Positions 1 through 64,000 of a stretch of 64,000 nucleotides of DNA are shown here, piece by piece (the first letter of the stretch is position 1; each line of letters starts with the position of its first letter). The position numbers and the translations under genes are program-made. Location: the NCBI GenBank assembly GCA_013178295.1, contig JABLWW010000002.1, positions 62,001 through 126,000 on the forward strand, read 5' to 3'. The stretch is from Anaerolineae bacterium (GTDB lineage: Bacteria > Chloroflexota > Anaerolineae > Anaerolineales > Anaerolineaceae). The notes under the pieces were generated by a model. The model did not search any database. It was not told where the DNA came from and saw only the letters and a program-made list of their open reading frames with translations.

Positions 1-1
1 T

Positions 2-913
2 TTTCCATGTGCCGACATGGAAGTCATCGTGGCAGATGCCATGTCCACAGATCGGACGAGAGAAGAGATTGCTGCCTTTCAGAAGGAATGTCCGCATCTG
101 AAGGTCAAAGTGGTTGATAACCCAAAACAAACGATACCCTCCGCGCTGAATTACGCACTACAAGCGGCGCAAGGCACCTACATTGTACGTCTGGACGCCC
201 ACTCGGTGCCCATCCGCGAATACGTTAGCCGTTGCATGGCAGACTTACAGGCTGGTCGCGGCGATAATGTCGGCGGGGTATGGGAAATCGAACCGGGTAG
301 TTCGCATTGGGTCGCAAAATCAATTGCGCTGGCTGCAGCTCACCCGCTGGGAGCAGGCGACGCTAAATACCGCATCGGCGCCCGCGCTGGCGAGGTAGAT
401 ACCGTGCCATTTGGTGCTTATTGCCGCCAAACGGCGGAACGTTTGGGTGGCTATAACGAAGACTTGCTGGCAAATGAGGATTATGAGTTCAATGTCCGCT
501 TGCGTCAGCAAGGAGGTCGGGTCTGGTTAAACCCCGAAATTCGCTCGACTTATTTTGCCCGCCCTACACTGGGGGCGCTGGCGCGGCAGTACTGGCGGTA
601 TGGCTTCTGGAAACAGCGGATGCTGCGCGCGTACCCAAAGACTTTGCGCTGGCGGCAGGCTTTGCCGCCGTTGTTTGTGGCAGGGGTAGTGTTCCTGCTT
701 TTGCTTTCATTTTCATCGGCACTGGCCCGAATTTTGCTCCTTCTTCTCGTACTATGTTATGGATTGGTTTTGCTGGGTGCCTCCGTTCCTTTAGCACTGC
801 GTCAAAGACAGGCTTACTTGTTGATAGGTGTTCCCGTAGCAATCATGACCATGCACTTTGCCTGGGGCGGCGGCTTTTGGTGGAGCCTGATCAGCAGCTT
901 GGTGAGACGGTAG
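2..913 (+). CDS. Family 2 glycosyltransferase, 5'-truncated by the window edge
   Basis: Probably transfers a sugar from a nucleotide-sugar to a lipid-linked or polysaccharide acceptor at the cytoplasmic face of the membrane. The frame is open to the first base, and the first visible residues (FPCADMEVIVADAMSTDRT) are the inner part of a GT-A fold whose N-terminus lies outside the window, so the ATG at 17 is internal. Visible GT2 features are VRLDAHSVP (the DxD-like metal site) and NEDYEFNVRLRQQGG (acceptor/base region). After about residue 215 come three hydrophobic segments. It is first in a rightward exopolysaccharide operon, 12 bases before the sugar-phosphate transferase gene. Family assignment is firm; the sugar is unknown. 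Confidence 0.9.
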   Translation, partial: FPCADMEVIVADAMSTDRTREEIAAFQKECPHLKVKVVDNPKQTIPSALNYALQAAQGTYIVRLDAHSVPIREYVSRCMADLQAGRGDNVGGVWEIEPGSSHWVAKSIALAAAHPLGAGDAKYRIGARAGEVDTVPFGAYCRQTAERLGGYNEDLLANEDYEFNVRLRQQGGRVWLNPEIRSTYFARPTLGALARQYWRYGFWKQRMLRAYPKTLRWRQALPPLFVAGVVFLLLLSFSSALARILLLLLVLCYGLVLLGASVPLALRQRQAYLLIGVPVAIMTMHFAWGGGFWWSLISSLVRR

Positions 914-925
914 TGGCAAAAAGTT

Positions 926-2353
926 ATGACAATTGAGCAGAAAACAACACCACGTCCTACCCAGATCGGCCTGCGTCCCGGCGAACGTCGTCTGATTTTG
1001 ATATTTGGCGATCTGGCAGTATCAACCGTTTCATTGTTTGTGGCGTTATATTTCTGGTCGCGCCCTGATTGGTACAATTTCTCCATCCAGTTTCTGCAAG
1101 AGCGCACACCAGGCTGGTATTACCTCATGCCATTCCTGTGGCTGTTGCTGCTAATTGAGCTGTATGACACACGCCGCGCCAGCCGTATAGACGAGACGGT
1201 AAAAGGTATTGGCATCGCAGCGAGCATCGCGCTGGGATTTTACTTGCTGGTATTCTTCCTGTCAGAGCCCAATTCGCTGCCACGGCGCGGGGTAGCCATC
1301 TTCATCGCCTCCAGCTTTATTCTTACGCTTCTGTGGCGTTTTGTCTTTATCAAGATATTCACAGCGCCTATGTTCTCGCGCCGGGTTCTAATTGTTGGTG
1401 CAGGAAGGGCTGGCTCCACCATGGCGCGCATCGTGCGCGAAACGCAGCCGCCGCCGTTTGTTTTAGTAGGTCTGATAGACGATGACAAAGCCAAATGCGG
1501 TTCACTTATCGAAAGCTATCCGGTACTGTGTGGCAGTGAAGGCTTGCTTTCTGTCATCGAAGAGGAAGGCATCACTGATCTGATTTTCGCCATCTCACAT
1601 GAGATGAGCTCACAAATGTTTCAAGCAGTGATGACTGCCGAAGAGCGGGGGGTGATTGTAACCAGCATGCCGATTGTTTACGAGGAAATTCTTGGGCGTG
1701 TACCCATCTTTCTGCTTCAGTCCGACTGGATTTTGCGATCATTTCTCGATCAAATCCACGTCAGCGGTTTTTATGAGATTCTGAAACGTGGGATGGACAT
1801 CATTGGCGGTCTGATTGGCACAGCAATGCTGGCAATCGCTTTCCCCTTTGTTGCCATTGCAATTCTGCTGGATAGTGGCGCGCCGATCTTGTATTCACAA
1901 AACCGCCTGGGCAAAAGCGGCAAAGTGTACCAGATGCTCAAGTTTCGCACCATGTATCAGGATGCCGAAAAGGATGGAAAAGCACGGGTAACCGTTGAAA
2001 ACGACCAGCGTATCACCCGTGTTGGTAAGTTGCTGCGCAAAAGCCATTTAGACGAACTTCCTCAATTTATCAACGTCTTGCGTGGCGATATGAGCCTGGT
2101 TGGGCCACGCGCTGAGCGCCCTGAGCTGATGGACGAATTACAAAAAGTTGTGCCGTTCTATCGCGCGCGCCTGCTGGTGCGGCCAGGGCTTACCGGCTGG
2201 GCACAGATCAATTTTGGTTACGCTTCCACTGTGGAGGACACAGCGGTTAAAATGGAGTATGATTTATACTACATCAAGCACCGCAATTTGATATTGGATT
2301 TTACCATCCTGTTGCGCACAGTGGGCACGGTTGTGGGTCTGCGAGGGCAGTAA
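926..2353 (+). CDS. Polyprenyl-phosphate sugar-1-phosphate transferase (WbaP/WcaJ type)
   Basis: Initiating enzyme of exopolysaccharide assembly: moves a sugar-1-phosphate from a UDP-sugar to undecaprenyl phosphate at the inner membrane. The 475 residues show the standard order: four N-terminal membrane helices (about 25-135), a CoA-binding-like Rossmann domain (VLIVGAGRAGSTMARIV near 155), one more membrane helix (about 290-315) and the C-terminal bacterial sugar transferase domain. Catalytic-domain motifs are KFRTM, HLDELPQFINVLRGD, MSLVGPRAERPE and RPGLTGWAQINFG. Full length for the family. Start ATG at 926 lies 12 bases after the preceding stop; the stop is one base before the next ATG, so cotranscription and translational coupling are likely. 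Sugar specificity cannot be read from the sequence. Confidence 0.93.
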   Translation: MTIEQKTTPRPTQIGLRPGERRLILIFGDLAVSTVSLFVALYFWSRPDWYNFSIQFLQERTPGWYYLMPFLWLLLLIELYDTRRASRIDETVKGIGIAASIALGFYLLVFFLSEPNSLPRRGVAIFIASSFILTLLWRFVFIKIFTAPMFSRRVLIVGAGRAGSTMARIVRETQPPPFVLVGLIDDDKAKCGSLIESYPVLCGSEGLLSVIEEEGITDLIFAISHEMSSQMFQAVMTAEERGVIVTSMPIVYEEILGRVPIFLLQSDWILRSFLDQIHVSGFYEILKRGMDIIGGLIGTAMLAIAFPFVAIAILLDSGAPILYSQNRLGKSGKVYQMLKFRTMYQDAEKDGKARVTVENDQRITRVGKLLRKSHLDELPQFINVLRGDMSLVGPRAERPELMDELQKVVPFYRARLLVRPGLTGWAQINFGYASTVEDTAVKMEYDLYYIKHRNLILDFTILLRTVGTVVGLRGQ

Positions 2354-2354
2354 C

Positions 2355-4247
2355 ATGAAGCTGAAAATACATATCCGCAATCGTTATCTCTTGGGCATTG
2401 ACTTATTTTTGATCGTTGCCGCTGTGCTGGGGAGTTACGCTTTGCGGCTTGAGTTCAGCCCGGCGTTTTATGTCTATCTTCCCTCAGCACTGTGGATGTT
2501 AGGCGTCTCCTTAATCATCAAGCCGCTGGTATATTACAATTTTGGATTGTACCGGCGGCTTTGGGTCTATGCCAGCATGCACGAACTCAAGCTGATTGTT
2601 ATTTCGGTCATCACTGCATCCATGCTGGTTGCACTGGTAATGATCTGCCTGTTTGCATTGGGGTTGTTTGTTGGCTTTCCACGCTCTGTGCTGATCATTG
2701 ACTGGCTTCTCTCCATCTTGATGGTGGGTGGCGTGCGGTTTTCCATCCGCATGTTGACAGAGAGTCGTGTGGTAACACCCCCAGAAAAACCCAAACGCCA
2801 GCGCAAGGTGTTGGTGGTAGGCGCTGGCGATGCTGGCGCGCTGGTAGTGCGCGAGCTTCAAAAGACCCCACAGCTAAATATTATTCCAGTGGGATTTCTA
2901 GACGACAGCCCCGAGAAACAGGGACAACAGATTCATGGGATTCCCATTGTGGGTAAACTAGCCGATTTATCACAGGTTTTGGAAACTCAGCACATCCATG
3001 AGGTCATCATTGCGATCCCCAGCGCCCCCGGCCGCGTTGTGCGCATGGTGGCAGATGTGTGCCGCTTGAAAGGCGTCCCCTTCCGTACCATGCCCGGCAT
3101 CTATGAACTGCTAGGTGGAAAGGTAAGCGTCAGCCGTCTGCGCGAGGTAGATATTACCGACCTGCTACGCCGTGAATCAACTCATATATGCGATGAAAAA
3201 GTGGGGGCAGTTATCAGCCAGCGGGTCGTGCTGGTAACCGGCGCGGGAGGGTCAATCGGCAAGGAGCTTTGCCGCCAAATTGCCCGCTGGGATCCCGAAA
3301 AGCTGGTCATGGTTGGTCACGGCGAAAACAGCATTTTTGAGGCAGTCATTGAATTGCAGGAAGCATTCCCCGAACTGACATTGCATCCTGTGATTGCTGA
3401 CTTGCGCGATATTTACCGTTTGCAAAGCGTCTTTCAGCAGTTTCGTCCGCAGGTTGTTTTTCACGCCGCAGCGCATAAACATGTGCCCCTGATGGAAATC
3501 AATGTTGAGGAAGCGGTTACAAACAATATTCTCGCCACACGCAACGTGGTTGAGGTAGCGCTGGCGTATGACGTTGAACGGCTGGTGATGATCTCAACCG
3601 ATAAAGCTGTCCGCCCCATCAACGTTATGGGAGCGACTAAACGCATCGCCGAAATGATTGTGCTGGATGCCGCTGAACGGCATGGCAAAACTTTTTCGGT
3701 TGTACGTTTTGGTAATGTGTTGGGCAGCCGCGGCAGTGTCGTACCACTGTTCAAACGTCAAATTGCACGCGGCGGCCCGGTAACGATTACACACCCGGAT
3801 ATGCGCCGCTATTTTATGACCATCCCCGAGGCAGTACACCTGGTGTTGGAAGCTGCCAGTCTCGGCGAAGGGGGCGAAGCCTTTATGCTCAATATGGGCC
3901 AGCAAATACGCATCCTTGACCTGGCAGAGGATTTGATACGGCTTTCTGGACTCGAACCCGGTAAGGACATCGAGATTGTGTTCACAGGCATTCGCCCAGG
4001 CGAGAAGCTGAGTGAAGACCTGTGGGATGAGAACCACCTGTTCAAGCCGACTGAACATCCAGAGATTTACCGTCTCAATGGCAATGGGGAAAGTCTGCAT
4101 GGCGAAGCATTGACAACTTCGGTCGAAGAACTGATCCGCCTTGCCCAACAAGGAGAAACAGAAGCCATCCTCAACCTGTTTGATGAGCTGATTCCTGGTT
4201 CAGCCGTTCGTACGATGAGCAAGCCTGAAATCACGGCAATTGACTGA
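2355..4247 (+). CDS. Membrane UDP-sugar 4,6-dehydratase (CapD/FlaA1/PglF family)
   Basis: Predicted NAD-dependent UDP-HexNAc 4,6-dehydratase or epimerase supplying modified sugars to the polysaccharide. The 630 residues contain four N-terminal membrane helices (about 1-130), a first Rossmann domain (VLVVGAGDAGALVVREL) and the catalytic SDR domain with VLVTGAGGSIGKEL. The active site reads STDKAVRPINVMGATKR: Met takes the place of the classical Tyr (MxxxK), which is characteristic of the large membrane dehydratases such as PglF. Start chosen at the ATG one base after the upstream stop; a TTG further upstream would overlap the previous gene. The stop TGA overlaps the next ATG (TGATG), implying coupling with the FemAB gene. 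Confidence 0.92.
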   Translation: MKLKIHIRNRYLLGIDLFLIVAAVLGSYALRLEFSPAFYVYLPSALWMLGVSLIIKPLVYYNFGLYRRLWVYASMHELKLIVISVITASMLVALVMICLFALGLFVGFPRSVLIIDWLLSILMVGGVRFSIRMLTESRVVTPPEKPKRQRKVLVVGAGDAGALVVRELQKTPQLNIIPVGFLDDSPEKQGQQIHGIPIVGKLADLSQVLETQHIHEVIIAIPSAPGRVVRMVADVCRLKGVPFRTMPGIYELLGGKVSVSRLREVDITDLLRRESTHICDEKVGAVISQRVVLVTGAGGSIGKELCRQIARWDPEKLVMVGHGENSIFEAVIELQEAFPELTLHPVIADLRDIYRLQSVFQQFRPQVVFHAAAHKHVPLMEINVEEAVTNNILATRNVVEVALAYDVERLVMISTDKAVRPINVMGATKRIAEMIVLDAAERHGKTFSVVRFGNVLGSRGSVVPLFKRQIARGGPVTITHPDMRRYFMTIPEAVHLVLEAASLGEGGEAFMLNMGQQIRILDLAEDLIRLSGLEPGKDIEIVFTGIRPGEKLSEDLWDENHLFKPTEHPEIYRLNGNGESLHGEALTTSVEELIRLAQQGETEAILNLFDELIPGSAVRTMSKPEITAID

Positions 4248-5230
4248 TGGCCATCCTGAGCGCCGCTGAGTGGGATGAGTTTCTTGCCGGGCAGTCAGAC
4301 GCCCACATTCTTCAGACCAGCGCTTGGGCGGAATTAAAGACGGCCTTCGGCTGGGACGTTGTACGGGTATGCAGGAACGATACCGGTGCGCAGGTGCTTT
4401 TGCGGCGGCTTCCGCTTGGCTTTTCAATTGCATATATTGCCAAGGGACCAGTCGGCGAAACATGGCTGCCGTTGTGGGAGGAATTAGATGCATTCTGCAG
4501 ACAGCGCCGCGTCGCCTTTCTCAAAGTAGAGCCGGATTTATGGATGCCCTTACCGGCTCAAACGCAGACTGCGCTCTCCACCTTTTTGCGCGGGCAACCC
4601 ATCCAGCCACAGCGCACGATTCTTATCAATCTGGACGGAGAAGAAGAAACCTGGCTGCAGCGTATGAAGCAAAAGACGCGCTACAACATTCACCTGGCAA
4701 AGAAAAAAGGGGTAACTGTTTGCCAATCGGAAGACGTGGCTACATTTGCTGCCCTGATGGCGCAAACCGGACAGCGTGATGGCTTTGGTGTTCACAGCCT
4801 GGCATACTATCAGCGCGCCTATGATCTTTTTGCTCCCTCAGGCAGATGTGTTCTACTGATGGCTCAGTTTGAGACGAGACCATTGGGGGGGCTGATGGTT
4901 TTTGCGCAGGGGGCGCGTGCCTGGTATTTCTATGGCGCCTCCAGCGATGCGGAGCGTAACCGTATGCCCTCTTATCTGTTGCAATGGGAAGCAATGCGTT
5001 GGGCAGCTGGCAAAGGATGTGCCGTATATGATCTGTGGGGAATCCCAGATTGTGATGAAGAGATATTGGAATCTCAATTTTCACAACGCTCCGATGGCTT
5101 ATGGGGGGTGTATCGCTTCAAGCGCGGCTTTGGTGGGAAGATTGTGCGTTCCGTTGGCGCATTCGACCGCGTCTATTCCCCTCTGTTATACCGGTTTTAT
5201 CGCTGGTGGCTGGCGAGGAGGTCAATATAG
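4247..5230 (+). CDS. FemAB/FemX-like aminoacyltransferase, copy 1
   Basis: Member of the FemABX peptidyltransferase family, which uses aminoacyl-tRNA to add residues to lipid II or other cell-envelope acceptors. The 327 residues cover the double-GNAT fold, including the start motif HILQTSAWAELK and the KQKTRYNIHLAKKKGV signature (about 142-157). The C-terminal RFKRGFGGKIVRSVGAFD block is typical of the family. A second paralogue follows and overlaps by 25 bases, so this is a tandem duplication at the end of the polysaccharide operon. Family membership is clear. Whether the acceptor is peptidoglycan or another envelope polymer is unknown, and the polysaccharide context leaves both possible. 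Confidence 0.85.
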   Translation: MAILSAAEWDEFLAGQSDAHILQTSAWAELKTAFGWDVVRVCRNDTGAQVLLRRLPLGFSIAYIAKGPVGETWLPLWEELDAFCRQRRVAFLKVEPDLWMPLPAQTQTALSTFLRGQPIQPQRTILINLDGEEETWLQRMKQKTRYNIHLAKKKGVTVCQSEDVATFAALMAQTGQRDGFGVHSLAYYQRAYDLFAPSGRCVLLMAQFETRPLGGLMVFAQGARAWYFYGASSDAERNRMPSYLLQWEAMRWAAGKGCAVYDLWGIPDCDEEILESQFSQRSDGLWGVYRFKRGFGGKIVRSVGAFDRVYSPLLYRFYRWWLARRSI

Positions 5231-6327
5231 ACGCGGCGACCTGGAATCAGAACATCGCTGCTTTGCCAGGTTGTCATATCCTGCAAACCTGGGAATGGGG
5301 TCAAATCAAAGCGCGCTATGGTTGGGAAATCATCCCGCGCTTGTGGCATGATGAGCATCACAGGCTCAAAGCTGCCGCAATGATATTGCAGCGAACCATC
5401 CCAATCGCTGGATACTCCATGCGCCCACGTATTCTCTATATCCCCAGAGGTCCATTGCTGGATTGGAATGATGCCCTATGGCGCAAGCGCGTACTGGATG
5501 ATGTGGAACTCCTTGCCCGCCAGCAGAGAGCTATTCTGGTAAAGATAGACCCTGAAGTTGTCATTGGTGAAGGTGTTCCTGGCACAACAGATGCAAGGGA
5601 AAATGAGACCGGCAGCGCCCTGGTAACAGAGCTGAGACAGCGCGGCTGGCAATTTTCAAATGACCAGGTGCAATTCCGCAATACAGTCTGGATTGATTTA
5701 CGCCATAGCGAGGAAGAATTGCTGGCACGTATGAAGCAAAAAACCCGCTATAACCTGCGGCTGGCGCAAAAAAAGGGGGTTGTGGTTCGGTCTGGCAGCA
5801 CGGAAGACCTACCCATGTTATACCGCATGTACGCGCGCACTTCCATCCGCGATGGTTTCGTGATACGCCCAGAGGAATATTACCTTTCCGTATGGGGCAG
5901 TTTTATGCAACGCGGAATGGCAAAAGCGTTGGTGGCTGAGGTGGATAATACACCTGTAGCCGGTCTGCTTCTCTTTTTGTTTGCCGGAAAGTCCTGGTAT
6001 CTGTACGGAATGTCACTGGATGAGCATCGCGAAAAGATGCCAAATTATTTGCTACAATGGGAAGCCATGCGTCAGGCACGCGCGGCTGGCTGTAAGCAGT
6101 ACGATCTTTGGGGTGCGCCAGACATTTTCGACACCAGCGACGCATTATGGGGAGTTTACCGGTTCAAGGAAGGTCTGGGGGGAAAAACTGTACGCTTGCT
6201 GGGTGCCTGGGATTATGCACCGCAGAAATGGCTCTATCAACTGTACACGACAATCCTGCCACACTTGTTAGCTTTAATGCGGGTAAGAGGTAAAGCACAA
6301 ACCCGCTCCTCCTTAGGAAGCACCTAG
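5206..6327 (+). CDS. FemAB/FemX-like aminoacyltransferase, copy 2
   Basis: Tandem paralogue of the preceding gene, with the same landmarks: HILQTWEWGQIKARYGW near the N-terminus, KQKTRYNLRLAQKKGV in the middle, and RFKEGLGGKTVRLLGAWD near the end. Same predicted role as aminoacyl-tRNA-dependent transferase. The start is uncertain. The only conventional start aligning with the paralogue is GTG at 5206, inside the end of copy 1. A good Shine-Dalgarno (GAGGAGG, 5215-5221) lies downstream of that GTG and 5 bases before an in-frame ATA at 5227, an unusual start. The in-frame ATG at 5101 would give an unrelated N-terminal extension read out of the upstream gene. Gives 373 residues with GTG. Confidence 0.85.
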   Translation: MAGEEVNIDAATWNQNIAALPGCHILQTWEWGQIKARYGWEIIPRLWHDEHHRLKAAAMILQRTIPIAGYSMRPRILYIPRGPLLDWNDALWRKRVLDDVELLARQQRAILVKIDPEVVIGEGVPGTTDARENETGSALVTELRQRGWQFSNDQVQFRNTVWIDLRHSEEELLARMKQKTRYNLRLAQKKGVVVRSGSTEDLPMLYRMYARTSIRDGFVIRPEEYYLSVWGSFMQRGMAKALVAEVDNTPVAGLLLFLFAGKSWYLYGMSLDEHREKMPNYLLQWEAMRQARAAGCKQYDLWGAPDIFDTSDALWGVYRFKEGLGGKTVRLLGAWDYAPQKWLYQLYTTILPHLLALMRVRGKAQTRSSLGST

Positions 6328-6348
6328 ACAACCACAAAGGCACATCCG

Positions 6349-8457
6349 TTATGGCTGCACAGGACACCACTCAGGGTCATAATCAAACCCTGGGTCGTTT
6401 GTCAGGCGCGTAAGCGCTTCCCCTGTTACATCCATGCGGTAAATATCATGATTTCTGCCGTCCGGCCAGCTCTCAAATACAATGGTCTTGCTGTCTGGGG
6501 CAATGCTCACGCCGCTGCTGGGGACAGGTTCGCGTCGGTCTTTTGGCAAAATGGGCTTATCAGCCCCCGTTCCACGCTCCGCATAACTGAGAAAATGGAG
6601 ATATGGAATAGCGGGATCTATTCCGCTGCGGCTATAAATGAGAAACTCACCATCGGATGACCAATCGGGATAGTAATCATTGACGTTCCCCGGCGCGCTG
6701 AATTGAAATTGGGTCTGCCCGTTTTCGGAAATCATCCAGATACGGTTATTGTAATTGCCCTTACGGGAGACTGCCAGCTGCTTTCCACTTGGGCTCCACG
6801 CCGGTTGCATATCAGGGAAGATAGTATCCGAAAGGTCGCCTATCGAGCCATTTTGCAGATGGTATACATAAACATGCGCAACACCAGTGCGGACGGAAGT
6901 AAAGGCGATACGGGCACCATCTGGCGACCAGGCGGGGTCAAAATCACCCCCTGAGCTGATTGCCAGCAGGCGAGGATCGCTGCCATCCGCGTTGATGATA
7001 TAAATCTTAGAATCATTGTAGATTTGCAATTTCGTTTTGCAGGGTGAAATGATGGCAAGCTTCGTCCCATCGGGGGAGAAAGAAGGCTGACAGGCGCCCT
7101 CAGGGAAGCTGGTCAGCTGTTGTTGTTCAGAGCCGTCTGCATTCATCAGCCACACCTGCATACTGCCAGTGCGGTCAGAGGTAAAGGCTATCTTACCCGC
7201 TGCAACATACGAGGTAGGGGAATTATTAGCTTCCTGAACAATTGCAGTAGCTGTTGTAAGCATGGAAACCGGAGTGTCTGTGGGTAGCGGTGCGGCAAGG
7301 GTAGGAGATGGCTCAGGGGTAAAAGCAACTGTGCCAGCAACAGCGGCAATGGTACCCCCTCCAGCAGGTTGTTCAAATAGCATCGTCGCGTTACGCGCAA
7401 CTGGGGGTGAAAACAAAGGAGAACGCAAGAGCAAGAGCGCAATGACAACGATAAGAAGGATAAACAGAGATAATGGCGTCAGGGCACTGCGCTGAAAGCG
7501 GCGGTAGAATCGCCGAAAAGTTCCAGCCAACCTTTTGTTAAAGGGGGCTGCTCCCTGGAAAGAAGATCGCTCTTCACCGCTAGGAGACACCTCTTCACCC
7601 TCCAAAGGCGGCGGGTTGATCACAAGATCTTGCAACTCAGAAAGAGATAATTCACTGGCTTCAACCAGCGCCAGTTTGAATTCTTTGGCACTTTGATAAC
7701 GGTCTTCGGGTTCAACTTCAAGCGCCTTCTCGATCACAAGCGCTACCTTACGGCTGACATCCGGTTCCAGCTGGCGCAAAGGAGTCAGCTTGGTTTTACC
7801 AGTCGCACGGGCAAGACCATCCTCAGGGATTGTCCCGCTCAGAGCAGCATAAAGGGTAGCGCCCAGTGAATAAATATCAGAACGCGCATCCGTGCGGGCT
7901 GTGCCATATTGCTCCGGCGGCGAATAGCCGGGTGTCATCGCCCGCGCCCCAGTGGTGGTCGTCTGCGTGCCCTGCATCACCTTTGCCAGCCCAAAATCCA
8001 CCAGCACCACCTCGCCTTCCGGGGTGATTTTGATATTCCCCGGTTTGATATCGCGATGCACCACCGAGGACGTGCGGCTGTGGAGATAACTGAGAGCATT
8101 ACAAATAATAATGCCAATTAAGATCACTTCCCTTTCGGGTATCTTGCCAAGCCGTTCAATTCTCTGGCGCAAGTCCTCGCCGTCAATATATTCCATGATC
8201 AAGTACTGACCCTGTCCCGGGATAGCAAAATAATCACCCACACGCGGTAGATTGTGGTGGCGCAAATTTGCCAGGATGCTCGCCTCGCGCTGAAACTGGC
8301 GGGCATAATCATCACTGAGAAACAGATTTTCCTTGACAGCTACAGATATCCCCAGATGCTCGTCTATGGCGCGATAAACCGACCCCATTCCTCCCTGACC
8401 AAGGATGGACACAACGCGATAGCGGTCGTTGATCAACGTACCAGGCGTTAAAGCCAT
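6349..8457 (-). CDS. Membrane Ser/Thr protein kinase with extracytoplasmic TolB-like beta-propeller
   Basis: PknB-type (Hanks) kinase of 702 residues that should couple an outside signal to phosphorylation of cytoplasmic proteins. Kinase landmarks: glycine loop GQGGMGSVY (20-28), Lys42 in VAVK, HRDIKPGN (134-141), DFG (154-156) and MTPGYSPPEQYG in the activation segment. A juxtamembrane basic stretch precedes one membrane helix (about 326-345). A Thr/Pro-rich linker leads to an outer region of WD40-like PD40/TolB repeats such as AFTSDRTGSMQVWLMNADGS and PSFSPDGTKLAI. No PASTA domains. All catalytic residues look intact. It converges with the FemAB gene 22 bases away and stands alone on its strand, so targets cannot be inferred from neighbours. 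Confidence 0.93.
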   Translation of the reverse strand: MALTPGTLINDRYRVVSILGQGGMGSVYRAIDEHLGISVAVKENLFLSDDYARQFQREASILANLRHHNLPRVGDYFAIPGQGQYLIMEYIDGEDLRQRIERLGKIPEREVILIGIIICNALSYLHSRTSSVVHRDIKPGNIKITPEGEVVLVDFGLAKVMQGTQTTTTGARAMTPGYSPPEQYGTARTDARSDIYSLGATLYAALSGTIPEDGLARATGKTKLTPLRQLEPDVSRKVALVIEKALEVEPEDRYQSAKEFKLALVEASELSLSELQDLVINPPPLEGEEVSPSGEERSSFQGAAPFNKRLAGTFRRFYRRFQRSALTPLSLFILLIVVIALLLLRSPLFSPPVARNATMLFEQPAGGGTIAAVAGTVAFTPEPSPTLAAPLPTDTPVSMLTTATAIVQEANNSPTSYVAAGKIAFTSDRTGSMQVWLMNADGSEQQQLTSFPEGACQPSFSPDGTKLAIISPCKTKLQIYNDSKIYIINADGSDPRLLAISSGGDFDPAWSPDGARIAFTSVRTGVAHVYVYHLQNGSIGDLSDTIFPDMQPAWSPSGKQLAVSRKGNYNNRIWMISENGQTQFQFSAPGNVNDYYPDWSSDGEFLIYSRSGIDPAIPYLHFLSYAERGTGADKPILPKDRREPVPSSGVSIAPDSKTIVFESWPDGRNHDIYRMDVTGEALTRLTNDPGFDYDPEWCPVQP

Positions 8458-8625
8458 AGATTACCTTGGGTCATTGCAGCACAAGGATGGTTTTGCCGAT
8501 TCCCAAAATAAAAAATCAAACTTCCCAGCATTTTGTATATTGACGGTTTGATTTTACTTCAACTTGAAAAGATTGTGCAGTGAGAAAACCAAACAATTTT
8601 GGATATTGTATGGTTTAATAGAGCC

Positions 8626-9654
8626 GTGAATCTCGACATTCATACAGGTGTACAAACAGCATTCTTTTTAGCAGTCTTTGGCGTTCTATTGAGCGCTTTT
8701 CTGGGTGTCCGTTTCATCAAAGCCGGGCTAAAGTTAACCTTCTTCCGCAAACGCCGCGAGTTGATTGTCAGGGGGTGGAGAATGCTTTTCTTTGCGGTGA
8801 TTCTGGGATTTTTAGCATTCTTTCTCAGCCAATACGCTGAACCATCAGTCTATCGCATTTTCCCCCCTTCGCCAACCATCACCCTTACGCCCACACAAAC
8901 CCTGACCCCCACAATCACCCAGACAACCACCCTGACCTTGACAGCAACCATTACCCTGACACCTGAAGTGCCCCCCACACCGCAAATCCCTGCCGAAATT
9001 GTCGCAGAGTTCACCAGCCAGGTTACTCCAAACCCTGACGCTGTTTTTAGCAAACCACTTTTTACCACGTCAATTGACGAGGATTTGCAACCCGTACAAC
9101 CGGCGACAGAGTTTAACAATCCGGTCGGAAAGTTATACGCCACATTTAGCTATGACAAAATGCTGGTTGGCTCACAATGGACAGCTCTCTGGGTGCGGAT
9201 GTCAGATAATCAAATTATCTGCGTCGAAACGAGACCATGGGACGGAAGCAGCGGTGGTTATTATTACACAGAATGCAATCCTTCATCGGACGCTTGGCGC
9301 CCAGGTCTATATCAGGTACAGCTGTACGTAGGTGAGACGTGGATGGTACGGGCAGAGTTTTCAGTGGTGGGAGAACCGCCTACTCCGACCTATACACCCA
9401 CAGCCACACGCACCCCCCTCCCCACCCGAACACCACTGCCAACCCGCACAGCCACCATCACGCGCACCAGTACACCTACGCGTACGGCAACGGCTACCCG
9501 AGCCACATCCACGCCCATACCAACGCGCACAGCAACCCCCTCGCGCACGCCTTTTATGACCGATACGCGCTGGCCAACCAATACACCCAAGCCAACACGG
9601 ACCGCACCGCCGCCCCAAACAGCAAGCTCAACGACAACCCCCGCCATCTATTAA
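8626..9654 (+). CDS. Membrane protein with Thr/Pro- and Arg/Thr-rich low-complexity segments
   Basis: No recognised family. The N-terminus has two membrane helices (about residues 10-30 and 50-72). A Thr/Pro/Leu-rich stretch with TLTPT and TITLTP units follows, then a compact domain of about 100 residues (GKLYATFSYDKMLVGSQWTALW onward). The C-terminal third is made of TRTP/TPTRTAT-type repeats. The layout suggests a membrane-anchored outer domain on a stiff, possibly glycosylated stalk; this is inference. Start is unsure: GTG at 8626 lies seven bases after an extended -10 (TGGTTTAAT, 8611-8619), which would make a leaderless message. An in-frame TTG at 8599 adds nine residues. Neither has a Shine-Dalgarno. 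Similar Thr/Pro linkers are common in Anaerolineae. Confidence 0.7.
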   Translation: MNLDIHTGVQTAFFLAVFGVLLSAFLGVRFIKAGLKLTFFRKRRELIVRGWRMLFFAVILGFLAFFLSQYAEPSVYRIFPPSPTITLTPTQTLTPTITQTTTLTLTATITLTPEVPPTPQIPAEIVAEFTSQVTPNPDAVFSKPLFTTSIDEDLQPVQPATEFNNPVGKLYATFSYDKMLVGSQWTALWVRMSDNQIICVETRPWDGSSGGYYYTECNPSSDAWRPGLYQVQLYVGETWMVRAEFSVVGEPPTPTYTPTATRTPLPTRTPLPTRTATITRTSTPTRTATATRATSTPIPTRTATPSRTPFMTDTRWPTNTPKPTRTAPPPQTASSTTTPAIY

Positions 9655-9666
9655 TTCAACACACGC

Positions 9667-10689
9667 TCAAACCACACGGTATAAAAGGGGCTTTCCCTGC
9701 AAAAGATTGACCAGATTAGTGTAGTCTTCAACGCGCCCCCTTTCATCTGCGGGTGCTGAGCCTGCTGCAGTATGCGGTGTAAGAATAATGTTGACGCCTT
9801 TCTGTCGCGCCAGCGGCAGAAGAGGATTATCCGGACGCACCGGCTCCCAGGCGTATGTATCCGTTGCCACCCCACCTAGATAGCCAGAAGACAGTGCCGC
9901 AGCAATATCCTGCTCATCGAGAATGCCACTGCCCCCGCAACATACCAGGCAACTACCCGCTTTCATTTTCGCAATAAAGCTGGCATTAACTATACCCTCT
10001 GTCTCCGGGAAGTAGGGCAGTAAGAGACAAACCGTGTCGCTGCGGGAAAGAAGGTCATCCAGTTCCGCATACTGTATACCAAGCTGCTCTTCGGTAAATG
10101 GTTGCAACCGCTGACGTTTGTTGTATAAAACGGTGCATGCAAAACCTTTCAAGCGCAACGCCAGTTCTACGCCAATTTCACCAAAACCAACAATCCCGAC
10201 GGTGCTGTGATATAACGCACGGATGTTTTGTCGCTCTGACCAATTATATGAAAATGTATCCTCATCACACCTTTGCGGGGGTTTTCCCCAATCTTGCGCT
10301 TCTTCCATAATGTGCATCATCTCAGGCAGACGCTTGGCAAGGCACAGCATTTGCATCATCATGTGCTCAGCAACCATGACACAGGTAAACACCGGGAATG
10401 TGCACACGGGAATGCCCATTTGCCTTGCAGTTTCCAGGTCAATGTCCTCTGTCATTGCGCCGAGACGCTGAATAAGACGCAGCTTTTTGCCAGTCCGGAT
10501 GATTTCGGCATCAATTGCGCCGCTACGCTCGCTGATGAGAAATTCACACTCTGGCAACAACGCGAGAATCTCCTCCTTGGCGGGTTGACGCCGCATGATA
10601 ATTTCCAATTCGGGCGGGGCAGCGGCAATCGCCATTTGCTGATGAAAAGCGCCGCGCTGGGTAATAAAAAGAGTTCTGTGTTTTTCCAT
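9667..10689 (-). CDS. D-isomer 2-hydroxyacid dehydrogenase-like protein lacking the catalytic Arg
   Basis: Fold of the D-2-hydroxyacid dehydrogenases (NAD-linked oxidation of 2-hydroxyacids). The 340 residues show the nucleotide-binding VGIVGFGEIGVELALRL (about 164-180), catalytic Glu282 in YAWEP and catalytic His306 in LTPHTAAGS. The usual NTARGG element reads CCGGSG (250-255), so the substrate-binding catalytic Arg is replaced by Gly253. It may act on an unusual substrate or have lost the reaction. Start ATG at 10689 is preferred over an upstream in-frame TTG at 10707. It is the third gene of a leftward operon after psuK and psuG, 21 bases behind psuG, so a role around pseudouridine or uracil/ribose metabolism is suggested by context only. 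Confidence 0.82.
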   Translation of the reverse strand: MEKHRTLFITQRGAFHQQMAIAAAPPELEIIMRRQPAKEEILALLPECEFLISERSGAIDAEIIRTGKKLRLIQRLGAMTEDIDLETARQMGIPVCTFPVFTCVMVAEHMMMQMLCLAKRLPEMMHIMEEAQDWGKPPQRCDEDTFSYNWSERQNIRALYHSTVGIVGFGEIGVELALRLKGFACTVLYNKRQRLQPFTEEQLGIQYAELDDLLSRSDTVCLLLPYFPETEGIVNASFIAKMKAGSCLVCCGGSGILDEQDIAAALSSGYLGGVATDTYAWEPVRPDNPLLPLARQKGVNIILTPHTAAGSAPADERGRVEDYTNLVNLLQGKPLLYRVV

Positions 10690-10710
10690 ATTCGTCTGCA
10701 CTTTCAAAAA

Positions 10711-11643
10711 TCAAACCTGATACACGCGCGGCTCAGGCACAAACTCACAGGCAATTTGTGCCCCCAGTCGGGCATTATGATGCAGGAGAGCCAGATTGGC
10801 TTCCAGACTTTTACGCTGGCTCAACTCACTGACGCGGCGAAGCAGAAAAGGCGTTACAGCTGCGCCCGTAATGTGGGACTGTTGTGCTTCTTGTAGCGCC
10901 ACCTGAATTTTCTCCTCAATTTCCGCAGCGGGCAGGGCAAGCTCTACAGGCAAGGGGTTAGCAACCAGCACAGCGCGCAAAATACCCATTTCCCACTGTG
11001 CGCGGGCAATGCGGACAATTTCAGCGGGTGTGTCAGCACGGACAGTAACTGGCAAGCCGCTGTCGCGCGAATAAAAAGCTGGGAATTCATCCGTTTGATA
11101 GCCAATTACAGGCACGCCAAGCGTTTCGAGATACTCAATAGTAGCGGGGAGGTCTAAGATCGCCTTAGCACCTGCACAGACGACAATCAATGGGGTGCTG
11201 CCCAACTGAGGAAGATCAGCGGAAACATCGTATGACGCGCCACGATGTACCCCGCCAATCCCTCCTGTTGCAAAAACTTTAATGCCTGATGCGTGCGCAG
11301 CGATCATGGTCGCAGCCACCGTCGTTCCGCCGCTCTCCCCTCTTGCCAGGACAATGCCAAAATCGCGGGCGCTGATCTTGCGGCGTGCTTCGCCCGGCTG
11401 TGCCAATTTCTCGAGCTCGTCTTTATCTAATCCTACATGCACTTTGCCCTGCAGCACAGCAATAGTGGCTGGCGTAGCGCCCTCCTGGCGAATAATCTGT
11501 TCCATCTCAGCAGCCAGCTCGAGATTCTCAGGATATGGTAACCCATGTGTGATAAGTGTCGACTCGAGCGCAACCACCGGCCGGGCATTCTTCAGCGCAC
11601 GGGCAACTTCAGAATGAATAACAAGGTGTTTGTTGATATGCAT
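10711..11643 (-). CDS. psuG: Pseudouridine-5'-phosphate glycosidase
   Basis: Cleaves the C-C glycosidic bond of pseudouridine 5'-phosphate to uracil and ribose 5-phosphate. The 310 residues match the PsuG/IndA family over the full length: VALESTLITHGLPYP near the N-terminus, GGTTVAATMIAAHASGIKVFATGGIGGVHRG split over residues about 104-133, DVSADL, and GYQTDEFPAFYSRDSGLPV near 198-216. These include the conserved acidic and lysine residues expected around the Mn site. Upstream by 12 bases lies a PfkB-family kinase, the usual partner that makes its substrate. Assignment is firm. Confidence 0.93.
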   Translation of the reverse strand: MHINKHLVIHSEVARALKNARPVVALESTLITHGLPYPENLELAAEMEQIIRQEGATPATIAVLQGKVHVGLDKDELEKLAQPGEARRKISARDFGIVLARGESGGTTVAATMIAAHASGIKVFATGGIGGVHRGASYDVSADLPQLGSTPLIVVCAGAKAILDLPATIEYLETLGVPVIGYQTDEFPAFYSRDSGLPVTVRADTPAEIVRIARAQWEMGILRAVLVANPLPVELALPAAEIEEKIQVALQEAQQSHITGAAVTPFLLRRVSELSQRKSLEANLALLHHNARLGAQIACEFVPEPRVYQV

Positions 11644-11655
11644 GGATATTTACCT

Positions 11656-12603
11656 TTATACAATCAGCTCGTCATATAACCTTTCCAGCGAAAGCTCCGT
11701 AAAAACTGTTCCGGGATGACGCAAAGTCAAAGAAGCCGCGGAAACACCCAGTCGGATGGCTTCGTCAAGCGTCATCTCGTTAAGTATCCCAAAAATCACC
11801 GCAGCGGTAAGCGCATCCCCAGCACCAGTCGGATCAAGCACCTGCGTACGAATGGCAGGGACGTGACCACTGATTTCGGAGGTGGCATAACACACACCAG
11901 CAGCGCCAAGCGGGATAATGACCGCCTCGACCCCACGGCTGATAAGATAGCGCGCCGCGTGCAAGGCGCTTTGCTGGTTGGTAACACATTCCTTTTCCTC
12001 ACAAAGAACAGTCGCCTCAAGACGGTTGGCGGTGATCATGTGCATGCGCGGCAAAAATGGAATAAGACGCTTTGCCAGCGTGCTGGATGTTGTATCCGCA
12101 CAAACACGCACACCAGCCTGTCTTGCAAGCGAGAACACAGTACGCAGGGCAACTGGCGAAAGATTGGCATCCACAAATACCAGCTCCGCCTGCTCAAACA
12201 GAAGCTGATGTTCTTTGAGGTACTCTGAAGATAACAATGCCAGGGCGCGCATATCATCCAACCCATACTGCAGATTTCCATCCTTGCCGACAATAGCAAG
12301 ATAGCAGGCAGTGTTAAACTTATCTGTTTGAATACTGGCATGCGTGTCAATTCCCAGACCATTTGCATGTTCAAGCAATTTTCTGCCAAAATCATCTCTG
12401 CCAACAACGGTCATCAGGCTGACAGGCACACCCAGCCGCGCCAGGTTCTCGGCAATATTTCGGCTGACGCCGCCAAACGAGGTGCGCACATAGGCAGGGC
12501 AGGAAACCCCTTCTTCGATTGCCAGCTGGGGACGGGCAATAATATCCAGCCCTGCGCTGCCAATCACCAACACGCGTTTGTTGCTGCTGCCCGTATGCTC
12601 CAT
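11656..12603 (-). CDS. psuK: PfkB-family kinase, probably pseudouridine kinase
   Basis: Predicted to phosphorylate pseudouridine at the 5' position with ATP, feeding PsuG. The 315 residues show both PfkB signatures: the N-terminal glycine-rich FGGVSRNIAENLARLG (about 43-58) and the C-terminal DPTGAGDALTAAVIFG with its catalytic Asp. The N-terminal RVLVIGSAGLDIIARP strand is typical of nucleoside kinases of this family. First gene of a psuK-psuG-dehydrogenase operon; the substrate call rests on the adjacent psuG. An extended -10 (TGGTATAAA on the minus strand, 12629-12637) and an AGGA ribosome site lie upstream. Confidence 0.88.
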   Translation of the reverse strand: MEHTGSSNKRVLVIGSAGLDIIARPQLAIEEGVSCPAYVRTSFGGVSRNIAENLARLGVPVSLMTVVGRDDFGRKLLEHANGLGIDTHASIQTDKFNTACYLAIVGKDGNLQYGLDDMRALALLSSEYLKEHQLLFEQAELVFVDANLSPVALRTVFSLARQAGVRVCADTTSSTLAKRLIPFLPRMHMITANRLEATVLCEEKECVTNQQSALHAARYLISRGVEAVIIPLGAAGVCYATSEISGHVPAIRTQVLDPTGAGDALTAAVIFGILNEMTLDEAIRLGVSAASLTLRHPGTVFTELSLERLYDELIV

Positions 12604-12628
12604 TGGAATAATCCTGTGTGCTATTCAT

Positions 12629-12637
12629 TTTATACCA
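12629..12637 (-). promoter_or_regulatory. Extended -10 promoter element of the psuKG operon
   Basis: On the minus strand the sequence reads TGGTATAAA, an extended -10 about 25-35 bases before the psuK ATG. No convincing -35 is visible. The region 12604-12728 is divergent, with the promoter of the rightward membrane protein on the other side. Confidence 0.5.
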
Positions 12638-12712
12638 AAATATGGTGACAAATGGCAAGCAGAAATGTTCTCTTTGCAAAAGAGGACTCTCGGGAAGCAT
12701 AAGATGATAGGT

Positions 12713-12718
12713 TATAAT
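12713..12718 (+). promoter_or_regulatory. -10 element TATAAT giving a nearly leaderless message
   Basis: TATAAT ends ten bases before the ATG at 12729, so transcription should begin about four bases upstream of the start codon. No Shine-Dalgarno could fit. No clear -35 is visible. Confidence 0.5.
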
Positions 12719-12728
12719 CAAAAACCGT

Positions 12729-13739
12729 ATGTTGCCAAGCTCAAATGCCCCCAGACAGGTTATCCGCCGCATGATCGCAGGGCTGGTCATCGGCTTTGTG
12801 GTCATTGTCATTCTGGCAATCGCGGGAGACATCCGCCAGGTGGAAAAAACGGTGCTGGCGTTCGACTGGCGTGTGTATCCGCTGGTTTTACTGCTGACAC
12901 TGTTCAACTACGCTTTGCGGTTTATCAAGTTTCACTATTACCTCAGCCTGATCGGCGCTTCCAATATCACCTGGCTGCAATCCATGCGTCTCTTTGTGGC
13001 TGGTTTTCCGCTGGCAGTAACACCGGGCAAGGTCGGCGAGGCATTGAAGGGCGCATGGATCAGCCAGCGTAGCAACGTTTCTGTTGGACGGGGCATCTCA
13101 ATCGTGGTCGCAGAGCGTATCAGTGATGGGCTGGCGGTATTGCTTCTCTCGATTGTGGGAGTGATCGCATATCCTCAGTACTGGCTCGCGTTTCTGGCGG
13201 TTTTCTTTTTCCTCATTGCCATTGTTGCTCTATCGCAAATACGTCCCGTAGCACTATTTCTTCTGGGGCTAGCAGGACGCATCCCTATTGTCAAACGCTT
13301 TTCGGGCGGACTGTACGAGTTCTATGAGGGTAGTTTCTGGCTGTTTCGTCCCTTGCCAACCTTGCTGGCAGTAGGACTGGGAACGGTATCCTGGTTGGGC
13401 GAGGGGTTGGGTTTTTATCTGATCCTGGTAGGACTGGGGATGACACCTGGAGTTCAACTGGCAGCACTTGCTGTTTTCATTCTCTCTTTTTCTACAGTAG
13501 TGGGGGCAGTCTCAGCGCTGCCTGGCGGGCTTGGGGCAGCCGAAGTATCTATCGCTGGGATGCTGGCACTGCTTGCAGGGGCAGAGGCTGCGCTGGCTTC
13601 AACGGCCACGCTTCTTATCCGCATGGCAACATTGTGGTTTGGGGTATCACTGGGCTTAATCGTCTGGTCTTTTTCGCTGGAGCTGCTGGGTCTCAAACAT
13701 GTGCGCTCTGCATTAGAACGTCTGGAGATTGGAAAGTAA
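12729..13739 (+). CDS. Flippase-like integral membrane protein (LPG synthase TM region / YbhN family)
   Basis: Polytopic inner-membrane protein of 336 residues from the family that includes the flippase half of MprF and YbhN/UPF0104 proteins. Seven or eight hydrophobic segments run through the protein. The family motif region is FPLAVTPGKVGEALKGAWISQR (about 97-118) and the late glycine-rich SALPGGLGAAEVSIAGMLAL. There is no C-terminal aminoacyl-transferase domain, so lipid transport or an undefined envelope role is more likely than lipid lysinylation. It is followed after one base by a PHP-domain gene, probably cotranscribed. Confidence 0.85.
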   Translation: MLPSSNAPRQVIRRMIAGLVIGFVVIVILAIAGDIRQVEKTVLAFDWRVYPLVLLLTLFNYALRFIKFHYYLSLIGASNITWLQSMRLFVAGFPLAVTPGKVGEALKGAWISQRSNVSVGRGISIVVAERISDGLAVLLLSIVGVIAYPQYWLAFLAVFFFLIAIVALSQIRPVALFLLGLAGRIPIVKRFSGGLYEFYEGSFWLFRPLPTLLAVGLGTVSWLGEGLGFYLILVGLGMTPGVQLAALAVFILSFSTVVGAVSALPGGLGAAEVSIAGMLALLAGAEAALASTATLLIRMATLWFGVSLGLIVWSFSLELLGLKHVRSALERLEIGK

Positions 13740-13740
13740 C

Positions 13741-14430
13741 ATGCAAACATGGCTCAAAGTTGATTTTCATTGTCACACGTTTTATTCCGGCGACAGCCTG
13801 AATACACCACAGAAACTGATTGCCGCTGCCAGGCGCGCTGGATTAGACCGCCTGGTCATCACCGACCACAATACAATCCGCGGCGCTCTGCACGCCCGCC
13901 AGCTTGACCCCGAATTGGTGATTGTGGGCGAGGAAATTGAGACCACGCGCGGGGAATTACTGGCTTCTTTTGTCAGCGAGGAAATTCCGGCAGGTTTGGA
14001 GCCAATGGAGGCAATCAATCGCTTGCGGCAGCAGGGAGCGTTTATCAGCGTTTCACACCCCTTTGACACGATGCGTATGGCATGGTCCGCACAAGACCTG
14101 GAAGCAATTCTCCCGTTTCTGGATGCCATTGAGATTTTTAATGCCAGCTGTCTGAATGATACAGCCAACCTGAAAGCACAACAATACGCCCGCCAGAAAG
14201 GGCTGAGCGGCACCGCTGGATCAGATGCGCATTCGCTGGCAGCGATAGGGCGTACATGGCTGAACGTCCCCTGGTTTTCAAACGCTGAGGAGCTGCGCGC
14301 CGCAATCCCGCAGGCGCACTACCAGGGGAAACTCACACCCTGGTGGGGACACTTTGGGTCAACAATGGCATTTTTCCATCGCAGACTGGGAATAGAACCA
14401 TTTGACGACAACAAGATGCGATTGTCTTGA
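13741..14430 (+). CDS. PHP-domain phosphoesterase
   Basis: Predicted metal-dependent phosphoesterase of the PHP superfamily (TrpH/YciV-like), 229 residues. Metal ligands are visible in order: DFHCHTFYSGDS (HxH), ITDHN, GEEIE, SHPFD and a C-terminal GSDAHS. The ATG at 13741 is one base after the preceding stop; a TTG four codons earlier overlaps that gene and is less likely. The -35 hexamer of the tRNA-Leu promoter overlaps its stop codon. Substrate unknown; family members act on 3',5'-bisphosphates, short oligonucleotides or histidinol phosphate. Confidence 0.85.
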   Translation: MQTWLKVDFHCHTFYSGDSLNTPQKLIAAARRAGLDRLVITDHNTIRGALHARQLDPELVIVGEEIETTRGELLASFVSEEIPAGLEPMEAINRLRQQGAFISVSHPFDTMRMAWSAQDLEAILPFLDAIEIFNASCLNDTANLKAQQYARQKGLSGTAGSDAHSLAAIGRTWLNVPWFSNAEELRAAIPQAHYQGKLTPWWGHFGSTMAFFHRRLGIEPFDDNKMRLS

Positions 14431-14454
14431 CGCCTCACACACATCTGATACAAT
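14427..14454 (+). promoter_or_regulatory. Promoter of tRNA-Leu
   Basis: TTGACG (14427-14432), a 16-base spacer and TACAAT (14449-14454), about 15 bases upstream of the mature tRNA 5' end. Confidence 0.65.
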
Positions 14455-14468
14455 TATTTATAACGAAT

Positions 14469-14552
14469 GGGGCGGTGGCGGAACAGGCAGACGCAGCGGA
14501 CTTAAAATCCGCCGGTGGCAACACCTTGTGGGTTCAAGTCCCACCCGCCCTA
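14469..14552 (+). tRNA. tRNA-Leu (anticodon UAA)
   Basis: An 84-base class II tRNA. Acceptor strands GGGGCGG and CCGCCCT pair with one G-U. The anticodon arm is GCGGA-CTTAAAA-TCCGC with TAA at positions 34-36. The long variable arm is GGTG-GCAA-CACC. The T arm is GTGGG-TTCAAGT-CCCAC. The discriminator is A and CCA is not encoded. The integrase gene of the downstream element begins 57 bases later on the same strand, the usual arrangement for tRNA-associated integration. Confidence 0.95.
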
Positions 14553-14608
14553 CATGCAGGGGTTACAACACCATAGACCACTATATATGGCGGTTAAATG
14601 GTGTAATC

Positions 14609-15538
14609 ATGCAAAAACAGAAAATTAAAGACCGGAGGACTTTTTACCCGTTAATATCTGCCGCTGTAAAGAGTTTCCTCACCGATTGCCACATCCGCCA
14701 TCTCTCACCTCGAACGATTGACTTCTACAACGAAAAGCTAACCCGCTTTATCACCTTCTGCGAAACACAATCTGTCACCAGTATCGATAAGGTGGACGCC
14801 CACCTACTGCGCACCTTCTTCTTGTGGCTTGAAAACAAGGGTAACTCCGCAGGTAGCCGTCATGCTTATTACCGCTCTCTGCGTGCCCTGTTCCGCTGGT
14901 TAGAAAATGAGTTTGAGGAATTTACTTCACCGCTCCGCAAGGTCAAGCCACCAAAGGTGAACACTCAGCCAATTGAAGGCGTCAGTATCGCAGATGTTCA
15001 AGCATTACTAAAAACCTGTAGGTCTAAGACCTTCTGCGATTATCGCGATAAAGCCATAATGCTAGTCCTGCTTGATACCGGCGTGCGCGCTAGTGAATTG
15101 CTCGCGCTCAATTGGTCGGATGTTGACCTGATTTTGGGTTCAGTATTTATCCGCAAAGGTAAGAACGGCAAACCGCGAACGGCATTTATAGGACGCACCG
15201 CCCGCCAAGCCCTACGCGCCTATGCCCGACTTTGCCAGGATGGACAAACCGCTGTCTGGGTTACAGTTTTCGGAGAACGCATCACCTATGACGGTTTGCG
15301 CGATATTCTCCGCCGCCGGTCAAGATTAGCCGGTATCAGCCCACCCAGCCCGCATGACTTCAGACGCACCTGCGCCCTAACCCTACTCCGTAATGGTGCA
15401 GATGTCATCAGTGTTAGCCGCTTGCTGGGTCATTCCTCCCTTGAGGTAACAAAGGTGTATTTGGCGCAAACAGACGCAGACCTGGAACAAGCCCACCGCC
15501 TTTATTCGCCCGTTGAGACACTCAAACGTACCCGGTAG
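14609..15538 (+). CDS. Tyrosine recombinase (element integrase)
   Basis: Site-specific recombinase of the XerC/XerD-like phage integrase family, predicted to integrate and excise the element. The 309 residues contain an N-terminal SAM-like core-binding domain (about 15-105) and a catalytic domain with all active-site residues: Arg160 in DTGVRASELL, Lys near 182-187, HDFRRT (His249, Arg252), LLGHSS (His275) and nucleophile Tyr284 in TKVYLAQT. ATG at 14609 is chosen because the longer open frame runs back through the tRNA-Leu gene. It sits 57 bases after the tRNA and points into the element. It ends 17 bases inside the opposing gene's 3' end. Confidence 0.93.
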   Translation: MQKQKIKDRRTFYPLISAAVKSFLTDCHIRHLSPRTIDFYNEKLTRFITFCETQSVTSIDKVDAHLLRTFFLWLENKGNSAGSRHAYYRSLRALFRWLENEFEEFTSPLRKVKPPKVNTQPIEGVSIADVQALLKTCRSKTFCDYRDKAIMLVLLDTGVRASELLALNWSDVDLILGSVFIRKGKNGKPRTAFIGRTARQALRAYARLCQDGQTAVWVTVFGERITYDGLRDILRRRSRLAGISPPSPHDFRRTCALTLLRNGADVISVSRLLGHSSLEVTKVYLAQTDADLEQAHRLYSPVETLKRTR

Positions 15539-15962
15539 CGAACGGTAACAGACTATCCCTTACCTCTAAAGGCATTGGTTTACCGCGCAAGCGGTACAAA
15601 AACCCAACATACTCAATTTCACTCATCTTCTCACGCTTTGACAAAATCCGCTTTGCTATTGCGTTGACCGGCATTACCCACCACCAACGAAAATCGCTCG
15701 AATACCTCACCACAAAAAAAGGCAGTTTCGCCGCATCAGCCAGCCGCTCAATTGCCAAAATGGACGGATTGCCCGGCATAACTGGCTTTGCACACTCGCT
15801 TTTGTACTCAATAATCGCAACTGGCTTGCAATTGTCATATTCGACAAGCAAGTGGTCAATGTCAGTGCACGGTGTATCATAACCATACATCCTATGACGG
15901 ATTGATAGTTCTACATCGCGCCAATAGCTACGCTCTGGTGAAACTAATCGTTTATTTGCCAT
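15522..15962 (-). CDS. Hypothetical protein with a possible PD-(D/E)XK nuclease core
   Basis: No named family recognised. Over 146 residues the pattern TDIDHLLVEYDNCKPVAIIEYKSE (about residues 35-58) resembles the PD-(D/E)XK core: an Asp after a beta strand (DIDH), then EYK as the E-x-K pair one strand later. A conserved-looking Arg (FRWWWVMPVN) follows. If real, it would be a small endonuclease or Holliday-junction-resolvase-like protein for element maintenance. Last gene of the leftward block; its start overlaps the stop of the upstream gene by 19 bases, so the two are probably cotranslated. Confidence 0.6.
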   Translation of the reverse strand: MANKRLVSPERSYWRDVELSIRHRMYGYDTPCTDIDHLLVEYDNCKPVAIIEYKSECAKPVMPGNPSILAIERLADAAKLPFFVVRYSSDFRWWWVMPVNAIAKRILSKREKMSEIEYVGFLYRLRGKPMPLEVRDSLLPFATGYV

Positions 15963-16249
15963 AGCATTTTGTAGACCGCCTGCTGTGTCATTTTGGAGCC
16001 AACTCCGCCGCCCTTGTTTATCGCCCTAACAAGATGTCCATCCTGAATACCCGACACCTGTAGCCATTCCCTCACGAACGATTCAGCATCCACTGGTACA
16101 CGGTCGCCTACCATCATGTCCACTATCTTTGAAACTGGTACGCCACAAAAGAGCAAGGCAAGTATCATCCTATCCCTGATGTGTTTTAGTGTTTCTCCCT
16201 GCACCATGCGCATCACGCGTTTCAACTCATTAGTTTCGTTTTCGTCCAT
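15944..16249 (-). CDS. Half-length tyrosine-recombinase-like protein without catalytic residues
   Basis: The 101 residues resemble the first half of a tyrosine recombinase catalytic domain: TLKHIRDRMILALLFCGVPV aligns with YRDKAIMLVLLDTGVR of the element integrase, and KMTQQAVYKMLWQI resembles the helix before the HxxR box. The first catalytic Arg is Pro38 (GVPVSKI instead of GVRASEL). The protein ends before the HxxR, His and Tyr positions. It cannot be a recombinase by itself; a DNA-binding accessory or directionality factor, or a decayed remnant, are options. Start ATG has AGGAG upstream, and tight overlap with the next gene argues for a maintained gene. Confidence 0.55.
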   Translation of the reverse strand: MDENETNELKRVMRMVQGETLKHIRDRMILALLFCGVPVSKIVDMMVGDRVPVDAESFVREWLQVSGIQDGHLVRAINKGGGVGSKMTQQAVYKMLWQIND

Positions 16250-16431
16250 AAACCTATTTTCTCCTGGTTCACTGGTGATTAAACTTATTCCTGGCAGAAT
16301 TCTGGCTTCGGTTCGCCCTCTAGGCTATCTCACGATGACAATTACGAAAAGTCCCATACCCTACCCTCTGACACCGTACTGACAACCGCCCGCCGCCGTA
16401 CCGTACCGAGAGCAAGCCGACTGACGAACGC

Positions 16432-16701
16432 CTACACTGGATACGCCTTTGCCATGCGCTCAATGAACGACTTATCACTATCTGCTGGCTCGCCCGCGTC
16501 ATGGTAAATCGTGCGTGCTGATGTGATGTCAATGACATATCCACCAGGACGAACGGCAAGCGAAAAATCCTCTTGTGCGATAGGTCTGCCGTCAAGTGTG
16601 CGATATTCGTTGGTGTCATGCGCCACCAGCAAAATGAATGGCGGTCTCTCTGGTTCGGGTAAGGTTTTTTCAAGTTGGTTGAGCCTTCTTTTGATTGTCA
16701 T
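16432..16701 (-). CDS. Hypothetical small protein of the element
   Basis: Eighty-nine residues, no recognised family. An N-terminal basic, amphipathic segment (MTIKRRLNQLEKTLPEP) is followed by beta-rich sequence with a VAHDTNEYRTLDGRPI stretch. Its ATG overlaps the stop of the upstream helix-turn-helix gene in an ATGA arrangement, so the two are translationally coupled. After it, 16250-16431 contains no supported gene. Confidence 0.55.
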   Translation of the reverse strand: MTIKRRLNQLEKTLPEPERPPFILLVAHDTNEYRTLDGRPIAQEDFSLAVRPGGYVIDITSARTIYHDAGEPADSDKSFIERMAKAYPV

Positions 16702-17081
16702 TTGCGCACCTCCTGTAGCAATCTTTCAATCTTTGAAACTCGCTGCTCGATGTCAATTTGCTCGCGTAAGCGGAGAATATTCGCAAGCACTGTTTCAGCC
16801 GCGCGCAGTCTAACCGCTGGAATGGCGGTTCGGTCGGTCATGATAGCACCAATTGTTTCAACCGCCGTGTTTCCTCGCGAAACCAAAGCGCGCGATAGCT
16901 CGCTGAGCGCGTCCTGAATGGACTGCTCTAAAGCAGCTTGAAAGTGTGGCAGTTTTGACCAGCGGTAAAGCGTATCACGGCTCACGCCGGCAACCTCCGC
17001 CGCTTTTGAAACATTGGCGCAACCTACGAGTGCTTCTATTGCTTTGCGTTGCTTTGGTGAAAGTGTCTGTTTATCTGGCAT
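16698..17081 (-). CDS. Helix-turn-helix protein resembling small terminase subunits
   Basis: The 127 residues begin with LSPKQRKAIEALVGCANVSKAAEVAGVSRDTLYRWSK, a clear helix-turn-helix like those of phage small terminase subunits and resolvase-type DNA-binding domains (about 7-43). A helical, partly coiled C-terminus (IDIEQRVSKIERLLQEVRK) suggests oligomerisation. It could select DNA for packaging by a helper phage or act as a regulator; no large terminase is nearby. AGGAGGATG precedes the ATG, and a 14-bp inverted repeat lies directly upstream of that ribosome site. Confidence 0.65.
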   Translation of the reverse strand: MPDKQTLSPKQRKAIEALVGCANVSKAAEVAGVSRDTLYRWSKLPHFQAALEQSIQDALSELSRALVSRGNTAVETIGAIMTDRTAIPAVRLRAAETVLANILRLREQIDIEQRVSKIERLLQEVRK

Positions 17082-17100
17082 TTTGTCATCCTCCTGTTTT

Positions 17101-17169
17101 GAGTGTGGCGGCTTGTTTCGCTCATCAGGAACGGTTCACTGCTGTATCTTTGGCTAAGCCGCCACACTC
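17101..17169. repeat. Perfect 14-bp inverted repeat around a 41-base spacer
   Basis: GAGTGTGGCGGCTT (17101-17114) and AAGCCGCCACACTC (17156-17169) are exact reverse complements. The structure fills the gap between two leftward genes, just before the GGAGG of the helix-turn-helix gene. No T-tract follows on the minus strand, so it does not look like an intrinsic terminator. A processing or regulatory hairpin, or a protein-binding site, is possible. Confidence 0.6.
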
Positions 17170-17186
17170 TGGCGCATGGAATACGA

Positions 17187-17375
17187 CTACATCATGTCAG
17201 CCGGCAGACCTAGCTCACGCATGGCAGCCTGGAGCGAAACAATCTCCGCCGCGCTCATACCTGCAACCAGGTCTTGATAAAGACCGCTCAAAAACTGCTT
17301 GAATGCCGCTTGCTGGTTATCGTTCGTGAGCAGACCGCTTAATGTTTGAAGTAAAGTTTTGAGTTCTGGATTCAT
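17187..17375 (-). CDS. Small helical hypothetical protein
   Basis: Sixty-two residues, no recognised family, predicted all-helical and acidic (MNPELKTLLQTLSGLL at the start). The ATG at 17375 is chosen over longer in-frame starts because GGAGGTG lies eight bases before it and the upstream codons overlap the previous gene's 3' end. Part of the leftward element operon. Confidence 0.6.
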   Translation of the reverse strand: MNPELKTLLQTLSGLLTNDNQQAAFKQFLSGLYQDLVAGMSAAEIVSLQAAMRELGLPADMM

Positions 17376-17388
17376 AGTTTCACCTCCG

Positions 17389-17970
17389 TCAAAAGTTTTT
17401 CCAAAAGTCGCGTTGAATGTAATCATCGAGACCTGTGCCGCCTCTGAAGCCATGTTCGCAAATCTCTTCATACGCTGGTGGTGCGCCCTCATTGAGTTTT
17501 CGCTTGTCGGTGTACCTTTGGAGCCAAACCGTAAGCAGTTCTGATGAGTTTAGCCGCTGTGGCGCGCCGCCCTTCAAGGATGGTGCTTTGCGCTTTGGCG
17601 GTTCGACACCCAAAACGCGAGCCAGGTTTTCAGCTTCAACATGGAGAGTTTCAAGAATTGTCCACTGCTCAAGCCGCTGGAAAACTAGCTCACAAAAGCG
17701 CGAGACCGCTTCAAAGGTTTGCCGGTCAAGCTCTTCAGCCGATTTGTAAAAGTCATTTATTTCGCCGACAATGCGCTCGAATTCCGCCGTCATCCGCCCG
17801 CGTTCTTGCTCCAAACGCGCTTTCTGCTCCGCCTGCTTTTGCGCTCTGGCAATGCTTTCGGCTTTTTCAGCTTGAACAATTAGCTCCGTCAGCCGGTCAT
17901 ACTCTTTCGGGTCTGTAGTCTGCGCCCTTTGTGCAATCAAAGTTTTTAGGTCAGTCAGCGTATCAAACAT
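17389..17970 (-). CDS. Coiled-coil hypothetical protein
   Basis: The 193 residues have no recognised family. Residues about 20-110 are charged and heptad-like, rich in Glu, Lys, Arg and Gln, pointing to a coiled coil. The C-terminal part (LNSSELLTVWLQRYTDKRKL, PPAYEEICEHGFRGG) looks globular. It starts three bases after the stop of the frameshifted upstream gene and lies in the middle of the leftward operon. Function unknown. Confidence 0.6.
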   Translation of the reverse strand: MFDTLTDLKTLIAQRAQTTDPKEYDRLTELIVQAEKAESIARAQKQAEQKARLEQERGRMTAEFERIVGEINDFYKSAEELDRQTFEAVSRFCELVFQRLEQWTILETLHVEAENLARVLGVEPPKRKAPSLKGGAPQRLNSSELLTVWLQRYTDKRKLNEGAPPAYEEICEHGFRGGTGLDDYIQRDFWKNF

Positions 17971-17973
17971 GTC

Positions 17974-18452
17974 TTATTTCTCCTTCCCAAAAAGTGGAAT
18001 TGAATTTACGTCCAGCCCGCGCTTTTGATATTTCTCTCTGATAGCTAACACCTTTTGTCGGTTGCCGGCAGCTGCAAGCATCTCTTCGCGGTAGCTTTTG
18101 ATAAGTGGTCGCTTGATTAGGCTATCGCTCACGCTTGGCAGGACATCCTCCAAAAGCTCTTGCGCCGTGATTTGTCCCAGTGCGCCAGGATAGCCTAAGC
18201 CGGCATCCTGATACCGTTGATAAGTATCCTGAATAGCCTGCCGGCTTGCGCCTTGCGCCCGTAAAGCGCTAAGCTCCTGCTGAAAGCAGCTGTAAGCTTT
18301 TGGTGCGCCGCTCTTGCGCTTTGCTCTAAATGACGCCCTACCGCATCATCAAGCGCGCTCATGAGCTTTTGAGTTTCGCTCTCTGAAAGCCCTTGCTGTC
18401 TGGCGACTGCTTCTACCACCGCCCGCCCGTCAATTGATTGATTTTCGTCCAT
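17974..18452 (-). pseudogene. Hypothetical gene interrupted by a one-base frameshift
   Basis: The ATG at 18452 has AGGAGG seven bases upstream and opens an 85-codon frame ending at 18195. At the homopolymer TTTT (18298-18301) the other minus-strand frame continues as protein-like sequence to a TAA at 17974-17976, ending REKYQKRGLDVNSIPLFGKEK. Joining ...SARAAHQK to AYSCFQQELSALRAQG gives about 159 residues, mostly helical. After the shift the first frame becomes unlike a natural protein end. The simplest reading is one missing base in an A-run: a sequencing error, a real mutation or, less likely, programmed frameshifting. Function unknown. Confidence 0.65.
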
Positions 18453-18463
18453 TTTGAAACCTC

Positions 18464-18694
18464 CTACCATTTTTGATTTTTTCTCTTGCGGCTTTTATAG
18501 GCCGCTATTGCACATTCAATCTTGCTCACGTCAGCTTGAATGCCGATTGCCGATAGCCAAACTTGACCGTCAGATATAAGCCATTCCGCCGCCGACAAAT
18601 CGCCATGTCTGGCGTCCTCGAAAGCTCGAGCGACGACCGCCGCAATCAGCCGCCGCTCATTCACCGGCGCCTCCGAATTATTCGCATGCGCCAT
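18464..18694 (-). CDS. Small hypothetical protein
   Basis: Seventy-six residues, no recognised family. Mostly helical with a basic C-terminus (AAYKSRKRKNQKW). The segment RHGDLSAAEWLISDGQVWLSAIG resembles small phage or plasmid proteins found near replication genes, but this is only an impression. It ends 11 bases before the ATG of the next gene and is probably in the same transcript as the RepA-like gene upstream. Confidence 0.55.
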   Translation of the reverse strand: MAHANNSEAPVNERRLIAAVVARAFEDARHGDLSAAEWLISDGQVWLSAIGIQADVSKIECAIAAYKSRKRKNQKW

Positions 18695-18803
18695 TTACCA
18701 CCGCTCGAATAAACCGTGAGACCTGGCATTCTGAAAATCGTTCGCATTTTTCACCTCCTATCTGTTTTACCGTGCAGCCAAACCAACAGAAGCATAAATC
18801 GCG

Positions 18804-20045
18804 CTAACTCCTCCTTTCTTCCTGGTTTCCTACAGAAGTGAGGAAACCAGTGGAAACTGGAAACCCATCATTTTGGTTTCCTGTATCACTTGAAGAAGTG
18901 AGGAAACCAGTGGAAACTGGAAACCTGTGGTTTCCAGTGGTTTCCACAGTTTCCACAGTTTCCTGGTTTCCTATGGTTTCCACACTTCTGTTTATTTTCC
19001 AGTGCCTACCCTGAATAGAGACAAACCCGCGCTCGTAGAGTTTATATAACTCTTTGTAAATGTTCCCTTTTTGCCTACCTGTGGCTTGTGAAATCTCCAT
19101 AAGCGTAGCAAGACCGCCCAATTGCTCAATCGCTTTGAGGGTTTCGCGTTGTGTATCGGTCAAGAGACTTTCCTTTGCGGATTCAACCCAGCAGCCCATG
19201 AATGCGTCAAAGCGGATGTCAAGCTCACATTCCTCAATATCCCTCCCAACGATTGAAAAACGCGCTCCAGTTTTTCCTTGTTGTGAGTAAAGACCAATAA
19301 TCGTATCGCACACACCGCTTTTTGAAACGCTGCCTAGAATGTCCTCAATTGGGTTCGCGTCAAATCCATTCCGTTTTCTGTGATGGTCAATCAGGATGAT
19401 TGACGTTCCTGTATCCGCTGTGTAATCCTGGAGCGGCGACAAGACCGCTGTTACCGCCGCACTATCGTTCCAGTCTTTGATTTGAAAAGCCCTGCTTACT
19501 GTATCGACAATGACCAGGTCGAATTTTTCGTTTTTGAGAAACGCAAGAAAATTTGCGCTTCCGCTCTTGCCGCCAAAGTGTGCGTGAAACTGTGTGCCGA
19601 AAAGAACGGTCAAGTTTTGCGCCGCTTCACTTTTCCAGCCCTGTTTTTGCAGCCTGTTCTGAAGCCTGCGCGGACTATCTTCAAGCGCGCAGTATAGTAC
19701 ACGTCCACCCTTTGCCTTGCGATTCAAAAAATAGCCATCAGCACAAACGCCCTGCGCTAATTCCAACGCAAGCCAGGATTTGCCCTTCTTTGGCGCACCA
19801 GCCAACAGTGTTAGCCCAGTAGGGAGTAAGCCTTCTACCAACCAAACGGGTTCAGGGAATTCTGCCTTCAGTAGGTCTACTCCGTTGATAATGCCAGGTA
19901 TCGTTTGCGGCTTTTTGTCCTCGCCCTCAAAAGCTTTCTCCGCGTTTGCCCGCGCTTGCTCTTCACTCTCACCAAGAAGCATACGCATTTTCACCAGCCG
20001 CTGTTTTGCGTCAGCAAATTTGTCTCCGTTGTCGCCTACGCCCAT
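18804..20045 (-). CDS. RepA/AAA_25-type replicative ATPase with C-terminal winged helix
   Basis: RecA-fold ATPase related to plasmid RepA helicases and phage replication ATPases, likely to drive element replication. The 413 residues include Walker A GAPKKGKS (83-90), Walker B FDLVIVD (175-181) and the IDHHRK motif (219-224) typical of the family. A DNA-binding winged helix follows (about 293-350, LTDTQRETLKAIEQLGGLA onward). The tail (about 358-413) is low complexity, with FPVSTGFLTS encoded twice by a 60-bp repeat. ATG at 20045 is chosen for GAGGTGG upstream and overlaps the preceding stop by 10 bases; a longer start would add 13 residues. The repeated DNA may be an origin (see repeat entry). 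Confidence 0.88.
   Translation of the reverse strand: MGVGDNGDKFADAKQRLVKMRMLLGESEEQARANAEKAFEGEDKKPQTIPGIINGVDLLKAEFPEPVWLVEGLLPTGLTLLAGAPKKGKSWLALELAQGVCADGYFLNRKAKGGRVLYCALEDSPRRLQNRLQKQGWKSEAAQNLTVLFGTQFHAHFGGKSGSANFLAFLKNEKFDLVIVDTVSRAFQIKDWNDSAAVTAVLSPLQDYTADTGTSIILIDHHRKRNGFDANPIEDILGSVSKSGVCDTIIGLYSQQGKTGARFSIVGRDIEECELDIRFDAFMGCWVESAKESLLTDTQRETLKAIEQLGGLATLMEISQATGRQKGNIYKELYKLYERGFVSIQGRHWKINRSVETIGNQETVETVETTGNHRFPVSTGFLTSSSDTGNQNDGFPVSTGFLTSVGNQEERRS
18824..18981. repeat. Iteron-like array inside the replication gene
   Basis: Thirteen or so copies of the heptamer GGTTTCC, its complement GGAAACC, or one-base variants occur in 158 bases, many spaced about 10 bases apart. A 32-base unit is exactly repeated at 18834-18865 and 18894-18925 (period 60). 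The array covers the 3' end of the RepA-like gene. Origins inside initiator genes are known from lambda O and related phages; here that function is inference. Confidence 0.7.
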
Positions 20046-20419
20046 GTCTCCACCTCTTCTTGAATGACCCGTAAAGCCGCCCATCCTTGCCGCAAAACCT
20101 GAATCTTTTTCAAGGCTTCAGTCGCCGCTTCTTCAGCCGTTTTGCCTTCAAGTGCGTACCTACCGCCTTTTATGTAGGTGCCAACCACACCAGCCGCAAA
20201 CACACAATCAAGCGCAAGTGCGGTCGCGTCATCATCATCAGCCGCCTGGATTGCTTCACGCTGTTTTGCGAATTCAACCAAAAACTTTTTAGCGCTTTCA
20301 GATATTTTTGGCGTCCAGCCGTCAATGATTTGCGAAACAGTTTTTGGTGCGATAACGATGGCGTTCAAAAGTGTTTCTTCTTGCTCACCGGCTAAACGAA
20401 CGATTGCGTCCTCAAACAT
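20036..20419 (-). CDS. Hypothetical protein upstream of the replicative ATPase
   Basis: The 127 residues match no recognised family. The protein is helical and acidic, with DDDDATALALDCVFAAGVVG in the middle and EALKKIQVLRQGWAALRVIQEEVETW at the end. It overlaps the ATPase gene by 10 bases, so the two are coupled. Position directly before a RepA-like gene suggests a role in loading or regulating it; this is context only. A strong intrinsic terminator lies 13 bases upstream of its ATG, so it probably has its own promoter or depends on readthrough. Confidence 0.6.
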   Translation of the reverse strand: MFEDAIVRLAGEQEETLLNAIVIAPKTVSQIIDGWTPKISESAKKFLVEFAKQREAIQAADDDDATALALDCVFAAGVVGTYIKGGRYALEGKTAEEAATEALKKIQVLRQGWAALRVIQEEVETWA

Positions 20420-20431
20420 GTTTCCCTCGAC

Positions 20432-20461
20432 AAAAAAATAATAGGCTTTTCAGCCTATTAT
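20432..20461 (-). terminator. Rho-independent terminator, minus strand
   Basis: On the minus strand ATAATAGGC and GCCTATTAT form a 9-bp stem with a six-base loop, followed by seven T. It lies between the first gene of the leftward operon and the next one, so it could limit expression of the replication gene. Confidence 0.75.
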
Positions 20462-20469
20462 CTAAAATC

Positions 20470-20506
20470 GAGTACCGTTTGAGGGTCGTTGAGTACCGTT
20501 TGAGGG
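20470..20506. repeat. Two 16-bp direct repeats with a 21-bp period
   Basis: GAGTACCGTTTGAGGG occurs at 20470-20485 and 20491-20506, separated by five bases. A 21-bp period puts both copies on the same face of the helix, as for iterons or operator pairs. The site lies between the stop of the gene at 20515-20994 and the terminator. Confidence 0.7.
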
Positions 20507-20514
20507 ACGAATTT

Positions 20515-20994
20515 TTAGGCTTTCGTCCAGTTACGCCCTTGCTTTTTGAGAATGCCGCGCCGCCCGGCATCCCTCAAAGCTTGTTTGAATGACCGCTCCG
20601 TCATAAAGATTCCTGCGTCCTGGTAGGCTTGCTCCAAAAACTCTTGCATGTTACAACGCGGATATGGTCGCTCCACCCATGCAAGGCAAAGCCGGTCAAT
20701 GGCAGACACCTCCGCCTTTGGCGCAACTTGCACCCGTTCAAGCTCACGTTCGAGACACCGCAAATCAAAATCAACTCTGGCGCATTGTAGCTGCCGTTCT
20801 GGTGGTTTTTCGCCCTGAATGATGGTCATGATTTTGTTTTGCGCCGTTCGCAAAATGTGCACATTACCAGGTAGGCTTGTCGGATAACACACCATTGTTA
20901 CACCGCCAATGTCAACGGTTCTTACGTCAAGCTCTTTTTCAGCAATCAAATCATCAGCTAAAGTTTTTGGAATTTGGTAAATCTTACGGTTCAT
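20515..20994 (-). CDS. Hypothetical protein, first gene of the leftward replication block
   Basis: The 159 residues match no recognised family. The C-terminal half (FMTERSFKQALRDAGRRGILKKQGRNWTKA) resembles a winged helix, so DNA binding is plausible. GAGGG lies nine bases before the ATG. The same ribosome-site sequence, read on the plus strand as AGCTTCCCT (20999-21007), recurs in the loop of the small RNA encoded on the opposite strand. Expression of this gene is therefore a likely antisense target. A replication initiator or regulator is possible. Confidence 0.65.
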   Translation of the reverse strand: MNRKIYQIPKTLADDLIAEKELDVRTVDIGGVTMVCYPTSLPGNVHILRTAQNKIMTIIQGEKPPERQLQCARVDFDLRCLERELERVQVAPKAEVSAIDRLCLAWVERPYPRCNMQEFLEQAYQDAGIFMTERSFKQALRDAGRRGILKKQGRNWTKA

Positions 20995-21010
20995 GTTTAG
21001 CTTCCCTCTG

Positions 21011-21019
21011 TGTTATAAT
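21011..21019 (+). promoter_or_regulatory. Extended -10 promoter of the candidate small RNA
   Basis: TGTTATAAT is a perfect extended -10 (TGnTATAAT). The expected start at about 21026 falls exactly at the base of the first RNA hairpin. No good -35 is visible, as is usual for extended -10 promoters. Confidence 0.65.
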
Positions 21020-21025
21020 TTGTTT

Positions 21026-21080
21026 TGGTAGGCAAGCTTCCCTGCCTACCGCAAAGCCAGGTGTGCGCCTGGCTTTTCGT
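21026..21080 (+). ncRNA. Candidate antisense (countertranscribed) small RNA with terminator
   Basis: About 55 bases. Hairpin 1: GGTAGGCA (21027-21034) pairs with TGCCTACC (21043-21050) around the loop AGCTTCCC. Hairpin 2: AAAGCCAGG (21053-21061) pairs with CCTGGCTTT (21068-21076), followed by TTCGTTATTTT, an intrinsic terminator. There is no open reading frame of note. The loop sequence AGCTTCCC(T) is repeated at 20999-21007, overlapping the ribosome site of the gene on the other strand, so the loop is complementary to that gene's Shine-Dalgarno. The RNA would also be fully antisense to that gene's leader if its transcript starts right of 21080. Confidence 0.65.
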
Positions 21081-21130
21081 TATTTTATCACAAAAACGAA
21101 TATGCAATCTCAAAAATTGTCAAGGCTGAA

Positions 21131-21159
21131 TGTCATGTTTTTTTCATGACAAATGTCAT
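21131..21159. promoter_or_regulatory. Operator-like repeats TGTCATG
   Basis: TGTCATG (21131-21137) and CATGACA (21145-21151) form a perfect 7-bp inverted repeat around seven T, and a third half site TGTCAT follows at 21154-21159. They lie in the divergent region between the leftward replication block and the rightward promoter, as expected for an element repressor binding site. The repressor is not identified. Confidence 0.5.
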
Positions 21160-21184
21160 AATTACTGTTCACTTTCTTTCGCAC

Positions 21185-21213
21185 TTGACAAAATCCATAA
21201 CTTGACTTATACT
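21185..21213 (+). promoter_or_regulatory. Sigma-70 type promoter of the small rightward gene
   Basis: TTGACA (21185-21190), a 17-base spacer and TATACT (21208-21213): consensus -35, ideal spacing and five of six -10 bases. Start expected near 21220. Confidence 0.8.
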
Positions 21214-21223
21214 AAAGATGATA

Positions 21224-21240
21224 CTAAACATCATGTTTAG
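21224..21240. promoter_or_regulatory. Palindromic operator-like site
   Basis: CTAAACA-TCA-TGTTTAG, perfect 7-bp half sites, directly downstream of the expected transcription start. The 11-mer TCATGTTTAGC at its right half (21231-21241) also occurs at 20991-21001 across the start codon of the leftward gene, which could link control of both genes. Confidence 0.55.
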
Positions 21241-21274
21241 CACTATTCAGAAAAATAGAATGGAGAAAGTAAAA

Positions 21275-21514
21275 ATGAAAGAAGTGAGTGAAAAAGTTTT
21301 AGAAAATCGCTTGCGCCGTCAAGCAACCCGACTCGGTTTGCGGCTTATAAAGTCCAGGACTTGGAAGGCTAACATTAATGACTATGGCGAATGGGCAATC
21401 ATCGATAGCGGAACAAACGCCTTTGTGTGCGGTAATCGTTTTGACATGTCTCTGGAAGAAGTCGCTCAATGGCTAAAAGAGTATGAGGAAAACATCAGAG
21501 AGAGTCGAGATTAG
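21275..21514 (+). CDS. Small hypothetical protein at the element's right end
   Basis: Seventy-nine residues. The pattern RRQATRLGLRLIKSRTWKANINDYGEWAIID, split across residues about 12-42, followed by a C-terminal SLEEVAQWLKEYEE helix, resembles short uncharacterised proteins common on phages and integrative elements. No function is known. ATG at 21275 is chosen for GGAGAAAG upstream; earlier in-frame ATGs (21260, 21233) have none, and the one at 21233 lies in the palindrome. Driven by the strong promoter at 21185-21213 and facing away from the replication block, like a lysogeny or immunity gene. Confidence 0.65.
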   Translation: MKEVSEKVLENRLRRQATRLGLRLIKSRTWKANINDYGEWAIIDSGTNAFVCGNRFDMSLEEVAQWLKEYEENIRESRD

Positions 21515-21797
21515 CTAAAGCCTATTCATTCCAGCCGCTTGTGTCAAACCGCTTTACCTACAATCATTGTCCGCTGGACACAAAAGACCGCAAAATCGCC
21601 AGGATAAGAGACCGACAAAAGTCATGCTTTTTCTCACTTGCCGAAAAGCATTTTTTGGCTATAATGATTTTATGATTTCGGTTTCAGCAAACACCCGTTT
21701 TTTCAAAAAAGAACAGCAGCTTACGCGGTTTTGCTTCTATTTTTTCGGCTTTAGAACATTAAAAAATCGGTATATCTGGCGGTATCAAGACGCATGA
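21515..21797. other. Region without a supported gene
   Basis: About 280 bases between the last element gene and the epimerase fragment. A possible promoter, TTGCCG-16-TATAAT (21638-21665), is followed by a 41-codon frame (21672-21797) with no ribosome site and A/T-rich, unconvincing protein sequence. The candidate right attachment repeat lies at the end of the region. Confidence 0.5.
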
Positions 21798-22487
21798 CCA
21801 CCATATATTAGGGCGCGCAAGGAACGTATCCGCTCAAGCCGATTGGAAGCTGGCCAGGCTGTTGTGCAGGCGGTTGCATCAGCGCGCAAAAAGCCCACAG
21901 TGGTATTGCAGGCATCGGGGATAGGCTATTATGGATTGCTTGGTGATGAGCAGGTGAATGAAGAGGCTCAGCCAGGGAACGACTGGCTGGCGCGCCTGGC
22001 AGTGGAGTGGGAGAATTCGACTGCAGCAGTGGAGGAGATGGGCGTGCGGCGTGTCGTTTTGCGCACCGGGCTTGTTCTTGCGCGCCAGGGAGGGACATTA
22101 TCGCTCATCGCTTTGCCGTTTCGGCTGTTTGTCGGTGGTACACTGGGTAACGGCAGACAGTACTGGTCTTGGATACATCTTGACGATGAGGCAGGGGCAA
22201 TATGTTTTCTGATGGAGAATCAGGCGGCTCACGGCGTATATAACTTGACCGCGCCTAATCCTTTGCCAATGGGGCAGTTTGGGCATATCCTGGCAGCGGT
22301 GATCAAGCGTCCTTACTGGCTGCCTGTGCCAGGGTTTGTGCTGCGGCTGATGTTGGGCGAAATGAGCAATTTGGTGCTTGGCGGGCAACGTGTTGTCCCT
22401 ATGAGGCTTTTGTCTGCTGGGTATTCTTTCAAATATGCAGAACTTCAACCCGCTTTGGAGAATTTGCTGGGTACGGCAAGGAGATAA
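21798..22487 (+). pseudogene. N-terminally truncated NAD-dependent epimerase (TIGR01777/YfcH family)
   Basis: The frame encodes the last two thirds of a sugar-nucleotide-epimerase-like SDR protein of the YfcH family: ERIRSSRLEAGQAVVQAV, LQASGIGYYG, RTGLVLARQGGTL, WIHLDDEAGA and NLTAPNP are typical. The nucleotide-binding N-terminus (GGTGxIG and about 90 residues) is absent. An in-frame TGA lies at 21795-21797, and family-like sequence begins only at about 21813, right after the element. Without the Rossmann glycine motif it cannot be a working enzyme. No ATG with a ribosome site fits. Probably broken by the insertion or by a later deletion. Confidence 0.85.
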
Positions 22488-22516
22488 TCCTTCGATGGCT
22501 TTCGCACTTGTTTTGC

Positions 22517-22525
22517 TGGTATAAT
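22517..22525 (+). promoter_or_regulatory. Extended -10 promoter of tyrS
   Basis: TGGTATAAT, a perfect extended -10, about 45 bases before the tyrS start codon. No T-box antiterminator structure is seen in the short leader. Confidence 0.65.
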
Positions 22526-22570
22526 GTTGCATCGCATGAGTTATTGCACTCTTTGTCTGGAGAAGTTGGG

Positions 22571-23782
22571 ATGAACATTGACGAGCAAGTTGCTTACCTG
22601 ATGCAAGGTACCGAATATGGTGATGAGGCGTTGGCGAAGAGCATGGCGGCTGAGCTGAAGGAACGCCTGATCGAAGCCGAGCGGGAAAAGCGCCCGTTAC
22701 GTGTGTATTGCGGTTATGACCCGCGCACAACTGACCTGCATATTGGTCACACGGTTACCATGCGCAAGCTGCGTCAGTTTCAGGAACTGGGGCATGAGGT
22801 TACATTTCTGATTGGCAATTACACCTCGTTGATTGGTGATCCTTCTGATAAAGATAAGTTGCGACCGCAATTGACGCCTGAAGAGGTGGAAGCCAATGCC
22901 CGCACGTACGCCGAGCAGGCTTTTCGTATTCTTGATCCTCAAAAGACATTGATTCGTTACAATGCCGAGTGGCTTTCCAAGCTAACTTTTGCTGAATTGA
23001 TACGTCTGGCGTCCAATTTTACGCTGCAACAGTTCCTAACGCGCGAGAATTTTCGGTTGCGCTGGGAGCGCGGGGATGCGATTTATCTGCATGAGACGTT
23101 TTACGCCATCATGCAGGGCTATGATGCGTATGCAATGCGCTCAGATGTTCAGGTAGGGGGCACAGATCAATTGTTCAACATCATTACCGCTGCCCGCAAG
23201 GTCATGACCTATCTGGGCGAAAAGCCTAATATTGGTATCATTACGTCCATTTTGCCGGGTACGGATGGTGTGGTGAAGATGAGCAAGTCTCTTGGCAATC
23301 ACATCCCCATCAACACCAATGCTGGCGATATGTATGGAAAGGTGATGAGCATCCCAGATACGGCGATGCCGGTTTATGCACGTTTGGTCACACGCTGGAC
23401 GCCGCCAGAGGTGAAGCGGTTAGAAGATGGTCTAAGGGAAGGTAGTTTGCACCCGAGAGATGCAAAAATGATGCTGGCGTTTGAGGTAACGGCTTGTTTT
23501 TATGGGGATGTTGAGGCACAAAAAGCGCAGGAAGAATTTATCCGTACTTTTCAACAGCATGATGTTCCTGAGGAAATGCCAGAATATCATCTACAGCCGG
23601 GGCAGTCTGTGCTGGATGTGCTGCTGGCGGCTGGGTTGGTCAGCAGCAAAAGTGAGGGGCGGCGGCTTGTTGATCAGAAGGGTGTGCGCCTGGATGGGGA
23701 AGTGTTAAGTGATGTGCTGGCAGCTTTTCCACACAGCGGCGTGTTGCAGGTGGGCAAGCGGCGCTTCTTGAGGGTCTTGTAA
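22571..23782 (+). CDS. tyrS: Tyrosyl-tRNA synthetase
   Basis: Class I synthetase charging tRNA-Tyr; 403 residues. DLHIGHTV is the HIGH motif and VKMSKSLGN the KMSKS motif; the tyrosine pocket lies around QGYDAYAMRSDVQVGGTDQL. A C-terminal S4 RNA-binding domain (SVLDVLLAAGLVSSKSEGRR onward) completes the protein. ATG at 22571 fits the family N-terminus; a longer in-frame start at 22508 falls inside the promoter. It ends six bases from the convergent stop of the RodA fusion gene. Confidence 0.95.
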   Translation: MNIDEQVAYLMQGTEYGDEALAKSMAAELKERLIEAEREKRPLRVYCGYDPRTTDLHIGHTVTMRKLRQFQELGHEVTFLIGNYTSLIGDPSDKDKLRPQLTPEEVEANARTYAEQAFRILDPQKTLIRYNAEWLSKLTFAELIRLASNFTLQQFLTRENFRLRWERGDAIYLHETFYAIMQGYDAYAMRSDVQVGGTDQLFNIITAARKVMTYLGEKPNIGIITSILPGTDGVVKMSKSLGNHIPINTNAGDMYGKVMSIPDTAMPVYARLVTRWTPPEVKRLEDGLREGSLHPRDAKMMLAFEVTACFYGDVEAQKAQEEFIRTFQQHDVPEEMPEYHLQPGQSVLDVLLAAGLVSSKSEGRRLVDQKGVRLDGEVLSDVLAAFPHSGVLQVGKRRFLRVL

Positions 23783-23788
23783 CCGTTT

Positions 23789-26404
23789 CTACTGAAAGGC
23801 AGATTCCAGGATTTGCCTGCCAATGCGCTCTGCTTCGGACGGGTTATTTTCCTCAAGCAGGATTACCAGGACGAGAGGAGTGCCCTGCCAGGCGGGTGTT
23901 GTGCCTGCCAGATACCACGTGAACACTTCTTCATCCTGATAGGCGTTGGCATGAACCTGCCATAGCAAGGTTTGGGGGATGGTAATCAACTCCGTTACCT
24001 GTGGTATCACCTCATTGGGGAGCGCTTTTTGTGGGGCTTCTCCTGGCAGAAAAACCCAACCCTGGTGCGGGGTGTGAACAGCCAGTGTGATGATCGGCGC
24101 GCTACGAACGCCCTTGTGGCTGAGGGTGCTTGCCGCAATTGCCATTTGGAGGGGTGTGATGCGCACAGGGGGATTGCTGGAAAGGATATCGTTCGCCGAA
24201 AGAGTTTCTGGAAGCTGAAGAGGCTGTGCTTGTGCAAGTTGCAGGGTTGGGGTTTGGTCAAATCCTAAACGGTGAAACAGGTCAATCAGCTGGGCGGAGC
24301 TCAACGTCTTGCTCAGTTTTTGGGTTGCACCTGGACATCCACTGGATAACAGTTCTGCCCAGCTTGCATTGTCGGGTACTTCTTGGGCGCAGTGCCAGTA
24401 TTTCCCATTTGTGAATACTGATGGATTGATGGGTGGCTGCGGGATGGATGTGTTTGTGAGGGCTTCTGCTGCCAAAAAGGGGGTGATTGCTGTGCCGGGT
24501 GGATATTGTGCCTGGGTGGTGCGGTTGAGAAGCGGAGCATCCGGGTCGTTTGTCCATGCTTCCCAGTTCTCGCTCAGTGTGTTCGAATCGAAGAAAGGAT
24601 GAGAAACCATTACCAGGATTTCGCCGCTTTGTGCGTTCATCAGAATGGCGGCGCCTGTTTTGCCGTTGAGTAATTCATCGGCTATTTTCTGTAAGCGCAG
24701 GTCAATGGTCAGACGGATATCGAGCCCTGACGGGGGTAAACCGTAAAGCACGTGACTGCGCCAGTACTCAAATGCGGGGTGTCCCTGTTGACCGCGAAGG
24801 TATGGGTCCAAACTGGCTTCTAACCCGGCTTGTCCATACGTTGGGTTTGTATATCCGACAACTGGACTGAGCGGTGGATAAAGCAGAGAGCGGGTATAAG
24901 CCCCCGGTTTGCCCTGTGTGCTGGTGATTATCTGGTTATTCCGATCGAGCAGAGCGCCGCGGTAAATATATCGATCACTGATGCTGCGGCGGGGATTATC
25001 AGTGCGGGTCAGCAGGTCGCTGTTGCGCAGGAAAGCCCAGTATCCATTGGTTATGGCAATGGCTGCAAAACCCGCCAGGAATGCCCCTCCTACCAGGATG
25101 TAGGGGGAGACGCTTCTCAGTGGGGCAGGTTCGTCTTCGCTGTCACTGACCCATAGCAGAATCATGACGGCAATAAAGGAGATCAGCAATGAAGAGCCGC
25201 CATAAGAAACAAAAGGAAATGTTACTCCGGTGAGAGGCAGAAGGCGCAGGTTGCCGCCAATGATTAGAATACTTTGCCCGGCAAAGTAAGTGGTAATTCC
25301 AATTGCAAGATAGCGGTGGTAACTGTTAGAGGCATGCAGCGCGATGTGCAATCCACGCCCAGTGAGCAGGGCGAGCATGGCAACCAGCGCAATTGTGCCC
25401 GTTAAACCAGTCTCTTCAGCGATAGCTGCAAAAATAAAGTCGGATTGTGCTACCGGCACCAACCCAGGGCTTCCCAGACCTGGTCCACGCCCGAATGTGC
25501 CGCCCGCGGCAACGGCAAGAAGGGATTGGATAATCTGGTATGAACGCCCACTTGGGTCAATCCATGGGTTGAGCCAGCTTTCCACGCGGTAACGGATAAT
25601 GGCGAAAGAAACATACCCCAGCAGAGCGGTGGCTGTCAAAGTCAGCAAACTGGTGAGGAGGATACGCCGTTTGGACGTAACCAGGTAGATGATGACAAAA
25701 TACAACAAAATGAATATGGAAGCAGTTCCCAAATCGCGTTGCGCCAGGAGGATAATCAGCGCCGCCCCAACGAGAATGAGGGTAGGCGTGAGTATCTGAA
25801 GCAGACTGGGATAAAACGGAAGACGACTTGCCAGATAGGCAGCCAGGTAGATGATCAGCAGGAGCTTCAAAAGCTCGGAAGGCTGGAAGTATATGCTACA
25901 GCAGCCGAGCCACAAGCGTGGCCCTGCTCCGCCGGGGTATGTTCCAAAGATAAATGTGGCGGCAGTGAGGATCAGTCCACTGATGAGGAGCACATATTTG
26001 TACTTCTTGAACAGCTCAATTATGCCGGGCGACTTAAGCCCTTTCCATAGAATAAACAGGCTGAATGCCAGCCATAGTGTCTGGCGCAGCCCAAAGTTTG
26101 TGCTGAGTCGATAGATCGTAAGCAGCCCCCAGCCGCTGATGAAAGCCGCAATGGGGAGAATATATGGGTCGTGTTCAGGCAGCAGATTCCTCAACTGGCG
26201 ATGGATGAGCGAAAAGCCAAACAGCCATACAAAAAAGCCAAGCCAATGCCACCAGCGCAACGCGACATCCCATGAACGCATGCGCACGGCGGGCGCCAGG
26301 GTGAGGGCGAGCGAGAAGCATAGCATAAACAGCGCCGCCAGAGAGAGAAGACGGCTCTGTATTCTGCCTTTGGGGCTATGGGTGATGGGATATAAAAAAT
26401 TCAC
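23789..26404 (-). CDS. RodA/FtsW glycosyltransferase fused to a degenerate PBP transpeptidase
   Basis: An 871-residue fusion. Residues 1-450 are a SEDS protein (RodA/FtsW/SpoVE), a peptidoglycan glycosyltransferase with 10 or more helices. Its signature WIDPSGRSYQIIQS (281-294) is present, as is the presumed catalytic Asp322 in AQSDFIFAAIAEE. Residues about 460-871 are a class B penicillin-binding protein: dimerisation-like region, then a transpeptidase fold. The transpeptidase motifs are lost: SxxK reads TAIT (638-641), no SxN is found around SSGCPG (687-692), and the KTG position before TWYLAGTTP (829-837) is absent. It may serve as a scaffold that activates its own SEDS part. ATGA overlap with mtnP upstream. 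Confidence 0.9.
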   Translation of the reverse strand: MNFLYPITHSPKGRIQSRLLSLAALFMLCFSLALTLAPAVRMRSWDVALRWWHWLGFFVWLFGFSLIHRQLRNLLPEHDPYILPIAAFISGWGLLTIYRLSTNFGLRQTLWLAFSLFILWKGLKSPGIIELFKKYKYVLLISGLILTAATFIFGTYPGGAGPRLWLGCCSIYFQPSELLKLLLIIYLAAYLASRLPFYPSLLQILTPTLILVGAALIILLAQRDLGTASIFILLYFVIIYLVTSKRRILLTSLLTLTATALLGYVSFAIIRYRVESWLNPWIDPSGRSYQIIQSLLAVAAGGTFGRGPGLGSPGLVPVAQSDFIFAAIAEETGLTGTIALVAMLALLTGRGLHIALHASNSYHRYLAIGITTYFAGQSILIIGGNLRLLPLTGVTFPFVSYGGSSLLISFIAVMILLWVSDSEDEPAPLRSVSPYILVGGAFLAGFAAIAITNGYWAFLRNSDLLTRTDNPRRSISDRYIYRGALLDRNNQIITSTQGKPGAYTRSLLYPPLSPVVGYTNPTYGQAGLEASLDPYLRGQQGHPAFEYWRSHVLYGLPPSGLDIRLTIDLRLQKIADELLNGKTGAAILMNAQSGEILVMVSHPFFDSNTLSENWEAWTNDPDAPLLNRTTQAQYPPGTAITPFLAAEALTNTSIPQPPINPSVFTNGKYWHCAQEVPDNASWAELLSSGCPGATQKLSKTLSSAQLIDLFHRLGFDQTPTLQLAQAQPLQLPETLSANDILSSNPPVRITPLQMAIAASTLSHKGVRSAPIITLAVHTPHQGWVFLPGEAPQKALPNEVIPQVTELITIPQTLLWQVHANAYQDEEVFTWYLAGTTPAWQGTPLVLVILLEENNPSEAERIGRQILESAFQ

Positions 26405-27273
26405 TGGTTCAGGTATTTGTTTACCAGCAAGGCAAGTTTCTCTCTTGTTTGAGGATTAATGTGCTCGCGGGAGGTGATGATTGCATTAGCAAGCGCCCGA
26501 CCACACTCGCAATCGTGTTCTTCTCCTAACTGGGAAACCAGGAGTTCAATCGCTTTTTGTGCGGTTTCTGTATTTTTGAGCAGTGTCTGGATAACCATCT
26601 CGACGCTTACAGGTTCCTCACTCACGTGCCATACATCGTAATCGGTTACATGTGCCATCGTGGCGTAGCACATTTCTGCTTCGCGTGCCAAAAAAGCCTC
26701 GGGGCTGGCGGTCATGCCAATGATAGACATGCCCCAGGCGCGAAAAAGGTTTGATTCCGCCTTGGTGGAAAAGCGAGGGCCTTCAATGGTGATAAAAGTT
26801 CCACACTCATGAACAGTAGCCCCAGCCTGTTTAACCGCGTTAAATACCAGTTTGGATAGCGAAGCACAAAATGGGTCAGCGCTGCCGATATGTACTACCA
26901 GGCCTTCGCCAAAGAATGAGCGTTGGCGTGTGCCGCGGGTAAAATCGAACAGCTGGTTGGGGATGACAATATGCCCGGGGGCATAGTCTTCGCGCAGCGA
27001 CCCACAGGCGCTGATGCTGACAATGCGTGTAACGCCCAGCATCTTCAGGGCAAAGATATTTGCCCGGTAGTTAACCTCGCTGGGGGATATGTGATGTCCA
27101 ATCCCGTGTCGAGCCAGAAAAGCGACCTTTTTACCCAGCAGTTCGCCGGTTATAATCGGTGCGCTTGGCTTACCGAAAGGGGTCTCGATATCATGAGATG
27201 TTACATTTCTGAGGGACGACATTTGGTACAATCCCGACCCGCCGATTACAGCAAGAATAGGGGTGTCAGTCAT
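26401..27273 (-). CDS. mtnP: S-methyl-5'-thioadenosine phosphorylase
   Basis: Phosphorolysis of methylthioadenosine to adenine and 5-methylthioribose 1-phosphate in the methionine salvage pathway. The 290 residues match the MtnP/PNP family: VIGGSGLY, FLARHGIGHHISPSEVNYRAN, ISACGSL, FITIEGPRFSTKAES and GMTASPEAFLAREAEMCY. The phosphate-binding and purine-binding residues are in place. Its stop overlaps the ATG of the RodA-PBP gene. AAGGAGAT lies just before the ATG, and a TATAAT -10 lies upstream. A purine nucleoside phosphorylase of related specificity is the alternative. Confidence 0.93.
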   Translation of the reverse strand: MTDTPILAVIGGSGLYQMSSLRNVTSHDIETPFGKPSAPIITGELLGKKVAFLARHGIGHHISPSEVNYRANIFALKMLGVTRIVSISACGSLREDYAPGHIVIPNQLFDFTRGTRQRSFFGEGLVVHIGSADPFCASLSKLVFNAVKQAGATVHECGTFITIEGPRFSTKAESNLFRAWGMSIIGMTASPEAFLAREAEMCYATMAHVTDYDVWHVSEEPVSVEMVIQTLLKNTETAQKAIELLVSQLGEEHDCECGRALANAIITSREHINPQTREKLALLVNKYLNQ

Positions 27274-27324
27274 CTGAAATCTCCTTTTCGGGTTTTGAGG
27301 GATGAGTTTGCTAATCTTGATCGA

Positions 27325-27330
27325 ATTATA
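27325..27330 (-). promoter_or_regulatory. -10 element upstream of mtnP
   Basis: TATAAT on the minus strand, about 50 bases before the mtnP start. It lies in the 70-base gap after the membrane-protein gene, so mtnP and the RodA fusion can be transcribed separately from the FHA genes. Confidence 0.5.
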
Positions 27331-27343
27331 TCAATAAAGGCTG

Positions 27344-28573
27344 TCAGGGTTGCAGTCTATCCTGTTTTTTTGCGTTTGGCTGGAGAGCTTGTCGCCACAA
27401 TATAGCGATAAGGATAAATGAGAGGATTTCTCCGAATCGCTTAAGGGTTTCATCATTGACGCGGTCGCCATATCCGCCGTAGAAGTCCAGGTAGGCATAA
27501 AAGTCCCAGATGGGAAATGGCAAAAGAATTTTGTTGAATAAAAGCGTGGCAATGAGCATGAAGATTGTTTCGAGAGGGTGGGCATGGTTATTGATGATAT
27601 GCCCGACGAAGAGGATGAGGGGAATAAAGAGATAAGTAACAAACCGATCAATGTCTGCCCCGCCATACATGGTTAAAAACAACATCAGGATAGTGTAGAT
27701 GATGAGCGCGGGCTGCAAAGGCTTGATGCGCTGCCAGGTTTCTGCAATTCTTGTTCTTGTCGTGATCAACCACAGCGGCAGAGCATAGGCGGACAAAGCA
27801 AAAAAGATGTTGATGTTTCTTTTTAGGTTAAGCGGATTTGAAAGCAGGATCAGGATAGATTTTGGGTCGTTGAGAGGGTCAAGGTGTTGCTGGGTAAAGA
27901 CAACCGGTATCAGTTTTCTGGGAAGGATGACTGCCAGTGCGGTGATGATGAGGATAGCACTGGCTTGCAGGTAGATTTTTGCATCCGATTTGTTCTCGCG
28001 CCAGTCAAGCAGCAAATAGAAAAGGCAAATAGCAGGAGGAATGATGAGCATCTCGCGCATCTGCAGCCCGATTGCTGAGATGAGCGCGCAGAGCACATAT
28101 TTGCGGCGGAGAAAGGCAATCAAAGCCAGAATGAGCAGGGGATATGCAAGATGATCTGGTCTGTACATGTCGAACAGCAGGAATTTGATATGAAACAGCG
28201 AAAAGGCTATCACCAGCATCAATGCGAGGGAGGTGGTATGTCGGAATTTCAATTCCCTTGATAACGCATATATCCCCATCAGTTGGAAGAAAGCGCCAAA
28301 GTAGGTCAGGTACTTGAAAGCCGTTGCCATGGAAAGCTGCAGGCTCAGCATAAGCCATCTGGCGATCAGCATGGTCAGATACCGGTAGGCGTACGGTGAG
28401 ACAAGGTGATTGTTGCCCGCCAGACCGTTTTGTGCAATGTCCTGATAATAGACAAAGTCCCAAGCGTGTCCCTGGATTTCTTCAATGCGGTTGGTAATAA
28501 GGTCAAAAGACAGGATGATGAAGATTGCCAGCAGGATGGCTGTTGACAGTTGCCAGATGTGGTATTTTCTCAT
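27344..28573 (-). CDS. Polytopic membrane protein, possibly a GT-C type glycosyltransferase
   Basis: The 409 residues contain about ten hydrophobic segments. The first loop contains QGHAWDFVYYQDIAQNG, with acidic residues where GT-C enzymes carry a catalytic Asp, and SPYAYRYLTMLIARWL follows; this resembles uncharacterised mannosyltransferase-like membrane proteins. No firm family. It begins six bases after the stop of a FHA protein gene and probably shares that transcript. Confidence 0.65.
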   Translation of the reverse strand: MRKYHIWQLSTAILLAIFIILSFDLITNRIEEIQGHAWDFVYYQDIAQNGLAGNNHLVSPYAYRYLTMLIARWLMLSLQLSMATAFKYLTYFGAFFQLMGIYALSRELKFRHTTSLALMLVIAFSLFHIKFLLFDMYRPDHLAYPLLILALIAFLRRKYVLCALISAIGLQMREMLIIPPAICLFYLLLDWRENKSDAKIYLQASAILIITALAVILPRKLIPVVFTQQHLDPLNDPKSILILLSNPLNLKRNINIFFALSAYALPLWLITTRTRIAETWQRIKPLQPALIIYTILMLFLTMYGGADIDRFVTYLFIPLILFVGHIINNHAHPLETIFMLIATLLFNKILLPFPIWDFYAYLDFYGGYGDRVNDETLKRFGEILSFILIAILWRQALQPNAKKQDRLQP

Positions 28574-28579
28574 ATTTTC

Positions 28580-29005
28580 CTATGATTCCGTGATGTGGAC
28601 GGTGATGATGGCTTTTCCTATCTGGATTTCGTCCCCTGTCATAATGATGGTGGGCACTTCAACCCGCTCATTGTTCAAAAATGATCCGTTAGTGGAGTTT
28701 AAATCTTCCAGCCACCAGTGGTTATGATGAAACCTCAGACGGGCGTGATGGGCTGATACTGTTTCATCCTGAATGGTAAACTCACAGTTTGGGTCGCGTC
28801 CGATGGTAACCTCAGATATGGAAAATTCCTGTGTGATAGCAAGACTATCCTCAATGCTCAGGGCAATAGTGGGGGGCTTGTGCGAGAGAATCTGAAAACC
28901 GCTGGCGCGCAGGCTTTGCCAGATGGTATAAAGGGCAACGCCTAAGAAGGCGTAAAGAGAGATGGCTAGAAGAGCGCGCAGGGCAAGAACAAGGATTTCG
29001 CTCAT
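28580..29005 (-). CDS. Membrane-anchored FHA-domain protein (FhaB-like)
   Basis: The 141 residues hold one N-terminal membrane helix (about 5-30) and a C-terminal FHA domain that binds phosphothreonine. FHA landmarks: EVTIGRDPNCEFTI, VSAHHARLRF and LEDLNSTNGSFLNNERV. The layout matches mycobacterial FhaB (FipA). Start ATG overlaps the stop of the preceding FHA gene (ATGA). A partner Ser/Thr kinase is not adjacent; one is encoded at 6349-8457. Confidence 0.88.
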   Translation of the reverse strand: MSEILVLALRALLAISLYAFLGVALYTIWQSLRASGFQILSHKPPTIALSIEDSLAITQEFSISEVTIGRDPNCEFTIQDETVSAHHARLRFHHNHWWLEDLNSTNGSFLNNERVEVPTIIMTGDEIQIGKAIITVHITES

Positions 29006-29781
29006 GGGGTTATCGAGGCAGTATTGCCGGTAATTTCACTTGGATCTGTGGTCTCGCGAGCGATATCTTCTCCGTATATCATCTCTACCCCGGCTAGTGA
29101 AATCACATCACCGGGTTTGAGAACGCAGCGGGCAACACGATGGTTGTTTACGTAGGTGCCACCAGTGGCGTTTAGGTCGAAGATGTAGAAATGATTTTTC
29201 ACTGCCCTTAACTGGGCATGTGTTCGCGAAACGCGCGGGTCGGTAATCACCAGATGGTTATCCGGGCGACGCCCTATATTGATGACTGGCTGTGTCAGGG
29301 GGAACACCTGGTTATTATCCAGGATGAGATAGGCGTTTACTGGTCCACTTTCTTCAAGGTCGCGATTGGTTTCCAAAACAGGCATCGCTGAAGTAGATTC
29401 AACATTCGCCTGATAGTGCGCTGCTGTGATTTGCAGGGTGTCTGTTGGTAGCTCTGGGTTTGCAGCGAGTCTGATAATGGGAGGGCTTTCAAAGGATATG
29501 CCGGATTCTGCGGCGGTGTTCTGCAGCATATCGGTTAGAGAAGACACAATCTCTTTGTCGCGTTGCCAGGGAAGCAGCACTTCGGGGTTAAGATATATGG
29601 TGTATATGTTTGGGGCAAGTCTGTTGCCGGAAGAATCGCTGCGGATACCGTTATACATGGCTTCTGCCAGCTGATGTATCAGCGATTTTGATTGTGTGAT
29701 CCATGGAATAATTTTGACGCTCTGTTCGATAAATTTTTGCAGATGCTCTTCAATTTGTTTAAGTTGTGAGGGCATAAGCAA
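29002..29781 (-). CDS. FHA-domain protein with FhaA-like N-terminal domain
   Basis: The 259 residues combine an N-terminal DUF3662-like domain (about 1-115, QLKQIEEHLQKFIEQSVKII onward, with PNIYTIYLNPEVL) and a C-terminal FHA domain (INIGRRPDNHLVITDPRVSR, FDLNATGGTYVNNHRV). This is the domain order of mycobacterial FhaA, which links phosphorylation to peptidoglycan synthesis. Cytoplasmic; no membrane helix. First of a FhaA-FhaB-membrane protein transcript, five bases behind the YbaK gene stop. Confidence 0.88.
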   Translation of the reverse strand: MLMPSQLKQIEEHLQKFIEQSVKIIPWITQSKSLIHQLAEAMYNGIRSDSSGNRLAPNIYTIYLNPEVLLPWQRDKEIVSSLTDMLQNTAAESGISFESPPIIRLAANPELPTDTLQITAAHYQANVESTSAMPVLETNRDLEESGPVNAYLILDNNQVFPLTQPVINIGRRPDNHLVITDPRVSRTHAQLRAVKNHFYIFDLNATGGTYVNNHRVARCVLKPGDVISLAGVEMIYGEDIARETTDPSEITGNTASITP

Positions 29782-29786
29782 ATTCC

Positions 29787-30281
29787 TCAGTCAACACTGT
29801 TTTCGTCTGTTTTTGAGCTGATCGGCGCGGTCTTTGCCTGTGTTAGCTCAATGAGATTCTTCACGGGTAAGCAGATGTTCAATCCTCTTTCGCCACCCGA
29901 TATGTGTATCATATCATGTTTGAGCGCGTTGCTGTCCAGGATAACCTGAAAGCCGCGCCCCAAGAGCGCTAAAGGGGAGATGCCCCCTGCCTGAAGCCGG
30001 GTGATTGCTTCTGCTTCTTTTTGTGTGGTGAGAAGCACTTTTTTTTCGTTGAGGGCTTCGGCAACCAGTTTGAGGTTGACTTCCCGGTCTCCCGGCACCA
30101 CTGCCAGGATATGTTTGCCAGGTTTTTCGCGCTTGAGGACGATGGTTTTATATACCAGCGAAGGCTCTACGTTTAGAAGTTGGGCTGTTTCCACTGCGCC
30201 AATTTTCTTGGCAGGCAGCTCAAAGGCGGTAAAGGGTATTTTACGCGCTTGAAGCAGACGGGTCACATTATTTGTTTTCAT
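29787..30281 (-). CDS. ybaK: YbaK/EbsC-type aminoacyl-tRNA deacylase
   Basis: Predicted trans-editing enzyme that hydrolyses mischarged Cys-tRNA(Pro). The 164 residues show the YbaK fold: KTIVLKREKPGKHILAVVPGDREVNLK with the conserved Lys and GD, ALNEKKVLLTTQKEA, and GGISPLALLG. The ATG lies 12 bases after the stop of the PHP-domain gene. Closely related ProX or AlaX-like activities cannot be excluded. Confidence 0.87.
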   Translation of the reverse strand: MKTNNVTRLLQARKIPFTAFELPAKKIGAVETAQLLNVEPSLVYKTIVLKREKPGKHILAVVPGDREVNLKLVAEALNEKKVLLTTQKEAEAITRLQAGGISPLALLGRGFQVILDSNALKHDMIHISGGERGLNICLPVKNLIELTQAKTAPISSKTDENSVD

Positions 30282-30293
30282 GTGGTCTTCTTC

Positions 30294-31367
30294 CTACTTG
30301 TTCTCTAGCTGGACGTAAATAGGATTGCTGAAGATCCAGCCTCTTTGCTTGCCCAGAAAATCAATGTAGCACTCAACGCGGTAAGCCCCTGGCTGGTTAA
30401 CAATATAGGTGCATAAACCTTTGTTATGCCATGTGTTGATAATATCACCGTCTTTGATCAGGTGGCAATGGGTAGGAACAGGCAGACGTATTTGAAAGGT
30501 AATCCCTCCATCGAGACAGATCACATCTCCTGGAATGGCAGACTGGTTTTTTCCTTGTGCTGAGAAGCGGAATCCGGTAGTTCGTGCTGGAAGGTCATAC
30601 CCGATAAAACAATTTCCCTGCCGCAGGGCGTTGATGACCATGGGGGCGTCGGTGTTGTAATCGCCGCAAAGGGGGGAGGGAACCAGGAGGTGCGTGTTGA
30701 TTGCGCTGAAATGGTATTCATAGGGGAAAAGTGTCTTTTTGAATAGCCCCAGTTTGATACTCAGCGCATGGGCATCAGATCCGCCAACGGCGGCAACTCT
30801 CTTGCCCTGCCGCAGCAATTCGTCCCATTTCTTGAGCATTGCTTCCGGAGGGTTGTGAGCGATGAACTCTGGGAAGAAGGCGTAGAAGATGCCATCCGCG
30901 AGACCGTTAATGACACTCTTAAACTCGCTGAAGTTATTCCACAATTCAATGGCGTGAAAGTGGTTAATGTCCCATTCTTCCCAGTTGATTGCTGGTTCGT
31001 TGAAAGCCGGTAATGCGGATTCATAGGGGTGAGCCAGTACGGTTGCGGCGCCATCTTGATTGGCGGCGTTGACGATCTGTTGAAGTTCTCCGCATGAAGC
31101 ACTCAGTTCACGTTTATTGCCAATCACCAGCAGGTGATTATTTTGCTTCAAAGCCTGCCGATCGTGGATTTCTTCCCCCATGAGAAGCAGCAGACGTTGT
31201 TTTCCCTCTTGGTAGTAGTTGGGAAGACCTTTGACCAGTACGTTGTGGTCGGTTATGATCACGACATCCAGCCCGGATTTAAGAGCTATACGGCATATTT
31301 CGGCATGATTTTTGCTTCCGTCAGAATATGTGGTGTGAATGTGTAGATTGGCAATCAGTTCGATCAT
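30294..31367 (-). CDS. PHP-domain protein with C-terminal beta domain
   Basis: The 357 residues begin with a PHP phosphoesterase domain: NLHIHTTYSDGS (HxH), IITDHNVLVKGL, GEEIHD, LAHPYES and GGSDAHAL supply metal ligands. The C-terminal 100 residues are beta-rich (RTTGFRFSAQGK, GDVICLDGGITFQIRL) and look like an accessory domain. Substrate unknown. It is divergent from secG; the secG -35 begins five bases from its start codon. Confidence 0.83.
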   Translation of the reverse strand: MIELIANLHIHTTYSDGSKNHAEICRIALKSGLDVVIITDHNVLVKGLPNYYQEGKQRLLLLMGEEIHDRQALKQNNHLLVIGNKRELSASCGELQQIVNAANQDGAATVLAHPYESALPAFNEPAINWEEWDINHFHAIELWNNFSEFKSVINGLADGIFYAFFPEFIAHNPPEAMLKKWDELLRQGKRVAAVGGSDAHALSIKLGLFKKTLFPYEYHFSAINTHLLVPSPLCGDYNTDAPMVINALRQGNCFIGYDLPARTTGFRFSAQGKNQSAIPGDVICLDGGITFQIRLPVPTHCHLIKDGDIINTWHNKGLCTYIVNQPGAYRVECYIDFLGKQRGWIFSNPIYVQLENK

Positions 31368-31371
31368 TTGG

Positions 31372-31401
31372 TTGACGTTTTACTGAGGGAACAGTTATAA
31401 T
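31372..31401 (+). promoter_or_regulatory. Promoter of secG
   Basis: TTGACG (31372-31377), an 18-base spacer and TATAAT (31396-31401), about 33 bases before the GTG start. Confidence 0.75.
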
Positions 31402-31433
31402 CAGATTGCTTTTAACTTTGCAGGAGGATTACT

Positions 31434-31661
31434 GTGCAACTTGAGGATTATTTTGATATCGCGCTAATTATAACTTCAATCGCTTTGATCGCCAGCGTCA
31501 TTCTACAGAACAAGGGAATTGGCTTAGGTGGTTTGACGGGCAGCGATTCAGGGGGAATTTTCACCGCCAGACGTGGAATTGAACGGACCCTCTTCTGGGT
31601 CACGATTGGCTTGAGCGTACTCTTCTTTATTCTGACATTGATTACGGTGTATATCAAGTAA
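31434..31661 (+). CDS. secG: Protein translocase subunit SecG
   Basis: Seventy-five residues with two membrane helices (about 8-24 and 51-72) and the SecG signature between them: SVILQNKGIGLGGLTGSD, then ERTLFWVTIGLSVLFF. Auxiliary subunit of the SecYEG channel in the inner membrane. GTG start with AGGAGG eight bases upstream. Single-gene transcript; a 14-bp inverted repeat follows about 50 bases later. Confidence 0.93.
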   Translation: MQLEDYFDIALIITSIALIASVILQNKGIGLGGLTGSDSGGIFTARRGIERTLFWVTIGLSVLFFILTLITVYIK

Positions 31662-31713
31662 AGATCAGGCGATTATTATCGGGATATTGGGTAGAACCTG
31701 GAGCTTGTTTGTG

Positions 31714-31744
31714 TGTGATCTTGATAGGCACTATCAAGATCACA
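31714..31744. repeat. Perfect 14-bp inverted repeat between secG and oppA-like gene
   Basis: TGTGATCTTGATAG (31714-31727) and CTATCAAGATCACA (31731-31744) flank the three-base loop GCA. No T-tract follows, so it is either a factor-independent hairpin or a binding site near the start of the transporter gene 17 bases later. Confidence 0.65.
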
Positions 31745-31760
31745 AGCCGCTGATTTAAGC

Positions 31761-33437
31761 ATGCAAAAGCTACGCTGGCAGTTAATTATTATATTTTTAA
31801 CCGGTTTGGTGGTGGGTTTTCTGCTTTTAGGGGAACAGCCCAGCGCACAGATATTTGCACCGGAACCGGCAACAGGTGGGGTTTATGCCGAGGCACTGAC
31901 TGGGGAAATACGACGACTGAATCCTGTTCTCGACTTCTACAACCCGGTTGACCGAGATATTGACCGCCTGATTTACAGCGGTTTGATACGTTTTGACGAC
32001 CGGGGGATGCCATTAGCTGACCTTGCCGAATCGTGGGGTATTTCTAAGGATGGGACCATTTATAATTTTGCCTTGCGACCAGGTATCAAGTGGCATGATG
32101 GGGAGCCGTTGACAACAAGAGATGTCCTTTTTACTGTGGAACTGATCCGTGAGGGGGGAGAAGCTGTTCCTGAAGATTTACAAAATTTCTGGCAGCAGAT
32201 TGAAGTTATTGTGTTGAATGATACTTCGATGCAGTTTCGTTTGCCTGAATCTTTTGCGCCCTTTTTAGATTATCTGTCTTTTGGGATTTTGCCGGAGCAT
32301 TTGTTGGGTAGTATGACGTTTGAGGAGATGGTAAACGCTCCTTTCAATTTGCAGCCGGTTGGCAGTGGTCCCTTTCGCTTTGAACGCCTGATTGTGGAAG
32401 ACAATCGCATTACGGGGGTGGTCTTAACGGCGTTTGACGAGTACTATGGTAAAAAGCCATACATTGAGCAGGTAGTTTTTCGTTTGTACCCTACAAGCGC
32501 CTTGTCTTTTCAAGCATATCAAGATGGGGTTGTAAAAGGGATAGGCAATGTTACAGAGGATATTTTGCCGGGTGTGCTTGCCGAACCTTCGCTTTCTCTC
32601 TACACCAGTCGCAGGCCGGAGATGTCCATTGTGTTTTTGAACTTAAAAAACCCTGCGACGCCATTCTTTCAGGATGTCGCGGTTCGTAAGGCATTGTTGC
32701 AGGGCTTGAACCGCCAGCGAATGATTGACCAGTTGCTGAATGGACAGGCGTTTGTTGCTGATGGTGTTGTCCTGCCGGGGAGTTGGGCGTATTATGATGG
32801 GATTGAGAGGGTGGTATATGACCCTGAGGCTGCCAGAACTCAGCTTAAGAATGCGGGATATGTGGTTGCTGGGGAAAATCCCATTCGACAGAAAGAAGGT
32901 GTGGCACTGCGCTTTGAGCTGATTTATCCTGATGATGATTTCCATGCGGCGCAAGCAGAAGCAATGCAAAAAGATTGGGCGCTGTTGGACATTCAGGTTG
33001 ACCTGCTGCCTTTGCCGTTTGATGCGTTGATCAACCAGCGTCTGGCAGAGCGCAATTATCAGGCGGCACTGGTGGATATTAACTTATCGCGTCTACCAGA
33101 TCCAGACCCTTATCCCTTCTGGGATCAGACCCAGGCGGTTGGCGGGCAAAACTATTCTCAATGGGATAACCGTACTGCCAGTGAGTATCTTGAACAGGCA
33201 CGCATCACTGTGGATATTAACGAGCGGGCGCGCATGTATCGTAATTTTCAGGTACTCTTCAATGAGGATTTGCCTTCCCTCCCTCTTTACTATCCTCTTT
33301 ATAATTACGCGGTCAGTGAACAAATCCAGGGGGTGCGGGTTGGACCACTATATGATAGCAGCGATCGTTTTTCAACACTGACAGATTGGTATCTTATCAC
33401 CAAGCTGCCGTCTAAACTCCCGGCAAATGTCCCTTAG
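31761..33437 (+). CDS. ABC transporter peptide-binding protein (SBP_bac_5/OppA family)
   Basis: Extracytoplasmic solute-binding protein of 558 residues, anchored by an N-terminal helix (about 7-25) without a lipobox Cys. Family landmarks: LIYSGLIRFDDRGMPLADLA, KDGTIYNFALRPGIKWHDGEPL, DVLFTVEL, PVGSGPFRFERL, and FQDVAVRKALLQGLNRQRM. No permease or ATPase genes are adjacent, so the partners lie elsewhere or it serves as a sensor. No Shine-Dalgarno before the ATG. Confidence 0.9.
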   Translation: MQKLRWQLIIIFLTGLVVGFLLLGEQPSAQIFAPEPATGGVYAEALTGEIRRLNPVLDFYNPVDRDIDRLIYSGLIRFDDRGMPLADLAESWGISKDGTIYNFALRPGIKWHDGEPLTTRDVLFTVELIREGGEAVPEDLQNFWQQIEVIVLNDTSMQFRLPESFAPFLDYLSFGILPEHLLGSMTFEEMVNAPFNLQPVGSGPFRFERLIVEDNRITGVVLTAFDEYYGKKPYIEQVVFRLYPTSALSFQAYQDGVVKGIGNVTEDILPGVLAEPSLSLYTSRRPEMSIVFLNLKNPATPFFQDVAVRKALLQGLNRQRMIDQLLNGQAFVADGVVLPGSWAYYDGIERVVYDPEAARTQLKNAGYVVAGENPIRQKEGVALRFELIYPDDDFHAAQAEAMQKDWALLDIQVDLLPLPFDALINQRLAERNYQAALVDINLSRLPDPDPYPFWDQTQAVGGQNYSQWDNRTASEYLEQARITVDINERARMYRNFQVLFNEDLPSLPLYYPLYNYAVSEQIQGVRVGPLYDSSDRFSTLTDWYLITKLPSKLPANVP

Positions 33438-33442
33438 GCAAA

Positions 33443-34030
33443 ATGACAGCGGTGTTTGAGAAGGATTGGGCTTTTTTCAAGGCTTCAGTACCCGACCTGC
33501 AGCAGTATTTGTTTTCTGATCAGTTGTATTGGCCCGTGACGATTCACGCTGAGGGGCGGCGTGAGTCGGCAAGTCTTACGCCGGGCAATCTTTTGCTGAC
33601 AGCCAAACGTCTTCGTGCTGGCATCGCGGATGCGCAGTGCTTGAATGAACTTGATGCCTTGAACAATGAGATGGATTATATCCGCGAACGGTGGCGTTCG
33701 AATTGGATGCAGAAATGCGAGAAAGAGTTCTCACCCCGTCTTAGGTTATGGGAGGGGTATTTGCGAGATTTGTCTGAGGATATCGAGACGCATGGTAAGG
33801 ATTATCCACAGGATGTGCGTTGGAGAACGATACTGCACTTGTTGAAAGGTGAGATGGGAAGACTCTCTGACCAGCAAGCATCTCAGCTCAGCACCCTAGA
33901 TGCTACTTTGCGTTCTTTGGCGATACCATCTGCTTTTGTCTGGGAAGCTGAGCTGGCGGGCAGTTTTCCGCGTGAAATTTACTGGTTTTTGTATCTTGCT
34001 TTTTCAAAGAAGGCTGAGGGCGGTTCTTGA
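33443..34030 (+). CDS. Hypothetical protein downstream of the binding protein
   Basis: The 195 residues match no recognised family and have no signal peptide or membrane helix. Helical, rich in Arg, Glu and Trp (EMDYIRERWRSNWMQKCEKEF). It starts five bases after the OppA-like stop and is probably cotranscribed. Function unknown. Confidence 0.65.
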   Translation: MTAVFEKDWAFFKASVPDLQQYLFSDQLYWPVTIHAEGRRESASLTPGNLLLTAKRLRAGIADAQCLNELDALNNEMDYIRERWRSNWMQKCEKEFSPRLRLWEGYLRDLSEDIETHGKDYPQDVRWRTILHLLKGEMGRLSDQQASQLSTLDATLRSLAIPSAFVWEAELAGSFPREIYWFLYLAFSKKAEGGS

Positions 34031-34094
34031 TGGCGGTTTTGGGATGTTTTTATCATTTGGTGGGTGATGCTTTTTTCTAAAATTATGAGGAAAA

Positions 34095-34664
34095 ATGAGG
34101 ATGAGCCCTTATTATACGCGCGGTGGGGACGATGGTTACACAGGATTATTGGGAAAAGGACGGTACCCAAAACATGATCCGAGATTAGATACGATTGGGA
34201 GCATTGATGAGGTAGTTTCTGCACTAGGGATCGCCCGCAGTTTATGTTCCTCTCCTGATGTGTGTCAAATTATCTTACAGGTTCAGCGCGACCTGTATAA
34301 GATTATGTCCGAGATTGCGGCGACTGAGGAGAATGCAGAAAAATTCCGCCAAGTTCAAAGTGAGCAGATAGCCTGGCTTGAGCAGCAAATTGATGCGCTA
34401 ACCCAGAAGGTGCAATTCCCTGGTGAATTTATCGTGCCTGGCGACACGGTTGCAGCGGCTTTTATGGATCAGGCGCGCACGACCACCCGGCGGGCAGAAC
34501 GGCGTCTGGCTGATCTTATTCATGGTGGGGGCGTTGCAAATCGCGAATTGCTACGCTATCTGAACAGGCTTTCGTCGCTGTGTTTTGTGCTGGAATTGTA
34601 TGAGAATCAAACAGAAGGCAAAGGTAAACCTACCCTGATGAGGACAGTAGCGGACAAACCGTAG
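34095..34664 (+). CDS. PduO-type ATP:cob(I)alamin adenosyltransferase
   Basis: Makes adenosylcobalamin from ATP and cob(I)alamin. The 189 residues are the five-helix PduO fold: YYTRGGDDGYTGLLGKGR at the N-terminus (ATP-binding), DTIGSIDEVVSALGIARSL, and ARTTTRRAERRLADL (the RRAER signature, about 131-140). GAGG precedes the ATG. Two in-frame ATGs lie at 34095 and 34101; the first fits the ribosome site. No cobalamin riboswitch is visible upstream. Confidence 0.92.
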   Translation: MRMSPYYTRGGDDGYTGLLGKGRYPKHDPRLDTIGSIDEVVSALGIARSLCSSPDVCQIILQVQRDLYKIMSEIAATEENAEKFRQVQSEQIAWLEQQIDALTQKVQFPGEFIVPGDTVAAAFMDQARTTTRRAERRLADLIHGGGVANRELLRYLNRLSSLCFVLELYENQTEGKGKPTLMRTVADKP

Positions 34665-34731
34665 AGAGCCGCGGTTTACCGGATATGATATAGGTTGTTT
34701 GTTGTCTGATGAGGTTTTGGTGGTATCTTGA

Positions 34732-35592
34732 TCATCCCGTGAACATATATACGGGGAAACGGTCTTCTGTTTCCACAAAACCAATTTTGTGATAGAGGGA
34801 TAGTGAAGCTATGTTATTATGCTGGGTGTTGACGGTGATATTTTCAATGCCATAGCTGGTAAAGTGAGTGATGAGTTCTTCGATCAGCTTGTATGCTATA
34901 TTTTGTTTTCGGTAATCCGGATGCACAACGATGCGCGCCAGATGGGCGTTTGAAAAGCTGGCAGTGCTGATTTGGTATCCCACGATAGTGTGATTTGTTT
35001 CTGCAACGGTGGAATGTGCTGACTGGTAAAAAGCGTGTGAGATGACATCCAGCGAGTTTTGCCAGATAGGCTCAAAGCCTAGCTGATCGAGCTTTTCTAC
35101 TTCCGGTAAGTCATCGGGTTTCATTGGGCGCACCTTAACGTGGGAAGGCATATCCACACGATTTTTCTTGTGCTTTTTCCACGCCAGATTGATGATGTCT
35201 TGGTAATGGTGAAAGCCGCTCTCCTCAAGGAGTTCTATGTATTGCGGCTTGATTGCCAGTGAAACGATGTTTGGGGGAGGGGCGGTGAAAGACAGCCGGG
35301 CGTTTTGGAAAAGGATTTGCCAGGTTTGTTTGGCGCGCAGGTTAGGCGCGATGGCAAAAAATCGTATCCAGGCTACAGTAGGAGGCCCAGGCGGCATTGC
35401 CACGGCTGCATAGATTTTGTTATCCTGTCCAAGTATCCAAAAAGGCTGTTTACCGAGCCAGTCGGATGGAGTATGCCAATCCAGGTGCTTATGCAGCACA
35501 CAGTTTTCTGTCTGCAGAAAGCAATTGAGCATCTGGCTATCTTCTGGGGTGGCTGGTCGCAGGAAATACTTTTCCTGAGAATTAACGTTCAC
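34732..35592 (-). CDS. Double-GNAT N-acetyltransferase
   Basis: The 286 residues contain two GNAT-like halves. The first (about 1-140) is divergent. The second (about 145-286) has the acetyl-CoA binding pattern RIVVHPDYRKQNIAYKLIEEL followed by NTQHNNIASLSLYHKIGF. Substrate unknown. Its ATG overlaps the stop of the TPR gene (ATGA), placing it last in the long leftward block that starts near parA. Confidence 0.82.
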   Translation of the reverse strand: MNVNSQEKYFLRPATPEDSQMLNCFLQTENCVLHKHLDWHTPSDWLGKQPFWILGQDNKIYAAVAMPPGPPTVAWIRFFAIAPNLRAKQTWQILFQNARLSFTAPPPNIVSLAIKPQYIELLEESGFHHYQDIINLAWKKHKKNRVDMPSHVKVRPMKPDDLPEVEKLDQLGFEPIWQNSLDVISHAFYQSAHSTVAETNHTIVGYQISTASFSNAHLARIVVHPDYRKQNIAYKLIEELITHFTSYGIENITVNTQHNNIASLSLYHKIGFVETEDRFPVYMFTG

Positions 35593-36116
35593 CTCAACAT
35601 CCGTAATGAGTGGTGGAGTAGTTTTTTTAAGGCTTGCTCCTGGGGACTCAAGTGTTTTTGGCAGTTCAAAGCCTCTTGCATACTGACAATGGCTTGCAGG
35701 TGTTTGCCCGTTTTGCTTTGCAAAGCGGAAAGGCTTTTGAGAACAAAACCCCTGGACTCTTGATCCCCCGTTTTTGTCAGCAAATCAGCTGACATCTGAT
35801 AGGCGGCAATGGCTTGTTCGTTATTGCCCAGTGCCTCGTGAACTGCACCAAGGTTGCCCAGTGCGAGAGCCTGTCGTTGTATATCGCCAGCGGCGGCAAA
35901 AATTGCATCGCTGCCCTGTACTGCCTCATAGGCTGACAGGGCATCCCCGCTTTTGAGCAGGGCGACGCAGCGGTTGTTGTTCATCTCAGCGCTGGTGAGC
36001 GTATCGCTACGGAGTAGAGCTTCATCAGCGGCTTTTTTGTATAGATCAGCCGCTGTTGCAAAATCCCCTTTTTCGTATGCAAGCTGTGCCTGAGCAGCAT
36101 ATTCTGAGATAGCCAT
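35589..36116 (-). CDS. Tetratricopeptide-repeat protein
   Basis: The 175 residues are made of about four TPR units: AQLAYEKGDFATAADLYKKA, SAEMNNNRCVALLKSGDALS, ALALGNLGAVHEALGNNEQA and later repeats. No signal peptide; probably a cytoplasmic scaffold. Twelve bases after the double-XRE gene stop, and overlapping the GNAT gene. Confidence 0.83.
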   Translation of the reverse strand: MAISEYAAQAQLAYEKGDFATAADLYKKAADEALLRSDTLTSAEMNNNRCVALLKSGDALSAYEAVQGSDAIFAAAGDIQRQALALGNLGAVHEALGNNEQAIAAYQMSADLLTKTGDQESRGFVLKSLSALQSKTGKHLQAIVSMQEALNCQKHLSPQEQALKKLLHHSLRMLR

Positions 36117-36128
36117 TGCTTTTCAAAA

Positions 36129-36809
36129 CTAATATGTGATTTGCAAAATGCTTTCAGCGATAGAACGCAACTTATCGGCAGAAAAACTGTTCAGCCGCAT
36201 TGCCAGTTCAATGTATGGCTGATTGACAGGTTGGCATAGGAAGTCTTGCATTTCTTCAGGGAATTCCTCAAGTGTATTAAGCATCTTTTGGCGTTTTTGC
36301 CACAGACCGATGAAGCTTTTCTGATCCAGGAAGGGTTGAATGCTTTTGTCAAGAGCTTTGATAAGAAGTTCAAGCTCTGGAAGGGGTATGGAAGTGCTGC
36401 CCTCTTCGTACTGGGCAAGTTTATCGGTGGGCAGGTGAACACGAGCAGATAAATCATCAATGGATAAGGATCGCGCCTCGCGTTCGGAGCGCAGCATGGC
36501 ACCGATGATGCGGTTACGCAAATGCTTTAGGCGAGGGATGTCGAAGTCCTTTGATGCTGTCTCCGTTTCGGATATAGACTGATGACCCCAGAAATGTGAA
36601 AGAGGTATCTTCAAGTGGTAAGCTATAGCTTCTATTTCTGGTAGGGATGGGGCAGCCTCTCCATTTTCGTATTGCTGATATTGGTCGGGGCTGACGCCGA
36701 TGGCTTTGGCACACTCTTCAATGCTTTTTTGCGCATATTGGCGGGCATCAAATAACAGTACCCCCAGTTTTTTTGACCGCAGCCTGATGAATTGCTGATG
36801 CTTTTGCAT
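36129..36809 (-). CDS. Transcription regulator with two XRE helix-turn-helix domains
   Basis: The 226 residues carry two Cro/CI-type domains in tandem: the first around SIEECAKAIGVSPDQYQQYE (about 29-48), the second around LSIDDLSARVHLPTDKLAQYE (about 119-139). A short helical tail follows. Two domains in one chain would let a monomer bind a two-half-site operator. It lies 20 bases behind the CpaF-type ATPase gene; target unknown. Confidence 0.85.
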   Translation of the reverse strand: MQKHQQFIRLRSKKLGVLLFDARQYAQKSIEECAKAIGVSPDQYQQYENGEAAPSLPEIEAIAYHLKIPLSHFWGHQSISETETASKDFDIPRLKHLRNRIIGAMLRSEREARSLSIDDLSARVHLPTDKLAQYEEGSTSIPLPELELLIKALDKSIQPFLDQKSFIGLWQKRQKMLNTLEEFPEEMQDFLCQPVNQPYIELAMRLNSFSADKLRSIAESILQITY

Positions 36810-36829
36810 GAAATCATTCTCCTCTTTGA

Positions 36830-38140
36830 TTACCGGCGTGGGGTGAGCATATCGCTGAGCCTGGCACCGAAGATTTCGGGCTTTAACTTGAACCCGGCTA
36901 CTTCGAGACGGGGGGTAAAGAAGGGGCGTATGCCGGTGGGCTTGAGTTCTCCGATGACTTTTCCATCTGCATCGATACTTGTTTGTTCGAATTTGAAAAT
37001 CTCGGTCATCACCACTGTGTCACCTTCCATGCCGGAAATTTCGGTAATTGAGGTAACCTTTCGGCTGCCGTCTTTTAGCCTAGATTGCTGGACAATGACG
37101 TCAATAGCTGAAGCAATTTGCTCGCGAATCACTTTCAACGGCAGGTCCATGCCAGCCATAAGGCACATGGTTTCGAGGCGCGAGATGGCATCGCGCGGCG
37201 AATTTGCATGTAAGGTGGTTAAAGAGCCATCATGGCCAGTATTCATTGCCTGAAGCATATCGAGGGCTTCACCGCCGCGCACTTCACCTACCACGATTCG
37301 GTCTGGGCGCATCCTTAGGGCATTGCGTACCAAGTCTCTTGTGGTTACGGCAAATTTTCCTTCAACATTTGGGGTTTTTGTTTCGAGCCTGACGACATGT
37401 TCCTGTTGAAGTTTTAACTCGGCCGCATCTTCGATAGTAACAATGCGCTCGTCTTCAGGGATGAAAGAGGATAACACGTTGAGCAGCGTGGTTTTGCCTG
37501 AGCCGGTACCGCCCGAAATGACGATGTTAAGGCGCGCAATAACACAGGCACGAATAAACTCTGCCATATCTTTAGTTAATGAGCCGTACTCAATAAGATT
37601 TTGGATGGAGAGTTTCTCCTTTTTGAACTTTCGTATTGTAATACAGGGCCCATCAATAGCGACAGGGGGAACGACGGCGTTGACACGAGAGCCGTCTGGA
37701 AGACGGGCATCTACAGTGGGGGTGTCATGGTCAATACGCCGTCCAAGTGGCACAACAATCCGTTCGATCACATTAAGCAGCTGTTGGTCGCTCTCAAAGA
37801 CGATGTTGGATTTGATCAATTTTCCGTCTCGTTCGACAAACACTTTTTTGGCGCCGTTGACCATAATCTCGCTAATCTCCGGGTCGTCAATCAGGGGTTG
37901 GATAGGTCCATACCCTAAAATATCATCCAGGATTTCTCGAAAGAGCTGGGCGCGTATTGTTTCCGGTAACTTTAGTTTTGTGGAGGCAAAAGCCTCCTGG
38001 AGATATTGCTGGACAAGCTGGTTTCGCTCTGACAGCGCGGGCTGGGCAGACTCCAGAGCGCGCGTGATGGTTGTGATTAAATATGCCTTTAACTTTTTTT
38101 TGTCCGGTAGCTGGATTGGCTCTGCTGAGGGACGATTCAT
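36830..38140 (-). CDS. CpaF/TadA-type secretion ATPase
   Basis: Hexameric type II/IV secretion ATPase family that powers Tad pilus or type II secretion assembly. The 436 residues include [19 protein letters not shown] (about 89-107), Walker A GGTGSGKT (210-217), the Asp box [14 protein letters not shown], Walker [10 protein letters not shown] (281-289) and the His box [11 protein letters not shown]. All motifs are intact. No other Tad/Cpa genes (pilin, TadB, TadC, secretin) are visible in this window, so it either works with genes elsewhere or has another role. It lies in one orientation with a response regulator and two histidine kinases. Confidence 0.92.
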
Positions 38141-38143
38141 AGT

Positions 38144-38437
38144 TTACTCACAGTTAGGTTGTTCTTCTTCAGGAGATAGCCAGATGATATGTGCCCGATT
38201 GACGGCCAGAAATTTGCAATGGCAGGTTTCTTCTCCGGAGTCGTTTATGATCGTTGCGTCTGTAACTGCCAGGAAAGTCTCTGGCTGGTTGATTTCATCC
38301 TTCAACCGGTTGTCTGGACGGATATGTACGGTGCCGAGGATAAGGTGAGAAAGGGTCTGTATCCTGACAGCAATGGGTTTTTTGGTAATTACATTGGTGA
38401 AAATCTTGCGTTTTTCTTCAAATTGCGGGTGCATCAT
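38144..38437 (-). CDS. Small hypothetical protein between response regulator and CpaF
   Basis: Ninety-seven residues, no firm family; a beta-rich fold is suggested by ILGTVHIRPDNRLKDEINQ and FLAVTDATIIN. FLAVNRAHIIWLSPEEEQ at the end resembles small uncharacterised proteins encoded with signalling genes. It is separated by three bases from the CpaF gene and 15 from the response regulator, so it is part of the same transcript. Confidence 0.6.
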   Translation of the reverse strand: MMHPQFEEKRKIFTNVITKKPIAVRIQTLSHLILGTVHIRPDNRLKDEINQPETFLAVTDATIINDSGEETCHCKFLAVNRAHIIWLSPEEEQPNCE

Positions 38438-38452
38438 TGGCGTGATCCTTTA

Positions 38453-39154
38453 TCAAACACTATCTTTTTCCAGGTCGGGCATCAGGTACCCTAACCCAGC
38501 ACGGGTGATAATGTGTTGCGGCGCGTGAGGCTTGTCTTCCAATTTTTGGCGTAGTCTGGCGATGCTTACCCACAGAATTTCTTTGTCTTCGCGATATTGC
38601 GGGCCCCATACAGCCAGCAATAATTCTTCTGCAGAGAGGATTCTGCCTGTATTGTGGGCAAAGTGGATCAGCAGACGGTATTCGGTAGCGGATAAGAAAA
38701 CAGGTTTGTTATCCTTTGTAACCTCGGCGCGGGCAAAGTCTATTTTTAGATTTCCATGTACAAAAGAGCTGGAACCTGTCGTTTGTTCTGTAAACTCTGC
38801 ACGGCGCAGCACAGCGCGCACGCGTGCCAGCAACTCGGTTGCCGAAAAAGGCTTTACAACGTAGTCGTCTGCCCCCAGGTCTAATCCTTTTACCCTGTCC
38901 TGTTCTTCACCGCGTGCGGTGAGGATAATGATGGGTATGTTGGAGAACTGCCGGATGCGTTCACAAGCGGCAAGACCGTCCAGCTTTGGCATCATGACAT
39001 CAAGAATCACAAGCTGGGGACGGGAAGAGGCGACCAGATTGATGGCTTCTTCTCCATTGCTGGCGCTGATGACTTCATGTCCCTCGCGCTCCAGATTTAC
39101 CTTGAGCAAGTGTTGATATCGGGGTTCGTCATCTACAACAAGTACCAGCGCCAT
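38453..39154 (-). CDS. OmpR/PhoB-family response regulator
   Basis: The 233 residues have a receiver domain (1-118: acidic Asp8/Asp9, phospho-acceptor Asp52 in LDVMMPKLDG, Lys in VVKPFSATEL) and a winged-helix DNA-binding domain (about 130-228, LSATEYRLLIHFAHNTGRIL). DNA-binding transcription factor of a two-component system. AAGGAAG precedes the ATG, and a promoter lies in the 108-base gap upstream. Likely partners are the two histidine kinases encoded directly upstream on the same strand. Confidence 0.93.
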   Translation of the reverse strand: MALVLVVDDEPRYQHLLKVNLEREGHEVISASNGEEAINLVASSRPQLVILDVMMPKLDGLAACERIRQFSNIPIIILTARGEEQDRVKGLDLGADDYVVKPFSATELLARVRAVLRRAEFTEQTTGSSSFVHGNLKIDFARAEVTKDNKPVFLSATEYRLLIHFAHNTGRILSAEELLLAVWGPQYREDKEILWVSIARLRQKLEDKPHAPQHIITRAGLGYLMPDLEKDSV

Positions 39155-39199
39155 GGTTATCTTCCTTACATGCGATGATCGAGTATATTTCCTATCAAT

Positions 39200-39228
39200 A
39201 ATATACCAAAAACTGTGTATTAATACAA
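39200..39228 (-). promoter_or_regulatory. Promoter of the response-regulator gene
   Basis: On the minus strand TTGTAT, a 17-base spacer and TATATT with TGG before it (extended -10). It starts a transcript about 40 bases before the regulator ATG, giving the regulator-CpaF-XRE part an internal promoter. Confidence 0.55.
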
Positions 39229-39262
39229 AAAGAGCAAATGTGGCCCCACGGCAGCAGAGAAA

Positions 39263-40465
39263 CTATTCTGCCGCTTGGGAATCTGGCAAGGTGATGTGAA
39301 AAGTTGTGCCCTTGCCAATGGTGGATTCGGCTTTTATCTCGCCATGATGTGCGTGAATGATTTGCTTGCAAATGAATAGTCCCAGTCCGGTACCGTGTGT
39401 CCCTTTCACTGTGTCTGGAATTCGGAAAAAGCGTTCGAAAATGCGTTCCAAAGAATCTTCTGGGATGCCTGGTCCTGTGTCCCGAATGGCAATATGGGTT
39501 TTGCCATTGTTTTGTCTGATGGAAATGTACACTTTTGCCCCAGGGGCGTATTTCGCGGCGTTGTTCAAAATGTTTTCAAACACCTGGCTTAAACGGCTAG
39601 GGTCGCCCTCGATTGGATGGGGCGGCACGTCAATATCCAGTTCCGCGTCAAGGATGAGATTACTCATGTGGAGGCGGCTAATGGCATCCTTGAGCAACAC
39701 ATCCAGGCGGACAGGCTGAAAAGCCATGCGCATTTGACCGGACTGCAATCGTGCAGAGTCAAGAATGTTTTCGATCAGTTCTTGCAATTGGTCGGTCTCT
39801 TGTTCAATAATCTGCAGGAACTCTTTTTGTGTGGCTACATCCCATTCCGTGTCGGAGCGAAGCAGTGTGGTGGTATAGCCTTTGATAAAACCCAGCGGTG
39901 TGCGAAGTTCATGCGAGATAGTCGAAATAAAATCCTCTTTGATTTGTGTTTCGATCTGCTGTTTTTCAATGGCTGCTCTTTCCTGCGCTAAGGACTGGCG
40001 TGCAATCAAAAGGACAATCTGTCTGGCGATAAACTCCGCCAGTTTGATATGTTGGGGGACGTAAGGAGGTCCGCCAAAGCGTATCAGAACCACAACACCC
40101 AGAAAGTGTTTGCCCTCCATAAGGGGGACACCGAGTAGATATGGGTTTTTGAGGCGATCGGGGCTGGAGGTTGTTGTGGGGCTTTGCGAGAGGGTTTTTC
40201 TCTGTTCGGCAACAAGGCTTGCAAGCTGTTCACCCCATGCTGATTCGGCACCAGCTTTTTGCCCGCGTCCCATGGCTTTAGCATAGGTAACATTTAGCGA
40301 GTTGCTTTTGTCCAGCAGATAAACTGCCAGGTTGTCAAACAACAAAATACGGTGGGTGAGACGAGCAATGCCATCCAGCGCTGTTTTGAGATCGCTGGTG
40401 TTGCTGACGACTTCGCTGATTGCGAACAAATGGTTAATATCAAGGGTTTCAGTAATGGGGGGCAT
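39263..40465 (-). CDS. GAF-domain sensor histidine kinase
   Basis: The 400 residues hold an N-terminal GAF domain (about 15-155), a short coiled segment, HisKA with His185 in STISHELRTPLGFIKGYTT, and a HATPase_c domain (N box ENILNNAAKYAPG, G1 DTGPGIPED, F box, G2 HGTGLGLFICKQI). No membrane helix, so it is a cytoplasmic sensor of a ligand or redox state. It follows another histidine kinase by 20 bases; together with the response regulator they form a three-gene signalling unit. Confidence 0.92.
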   Translation of the reverse strand: MPPITETLDINHLFAISEVVSNTSDLKTALDGIARLTHRILLFDNLAVYLLDKSNSLNVTYAKAMGRGQKAGAESAWGEQLASLVAEQRKTLSQSPTTTSSPDRLKNPYLLGVPLMEGKHFLGVVVLIRFGGPPYVPQHIKLAEFIARQIVLLIARQSLAQERAAIEKQQIETQIKEDFISTISHELRTPLGFIKGYTTTLLRSDTEWDVATQKEFLQIIEQETDQLQELIENILDSARLQSGQMRMAFQPVRLDVLLKDAISRLHMSNLILDAELDIDVPPHPIEGDPSRLSQVFENILNNAAKYAPGAKVYISIRQNNGKTHIAIRDTGPGIPEDSLERIFERFFRIPDTVKGTHGTGLGLFICKQIIHAHHGEIKAESTIGKGTTFHITLPDSQAAE

Positions 40466-40485
40466 AATAACAAGAAATCTTTTAC

Positions 40486-41529
40486 TTATGTTGCCTTGAG
40501 CACCAGTTTGAATACACTGCCTTTGCCTACTTCAGACCTCACTCGGATGTTGGCGTTGTGTGCTTCAACGATTTTGGCTACCAAAGCCAGTCCTAACCCG
40601 GTGCCGCCGTATTTTCTAGTGGAAGAACTATCCAGCTGATGAAAAGGTTCAAAGATCTCCTTCAGCTTGTCATTGGGCATTCCGATACCAGTATCGCTGA
40701 CTGCAATAATGATAGCGCCGTTTTCCTCATGGGCTGTCAGGGTTACCTTGCCGCCTTCTGGAGTGAACTTGATCGCGTTGTCGAGTAGTTGATCAACTGC
40801 CCATGCTATTTTTTCCTGATCGGCTTCGATCTGTGGCAGAGTGGGTGCGATTTTGACATGCAAAGCGATATTTTTCTTTTGGGCATTCTCCAGCCGGTTT
40901 TTGGCTACTTTTTTGCACAGAATGCCCACATCAAATTTTGCCAGAGCAAGCTGAATTTTTCCGCGCTCGGCAGCCGAGAAGAGGATCAGATCCTCAATGA
41001 GCTTTTCAAGCCTGCTGGATGCCTGACGCATCACTTTGAGAGCTTGGGTTTGCTCCTCTGTCAGGGGACCTAACGTGCTGTCAATCAGCAGTTCAAGGTA
41101 GCCCTTAATATGAGTGAGTGGTGTACGCAGTTCATGCGAAATGTTCGCCACAAAATTTGCTTTGAGCTGATTTAGCTCAGAGAGTTTTTGCAGGGCTTGT
41201 TGTAGTTCAATAGTGCGTTCTTTCACACGCCTTTCCAGTTGCTGGTTGTATTGTTGCAGTGCTTCACGGAGTTGAAGTATCTGTTCGGTAATTGCCTGGT
41301 CAAGCGAAAGCCGATCAATGACCCCCATCTCTATCAGTATCTGCCCGAGTTGAGGATACTGGTTGTTTCCCCTCATGGCATTTTGGCGTGCGAGCGCTTC
41401 CTTGAGATTTTCGACAGAGATTACCCCTTTTTCAACGAGGTAATCTCCAAGACGCGGTACAAGAATCTCCGGTGTGAGTGGAGGTTGGGTTGTGTTTTGT
41501 TCTTGGGTTGTCAGGTTTGCCATACCCAT
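40486..41529 (-). CDS. Histidine kinase with MshEN-like N-terminal domain
   Basis: The 347 residues start with two short repeats of the GspE/MshE N-terminal type: RLGDYLVEKGVISVENLKEAL (26-46) and QLGQILIEMGVIDRLSLDQAI (60-80). Such domains bind cyclic di-GMP in MshE. A coiled coil (85-120) leads to HisKA with His132 in ANISHELRTPLTHIKGYLELL and a complete HATPase_c domain. No membrane helix. A cyclic di-GMP-sensing kinase is the inference. The ATG at 41529 overlaps the amidohydrolase stop by 19 bases; a second ATG at 41523 is better spaced from GGGGG. Confidence 0.88.
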   Translation of the reverse strand: MGMANLTTQEQNTTQPPLTPEILVPRLGDYLVEKGVISVENLKEALARQNAMRGNNQYPQLGQILIEMGVIDRLSLDQAITEQILQLREALQQYNQQLERRVKERTIELQQALQKLSELNQLKANFVANISHELRTPLTHIKGYLELLIDSTLGPLTEEQTQALKVMRQASSRLEKLIEDLILFSAAERGKIQLALAKFDVGILCKKVAKNRLENAQKKNIALHVKIAPTLPQIEADQEKIAWAVDQLLDNAIKFTPEGGKVTLTAHEENGAIIIAVSDTGIGMPNDKLKEIFEPFHQLDSSSTRKYGGTGLGLALVAKIVEAHNANIRVRSEVGKGSVFKLVLKAT

Positions 41530-43088
41530 TTTCCCCCTACCATTGTAGCACAGGGTTTGACATTGACGAGTTCTTGCGCAGGAATCAGAAAGGGATCAGC
41601 TTCAAGCAGGATTAGGTCTGCAAGATAACCGGACTGTAATTGCCCCAAGTGGTTTTCCCGGTTAGCGGCATAAGCAGGGGCATGTGTGTAGCTCAACAGT
41701 GCCTGATGAAGAGAGATGCGTTGATCAGGATACCAGCCTTCGCTTCCTGGTGTACCGTCGGGACGACGGCGCGTTACCGCCGCGTGGATGCCCAGAAATG
41801 GGTTGGGTAATTCCACAGGTGCATCGGAGCCAAATATCAGGCGCGTGCCACGCGCCAGCAGTGTATTCCATGCGTAGGCGTGCTGGCATCTCGCGCCCCA
41901 GTGTTGTTCTGCAATGTCCATATCGGATGTAGCATGTAAGGGCTGCATTGAGGCGATGACGTTGTATACCGCAGGGCGGTCAATGTCCTGTGGTGATAGA
42001 CACTGTACATGTTCAATGCGGTGGCGCATGGGAGGAATTTGATTTGCTTTTTCAAAATCTCTGATTTCCCTTAGAGCGTTGAGCACCTCGCGGTTAGAGC
42101 GGTCGCCGATGGCATGGATGGCAAGGCTCAGACCATTGGCAACAGCTTTTTTGCCAATGCTGATGATCTGCTCGCTGTCGAGCAAAAGCATCCCCATATT
42201 GTTGGCACTCCCCTTGTAAGGTTCAAGCATGGCAGCGGTCTGTGCCCCAAGAGCGCCGTCGGCGAAAAGCTTAACGGCGCCAATTTGCAGGTAACTGCTG
42301 CCAAATCCGGTGCGGAGTCCGAGCGCTATGGCATGGTCTATGGTTTCAAACGGCAGCCCCTTGAGAATGCGCAGGCGTAGCTGCTCTCTGTCTTCAAGGA
42401 TTTGGAGGGCGGCGAAACATTCCACTCCATCAAAATCATGTACCCCAGTGATTCCGTATTGCCATAATTTTGACTGAGCATTCAGGATCATTTCTGCAAT
42501 CTCATCCACTGTCGGCGGAGGGATATATTTTTCGACAAGCCGAACGGCGCTTTCGAGTAAGATACCGGTGGGTTCTCCACTTGAGTCGCGCAGGATTTTT
42601 CCACCTTTGGGGTCGGGTGTTTCTGCGGTAATGTTGCAAATCCTTAATGCAATTGTATTGACCCATGCGGAATGCAGGGCTTTGTGGGTGAGAAACACAG
42701 GGTTTTCAGGGCATGCACGGTCCAGGTCAGTTTTGCTGCCGTAGCCCTCTTCCCATGTGTTGTGGTTCCAACCATGACCCAGCAGCCATTTTCCGGGCTT
42801 TAAATTGCGGGCACGCTCTGCCACTCGCTGGGTACATTCCTGACGAGAGTCTGTTTCGCAATCTACCTGCTGTAAAAAGCGGCTGTAATACACCAGGTGA
42901 ATGTGAGAATCCACCAGCCCCGGCAGGACGGTTTTGCCTTTCAGGTCAATACGCTCGTCGTTGTTTGTCTCGGTTAAGATGCTGTGATCATCCCCTGTGG
43001 CCACAATGTATCCATCGTGGATGTGGAGAGCGGACACCAGCGGCTGCTGTGGATTGGCGGTATAAATGCGCCCGTTATAAAGGATCAT
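41511..43088 (-). CDS. YtcJ-type amidohydrolase
   Basis: Metal-dependent hydrolase of the amidohydrolase_3 group, 525 residues. Landmarks: LPGLVDSHIHLVYYSR (metal HxH), GYGSKTD region, LFADGALGAQTAAML, IHAIGDRSNREVLNAL, MRHRIEHVQ, and the late FGSDAPVELPNPFLGIHAAV. Substrate unknown; the family covers N-acyl amino acids and related amides. ATG overlaps the parB stop (ATGA), so it is translated in the parAB transcript. Confidence 0.9.
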   Translation of the reverse strand: MILYNGRIYTANPQQPLVSALHIHDGYIVATGDDHSILTETNNDERIDLKGKTVLPGLVDSHIHLVYYSRFLQQVDCETDSRQECTQRVAERARNLKPGKWLLGHGWNHNTWEEGYGSKTDLDRACPENPVFLTHKALHSAWVNTIALRICNITAETPDPKGGKILRDSSGEPTGILLESAVRLVEKYIPPPTVDEIAEMILNAQSKLWQYGITGVHDFDGVECFAALQILEDREQLRLRILKGLPFETIDHAIALGLRTGFGSSYLQIGAVKLFADGALGAQTAAMLEPYKGSANNMGMLLLDSEQIISIGKKAVANGLSLAIHAIGDRSNREVLNALREIRDFEKANQIPPMRHRIEHVQCLSPQDIDRPAVYNVIASMQPLHATSDMDIAEQHWGARCQHAYAWNTLLARGTRLIFGSDAPVELPNPFLGIHAAVTRRRPDGTPGSEGWYPDQRISLHQALLSYTHAPAYAANRENHLGQLQSGYLADLILLEADPFLIPAQELVNVKPCATMVGGKWVWQT

Positions 43089-43948
43089 GGCGTATCCCTA
43101 AGGAGGTGATTAACCAGCGTGTCCAGTTCCTCGTCTGAGTAATAATAGATTACCAAACTGCCGCCTTTTTTGCCGTGATTGAGCTTAACACGTGTGCCAA
43201 GCTTATCGCGCAGTTGGTTTTCGAGTGAGACAATTTCTGCTGGTGGTGGAGGGGGAGCAGGTGGGGCAATTTTCTCGCCGCTGAACTTGCGCACCAGTTC
43301 TTCCGTCTGACGTACGTTTAGCCCTTTAATAAGAATTGTGTGGAGGATAGCCAGCTGGGCTTGCGGGGTTTCAAGCCCCAGCAAAGCGCGGGCGTGACCT
43401 TCGCTGATGCGTTCTTCGGCGAGGGCTTCCAAGATGGGTTTGGGGAGTTTTAAAATGCGGATATTGTTGGTTACTGCAGCACGACTTTTTCCTACCCGCT
43501 TTGCAATTTCTTCGTGCGATAAGCCAAAGGTTTCGTTCAATTGCCGATAGGCTTCTGCTGTTTCCAGAGGGGTGAGGTCGGCGCGCTGAATGTTCTCGAT
43601 CAAAGCCAACTCAAGGCGTTCCTGATCGGATGCCTGACGGACAAGAACAGGTACAGTGGTAAGGTTCGCCATTTTGGCGGCGATGAGGCGGCGTTCTCCA
43701 GCGATGAGGGTGTAGCTGTCTTCACCAGGCTCGCGGGAGACAATGAGGGGCTGTAAAATTCCGTATTGTTGGATGGATGCTGCCAGCTCTTGCAGGCTTT
43801 GCTCGTCGTGGTGCTGACGGGGTTGGTGAGGATTGGGCTTGATGCTGGAGAGGGGGATGTTTGCAGGACTTTCGCCAGTTTCTGGTGTAAAGCTGCTGGG
43901 AATGAGTGCATCGAGACCTTTTCCTAAACCACCTTTGCGAGCTGTCAT
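43085..43948 (-). CDS. parB: Chromosome-partitioning protein ParB
   Basis: Binds parS and spreads as a CTP-dependent clamp for chromosome segregation. The 287 residues begin RKGGLGKGLDALIPSS (the ParA-interacting N-terminus). The CTPase domain follows with NPHQPRQHH, LIAGERRLIAAKMA (the GERR motif), and IENIQRADLTPLETAEAYRQL. The helix-turn-helix is SHEEIAKRVGKSRAAVTNNIRIL, and a C-terminal dimerisation domain ends the protein. ATG at 43948 is chosen for GAGGTG upstream and family fit; a longer start overlaps parA. No parS site was found in the window. Confidence 0.94.
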   Translation of the reverse strand: MTARKGGLGKGLDALIPSSFTPETGESPANIPLSSIKPNPHQPRQHHDEQSLQELAASIQQYGILQPLIVSREPGEDSYTLIAGERRLIAAKMANLTTVPVLVRQASDQERLELALIENIQRADLTPLETAEAYRQLNETFGLSHEEIAKRVGKSRAAVTNNIRILKLPKPILEALAEERISEGHARALLGLETPQAQLAILHTILIKGLNVRQTEELVRKFSGEKIAPPAPPPPPAEIVSLENQLRDKLGTRVKLNHGKKGGSLVIYYYSDEELDTLVNHLLRDTP

Positions 43949-43955
43949 ACGCACC

Positions 43956-44750
43956 TCATGTCTGTGGGGCAGGGATTGGGACACCGTCCTGTTCAAGGAT
44001 TTCCTGCGCTAAGCCATTATACCCTCTGGCAGCAGCTGATTCTGGGGCATATATGGATATAGGCTGCCCATAAGAAGGACACTCTGCCAATCGAACGCTG
44101 CGCGGGATGATTGTGCGAAAAACCTTGTTAGGGAAAAAGCGGTTCACCTCTGTGACAACGTCCTGCGCCAGTTTTGTGCGCCCATCATACATGGTCAGAA
44201 TCACCCCGCGGATTTTTAAGTTTGGTGATAGCGCGTTGCGCACCCTGTCCAGCGTTTGCGTGAGCTGGGTTAAGCCCTCCAGCGCCAGGTACTCGCATTG
44301 CACCGGGATTAGGACACCATCTTTGGCTGCCACCAGACCGTTTACGGTCAGCAGGCTCAATGATGGGGGGCAATCAATAAGGATATAATCATAACGGTCG
44401 AGAACAGGTTCGATCACTTCAGCCAGACGCGTATTTCTGTTGGGGGTATTTATCAATTCAACCTCAGCGCCAGCCAGGGCAGGGGAGGAGGGAAGCAAGG
44501 ACAGGTGATAGCGCTGGTTGCGCAGGATATTGGAGGCGATGGGTGCTGCACCAATCAGCACTTCGTACGTGCCAGTACGAATCGTTCTTTTATCGATACC
44601 CAGACACGAGGTGGCATTTGCCTGTGAATCCAGGTCTATGATTAGAACCCTCTGACCATATTGCCCGAGGTAAGCGCCCAAATTGATGGCTGTGGTTGTT
44701 TTTCCAACACCGCCCTTTTGATTCACAATGGTGTAGACACGAGCGTTCAT
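43956..44750 (-). CDS. parA: Chromosome-partitioning ATPase ParA (Soj)
   Basis: Walker-type ATPase that positions ParB-parS complexes on the nucleoid. The 264 residues have the deviant Walker A NQKGGVGKTTTAINLG (8-23), DLDSQANATSCLG and DYILIDCPPSLSLLT as Walker B. Length and lack of an N-terminal DNA-binding extension fit chromosomal Soj. parB begins seven bases later. Chromosomal parAB often lies near oriC, but no dnaA, dnaN or gidA is in the window. Confidence 0.95.
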   Translation of the reverse strand: MNARVYTIVNQKGGVGKTTTAINLGAYLGQYGQRVLIIDLDSQANATSCLGIDKRTIRTGTYEVLIGAAPIASNILRNQRYHLSLLPSSPALAGAEVELINTPNRNTRLAEVIEPVLDRYDYILIDCPPSLSLLTVNGLVAAKDGVLIPVQCEYLALEGLTQLTQTLDRVRNALSPNLKIRGVILTMYDGRTKLAQDVVTEVNRFFPNKVFRTIIPRSVRLAECPSYGQPISIYAPESAAARGYNGLAQEILEQDGVPIPAPQT

Positions 44751-44761
44751 CCTGTTTTTCC

Positions 44762-45610
44762 CTACACAACCTCAGCCAGGCTCTGCTGAACTTCTTCTGG
44801 GGTTGGGACGCCGTTGAGCCCAACGCGCGTGACAGAATTGGCTGCCAGCTGAGTAGCAAAGCGGGCGGCTTCCCAGGGGTCGCGTGTGGCGACATAGCGG
44901 GCAAAGAAGGCGGCAGCGAAAATGTCGCCTGCTCCGGTGGCATCGCCTTCGTAAATCTGTGGCGGGCGAAAATAACGCAGGTCTCCATTCCAATATAAAC
45001 GTGCGCCCTTTTCTCCCTCGGTGACCACCAGGAGGCGTATAGCGGTGAGCATATCCTCAATACGCTCCTCGTTACATTCGATATCCTCGATGCTCAGAAC
45101 GGCGGCTGAGGCGTTTTCCAGAACAAAACGGGATTCGTACCATTCGGTGAAAGAAACTCTTTTGTTTGTATCCCATGTGCGCATCCACCCCTGTGGTGTG
45201 ATGCCAATAAAGGAGTTGGGGAAAGATCGTACCAGCTTTGGGTCAACTTCTTGACAAAGGGGTCCCAAATGAACGATGGGCGTGTTTTTCCATGTCTCCG
45301 GCACCATGCTGATATCTAAAGGGGCTGCACGGTGGTGAAGATATTGAATCCGTCCGTTGGGGGTATAAATGTTTTCAAATGTGGTGGTGTACTCAGATGG
45401 AATTGCAACGATGGAAATACCATCCAGCTGGGGCAATTCGATCGCAGGATTAATAGAGGTTACTATTCCCACGCGCAGACCCATCGCGCGCGCGGTCAAA
45501 GAGGCATACGAAGCTGTCCCGCCCAGTGTGTAACCGCCGGGGACAACATCTTGAACAATATGGCCAATGATCAGGTAATCAATGGGCTCAATGGGGGTTG
45601 TATTCAGCAT
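44762..45610 (-). CDS. PfkB-family carbohydrate kinase
   Basis: The 282 residues show the ribokinase fold: LIIGHIVQDVVPGGYTLGGTASY at the N-terminus, split over residues 13-35, and the catalytic GDATGAGDIFAAAFFARY near 220-237. Sugar or nucleoside substrate unknown. It lies 11 bases before parA in the same direction and behind a zinc-ribbon protein gene. Confidence 0.88.
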   Translation of the reverse strand: MLNTTPIEPIDYLIIGHIVQDVVPGGYTLGGTASYASLTARAMGLRVGIVTSINPAIELPQLDGISIVAIPSEYTTTFENIYTPNGRIQYLHHRAAPLDISMVPETWKNTPIVHLGPLCQEVDPKLVRSFPNSFIGITPQGWMRTWDTNKRVSFTEWYESRFVLENASAAVLSIEDIECNEERIEDMLTAIRLLVVTEGEKGARLYWNGDLRYFRPPQIYEGDATGAGDIFAAAFFARYVATRDPWEAARFATQLAANSVTRVGLNGVPTPEEVQQSLAEVV

Positions 45611-45628
45611 GGTATTGTGACTCTGATG

Positions 45629-46132
45629 TTATATTTCTATGTTTGTAGAAGGGGCAATGAGGTTTTCCTCTGGCATCTGGGGTTCTGAGAATTTACCCGG
45701 GGCGGGAGATGCACAGAAGGGGCAAATATTCCAGGATAATTCAATCAAATGTCCACAATGAAGGCACTTTTTTCTCAGTTCTGTATGGCATGTCGGACAG
45801 GCGATCCACTCCTCACGTATGCGGCGACCACAGCCTGGGCACAGTGTGTATTCTTCAATGGTTTGCAATAGTGCCTCTTCTTCAAGCGTGTGCTGATATT
45901 CTTCTTCGATGGTTTTGGGCGGGCGCACGATCATATAGATCAGTATACCCGGTAAGAAGAGGATGCCGACAATGCAAGCAGCAAGCACAACCATCAGTGG
46001 ATCGCGGGCTCTTTTTCGAATGTCGCGAATGGTCCAAAAAATTAAGCTGAGCCAGAGGGCGGCGACAAAAGCGGCTCCCAGTGCGGCACCGATAAGGATC
46101 AGTGAACTAAGTGTGGTTGGGTCTAAGGTCAT
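45629..46132 (-). CDS. Membrane protein with double zinc ribbon
   Basis: The 167 residues have two membrane helices (about 7-32 and 44-68), an acidic helical linker, and two zinc ribbons built from four CxxC pairs: CPGCGRRIREEWIACPTC and CLHCGHLIELSWNICPFC. The ribbons should face the cytoplasm. Function unknown; similar proteins are widespread in Chloroflexota. First gene of the leftward block, with 164 intergenic bases upstream that show no other feature. Confidence 0.8.
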   Translation of the reverse strand: MTLDPTTLSSLILIGAALGAAFVAALWLSLIFWTIRDIRKRARDPLMVVLAACIVGILFLPGILIYMIVRPPKTIEEEYQHTLEEEALLQTIEEYTLCPGCGRRIREEWIACPTCHTELRKKCLHCGHLIELSWNICPFCASPAPGKFSEPQMPEENLIAPSTNIEI

Positions 46133-46296
46133 GGGGCACTCCGCAGTAAATTATAGCATGGTTGGTTCTGATATGCCCCAAAGATTCATATAACCTTTCT
46201 CCGCATGGTTGCATTCTTTGTTGTAAGCGTTGCATCAATTGACGAAAAAGGATATAAATACCTTGAGACAATGGTCTTTTTGCTGAGAGAGGGCAG

Positions 46297-46974
46297 ATGA
46301 ATTCCAGACAGACTTTTTGGTTGTTGGTCATGTATCTTTGTGTTGTCTTCTTGTTGGCAGAGTTTGTTTTGCAGGTGCTGGTGGTGATGGATGTTGCGCC
46401 CATCCTTGGGCTGCTGCTGGTTTTTGCCTGGGCTGTCTTTTTGTATCTGGTTATGCGCTTCTTGCGCGTGGTTCGCGAGGGTTCTGGCTTTGAGAAAGTC
46501 AAAAAGGTGGTAATATATTCTATCCCTTTGCAGTTTCTGGTTATCTTGATCCTGGCGGCTTTGGGGTACGTCACTGCAATGGGGTGGGGTGATCAAGCGG
46601 GGGGGCAGGCTCTGGATAAAAGACTTTTTGAAATTACTCTTTTTATGGTGCAAATTGCATCGTTGATTCTGGCGTTGATTGTCGCTTACAGCGTGGCGAT
46701 TGGTTTGCTTGACCGCGTTCGCTCACCCGACTCGAAGAACGCGCTCGCCCCGGTTCTGTTTATGCTGGGCGCAATTATTTTTGCGGTTGTCAGTTTTACT
46801 CCTTATTATCTTCTTGATGCGAACCGATTATGGCTGTGGGAAAATCTGGGGGGGATGAAATTTTTTTGGATAAATTATGGGGTTTATGCGGTGCTGTCAG
46901 TCCATGCAGCAATATGGTTTCATAAGAATCTGGGCATTCGGCTTGTAGCAAGGAATATTGGAAGAGACCATTGA
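46297..46974 (+). CDS. Multi-spanning membrane protein of unknown function
   Basis: The 225 residues contain five or so membrane helices (about 7-27, 31-51, 73-95, 115-142, 155-178, 195-212) with short loops. No family recognised. Its stop overlaps an alternative TTG start of radC, and the two genes are probably cotranscribed. Confidence 0.7.
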   Translation: MNSRQTFWLLVMYLCVVFLLAEFVLQVLVVMDVAPILGLLLVFAWAVFLYLVMRFLRVVREGSGFEKVKKVVIYSIPLQFLVILILAALGYVTAMGWGDQAGGQALDKRLFEITLFMVQIASLILALIVAYSVAIGLLDRVRSPDSKNALAPVLFMLGAIIFAVVSFTPYYLLDANRLWLWENLGGMKFFWINYGVYAVLSVHAAIWFHKNLGIRLVARNIGRDH

Positions 46975-46988
46975 GAAAGGTCGCATCT

Positions 46989-47690
46989 ATGGAGAATCGG
47001 ACAGGCACATATCGAATCACTGATTTCTCTGTCAGCGACCGCCCGCGTGAGCGATTGGCGGCTTTGGGGGCACAGGCTTTGAGCAATGCCGAACTGCTGG
47101 CTATTCTCTTGCGGGTGGGAATAAAAGGAGAAAACGCAGTGCAGCTTGGGCAACGCTTGTTGCAAAAGTTTGGCGGGCTGCTGGGGTTGCATCGGGCAGC
47201 GTTTGAGGATGTGTGTAAAGAAAAGGGAGTAGGAGAGGCAAAGGCAGCGCAGATTAAGGCAGCTATTGAACTGGGCAGGAGAATGGCAAGCATTTCTCCA
47301 GAGGAAAGACCCTGTGTACAAAGCCCTGCTGATGTGGTGGCGCTGGTGATGTATGAAATGTCGGCACTTACACAGGAGCATCTGTGGGTGATGGTGCTGG
47401 ACACGCGAAATCGCTTGATCAGCATCGAGAGGCTGTATAAAGGTTCGCTGAATACTTCCATGGTGCGAGTTGGCGAATTGTTCAAGGCGGCGATTAAGCT
47501 GGACGCAGCGAGTGTTGTGGTGATTCATAATCATCCCAGTGGAGACCCATCTCCCAGCCCGGACGACATTGTCCTGACGCGCGCCATCGCTCAGGCAGGC
47601 AAACTGCTGGATATTGAACTGGTTGACCATTTGGTGATTGGGCATGGGCGTTATGTATCGCTCAAAGAGCGTGGGCTGGGATTTTCATAA
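46989..47690 (+). CDS. radC: RadC-family JAB-domain protein
   Basis: The 233 residues show a short helix-hairpin-helix region (LSNAELLAILLRVGIKGEN) and a JAMM/MPN metalloprotease-like domain: EHLWVMVLDTRNRLI, the metal site VIHNHPSGDPSPSPDD, and HLVIG near the end. Biochemical role is unsettled despite the repair-derived name. ATG at 46989 has GAAAGG upstream; the TTG 18 bases earlier is less likely. Confidence 0.92.
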   Translation: MENRTGTYRITDFSVSDRPRERLAALGAQALSNAELLAILLRVGIKGENAVQLGQRLLQKFGGLLGLHRAAFEDVCKEKGVGEAKAAQIKAAIELGRRMASISPEERPCVQSPADVVALVMYEMSALTQEHLWVMVLDTRNRLISIERLYKGSLNTSMVRVGELFKAAIKLDAASVVVIHNHPSGDPSPSPDDIVLTRAIAQAGKLLDIELVDHLVIGHGRYVSLKERGLGFS

Positions 47691-47698
47691 AAATTTCG

Positions 47699-47727
47699 TT
47701 GACAAAAAATATGGTTCATAGTAATAT
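47699..47727 (+). promoter_or_regulatory. Promoter of tRNA-Met
   Basis: Consensus TTGACA (47699-47704), a 17-base spacer and TAATAT (47722-47727), 13 bases before the tRNA. Confidence 0.7.
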
Positions 47728-47740
47728 TCGTGCGCAGTCC

Positions 47741-47812
47741 GGCGAGGTAGCTCAGCGGTAGAGCAGGGGACTCATAAGCCCTTGGTCGTGGGTTCAAATC
47801 CCACCCTCGCCA
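47741..47812 (+). tRNA. tRNA with anticodon CAU (elongator Met, or Ile2)
   Basis: A 72-base class I tRNA: acceptor GGCGAGG/CCTCGCC, D arm GCTC...GAGC, anticodon arm GGGGA-CTCATAA-GCCCT with CAT, T arm GTGGG-TTCAAAT-CCCAC, discriminator A, CCA not encoded. The G1-C72 pair rules out initiator tRNA. The 31-39 position is an A-G mismatch. Whether it is Met or lysidine-modified Ile cannot be decided by eye. Confidence 0.93.
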
Positions 47813-47826
47813 CACTATTGGTTTTT

Positions 47827-47848
47827 GGCGGTTAAGCCCGTTTTTTTT
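47827..47848 (+). terminator. Possible terminator after tRNA-Met
   Basis: A short weak stem (CGG/CCG around TTAAGC) is followed by eight T. The U-tract is convincing, the hairpin is not. Confidence 0.35.
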
Positions 47849-47972
47849 ATTTCCCCTTTTCTTGGATCTTTGTATTATATTCGGCATGAAACTTGCTCAC
47901 TCCGCTGTAGAGTGGGTTGCCGCGCGCCTGTGCGGTTGGTTGAATTGATATGCCGATGTACCAGATGCTGAT

Positions 47973-49100
47973 ATGAAATCTTGGGTGAAATTTGTAACGG
48001 CAGCAATTTTTTTGCTGATGCAGATTGCGTGCGTTATCGTTGTTGCGCCGCGGGGCTTGCCTTCTTCATCGCGTTTGCCTTCTGACGATGGGGAAGGCAT
48101 AACCTCAGGATTAAATCGAATAGAAACAAAGGCGCCTTCTTCTCTGGATGCTGTTGCTACCTCGACAATGTCAGTTTTTGAATCTTCGGCTATGCCGGAA
48201 GTAGAGCTGAAACCAGGCGTGATTCTGGCGGGGTCATCCATGAATCTAACCCTTGAGAAGCTTTTCGAGAACAATGATGTTGTGCGGAATATTTGCTGGT
48301 CGGTGGATAGTTCAAGCCTGCTTGTAGAACTGGAGAACGAAGATATTAGTATTTGGGAAGTTGAAAGTGGAAATCAATGGCCGCCTGTGATTGCACGGGG
48401 GGGCAGCTGGTCGCCGAATGGCAGCTATCTGGCACTATATAGCGAGGGCGAAGTCAATCTGACGGCTCTTAAAAATGAGGTTGGGAGTACTTCTTTTCGC
48501 GTGGATGGCAGGATTGTGAGTGTGGACTGGGCAGGAGATAGCCAGGCGGTCTATGTTGCCATTCAAAACCCAGCACGGGTGGACGTGTTGGGGGTGCAGG
48601 GCAGGGGCAAACAGGCAGAGATCAGCGCTGATCGGTGGGAGAGGTTGCAGCAGATTGACGTTTCGACGGATGGGGATCTTTTGGCGGTTATGGCAGATGG
48701 GCTTTACGTGGTCAGCCTGACAAGCGGCAGGGTGGAATATGAAAATCCAGGGGCACAGTTGTTTGCATGGTCGCCAGATGGCAAGCGGGCAGCGTTATGG
48801 TTGGATGCACAAGTTCTTATTCTTGACACGGGCGGCTGGGGCATACTGCAGGCGATACCTGTTGCTGAGAGTGGCACCGGCGCAATGGCGATGGGCTGGT
48901 CGCCAAATGGTGAAGTGATTGCCCTGTCACAGGGTACACAAGTCTGGTTGCTGGCTGTTGAAACTGGCAGTGAATTGCATCGGACAGCTGGCTATCCTGG
49001 CGGGGTTCGTGCGCTTGCCTTTTCTCCGGATGGCAAATACCTTGCAATTGGTGCGGCTGACAGATTGGTGAGCCTGTGGAAGATTGATTATTTGAGATAA
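47973..49100 (+). CDS. Secreted WD40-like beta-propeller protein
   Basis: The 375 residues start with a signal sequence (about 1-25) containing a Cys at 20 (LMQIAC), a weak lipobox. A low-complexity linker follows, then WD40-type blades: ICWSVDSSSLLVELENEDIS, GSWSPNGSYLALYS, FAWSPDGKRAALWL, MGWSPNGEVIALSQG and AFSPDGKYLAIGAADRLVSL. Likely an outside-facing binding scaffold, comparable to the propeller of the Ser/Thr kinase at 6349-8457. Monocistronic. Confidence 0.83.
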   Translation: MKSWVKFVTAAIFLLMQIACVIVVAPRGLPSSSRLPSDDGEGITSGLNRIETKAPSSLDAVATSTMSVFESSAMPEVELKPGVILAGSSMNLTLEKLFENNDVVRNICWSVDSSSLLVELENEDISIWEVESGNQWPPVIARGGSWSPNGSYLALYSEGEVNLTALKNEVGSTSFRVDGRIVSVDWAGDSQAVYVAIQNPARVDVLGVQGRGKQAEISADRWERLQQIDVSTDGDLLAVMADGLYVVSLTSGRVEYENPGAQLFAWSPDGKRAALWLDAQVLILDTGGWGILQAIPVAESGTGAMAMGWSPNGEVIALSQGTQVWLLAVETGSELHRTAGYPGGVRALAFSPDGKYLAIGAADRLVSLWKIDYLR

Positions 49101-49126
49101 CACGGGCGTTTTGTGTTACAGAATGC

Positions 49127-50809
49127 TCATCGTATATAAGGAACTTCGTTAGCAATCACCAGGTCAATCAAAAATGGACCTTGATGGTCAATTGCTTGAA
49201 GGATGACTGGACGAATTTGTTCAGGCTTTTCGACGCGTACACCGGGCACGCCCATGGCGTGTGCCATGCCAACAAAGTCTATGCGCGGATTAAGATCATA
49301 AAAATCTGGAAAAAGAGTCGTCTGTATACCGTGCTCCTGCCAATAGCGTGCGCTGTTTACTTTGAGCAGCATGTATGTCTGATTGTTGCAAATAACCAGT
49401 TTAGCGCCGATGTTATAACGTGCGGCTGTCCACAGTGACTGGATGGTGTACATTGCAGCGCCGTCGCCGCTGAAACCAAATACCACTTTGTCGGGGTGCG
49501 CCAGCTTAAGCCCCAATGCGCCTGGTAGCCCGACCCCGAGCGAACCGCCGCGCGTTTGGAAGAAGTGACCGGGCAGATTTGGTTGCAGGTAACGGGTGAG
49601 CACGGGAGAACAGGTTAATGCTTCATCAAAAATAAGGGCGTCTTTGGGAAGGATAGCAGCCAGCTCTTGCATAAATTGCGCAGCGGGCATGGGCAACGTG
49701 TTGTAGCGTTTCTGATCCTCCTGGATTTGTTTGTTGCGGGTTTCCTCTTTGCGTTGGCTGATGGCTTGCACACGTTTTTTTGCCTGTTGGTGTTGTTCTG
49801 GACTCATGGTGGCGGAGAGCGCTTCGCACAGGGATGCCAGTGTAAGTTTTGGGTCGCTGACAATGCTGAAATCAACACGATGGTTTTTGGCGATTTCATA
49901 GGCATTAAGATCAATGTGAATGATTTTTGCGTTGGGTGCAAAGATGTTACCTGTTTCAGGAAATACCTCTGGCAGCATATACGTTCCGCAAATCAGGATA
50001 ACATCTCCCTTGGTCGAGATGGGCAAGCTTAGGCTGCCAAAGACATGCCCTGTTTGCCCCTGATAGAGCGGATGGGTGTAGCTCATATTGAGATCGCCTT
50101 CGTCAGCGCCCCACACTTCGGCACCGATTAGTTCTGCCAGACGGATGAGTTCGCGATGAGCGTTCGATTGGGCAATGCCATCGCCGATGAAGATCACAGG
50201 CTGCCGGGCGTTGGCGAGCAAAGGCACAACCTGGTTGATGAAATCCTGCGTGGGCGTAACGCGTGTGCTGGGGATGTGGGTGGGAAAAATCTCCTCGGGA
50301 CAGGGGGCGTTGATGATGTCTGCCGGCAGACAGACATACACAGGCCCCATTGGAGGGGTTGCGGCGATTTTGATTGCCCTTCGCACGGTTCTTAAAAGCG
50401 AAGAGGGATGTGTTACCAGATCAGCATATTTGGTGACCGGGCGTGCCATAGACAGGTAATCACCTGCCATTTGGGCGTCCATATTGAGGTATTGTGTTCC
50501 TGCATCCCCACCGATAATTACCAATGGCGAATGTCCGCGCATTGCCTGGTATATTGCGCCAATGGTGTTGCCCAAACCGGGTGTGGAATGAATTTGCACC
50601 AGGGCGGGTTTTTGTGTGGCGCGTGCATATCCATCAGCCATCATCAGTGCCACAGTCTCGTGCAGGGCAAGGATGTACTGTATTTGCGGATATTGCGGGA
50701 TTTTACTCAAAAAGCCATCTTCCTGTGTGCCCGGATTGCCAAACATGAAGGTGTGTCCATCGATTGCGAATTGTTCGAGCAGCGCTTCACCGCCGGTTTT
50801 TTGTTTCAT
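49127..50809 (-). CDS. Thiamine-diphosphate-dependent enzyme (acetolactate synthase/benzoylformate decarboxylase type)
   Basis: The 560 residues have the three ThDP-enzyme domains. N-terminal pyrimidine-binding domain: FMFGNPGTQEDGFL and the catalytic Glu in ALHETVALMMADGYARA. Central domain: FIGDGIAQSNAHREL. C-terminal diphosphate-binding domain: GFSGDGAAMYTIQSLWTAAR to CNNQTYML (the GDG...NN motif). GNPGT is more like benzoylformate decarboxylase and related 2-oxoacid decarboxylases than anabolic acetolactate synthase, and no regulatory subunit is adjacent. Substrate unknown. Confidence 0.87.
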   Translation of the reverse strand: MKQKTGGEALLEQFAIDGHTFMFGNPGTQEDGFLSKIPQYPQIQYILALHETVALMMADGYARATQKPALVQIHSTPGLGNTIGAIYQAMRGHSPLVIIGGDAGTQYLNMDAQMAGDYLSMARPVTKYADLVTHPSSLLRTVRRAIKIAATPPMGPVYVCLPADIINAPCPEEIFPTHIPSTRVTPTQDFINQVVPLLANARQPVIFIGDGIAQSNAHRELIRLAELIGAEVWGADEGDLNMSYTHPLYQGQTGHVFGSLSLPISTKGDVILICGTYMLPEVFPETGNIFAPNAKIIHIDLNAYEIAKNHRVDFSIVSDPKLTLASLCEALSATMSPEQHQQAKKRVQAISQRKEETRNKQIQEDQKRYNTLPMPAAQFMQELAAILPKDALIFDEALTCSPVLTRYLQPNLPGHFFQTRGGSLGVGLPGALGLKLAHPDKVVFGFSGDGAAMYTIQSLWTAARYNIGAKLVICNNQTYMLLKVNSARYWQEHGIQTTLFPDFYDLNPRIDFVGMAHAMGVPGVRVEKPEQIRPVILQAIDHQGPFLIDLVIANEVPYIR

Positions 50810-50856
50810 TGGGGATGCTCCTTGAGCAGCTTACAGGGTGTTGAAATGAGGGGTGA

Positions 50857-53109
50857 TTATGGGTGTGCTTTGAGGTGGGTGAATTGGGATAGCGAGGGTC
50901 GTTTGAGCAGTCGCATGCCGTTGATGGTGACCAACAGCGAAGTGCCCATGTCGGCAGCGATTGCCATCCACATACTGCCCAGCCCAAGAATAACCAGAGC
51001 GATAAAAATGAGCTTTATCCCAATCGAAAAAACGATGTTGAAGCGGATGGTATTCATTGTCATGCGGCTGAGAGCAATTGCAAATGGCAGGCGATGAAGA
51101 TTGTTGCCTATCAAGGTAATATCGGAGGCTTCCATTGCCTGTGCAGTGGTCAGTGGGCCCGCAATGGCAATGCCTACATCTGCCAATGCCAAAGCAGGTG
51201 TGTCATTGATGCCGTCGCCTATCATGGCGATGGTGCCGCATTTTTGTTTCAGTTTGGCAATGGCAGACATTTTCTTTTCGGGAGTCAGTTCTGCGTGGAT
51301 ATGTTCTATTCCTGCTTGTTCGCCAATCCGTTTGGCTGCTTGAGGGTGATCGCCAGTAAGCATCACCGGGTTTTTAATCCCCATTTTCTTCAGGGTTTGT
51401 ATTGCAGCTGGAGCAGTTGGGCGAATGGCGTCAAAAACGGTGATGGTGCCCAAATAGTTGTTATCCAGGCTAATCATCAGCGGGATTTGCCCATTCGAGG
51501 CGGCTGTGGAGGCTGCCAAACAGTCTTCTTGCGGGTGGGGGATGTCTGCCGCTTTGAAATGTGAGTGGCTGCCAATAAACACCTTGCGCCCGGCAATATC
51601 TCCGCTGATTCCCTTTCCGATCAGCGCAGTTACGTTTTCGGCAGGCGGGTAACGTGTACTGAGATTGTATTCGGCAGCCTTTTCTACAATTGCGGTGGCA
51701 AGGGGATGTTCACTGTGACGTTCGATGGCGCTGGCAAGTGCAAGCAGGTCGTTGCAGCTTTCGCATTGGTCGTTGATTTGCATGCCCGCGTCTGGGTGAT
51801 CATTTTGTGATTTACATGCTGTGCTGCGAACACTGATGACAGAAGGTTTTCCTTCGGTGAGCGTGCCTGTTTTGTCAAAGGCGATGGCGCGGACGCGGCT
51901 TAGGGTTTCGAGATGTACTCCCCCTTTGAACAATACCCCATGACGCGCAGCGTTGCTGATGGCGCTGATAATGGTTACTGGTGTGCTGATTACCAGGGCG
52001 CATGGGCAGCCAACGACAAGCAGCGCCAGTCCCCTATACAGCCAGCCGAAGGCATGTGGTGAGGGATTCAGAAATGGCTGCTGGAAAAAAAAAGGAGGAA
52101 GCGTTGCCACAGCAAAAGCCAGAAGCACAATGACAGGGGTATAAATCTGAGCAAACCGGTCTATGAACTTTTGATGTCTGGCACGCTTCTCGTGGGCTTC
52201 TTCTACCATTTTCACGATGCGGCTGATGGTGTTTTCGGTGGCAGGGTGAGTAACCCTGATTTTGAGAGTTCCTTCGCCGTTGATTGAGCTGGCAAGCACC
52301 TCTGCGCCAATGGTCTTTTCAACAGGGATGCTTTCCCCTGTGATTGGTGATTGATTTACCGATGAGTTTCCAGCCAGAATGATCCCGTCCATGGGTATCC
52401 GTTCGCCGGGTTTTACCAGGATGATATCTCCGGGGACAAGATCGTTGATTGCCACTTTCTCTTGCTGTTCGTTGTCGCTGCCTGTCAGGCGAGTGGCTTC
52501 AAGCGGAATGACTTGCATCATGGTCTGGATGGAGCGTCTTGCGCGCTCGGTGGTGTATCCCTCAAGCGCCTCGCTGATGGCAAACAGGACAATGACGACT
52601 CCTGCCTCATCGTAAGCGCCAATACATACAGCGCCGATAGCGGCTGTTGTCATCAGCACGTTAATATTGATGGTTTTATGCCGCAGTGCACGCAATGCAG
52701 CAGAGGCAACGGGAAGCCCCGCAATCAGCAGTGCAGCAAGCGAAAGAAAGTTTACCCATGTTTGCTGTCTGCCGAGTATCTCATGGAAAACAATGGCTGG
52801 CAGAATGAAAAGACTGCCGACCAATGCCAGTCTACTTTCACGTTGTTTCCACAGGTAGGAGAATACATTTGGCGGAGGGTTCTGCTGCGACATGGCTTTT
52901 TCGTCTGCAAAGTGGGCATCATATCCTAGCGATCTGACTCGTTCGAGTGCGTCTGTGGCGGATAGACTGCCGCGAATCAGCAAGCTGCCTGTTGCAAAAT
53001 TGAGTACGGCGGACGTGACACCAGGTGATTGGCTAAGGGTATTTTCAATCTCCTGGGCGCAGCTTGCACAGTCAAGCCCTTTGATTTTGATGGTGTACTG
53101 GTTTTCCAT
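50857..53109 (-). CDS. Heavy-metal P1B-type ATPase (Zn/Cd/Pb group)
   Basis: Metal efflux pump, 750 residues. N-terminal HMA domain with GLDCASC (11-17), transmembrane CPC in GCPCALVIS, phosphorylation site AFDKTGTLTEGKP, HP motif SEHPLATA, and TGDHPQAA and GDGINDTPALALADVGIAI in the P domain. DKTGTLTEG is followed by an insert with extra Cys and His (CKSQNDHPDAG, CESC) that may bind metal. The single GLDCASC and the CPC motif with the C-terminal DMGTSLLVTINGMRLL fit the ZntA/CadA group. ATG at 53109 is chosen over a longer frame without HMA homology. Substrate class is probable. Confidence 0.92.
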   Translation of the reverse strand: MENQYTIKIKGLDCASCAQEIENTLSQSPGVTSAVLNFATGSLLIRGSLSATDALERVRSLGYDAHFADEKAMSQQNPPPNVFSYLWKQRESRLALVGSLFILPAIVFHEILGRQQTWVNFLSLAALLIAGLPVASAALRALRHKTININVLMTTAAIGAVCIGAYDEAGVVIVLFAISEALEGYTTERARRSIQTMMQVIPLEATRLTGSDNEQQEKVAINDLVPGDIILVKPGERIPMDGIILAGNSSVNQSPITGESIPVEKTIGAEVLASSINGEGTLKIRVTHPATENTISRIVKMVEEAHEKRARHQKFIDRFAQIYTPVIVLLAFAVATLPPFFFQQPFLNPSPHAFGWLYRGLALLVVGCPCALVISTPVTIISAISNAARHGVLFKGGVHLETLSRVRAIAFDKTGTLTEGKPSVISVRSTACKSQNDHPDAGMQINDQCESCNDLLALASAIERHSEHPLATAIVEKAAEYNLSTRYPPAENVTALIGKGISGDIAGRKVFIGSHSHFKAADIPHPQEDCLAASTAASNGQIPLMISLDNNYLGTITVFDAIRPTAPAAIQTLKKMGIKNPVMLTGDHPQAAKRIGEQAGIEHIHAELTPEKKMSAIAKLKQKCGTIAMIGDGINDTPALALADVGIAIAGPLTTAQAMEASDITLIGNNLHRLPFAIALSRMTMNTIRFNIVFSIGIKLIFIALVILGLGSMWMAIAADMGTSLLVTINGMRLLKRPSLSQFTHLKAHP

Positions 53110-53201
53110 AGACAACAATAGTTTTCTAGTCAAAAAGCGCTTCAATCTCCCCTATTATACTATTGAGACCGGGGCGAATCAGACCGTAATCGTCGTATTT
53201 T

Positions 53202-53231
53202 TTGCTTATCTTGGTGATATTGTTGTATAAT
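53202..53231 (+). promoter_or_regulatory. Promoter of bfr
   Basis: TTGCTT (53202-53207), 18-base spacer and TATAAT (53226-53231), about 50 bases before the ATG. Confidence 0.6.
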
Positions 53232-53288
53232 CTGAAAGGTGACCCACAATATCGTGTTTTGTTTGAATCAAATTTTTTGGAGGCAACT

Positions 53289-53759
53289 ATGAAAGGACAC
53301 GAAAAGATTATTGCTACATTGAATTCGCTGCTTGCGGATGAACTGACAGCTATTAACCAGTACATGGTGCATTCAGAGATGTGTGCCAATTGGGCTTACG
53401 AGCGACTGCATGAAGCGGTGGAAAAACGCGCCATTGACGAGATGAAACATGCCGAAAAACTAATTGCGCGTATTTTGTTCCTTGAGGGGATACCCATTGT
53501 AAGCCAGCTTAACCCCATTCATATTGGCGAGGTTGTCGAAAAACAGCTAAAGAATGATTGGGACGCCGAAGCGGGTGCAATTAAAGCATATAACGCAGGA
53601 GTTCGCCTGGCGGTTGAATTGGGAGATAATGGAACGCGCGAATTGCTCGAATCGATCCTCAAGGATGAGGAAGATCACATTGATTGGCTTGAGGCACAGA
53701 CTGACCAGATTCAGCAAATGGGGATTCAGGTCTATCTTGGTCAACAGGTTGAAGAGTAG
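53289..53759 (+). CDS. bfr: Bacterioferritin
   Basis: Iron-storage subunit, 156 residues, the length of E. coli Bfr. Ferroxidase residues Glu18 (ADELTAINQY), Glu51 and His54 (IDEMKHAEK) and the later Glu residues in KDEEDHIDWL are in place. Met52, the haem ligand, is conserved, so a haem-containing 24-mer is expected. GGAGG lies before the ATG; the upstream in-frame codons fall in the promoter. A strong terminator follows the stop. Confidence 0.95.
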   Translation: MKGHEKIIATLNSLLADELTAINQYMVHSEMCANWAYERLHEAVEKRAIDEMKHAEKLIARILFLEGIPIVSQLNPIHIGEVVEKQLKNDWDAEAGAIKAYNAGVRLAVELGDNGTRELLESILKDEEDHIDWLEAQTDQIQQMGIQVYLGQQVEE

Positions 53760-53767
53760 TTGTCATC

Positions 53768-53804
53768 AACAATCGGGCGGTGTACAAGCCGCCCGATTGT
53801 TTTT
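53768..53804 (+). terminator. Rho-independent terminator of bfr
   Basis: A 13-bp perfect stem (AACAATCGGGCGG with CCGCCCGATTGTT, loop TGTACAAG) followed by TTTTT, nine bases after the bfr stop. The opposite strand lacks a T-run, and the convergent gene ends within the T-tract. Confidence 0.9.
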
Positions 53805-54555
53805 AAGCAGCAGCTTTTAGCCTTTTGAGCGTTTGGGCTGCGGCAGTACCCAAATAGATGCTGTCTGCTCCCACAGTAATCAGCGTGTAACCATTCTTTA
53901 GGTATGGCAGTACAGTGTCATCGCCGATGCCAAACACACCTAGGGGAATGTTGGCGTTTGCACAGGCGCTCTCAACCTTGTGGATGGCAGATTGCACGTC
54001 GGGGTCGTTGATTTTTCCAGGTTTGCCCATGCTCCCCGAAAGGTCATAAGGTCCAAGAAGGACAGCGTCAAAGCCATCAACATGGATGATTTTGTCAATG
54101 TTGTTTACGGCATGAATGTGCTCTATCAAGACGATGAGAGCGATATGTTTGTTGGCTTGAGAGATGTATTCCTGAAAGTGCAAGCCGTATCCCTGTGCGC
54201 GTCCCAAGCCAAAACTGCGCTGACCCTCAGGAGGATATTTGCATAATTGGATAAAAAGTTCGACATCCTGGGCAGTTTTGACAAGCGGAGCGATGATACC
54301 AGCTGGGCCGCAATCCAGAGCTTTCTTGATAAAACCTTCTTCGATGGAGGGGATTCGGATAAGGCAGGCACAGCGATTTTGGGTGGCTTGAATCACGCGT
54401 TGAACATCCAGAAGGCTGATGGGCGTATGTTCCATATCAATAAACAGAAAGTCATAGCCAGCGTCTGCCAAGATTTCAGCCACTTCTGGGGAGGCGAGTG
54501 TCAGGATCGTGCCATATAGAAGTTCTTTTTTCTTAAGTCTTGTTCGAAATGACAT
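53803..54555 (-). CDS. HpcH/HpaI-family class II aldolase
   Basis: Metal-dependent aldolase cleaving or forming 2-keto-3-deoxy sugar acids, 250 residues. Motifs: FLFIDMEHTPISLLDVQRVI (about 35-54), CLIRIPS, GPAGIIAPLVKTA, and GPYDLSGSMGKPG (metal and substrate loop). Closest in style to 2-keto-3-deoxy-L-rhamnonate or hydroxy-2-oxo-heptanedioate aldolases. No pathway partners are adjacent, so the substrate is not assignable. Confidence 0.9.
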   Translation of the reverse strand: MSFRTRLKKKELLYGTILTLASPEVAEILADAGYDFLFIDMEHTPISLLDVQRVIQATQNRCACLIRIPSIEEGFIKKALDCGPAGIIAPLVKTAQDVELFIQLCKYPPEGQRSFGLGRAQGYGLHFQEYISQANKHIALIVLIEHIHAVNNIDKIIHVDGFDAVLLGPYDLSGSMGKPGKINDPDVQSAIHKVESACANANIPLGVFGIGDDTVLPYLKNGYTLITVGADSIYLGTAAAQTLKRLKAAA

Positions 54556-54587
54556 TTGTGTTCTCCTGGTTTATAAAAGGGGAAAAC

Positions 54588-54842
54588 TCACCATTTTCTG
54601 GGTGCGCGTTTTTCACGCGCTGCGTTTTCCAACATTGTAAATCCCACCTGACACAGGTTCTCAAGCCTCTTTATTTGAGGTTCAGAGGGAGGAGTATCTC
54701 TCTCGAATTCATCCAGCAGCCTTAACAGATTTCCTCGCACCCCGCTTGATCTGCGTGCCCAGATTGAATCGGCGGACACTTTTTCGAGACGCTCAACAAT
54801 GAGCCTTGCCTGTTCGTAGATTTTCTGATATGGTGTTTGCAT
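54588..54842 (-). CDS. Small hypothetical helical protein
   Basis: Eighty-four residues, no recognised family, all-helical and basic (YQKIYEQARLIVERLEKVS, MLENAAREKRAPRKW). ATG at 54842 is preferred over an in-frame TTG at 54872. It lies upstream of the aldolase gene with a 32-base gap and may be cotranscribed. Confidence 0.55.
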   Translation of the reverse strand: MQTPYQKIYEQARLIVERLEKVSADSIWARRSSGVRGNLLRLLDEFERDTPPSEPQIKRLENLCQVGFTMLENAAREKRAPRKW

Positions 54843-54937
54843 ATAAGTTCCAAAGCCTGTCTTTGAAGTCAAATTGAAATGGTAACGTTGACAGCCAGTT
54901 CTTGTATTATAATTTTGTTTTCATTTGAGGATAATCG

Positions 54938-55879
54938 TTGACGGCATTGTTTTTCGCAACAGACGTTCATGGGTCAGATACCTGCTGGCATAAGTTTATC
55001 AATGCTGCCAGATTTTATGCCGCAGATGTGATTATTCTGGGGGGAGATATGACGGGGAAGGCTGTCGTTCCCATTGTCTATCAGGGCAATGCAACCTATC
55101 GGGTGACGCTTTTGGAGCAGGAAGTGCTCTTACATGGTGAAGAGGAAGTCCAGCAAACGGAAAAGAAGATCAGAAGTCGTGGCTATTATCCTTACCGCAC
55201 AACGCCCGATGAGGTACAGGAGATCAATGCTGATCCACATAAGCTGAATAGCTTATTTCTTTCAGAGGCGTTAAAGACGATTGAGCAGTGGATGGCTTAT
55301 GCCGATGAGCGCTTGATACAAAACGGAGCACGCTGTTATGTGTGCCCGGGCAATGACGATGTCTTTGCGATAGATGCTCTGATCCGGAGTTCAAAATGCG
55401 TGCATCTTGCGGAGGGAGAAGTTCTGCCGATTGATGACAGGCATGAGATGGTGAGTTGTGGGTGGAGCAACCCGACGCCATGGCATACTTTTAGGGAGGA
55501 AGATGAAGAGGCACTTGCTGTCCGCATTGAACGAATGATTGCGTTGATAAAAGACCCAGCGGCGAGTATCTTTAATTTTCATGTGCCTCCCTATGGCTCG
55601 ATGATTGACGACGCTCCGGTTCTGACGGAGGATTTGCGTGTGAAATATGCGGGGAATGCACTCCGGCCTGTTGGCAGCCGTGCGGTGCGGGCAGCTATTG
55701 AAAAATGGCAGCCTTTGCTTGGGCTGTTTGGTCATATTCACGAAAGCCGCGGCACAACAAGAATTGGACGCACGTTGTGCATTAACCCTGGTAGCATGTA
55801 TGAACAGGGCACACTTTTGGGTGCCTTAGTTAAAATAGAAAATGGTAAAATTAAAAATTATGTGCTTACAACAGGGTAA
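54938..55879 (+). CDS. Metallophosphoesterase
   Basis: Calcineurin-like phosphoesterase, 313 residues. The five metal-binding blocks are present: FFATDVHGSD, ILGGDMTGK, CPGNDD, FNFHVPPYG and FGHIHES. Starts with TTG at 54938; no better start fits the conserved N-terminal strand. Substrate unknown. An APC-type permease gene follows 30 bases later, probably cotranscribed. Confidence 0.87.
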   Translation: MTALFFATDVHGSDTCWHKFINAARFYAADVIILGGDMTGKAVVPIVYQGNATYRVTLLEQEVLLHGEEEVQQTEKKIRSRGYYPYRTTPDEVQEINADPHKLNSLFLSEALKTIEQWMAYADERLIQNGARCYVCPGNDDVFAIDALIRSSKCVHLAEGEVLPIDDRHEMVSCGWSNPTPWHTFREEDEEALAVRIERMIALIKDPAASIFNFHVPPYGSMIDDAPVLTEDLRVKYAGNALRPVGSRAVRAAIEKWQPLLGLFGHIHESRGTTRIGRTLCINPGSMYEQGTLLGALVKIENGKIKNYVLTTG

Positions 55880-55908
55880 TTTTTCGAATCTTTTCATGGA
55901 GGAGAGAA

Positions 55909-57549
55909 GTGAGCGCGCAAAGCCAAACTGAACTTTTTATTCGCAAGGCAACCGGACTGGTGCGTTCGTGGTCGCTGTTTGATGCGTTCATCTACGCCAC
56001 GTTTTCGATTAATCTGATCACCCTGGGGTTGTATATTTTCAGCCAGATGTATTTTCTGGAAGGCGGGTTGTTGCCTGCGCTTGTCCTGAGTTCGTTTTTT
56101 ATTCTTTTTGAGGTGATTGTCTATGCAGCGTTGATTGCCGTGATGCCCCGTTCAGGCGGGGATTATATCTGGCAAAGCCGTATACTGGGAGGCGGCGTAG
56201 GGTTTGTTTTGGCGGTCACGGGCTGGTGGTTTATTCTCTGGCTTTGGGTACCGCTGTATGGAGATATGTTACGCCATATTGTGCTGACCCCTTTGCTGAG
56301 CATTGTGGGCGCCAGAGATGCAGCGTTGTGGTTTGGGCAGTCCTCTCTGGGGCTTTTTATTGCCTCTTTAATTCTGTGTGTGGTTGTTACATTTTACATC
56401 GCTGCAGGGATGCAGTGGTATGCGCGCATTCAGAAAGCCTGTTTTATCGGAGGGATGGTTGGGTTGTTGGCTGTTTTTGTTCTCCTGTTAACGGGTTCCC
56501 CGCAAGCTTTTCGTGCTGGATTGGAACGCGAAGGGGTGGCTCTTTTTGGCGCAGCCAGCAATCTGTATACCACAACACTGGAGGCGGGTGAAGCTGCTGG
56601 GGCGGTCATGCCTTTGACAGGCGGAGGAATAGGAGCAATTTTCCTGGCGTTGCCCTTTATCGTATTTTTTAATCTTTGGCCCAATTGGGGCGCCACCCTA
56701 TACGGTGAGGTGCGAGGTGCCACAGACTTCAAACGGAATTTTTGGGGGATGGCGTTGGCTTTACTGGTTACTGCACTGCTAGGGGTGGTTTTCTGTGTTT
56801 TGATTGCGAAGACGCTCACGTGGGATTTTTATACAAAAGCGAATGGCGCTTGGTGGAACTTTGCCTGGGGATATGTGGATCAGCCCCCACCTTTGCCTGT
56901 CTGGCCATATCCGGCGTTGCTGGCAGTCTTTCTCTCACAGAGCCGTGGGGTTCAGTTTGTGATTATTTTGCTGATGAGCCTTTGGTGGTTTGGTTGGTCG
57001 GGTACTGTTTTCCTTAGCTCAACCAGGGTGATCTTTGCGGCGGCGTTTGACCGTTTGCTGCCCGAGAAAGTAGCGGAAGTGGAGCCGCGCACGCGCACGC
57101 CGATCAACGCACTGCTGTTGATGGTTGTTCCTTCTGTCATCGTGTCAGCGCTTTTTGCCTGGGATGTTTTTGGTTTTCGGGCGCTTACGCTGGATTCGAC
57201 CCTGGTGATTGCGGTGACATATCTGGGCACGACCATTGCGGCTATCTTGCTGCCGTATCGCAAGCCGGAATTGTATCAGGCTTCTCCTATTGCCAGATAT
57301 AAAGTGTTTGGCATACCTCTTATTACTGTATCTGGGGTGATTTTTGGTGGGTTTTTGCTCTTTCTTTTGTATGCCTGGCTGATTGACCCATTGGGGCTAT
57401 ATGGAATTGGTTTGAAAAATACCAGCTCGATCATTTATATGCTGGTGATGTATTTGATTGCTGTCGGGGTGTATTTGGGCTTCAAGCGCTATCGCAAGAG
57501 CGAAGGGATTGATATTGACAAAGTACACCAGGAAATTCCGGTGGAGTAG
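55909..57549 (+). CDS. APC-superfamily amino-acid permease
   Basis: Secondary transporter of 546 residues with about 12 membrane helices. The unwound helix-1 region (FDAFIYATFSINLITLG), the helix-2 VIAVMPRSGGDYIWQSR-type motif and NALLLMVVPSVIVSA after the conserved TRTP cytoplasmic loop are typical. A long outer loop (about 200-240 and 290-340) is larger than usual. GTG start with GGAGAG upstream. Substrate unknown. Confidence 0.87.
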   Translation: MSAQSQTELFIRKATGLVRSWSLFDAFIYATFSINLITLGLYIFSQMYFLEGGLLPALVLSSFFILFEVIVYAALIAVMPRSGGDYIWQSRILGGGVGFVLAVTGWWFILWLWVPLYGDMLRHIVLTPLLSIVGARDAALWFGQSSLGLFIASLILCVVVTFYIAAGMQWYARIQKACFIGGMVGLLAVFVLLLTGSPQAFRAGLEREGVALFGAASNLYTTTLEAGEAAGAVMPLTGGGIGAIFLALPFIVFFNLWPNWGATLYGEVRGATDFKRNFWGMALALLVTALLGVVFCVLIAKTLTWDFYTKANGAWWNFAWGYVDQPPPLPVWPYPALLAVFLSQSRGVQFVIILLMSLWWFGWSGTVFLSSTRVIFAAAFDRLLPEKVAEVEPRTRTPINALLLMVVPSVIVSALFAWDVFGFRALTLDSTLVIAVTYLGTTIAAILLPYRKPELYQASPIARYKVFGIPLITVSGVIFGGFLLFLLYAWLIDPLGLYGIGLKNTSSIIYMLVMYLIAVGVYLGFKRYRKSEGIDIDKVHQEIPVE

Positions 57550-57618
57550 TTTGTGGGACTTGGCAAGGTCTGCCTTTGCCAGGATTTTGGTTCTGTTATA
57601 GACAGGTTTTGAAAGCCA

Positions 57619-58371
57619 ATGTTCACTTGCCCTGAGATCATGGATGAGTTAAACCGCTTGCTGGCGGAAGCCACAAAGCAGCATTTGCATTTGCGTTTGA
57701 TCGGCGGGCTGGCGATTAAGCTGCATTGCAAGGGTGCCGACCATCCTGCCCTGCGCCGGCAATATTCGGATTTTGATTTTGTTGTTCCGCGTATTGAGGG
57801 CAGGCGTCTGGAAGCGTTTTTTTATTCCATGGGATATGAACCCAGTCGGGAATTTAATCTGCTTAATGGCAACCGACGTCAACTGTATCATGACATGGGT
57901 ACTGGGCGGCGAGTGGATATCTTTGTTGGTGATTTTCAAATGTGCCATTATCTTCCGCTCAGGGGGAGGATGGAGATTGAAGCATATACTGTTCCACTGG
58001 CAGAACTCCTGCTTTCAAAGACTCAAATTGTCGAACTGACCCGCAGGGATGTGCTTGATGTGGCAGCTCTATTGCTGGATCACCCTGTGGGGATAGGCGA
58101 TCATGAGACCATCAACATCACACGCATTGTCAATCTGTGCACCAGACGGTGGGGGTTGTTTGCCACGACGATGGACAGCCTGGAAAAAATTCGTAGATAT
58201 CTTGGACATGAGAACCCCGGTTTGAATGAATCCGAGCTCCAGTTGATTCTTGAACGGGCTGAGGAGATACAACTGGCACTGAAATCAGCCCGCAAGCCGC
58301 TCCGCTGGAGGGTGCGCAACACGATTGGCAGGCGTGTGCCCTGGTATGTCAAGGTGGACGAAATCGGTTGA
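57619..58371 (+). CDS. Nucleotidyltransferase-like protein
   Basis: The 250 residues carry a minimal nucleotidyltransferase pattern: LRLIGGLAIKLHC (the GG/GS element), YSDFDFVVP (the DxD pair) and GRRVDIFVGDF (third acidic residue). It resembles AbiEii-like or MNT-type proteins, but no antitoxin-like partner is adjacent. The C-terminal part is helical with basic clusters. Function unknown; a stand-alone sugar- or protein-nucleotidyltransferase is as likely as a toxin. Confidence 0.7.
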   Translation: MFTCPEIMDELNRLLAEATKQHLHLRLIGGLAIKLHCKGADHPALRRQYSDFDFVVPRIEGRRLEAFFYSMGYEPSREFNLLNGNRRQLYHDMGTGRRVDIFVGDFQMCHYLPLRGRMEIEAYTVPLAELLLSKTQIVELTRRDVLDVAALLLDHPVGIGDHETINITRIVNLCTRRWGLFATTMDSLEKIRRYLGHENPGLNESELQLILERAEEIQLALKSARKPLRWRVRNTIGRRVPWYVKVDEIG

Positions 58372-58416
58372 TGATTTTTATGAGGGGTTTGTAAACGGTT
58401 GAGGGTTTGCGGGGGA

Positions 58417-58445
58417 TTGACGCTCCACTGAAATCTTGATATAGT
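58417..58445 (+). promoter_or_regulatory. Promoter of the LacI-family gene
   Basis: TTGACG (58417-58422), a 17-base spacer and TATAGT (58440-58445); start expected near 58452. Confidence 0.75.
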
Positions 58446-58453
58446 TTAATGAG

Positions 58454-58467
58454 CCAAAACGTTTTGG
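58454..58467. promoter_or_regulatory. Palindromic LacI-type operator
   Basis: CCAAAACGTTTTGG is a perfect 14-bp palindrome with the central CG typical of LacI/GalR operators. It lies at the transcription start of the LacI-family gene, so it should mediate autorepression. Confidence 0.75.
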
Positions 58468-58475
58468 AGAAATAC

Positions 58476-59483
58476 ATGCCGGTAACGATCAGGGATGTTG
58501 CCAGAAAGCTGAATCTGTCTGTTACGACCGTTTCGCGCGCGCTGGACGGATATGACGACGTTGCCGAAGAAACTCGGCAAAGGGTTATCGCCGCTGCGCT
58601 GGAAATGGAGTATGTGCCGAATCGGGCTGCGCGTCAGCTGCGGCGTCAGCGGGCGGATACAATTGGGTATGTGTTGCCAGCGCATGAGCCGCGCTTTGCA
58701 GATCCTTTCTTTTCAGAGTTTGTTGCCGGGTTGGGGGATGAAGCGGGCAGCAGTAATGTTGATTTGTTAATATCCACGGCATCTCCCAATGAAGAGGAGG
58801 AGCAGCTGGTGTATCAGCGCTGGGTGCATGGGCATAAGGTGGATGGTTTTGTGCTGAATCACATGCGGCTGCGTGATTGGCGTGTTATCTATTTAGATCG
58901 CAAGGAGGTTCCTTTTGTTTCGTTAGAACGCACACTTGACCCTGTGGAGTATGCGTGCATTGAGGTGGATGGTTTTGGCGCGGTGCGTGAGCTGGTTCTA
59001 CGTTTGGTGGAAATGGGACACCGGCGTATTGCTTTTGTTTGTGGGCCGCCGCATCTGGTCATACAGGCAGACCGTTATGCCGGGTATCGTGATGGCTTGC
59101 GCTCAGCCGGTATTATGCCGACCCTGGAACTCATTGCTGAGAGTGACCTTACGCATCAGGGAGGATATCATGCTGCACAGCAATTGCTCTCCATCAGCGA
59201 TCCCCCTTCAGCTATTCTCTGCATCAATGATCTAACTGCATTTGGCGTGTATCAGGCGGTCAGGGAACGGGGGTTGCAGCCCAACAGAGATATTTGCATT
59301 GCTGGTTTTGATGGTTTGGAAATTACCCGCTGGTCTCATCCTGAATTGATCACGATTGACCAGCCGGTTTATGATATTGCCCGCCAACTGGTCAAAATGC
59401 TTTTGATGAGTCTCAATGAAAGTGATAAGCCATACTCGCGAGTGATGATTAAACCCAAGATTATGATGCCGGGTTGTTGCTGA
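58476..59483 (+). CDS. LacI/GalR-family transcription repressor
   Basis: The 335 residues begin with a LacI helix-turn-helix and hinge (TIRDVARKLNLSVTTVSRAL, then YVPNRAARQLRRQRADTIG) and continue with a periplasmic-binding-protein-like effector domain (VLPAHEPRFADPFFSEFVAG, DGFVLNHMR, DICIAGFDGLEITRWSHPEL, TIDQP). A sugar or nucleoside effector is expected. ATG at 58476 is chosen: GGAG precedes it, and the earlier in-frame ATG at 58449 lies upstream of the predicted transcription start. No adjacent sugar operon, so targets other than itself are unknown. Confidence 0.92.
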   Translation: MPVTIRDVARKLNLSVTTVSRALDGYDDVAEETRQRVIAAALEMEYVPNRAARQLRRQRADTIGYVLPAHEPRFADPFFSEFVAGLGDEAGSSNVDLLISTASPNEEEEQLVYQRWVHGHKVDGFVLNHMRLRDWRVIYLDRKEVPFVSLERTLDPVEYACIEVDGFGAVRELVLRLVEMGHRRIAFVCGPPHLVIQADRYAGYRDGLRSAGIMPTLELIAESDLTHQGGYHAAQQLLSISDPPSAILCINDLTAFGVYQAVRERGLQPNRDICIAGFDGLEITRWSHPELITIDQPVYDIARQLVKMLLMSLNESDKPYSRVMIKPKIMMPGCC

Positions 59484-59605
59484 AGTAACAAACAGGCGGA
59501 CAACAAGAGTTACCCGGTCTTTTCAATCGAGGTGGTTAAATTGCCTATAATGGCTTAATGGGTGTGGTCTAAGAGCTTCTGTTTGTTATTTGTTTCCATT
59601 CCATG

Positions 59606-60274
59606 CTATTTTGCATGTAAATTGCGCGCAGGCTTCAGGCGCATGGCAAGCAGGATGATAACGACAATACCATATAGCAGAGGGCGGTTGATGTTGCCGC
59701 GCAACATCAACAGGTCGCCTTTAAGCGCGTAGCCATAATGTAATACTGCCAGAATACTAGCGGCGTAGATCAGGCGGTGCAGATAGTTCCAATACTTCCC
59801 CATTTTGCATGCCCACCATTGATGGGAGGTGAGCGCCAAGGTGAATAGAATCAGGAAAGCGCCTATGCCGGGCCAGATGAAAGGCTGCATTGCAATGCTT
59901 TGTAGAAATATTGTGGATTGAAAGCCGTAGTCGGCGGTTGCGTAAATCAGGAAGTGTATGGCAGCATAGAAGAAAGAATATACTCCCAACATATAGCGCA
60001 GGCGGGCAATCATTTTGATGTGGGTGATATTGCTGATGGGCGTACACGCCAGCGAAAGAATGAGCAAGGTGATTGCTGTTCTTCCTGTATACTGTGTTGC
60101 AAACTGAATAGGGTTAAAACCTAGGTTGTTTGTAAGGTAGCCAAGTACCAGATATGCCAGCGGTAACCAGATGCCAATCTGTATCAGTGCGCGTATCAGG
60201 CGGTACAGTTTGTCGAGTTTTGTGTTGTAAGCGCTTTTTGCTGCTGGTGAGATGGGGATATTTGTGTCGCTCAT
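59606..60274 (-). CDS. msrQ: Haem-binding membrane subunit of the periplasmic Met-sulfoxide reductase
   Basis: The 222 residues form the ferric-reductase-like six-helix fold of MsrQ/YedZ, delivering electrons from the quinone pool or flavin to MsrP. GRTAITLLILSLACTPISN, RLRYMLGVYSFFYAAIHFLIY (with haem-ligand His) and YLHRLIYAASILAVLHYGYALK are family landmarks. It follows msrP by 49 bases on the same strand. Confidence 0.9.
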   Translation of the reverse strand: MSDTNIPISPAAKSAYNTKLDKLYRLIRALIQIGIWLPLAYLVLGYLTNNLGFNPIQFATQYTGRTAITLLILSLACTPISNITHIKMIARLRYMLGVYSFFYAAIHFLIYATADYGFQSTIFLQSIAMQPFIWPGIGAFLILFTLALTSHQWWACKMGKYWNYLHRLIYAASILAVLHYGYALKGDLLMLRGNINRPLLYGIVVIILLAMRLKPARNLHAK

Positions 60275-60323
60275 GTTTATCTCTCCCGGTTATTGGGAGG
60301 ATTTAATCACTGGAAATCTGAAG

Positions 60324-61304
60324 CTAATAGTAGATGTTTAAATCCATGTCCTTGTACAAGTACGCAACCTGATCTGCATAGCCATTGAACATGAGCGTTG
60401 GGCGGCGCCCAGTTTCTCCAATGCGGCGCTCGGTTGCCTGTGACCAGCGGGGGTGGCTTTTTTCAGGATTAACATTGGAATAAAAGCCATATTCATGGGG
60501 CGCGCTGACTGACCAGAATGTGGCTGGCTGCTGTTCAACAAGGTCAATTTTGACCAGCGATTTGGGGCTTTTAAAACCATACTTCCATGGGACGACCAGA
60601 CGGACAGGGGCGCCGTTCTGTGCTGGCAGGTCTTTGCCGTATAACCCGGTACAGACGATGGTCAGGTCGTGCATAGCTTCATCCAGACGCAAGCCTTCCA
60701 CGTAAGGCCAGTCAAAAAATGGGCTGTTTTGCCCGGGCATTTCCTCTGGGCGCAGGATCGTTTCAAAGCGTACATAACGTGCTGAGGACATAGGCTCGAC
60801 TTCCTTGAGAAGGGAGGCAAGCGGAAAGCCGAGCCACGGAATGACCATAGACCACCCTTCGACACAACGCATACGATAGATACGTTCCTGGCGGGGGAAT
60901 TTTCTGAGCAAGTCTTCTATGCCGTATGTTTTGGGTTTATGCACCATTCCCCCTACCTCTATTTGCCAGAGGGTTATCGTGAATTTTTCAGCCAGTTTGG
61001 CGACTGCCTGCTTATCGGTTGAAAATTCGTAATAGTTGACAAAGCCTGTGATGGCGTCAAAATCAGTGAGTTGTGCCCCAAGCTCATCAGAGGCCTTATT
61101 TGTGCTAGTGGAGGTAAATGTCTGATCATTTTCTGGTGTGGGGGATGCAGTGGGTGAAGTTGTTGGTGCGATGCCGCAAGCGGCGAGCAAAGCTCCTGCG
61201 CCAACCAAACCTGCTTTTTTTAGCCACTCGCGCCGTGAAAGATAAAGACTTTCCGGAGTAATTTCCGAAGATTGAATGGGAATGTTTTTGTACTGCCTGT
61301 TCAT
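60324..61304 (-). CDS. msrP: Periplasmic protein-methionine-sulfoxide reductase catalytic subunit
   Basis: Molybdopterin enzyme (YedY/MsrP) repairing oxidised Met in exported proteins. The 326 residues begin with a Tat signal ([15 protein letters not shown]) followed by LLAAC, so lipid anchoring is possible. The molybdenum Cys is in [31 protein letters not shown] and [17 protein letters not shown] are typical of the sulfite-oxidase fold. ATG at 61304 has GGAG upstream; a frame extending to 61334 adds an unlikely N-terminus. Operon with msrQ. Confidence 0.93.
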
Positions 61305-61470
61305 TTTTTCACTCCATATCCTATCAATAAACAACCTTTAAACACACAGAGCAATTCTGGATATATTGTATCCATGAATTCCTGATGTGATTATAGCCTC
61401 AAGACCTTAAGGCAGGATGAGAAAATTGTTGCAAAAGTAGCTTTGTATCTCGCGGGCTACTTACCTGGTG

Positions 61471-61476
61471 TATAAT
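61471..61476 (+). promoter_or_regulatory. -10 element of the sortase gene
   Basis: TATAAT 17 bases before the ATG, leaving a leader of about 11 bases. No clear -35. Confidence 0.5.
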
Positions 61477-61493
61477 ATTTGCGGGTAGCTAGA

Positions 61494-62402
61494 ATGGCGC
61501 GACAGAAAACTTTTGATGATCTATCAACGGAGGATTTGCGCTATCTCCTTTTAGAGAGGAAGCGTGCTGAACGGAAGGCGCGTTTGGGTCGTTTTGCGCG
61601 GACAGGGAGAGTGGAGTATGTGGTGCGCCCTCCCCGACGGCGTAGCGGAGCTGTGCAAAGTATAGCGTTTGAACCGACGGCACAGCTGGAAGAGACTGAG
61701 GAGAAGCACAAACCCCAGCGGAAGCCTTGGGTTGACCGCATGTTGTTTTTGGTGGAAATTATTGCGGTGCTGGGACTGATTTTTGTACTTGGAAATGGGG
61801 TGAAGATGTTGCGAGAGATTAACCGCGAAGCGGCAGCAGCGATGGCTCAGCCTACACTGACGCCTACTGCGCTGATTATGGCAGTGGTTTTGCCTTCAGG
61901 ACACACGCCGCCCAACTCACCAGGCGGTGTTCAGCCAAATGAGGCGGAAATCCCGGAACATCTGCGCCCGTTGGTGCAAACGCTGGCAAATCTGCCTATT
62001 CCGACGCCAAGCCCTGAGCAGGCGGTGCGTATTCAGATCCCAGCTATTGGGGTGGATGCTCCAGTGGTACAAGGGGACGGCTGGGAGCAGTTGAAAAAAG
62101 GGGTGGGGCAGCACATCGGCAGTGCCGACCCGGGCAAAAATGGCAACCTGGTATTATCGGCGCATAATGATGTGTTTGGCGAAATTTTTCGCGATTTGGA
62201 TCGCTTAAAAGAAGGCGATCAGGTAGTCATCTACAGCAATCAGCGTGCGTTTCGTTATATTGTGCAGCAGGTGCAGGTTGTTGAGCCAACACGTGTTGAA
62301 GTAATGGCACCAACCCGCGAACCTGTGGTAACATTGATATCCTGTTACCCCTATATGGTAAACAATCAGCGCATTGTGGTTACAGCGGCGCTGGAACAAT
62401 AA
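61494..62402 (+). CDS. Sortase-family transpeptidase
   Basis: Membrane cysteine transpeptidase, 302 residues. A basic cytoplasmic N-terminus (about 1-80) precedes one membrane helix (LFLVEIIAVLGLIFVLGNGV) and a Thr/Pro linker. The sortase barrel carries catalytic His in LVLSAHNDVFGEIF, Cys in TLISCYPYMVNNQR and Arg in that QR. The pattern fits class D/E-type sortases. No LPXTG-like substrate is encoded in this window. ATG at 61494; an in-frame TTG at 61479 overlaps the -10 to start region. Confidence 0.9.
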   Translation: MARQKTFDDLSTEDLRYLLLERKRAERKARLGRFARTGRVEYVVRPPRRRSGAVQSIAFEPTAQLEETEEKHKPQRKPWVDRMLFLVEIIAVLGLIFVLGNGVKMLREINREAAAAMAQPTLTPTALIMAVVLPSGHTPPNSPGGVQPNEAEIPEHLRPLVQTLANLPIPTPSPEQAVRIQIPAIGVDAPVVQGDGWEQLKKGVGQHIGSADPGKNGNLVLSAHNDVFGEIFRDLDRLKEGDQVVIYSNQRAFRYIVQQVQVVEPTRVEVMAPTREPVVTLISCYPYMVNNQRIVVTAALEQ

Positions 62403-62440
62403 GTAGAGGACTATTTTTGGGTTAATAAGGAGAAAGTTTT

Positions 62441-62683
62441 ATGGCAAAGAAGCAAAAAAGAGCAGTGTCAGGAGTAGCGAAAAACAATCCTGTGCAATCT
62501 CCATCTTCTATTGCTGCTTCGGCGGATAAGAAATCGTCTACAACCTTCTCTTCATCGAGGTTGATGTCTGCCAGCGAGTTCAATCCAGATTACAGCTATG
62601 TGATTAAGGATCTAAAACGTATTGGTGTGCTGGCAGGGACATTCTTTGCTGCGATTGTGGTTCTTTCGCTATTTTTGAAATAG
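62441..62683 (+). CDS. Small single-span membrane protein
   Basis: Eighty residues: a Lys- and Ser-rich, low-complexity N-terminus (MAKKQKRAVSGVAKNNPVQS) and one C-terminal helix (IGVLAGTFFAAIVVLSLFLK). AGGAGA precedes the ATG by eight bases. No family recognised. It follows the sortase gene by 38 bases and may be cotranscribed, but has no sorting motif. Confidence 0.7.
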   Translation: MAKKQKRAVSGVAKNNPVQSPSSIAASADKKSSTTFSSSRLMSASEFNPDYSYVIKDLKRIGVLAGTFFAAIVVLSLFLK

Positions 62684-62691
62684 GGGGGCGC

Positions 62692-63000
62692 TCAAGGCAT
62701 CCAATTGCCGATTTCGCTCCAGGCGTATTCCAGATGGGCGGCGAGCACGCTGCCCAGTTTTCTTTTAACTCTCCGATACGCGTATTCCATTAATGCAAAA
62801 CCGCCAAGTTCAGATAAACGTTTTCCGATTTCCCGAGCGCGCGTATGGCGGCATTGGGCGTTAAACGGTGGTGCAGGGTGCTCGGATAGATAACCATCTG
62901 TTGCACCAATTTGAAGCAGGTCAGTTATCAGTTTATTTGCTTCCTGTTTGTGTTGTTTTGGGCAGGGCATCCTATCAAAAAGCAGATCAAGTAATCCCAT
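62692..63000 (-). CDS. Hypothetical protein
   Basis: The 102 residues show no recognised family. Helical; contains CRHTRAREIGKRLSELGGF and AYRRVKRKLGSVLAAHLEYAW, with two Cys near the N-terminus and one mid-protein. Uncharacterised proteins of this size with a late HLEYAW element occur in Chloroflexota, but no function is known. Convergent with the small membrane protein gene. Confidence 0.6.
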   Translation of the reverse strand: MGLLDLLFDRMPCPKQHKQEANKLITDLLQIGATDGYLSEHPAPPFNAQCRHTRAREIGKRLSELGGFALMEYAYRRVKRKLGSVLAAHLEYAWSEIGNWMP

Positions 63001-63113
63001 GATGTACCTTTCTTTTACAGATGATATCTAATTATATTCGCTATTGGGGCGTGTTTGCTTCATAGGTGATGAGATGTTCTGCTTTTTGCTGCCGGTCTGG
63101 TTTCTGGATAACA

Positions 63114-63122
63114 TGCTATAAT
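63114..63122 (+). promoter_or_regulatory. Extended -10 promoter of the cysteine desulfurase gene
   Basis: TGCTATAAT, a perfect extended -10, about 34 bases before the start codon. Confidence 0.65.
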
Positions 63123-63155
63123 AACCGCCAGATTGTTGTAAAGAGTGGAGCGTGT

Positions 63156-64000
63156 GTGTTGACGGACAATATTTATTTAGATTATGCCGCGACGACCCCA
63201 GTTGATCGGCATGTGTTGGCTGCAATGCAGCCTTATTTTGGCGAGGTATTTGGCAATCCGTCCTCTGTTCATCGCCATGGGCAGGAGGCTGAGCAGGCGC
63301 TGATACAGGCGCGCAAGAAAGTGTCGTCTATTTTACATGCGCGCCCAGATGAGATTATATTCACGAGTGGCGGCACGGAGAGTGATAATCTGGCGCTGCG
63401 TGGCACGCTGTTTGCGCTGCGGCAACGCAGGAATAGATTGCAGCATGTGTTGATCAGCCCTGTTGAGCATCACGCTGTGGTGAGCACTGCCAGACATCTG
63501 GCAGAGGAGTTTGGTTATGAACTGGAAATGCTGCCAGTGAATGAATATGGTCAGGTGGATGCCGCAGATGTGGCAGCGTGCATCCGCCCAGAGACAGCTC
63601 TGGTTTCGGTGATTTATGCCAATAACGAAATCGGGAGCGTCAACCCGATAAGGGAGATTGGAGCGGTGTGCCGTGCGAAGGGTGTATTGTTTCATACCGA
63701 TGCGGTGCAGGCGGCGGCGCACTTTCCTCTCAATGTACAACAGGATCAGGTAGACTTGCTTTCGATTGGGGCGCATAAATTTTATGGTCCAAAGGGTATC
63801 GGGGCGTTGTATGTGCGTCGCGGGGTGCCGATTTTTGGTTTGATGGGGGGAGGAAAACAAGAGTCTGGTTTGCGTCCAGGCACCGAGAATGTGCCATACA
63901 TTGTGGGCATTGCGGAGGCATTTGAGATTACACAGGATGAAATCGTAAATTGCACGCAGAAGTTTATTCTGCTACGTGACCGGCTGATTTCAGGCGTTTT
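63156..64000 (+). CDS. Cysteine desulfurase (NifS/IscS family), 3'-truncated by the window edge
   Basis: PLP enzyme that mobilises sulfur from cysteine for Fe-S clusters or tRNA thiolation. The frame runs to the last base without a stop, about 281 codons visible. Landmarks: NIYLDYAATTPVDRHVLAAM, FGNPSSVHRHGQEAEQAL, FTSGGTESDNLAL, HHAVVSTARHL, NNEIGSVNP, the PLP lysine in SIGAHKFYGPKGIG, and GGGKQESGLRPGTENVP. The catalytic Cys loop is beyond the edge. GTG at 63156, with GGAG five bases upstream, or TTG at 63159 are possible starts. Confidence 0.93.
   Translation, partial: MLTDNIYLDYAATTPVDRHVLAAMQPYFGEVFGNPSSVHRHGQEAEQALIQARKKVSSILHARPDEIIFTSGGTESDNLALRGTLFALRQRRNRLQHVLISPVEHHAVVSTARHLAEEFGYELEMLPVNEYGQVDAADVAACIRPETALVSVIYANNEIGSVNPIREIGAVCRAKGVLFHTDAVQAAAHFPLNVQQDQVDLLSIGAHKFYGPKGIGALYVRRGVPIFGLMGGGKQESGLRPGTENVPYIVGIAEAFEITQDEIVNCTQKFILLRDRLISGV

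Follow-up and report, generated by a model that had tools for sequence, protein, structure and literature searches.

Most of the regulatory RNAs known from mobile elements are, to our knowledge, those of plasmids and phages of enteric and Gram-positive bacteria. RNAI of ColE1, CopA of R1 and the Inc RNA of ColIb, whose role in copy control is proven, have a primer or a rep leader as target. RNAII of plasmid pMV158 is about 50 nt long, and small RNAs directed against Shine-Dalgarno (SD) sequences, such as LhrC and RNAIII, follow a C-rich loop rule in which the loop pairs with the SD. In the parts of the papers cited here, pMV158 is described as a rolling-circle plasmid whose RNAII targets the initiator gene repB, has a single hairpin, which is its own terminator, and does most of its binding by a single-stranded 5' tail and not by a loop (PMC4485353). 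asRNA1 of pSYSA, a replicon able to integrate, has about 150 nt and three stem-loops, is antisense to a coding region, is processed by RNase E, and lies beside the gene preceding a helicase-type Rep, CyRepA1 (PMC9978351, in part). The integrative element SGI1 encodes and needs sgm-sRNA, which the cited part of PMC9299015 describes as processed from the 3' end of a primary RNA and required for transfer.

The locus described here lies in the window, which is the whole stretch of 64,000 nucleotides that was analysed, and a literature search found no paper with a title on such an RNA. The account considered moderately probable is that an integrative element in the window encodes an antisense RNA of about 55 nt, which would belong to an uncatalogued two-hairpin family of Chloroflexota and would repress the divergent gene of a 159-aa protein (p159) via its SD, its leader or both. 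Like RNAII, the predicted RNA is small, has its own terminator hairpin and would be complementary to mRNA just upstream of start signals; it differs in having two hairpins, a loop as the putative binding part and an orphan gene, p159, as the putative target (PMC4485353, in the part cited). It shares with ColE1 RNAI, CopA and Inc RNA the design of a stem-loop RNA opposite a replication transcript (for ColE1 partly in PMC9978351), and differs in its lack of an Rfam match and in its proposed target, an orphan gene two genes away from RepA. Like asRNA1, it would be an antisense RNA beside a gene that precedes a helicase-type Rep and would serve the control of a replicon able to integrate, and it differs from asRNA1 in length, number of stem-loops and, as far as the cited part of PMC9978351 describes asRNA1, in the coding-region antisense position and RNase E processing of the latter. 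With sgm-sRNA it has in common that a small RNA is encoded by an integrative element. It shares with LhrC and RNAIII the C-rich loop able to pair with an SD. LhrC and RNAIII act in trans on distant genes, in the cited parts of PMC4132741 and PMC2837412, whereas here the gene that would be paired is the immediate neighbour. Features of the locus are collected in Table 1.

Table 1. Features of the integrative element around the small RNA gene, in window coordinates
Feature	Coordinates	Strand	Evidence
Tyrosine integrase adjoining tRNA-Leu 14469-14553	14600..15538	+	Profile match
RepA-like AAA_25 helicase	18804..20084	-	Profile match, E 1e-29
127-aa ORF (p127), first gene before RepA	20036..20419	-	68.5% identical in L045
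Intrinsic terminator directly before p127 SD	20436..20463	-	Terminator scan and fold
Two 19-nt direct repeats, 21 nt apart; the CCCTCAAAC part can pair with the p127 start	20470..20509		Repeat search and fold
159-aa ORF (p159), proposed target, orphan; possible C-terminal winged helix	20515..20994	-	Searches; weak model
Weak -35, TTCATG, 18 nt before the -10	20990..20995	+	Weight-matrix scan, score 11.8 with the extended -10
SD region of the 159-aa gene, a copy of the loop nonamer	20999..21007	-	Direct reading, pairing comparisons
Extended -10 TGTTATAAT of the small RNA	21011..21019	+	Direct reading; TGNTANNNT opens 21 of 29 aligned relatives
Predicted small RNA, about 50-55 nt	21026..21080	+	Fold, terminator count; covariance-model match 21011-21085
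Hairpin 1, loop AGCTTCCC at 21035-21042	21027..21050	+	Fold
Hairpin 2, intrinsic terminator	21053..21076	+	Terminator scan and fold
U-rich tail	21075..21085	+	Direct reading; R2 match
79-aa ORF (p79), strong TTGACA-17-TATACT promoter; homologue beside the RNA in L109	21275..21514	+	Promoter scan and homology
Right end: 89 bp identical to G000:C19, inside a split epimerase gene	21811..21899		Sequence comparison

All coordinates of the anatomy between 21011 and 21085 were verified on direct reading of the sequence. The stem of hairpin 1 is formed by GGTAGGCA (21027-21034), which pairs with TGCCTACC (21043-21050), and hairpin 2 has ten unbroken pairs including A-T, followed by TCGTTATTTT. The nonamer AGCTTCCCT is found at 20999-21007 and again at 21035-21043, and its first copy lies over the SD of p159 (AGAGGGAAGCT on the minus strand). 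The sequence-only reading had claimed the extended -10, hairpin 1 with its loop, hairpin 2 with its U-rich tail, and the repetition of the loop nonamer over the SD of the divergent gene, and each of these is confirmed. The predicted fold of 21024-21086 has -29.8 kcal/mol (z -4.8), and none of 200 shuffled sequences is equally stable. Of 43 exact TGNTATAAT sites in 864 kb of the same genome (the window and 40 further stretches), one has a terminator no more than 90 nt downstream, and this site is the present locus. With the looser -10 TGNTANNNT, the strict descriptor finds the whole anatomy at one of 1433 own-genome sites and at none of 317 sites in 331 kb of three relatives' genomes, and the relaxed one finds it at four of the 1433. 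A terminator alone is not unique to the locus: a rough ORF call gives 84 divergent gaps, and five of them have one. The -35 and -10 were scored with a weight matrix; a generic sigma-70 scan of the window does not list the small-RNA promoter.

The source genome is a draft of 3.95 Mb in 21 contigs, in which the element spans from the tRNA-Leu and its integrase to about 21811. The RNA gene is located in the divergent gap between p159, which is read leftward, and p79, which is read rightward, and the p159 start lies 16 nt behind the -10 of the small RNA. In the leftward operon p159 is followed by p127 and RepA, and RepA stands two genes beyond p159 and behind a terminator; the nearest relatives of this RepA outside its own genome are in G364 and G304. 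Sister element L045 of the same genome has no such region upstream of its p127-RepA genes. The search for p159 homologues among 151 relatives finds p159 itself alone, and in 396 genomes of the class, at E ≤0.1, it gives 19 matches including its own copy, the other 18 being short, broken or within unlike frames. Viral contigs, genome contigs, plasmids and phages hold no match to p159, and no family could be assigned to it. Its single-sequence model has a mean pLDDT of 50.7, reaching 73-80 only in the last three of ten blocks, and the best Foldseek match has an E of 0.31; the C-terminus may be a winged helix, as read from the predicted elements of this low-confidence model.

Several side observations concern the element itself. 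A TIGR01777-type epimerase gene is split between the window, which has its C-terminus (21811-22487), and contig C19, which by reading has its N-terminus (L007), with an identical overlap of 89 bp, and 101 bp around the tRNA-Leu end (window 14500-14600) recur on contig C3. These epimerase and tRNA-Leu junctions are those of two related elements with swapped flanks, through recombination or misassembly at a 94% identical stretch. A third related element of the genome, L108 (G000:C8:78500-92500), follows a tRNA, and its end repeat is 80% identical to window 21694-21806. Besides four genes like those of the window, L108 has a short ORF whose translation resembles a ribbon-helix-helix protein, and its RepA match is only weak (E 5.6e-4). 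In the window (20436-20463), in L045 (6967-6998) and, by eye, in L108 (about 2710-2750) and L109 (about 3955-3995), an intrinsic terminator abuts the SD of the gene with which the rep block begins, although the sequences differ; it is possibly an attenuator, a second control point of the leftward operon. In the predicted fold, pairing of CCCTCAAAC with the p127 start (20404-20415) encloses the terminator and the SD of p127. The perfect 17-bp palindrome CTAAACATCATGTTTAG is found at 21224-21240, at the start of the p79 transcript, and CATGTTTAGC recurs at 20992-21001, over the p159 start codon and the small-RNA -35; the two sites are possibly a shared operator.

The anatomy recurs beside other RepA genes. 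Locus L109 of genome G598, which was reached through its p79 homologue, has an element between two equal-score tRNA genes with related integrase, RepA and p79, and on its strand opposite RepA the 13-mer TGTGTTATAATTT precedes two hairpins and a U-tail. The same anatomy is found in L046 and L047, the two closest RepA relatives, just 5' of a gene whose translation resembles a lipoprotein, and with a longer loop at the corresponding place in L129. A descriptor was fixed after the window, L046, L047 and L109 had been seen, and RepA loci, oriented by RepA, were scanned with it. It matches ten times in 80 genome RepA loci, each time antisense (extended -10 sites: 512 sense, 521 antisense), once, antisense, in 80 viral RepA loci (309 and 336), twice, both antisense, in 20 loci with wide flanks (116 and 111), and two times antisense and once sense (L355) in 15 further class loci (75 and 93), which remained after 20 had been fetched and five duplicates dropped. 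The total is 15 antisense matches and one sense match in 14 of 195 loci, with extended -10 sites balanced at 1012 sense and 1061 antisense; the other 181 loci, many of which lie outside Chloroflexota, have no match. L128 and L130 duplicate the DNA of L047 and L046, and without both the out-of-sample count is 13 antisense and one sense. Eight matches, all antisense, fall in the 16 RepA loci taken as Chloroflexota.

With the relaxed descriptor the 80 genome loci give 14 antisense and no sense matches and the viral loci two of each, while L288-L307 give two antisense and no sense, the own genome four and the other background one. The 15 new class loci give four antisense matches, two of them at one place, and four sense matches, three of them in a tandem repeat. 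The relaxed match at L130 18915 is also counted as L111 within the background, L338 was found by the relaxed descriptor only, and L139 5323 lies outside a tRNA and may fall outside the element. The exact hairpin pattern is found in five stretches of viral contigs, none of which encodes a relative of the element's proteins. Separately, two AAA_25 loci from two genomes of one family, L017 and L018, have a nearly identical 15-bp hairpin after TGCTAAAAT.

Covariance model R1 was built from six relatives (L351, L297, L350, L302, L338 and L109) in a MAFFT alignment (A4) that was not fitted to the model. RNAalifold predicts 19 pairs on these six, 13 of which have compensatory change, and paired cells amount to 93%, versus 73.6% in shuffles and at most 47% with slid partners. 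The terminator arm of L109 overlaps the last codons of a xis-like gene, and therefore part of the arm sequence may be held by coding. At E ≤0.1, R1 has matches in 41 of 199 class members, four of which had supplied training sequences, and in 35 of the 41 at E ≤0.001, with up to six matches in one genome. In the alignment of 29 R1 matches (A5), a model-fitted one in which the six seeds are present again, 17 of 19 pairs covary, with 143 double changes versus 39 in shuffles, and the bulge column of hairpin 2 has a G in 27 of 29 rows. Among the 80 genome RepA loci R1 matches three times in L134 and once each in L179 and L132, all antisense, and in the sense direction in L156 (24.0 bits); it has one weak match in the viral RepA loci and a weak sense-strand match in L347 (18.4 bits), and its best score in 1.13 Mb of background is 16.7 bits. 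L134 has its three R1 copies in one stretch of 17 kb (2925-3008, 4652-4735 and 10997-11080), two of them about 165 bp from tRNAs.

Rfam 15 finds two tRNAs only in the whole window; at E ≤5 in 20380-21300 it gives five matches, none of which reaches the gathering score or covers the RNA on its strand, and in 14 relatives' loci its one match other than tRNAs is a c-di-GMP-I riboswitch at a distance from the RNA. The sequence-only reading had proposed an RNA with two hairpins and had suggested looking for their covariation: relatives indeed keep two covarying hairpins, a U-rich tail and mostly the -10, and their stems are kept through compensatory change. The comparison with homologues, which that reading had named as able to refute it if stems and loop/SD match were not conserved, on the whole speaks for it. 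The anatomy of the gene, its structural conservation, its strand and its placement are direct results of these computations, and the prediction of a small structured RNA gene opposite the element's operon is well supported.

Both R1 and a second model, R2, were built without the window. Run over all 64 kb with filters off, each has its best match at 21011-21085 along its full length (model 1-82 of 82), R1 with 21.8 bits (E 0.0021, next match 10.7) and R2 with 29.1 bits (E 6.9e-5, next match 10.9); under default filters the covariance search misses the window RNA, and 800 kb of own-genome background reached 17.4. Scaled to the whole genome, by a scaling of our own, the E is about 0.1 for R1 and about 0.004 for R2. 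The family order of extended -10, hairpin 1, and hairpin 2 with U-tail is present in the window, and the bulged G in the 3' arm of hairpin 2 is absent. Because its hairpin 2 is unbroken and without the bulged G, the window RNA is classed from its sequence as an outlying variant, a distant and not a typical member of the two-hairpin family. L128 (20.4 bits) and L134 5551 (19.6 bits) fall in a grey zone, and L219 1588 (15.9) and L170 (12.0) lie below it. At E ≤5, R2 matches none of the anatomy sites in L130, L133, L139 and L150 and neither of the two that the strict descriptor gives in L132; because anatomy matches in several loci gave no R2 match, the anatomy is common to more loci than the sequence family.

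The match of loop and SD was compared in the window and in relatives. For pairing with the loop, the p159 SD ranks second of 628 starts, and a shared word of at least 9 between the window loop and SD occurs in 89 of 20000 dinucleotide shuffles. The loop-SD duplex has a predicted -16.7 kcal/mol, and a duplex along the full leader -127 versus -63 for the parts. In relatives 37 nt from the first part of the RNA were compared with 23 nt around the opposite gene start, in 21 test loci formed by 17 of the 26 R1 loci together with the window, L128, L130 and L170. Nine R1 loci were left out, namely eight without a near start and L379, which has a doubtful 63-aa frame, while L351 (164 nt) was kept; L129, L132, L133, L134, L139, L150 and L219 were not entered. 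The longest shared words among the 20 relatives are 11 nt in L350 (AAACCGCCTCT), 8 in L390 and L392 and 7 in L396, the other 16 having 3-6; 13 of the 17 R1 members tested have words of at most 6. Own-locus words nevertheless exceed permuted ones, with p 0.0001 for the 21 loci with the window, 0.003 without it and 0.007 for the 17 R1 members; without the window, words of at least 8 give p 0.01, and words of at least 7 taken alone give 0.08, which is not significant. The conservation of this match, on which the sequence-only reading had made its proposal depend, therefore holds in part: the enrichment persists without the window, and the word is long in only three or four of 20 relatives. As judged from these words, the match extends beyond the window alone, yet is not universal, and is partly conserved.

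These results bear on an explanation by antisense in cis alone, on the pattern of plasmids, in which the leftward mRNA starts to the right of 21080, a full duplex or transcriptional interference acts, and the loop/SD repeat is incidental. Complementarity would be full if the leader is long, as in the duplex of -127 kcal/mol, a weak leftward extended -10, TGATAAAAT, is present at 21089-21081, the words are of at most 6 nt in 16 of the 20 relatives, and pMV158 RNAII does work while being complementary just upstream of the repB start signals (PMC4485353, in the part cited). This explanation is nonetheless rather unlikely. The scan for a leftward p159 promoter gives no good candidate, its best score of about 7 being no better than background (such sites occur about three times per kb-strand in the window), the enrichment of loop/SD words in relatives is significant without the window, and in 17 of 26 R1 loci the gene begins 14-93 nt behind the promoter of the RNA and may own a nearer start. 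A copy of the SD word in the loop is best explained if the mRNA leaves the RNA gene uncovered, since an antisense RNA that overlaps it in full would have no need of such a copy.

These opposite-strand starts, taken as called, are common and not universal: a start within about 100 nt of the -10 holds also in the window, and there is none within 100 nt in 9 of the 26 R1 loci (L338, L351, L382, L384, L385, L386, L389, L391 and L393). A neighbour profile scan, which covered 66 of 128 listed ORFs in 25 loci, finds AAA_25 and phage integrase as the commonest families, with eight each; five of the 25 loci had been found through RepA, and therefore about three of the eight AAA_25 matches are probably independent (L386 verified). 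A Pfam scan of ten opposite-strand neighbour genes has a match in four. The neighbour is a sigma-70 region 4 protein in L390, a ClpP-like protease in L387 and a weak HTH in L351, and in L394 (6118-8714) the gene opposite the R1 RNA encodes a PAPS-reductase protein and is succeeded by a DUF4007 gene, a combination which we take to be one of defence islands. Mostly, the neighbour genes of the relatives are of no known kind and not recognisably replication genes.

The RNA could instead serve the end of the element, in integration, excision or insulation from a neighbouring tRNA operon, and not the adjacent gene. A tRNA is found about 140-240 bp from the R1 RNA in L134 (twice), L338, L379, L382, L384, L386, L389 and L391, two tRNAs of the same anticodon are found in each of L383, L389, L390 and L391, and in L109 and L377 the end of the RNA falls at the 3' end of a xis-like or integrase gene. 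Three query integrases, compared with 20 R1 loci with wide flanks, have a match in nine, on the opposite strand in all nine. Against this stand the gene starts that adjoin the promoter in 17 of 26 loci and the enriched anti-SD words, and the window RNA points outward with p79 between it and the end; a role at the element end is thus doubtful.

In a further alternative the minus-strand leader is the functional molecule, and its hairpin loop and SD, both with AGGGA, form a two-site CsrA target as in glgC. The host encodes CsrA (Hfq was searched for in the host and not found), the two sites share AGGGAAGCT 36 nt apart, and a CsrA dimer that bridges a hairpin loop and an SD is described in the cited part of PMC7652899. 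Both sites have GGA but no ACA/GU context and differ from the RUACARGGAUGU consensus, and the long stem partly buries the GG, which disfavours binding according to the same review (PMC7652899, in part). The plus-strand -10 and U-tail and their recurrence are left unexplained, and this alternative is very improbable. That the hairpins are DNA-level palindromes, an operator or origin with an accidental promoter and tail, is scarcely credible: inverted repeats covary too and the region adjoins replication genes, but the loci repeat one polarity, with the promoter at one end and the U-tail at the opposite end (15 antisense versus one sense), and the bulge and unequal arms of R1 hairpin 2 fit an RNA better than a symmetric site.

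In the preferred reading, a small RNA that represses p159, RNA polymerase would start at about 21026 from the extended -10, hairpin 1 would form with its C-rich loop, and transcription would stop at hairpin 2 and the U-tail. The loop would then pair with the p159 SD over 9 bp and block translation, and the full RNA would pair with the p159 leader should the leftward mRNA begin to the right of 21080. The leftward operon, with p159 followed by p127-RepA, would be kept low in this way. Transcription, pairing, repression and any effect on replication are what we infer.

The sequence-only reading had gone further and called the RNA a plasmid-like copy-control RNA. The RNA has by its sequence a promoter and a terminator of its own, as such an RNA should, and lies on the strand opposite the RepA operon; this part stands, but copy control does not follow from it, with p159 an orphan and RepA two genes on behind a terminator. 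Any tuning of replication depends on the role of p159, and a role of p159 in replication is a guess, because p159 is an orphan. By analogy with pMV158 RNAII and pSYSA asRNA1, as far as the cited parts of PMC4485353 and PMC9978351 describe them, control of copy number is a fair hypothesis. More tentatively, and with the chances somewhat against it, the family could be a portable switch, in which a conserved scaffold (extended -10, C-rich loop, terminator and mostly the bulged G) stands divergently beside the gene that opens a module, be it for replication, a sigma factor or defence. Its loop would be re-edited to the SD of the neighbour and retargeted when modules are exchanged, and it may give immunity or copy control between co-resident elements.

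A covarying RNA family in 41 of 199 sampled genomes of one Chloroflexota class, which is often near an integrase and a RepA-type helicase and has no Rfam 15 match in the loci searched, would offer a handle on how such elements control themselves. The covariance model renders the family searchable, and the family would provide a testable case of an RNA scaffold whose loop would be rewritten to the ribosome-binding site of its neighbour.
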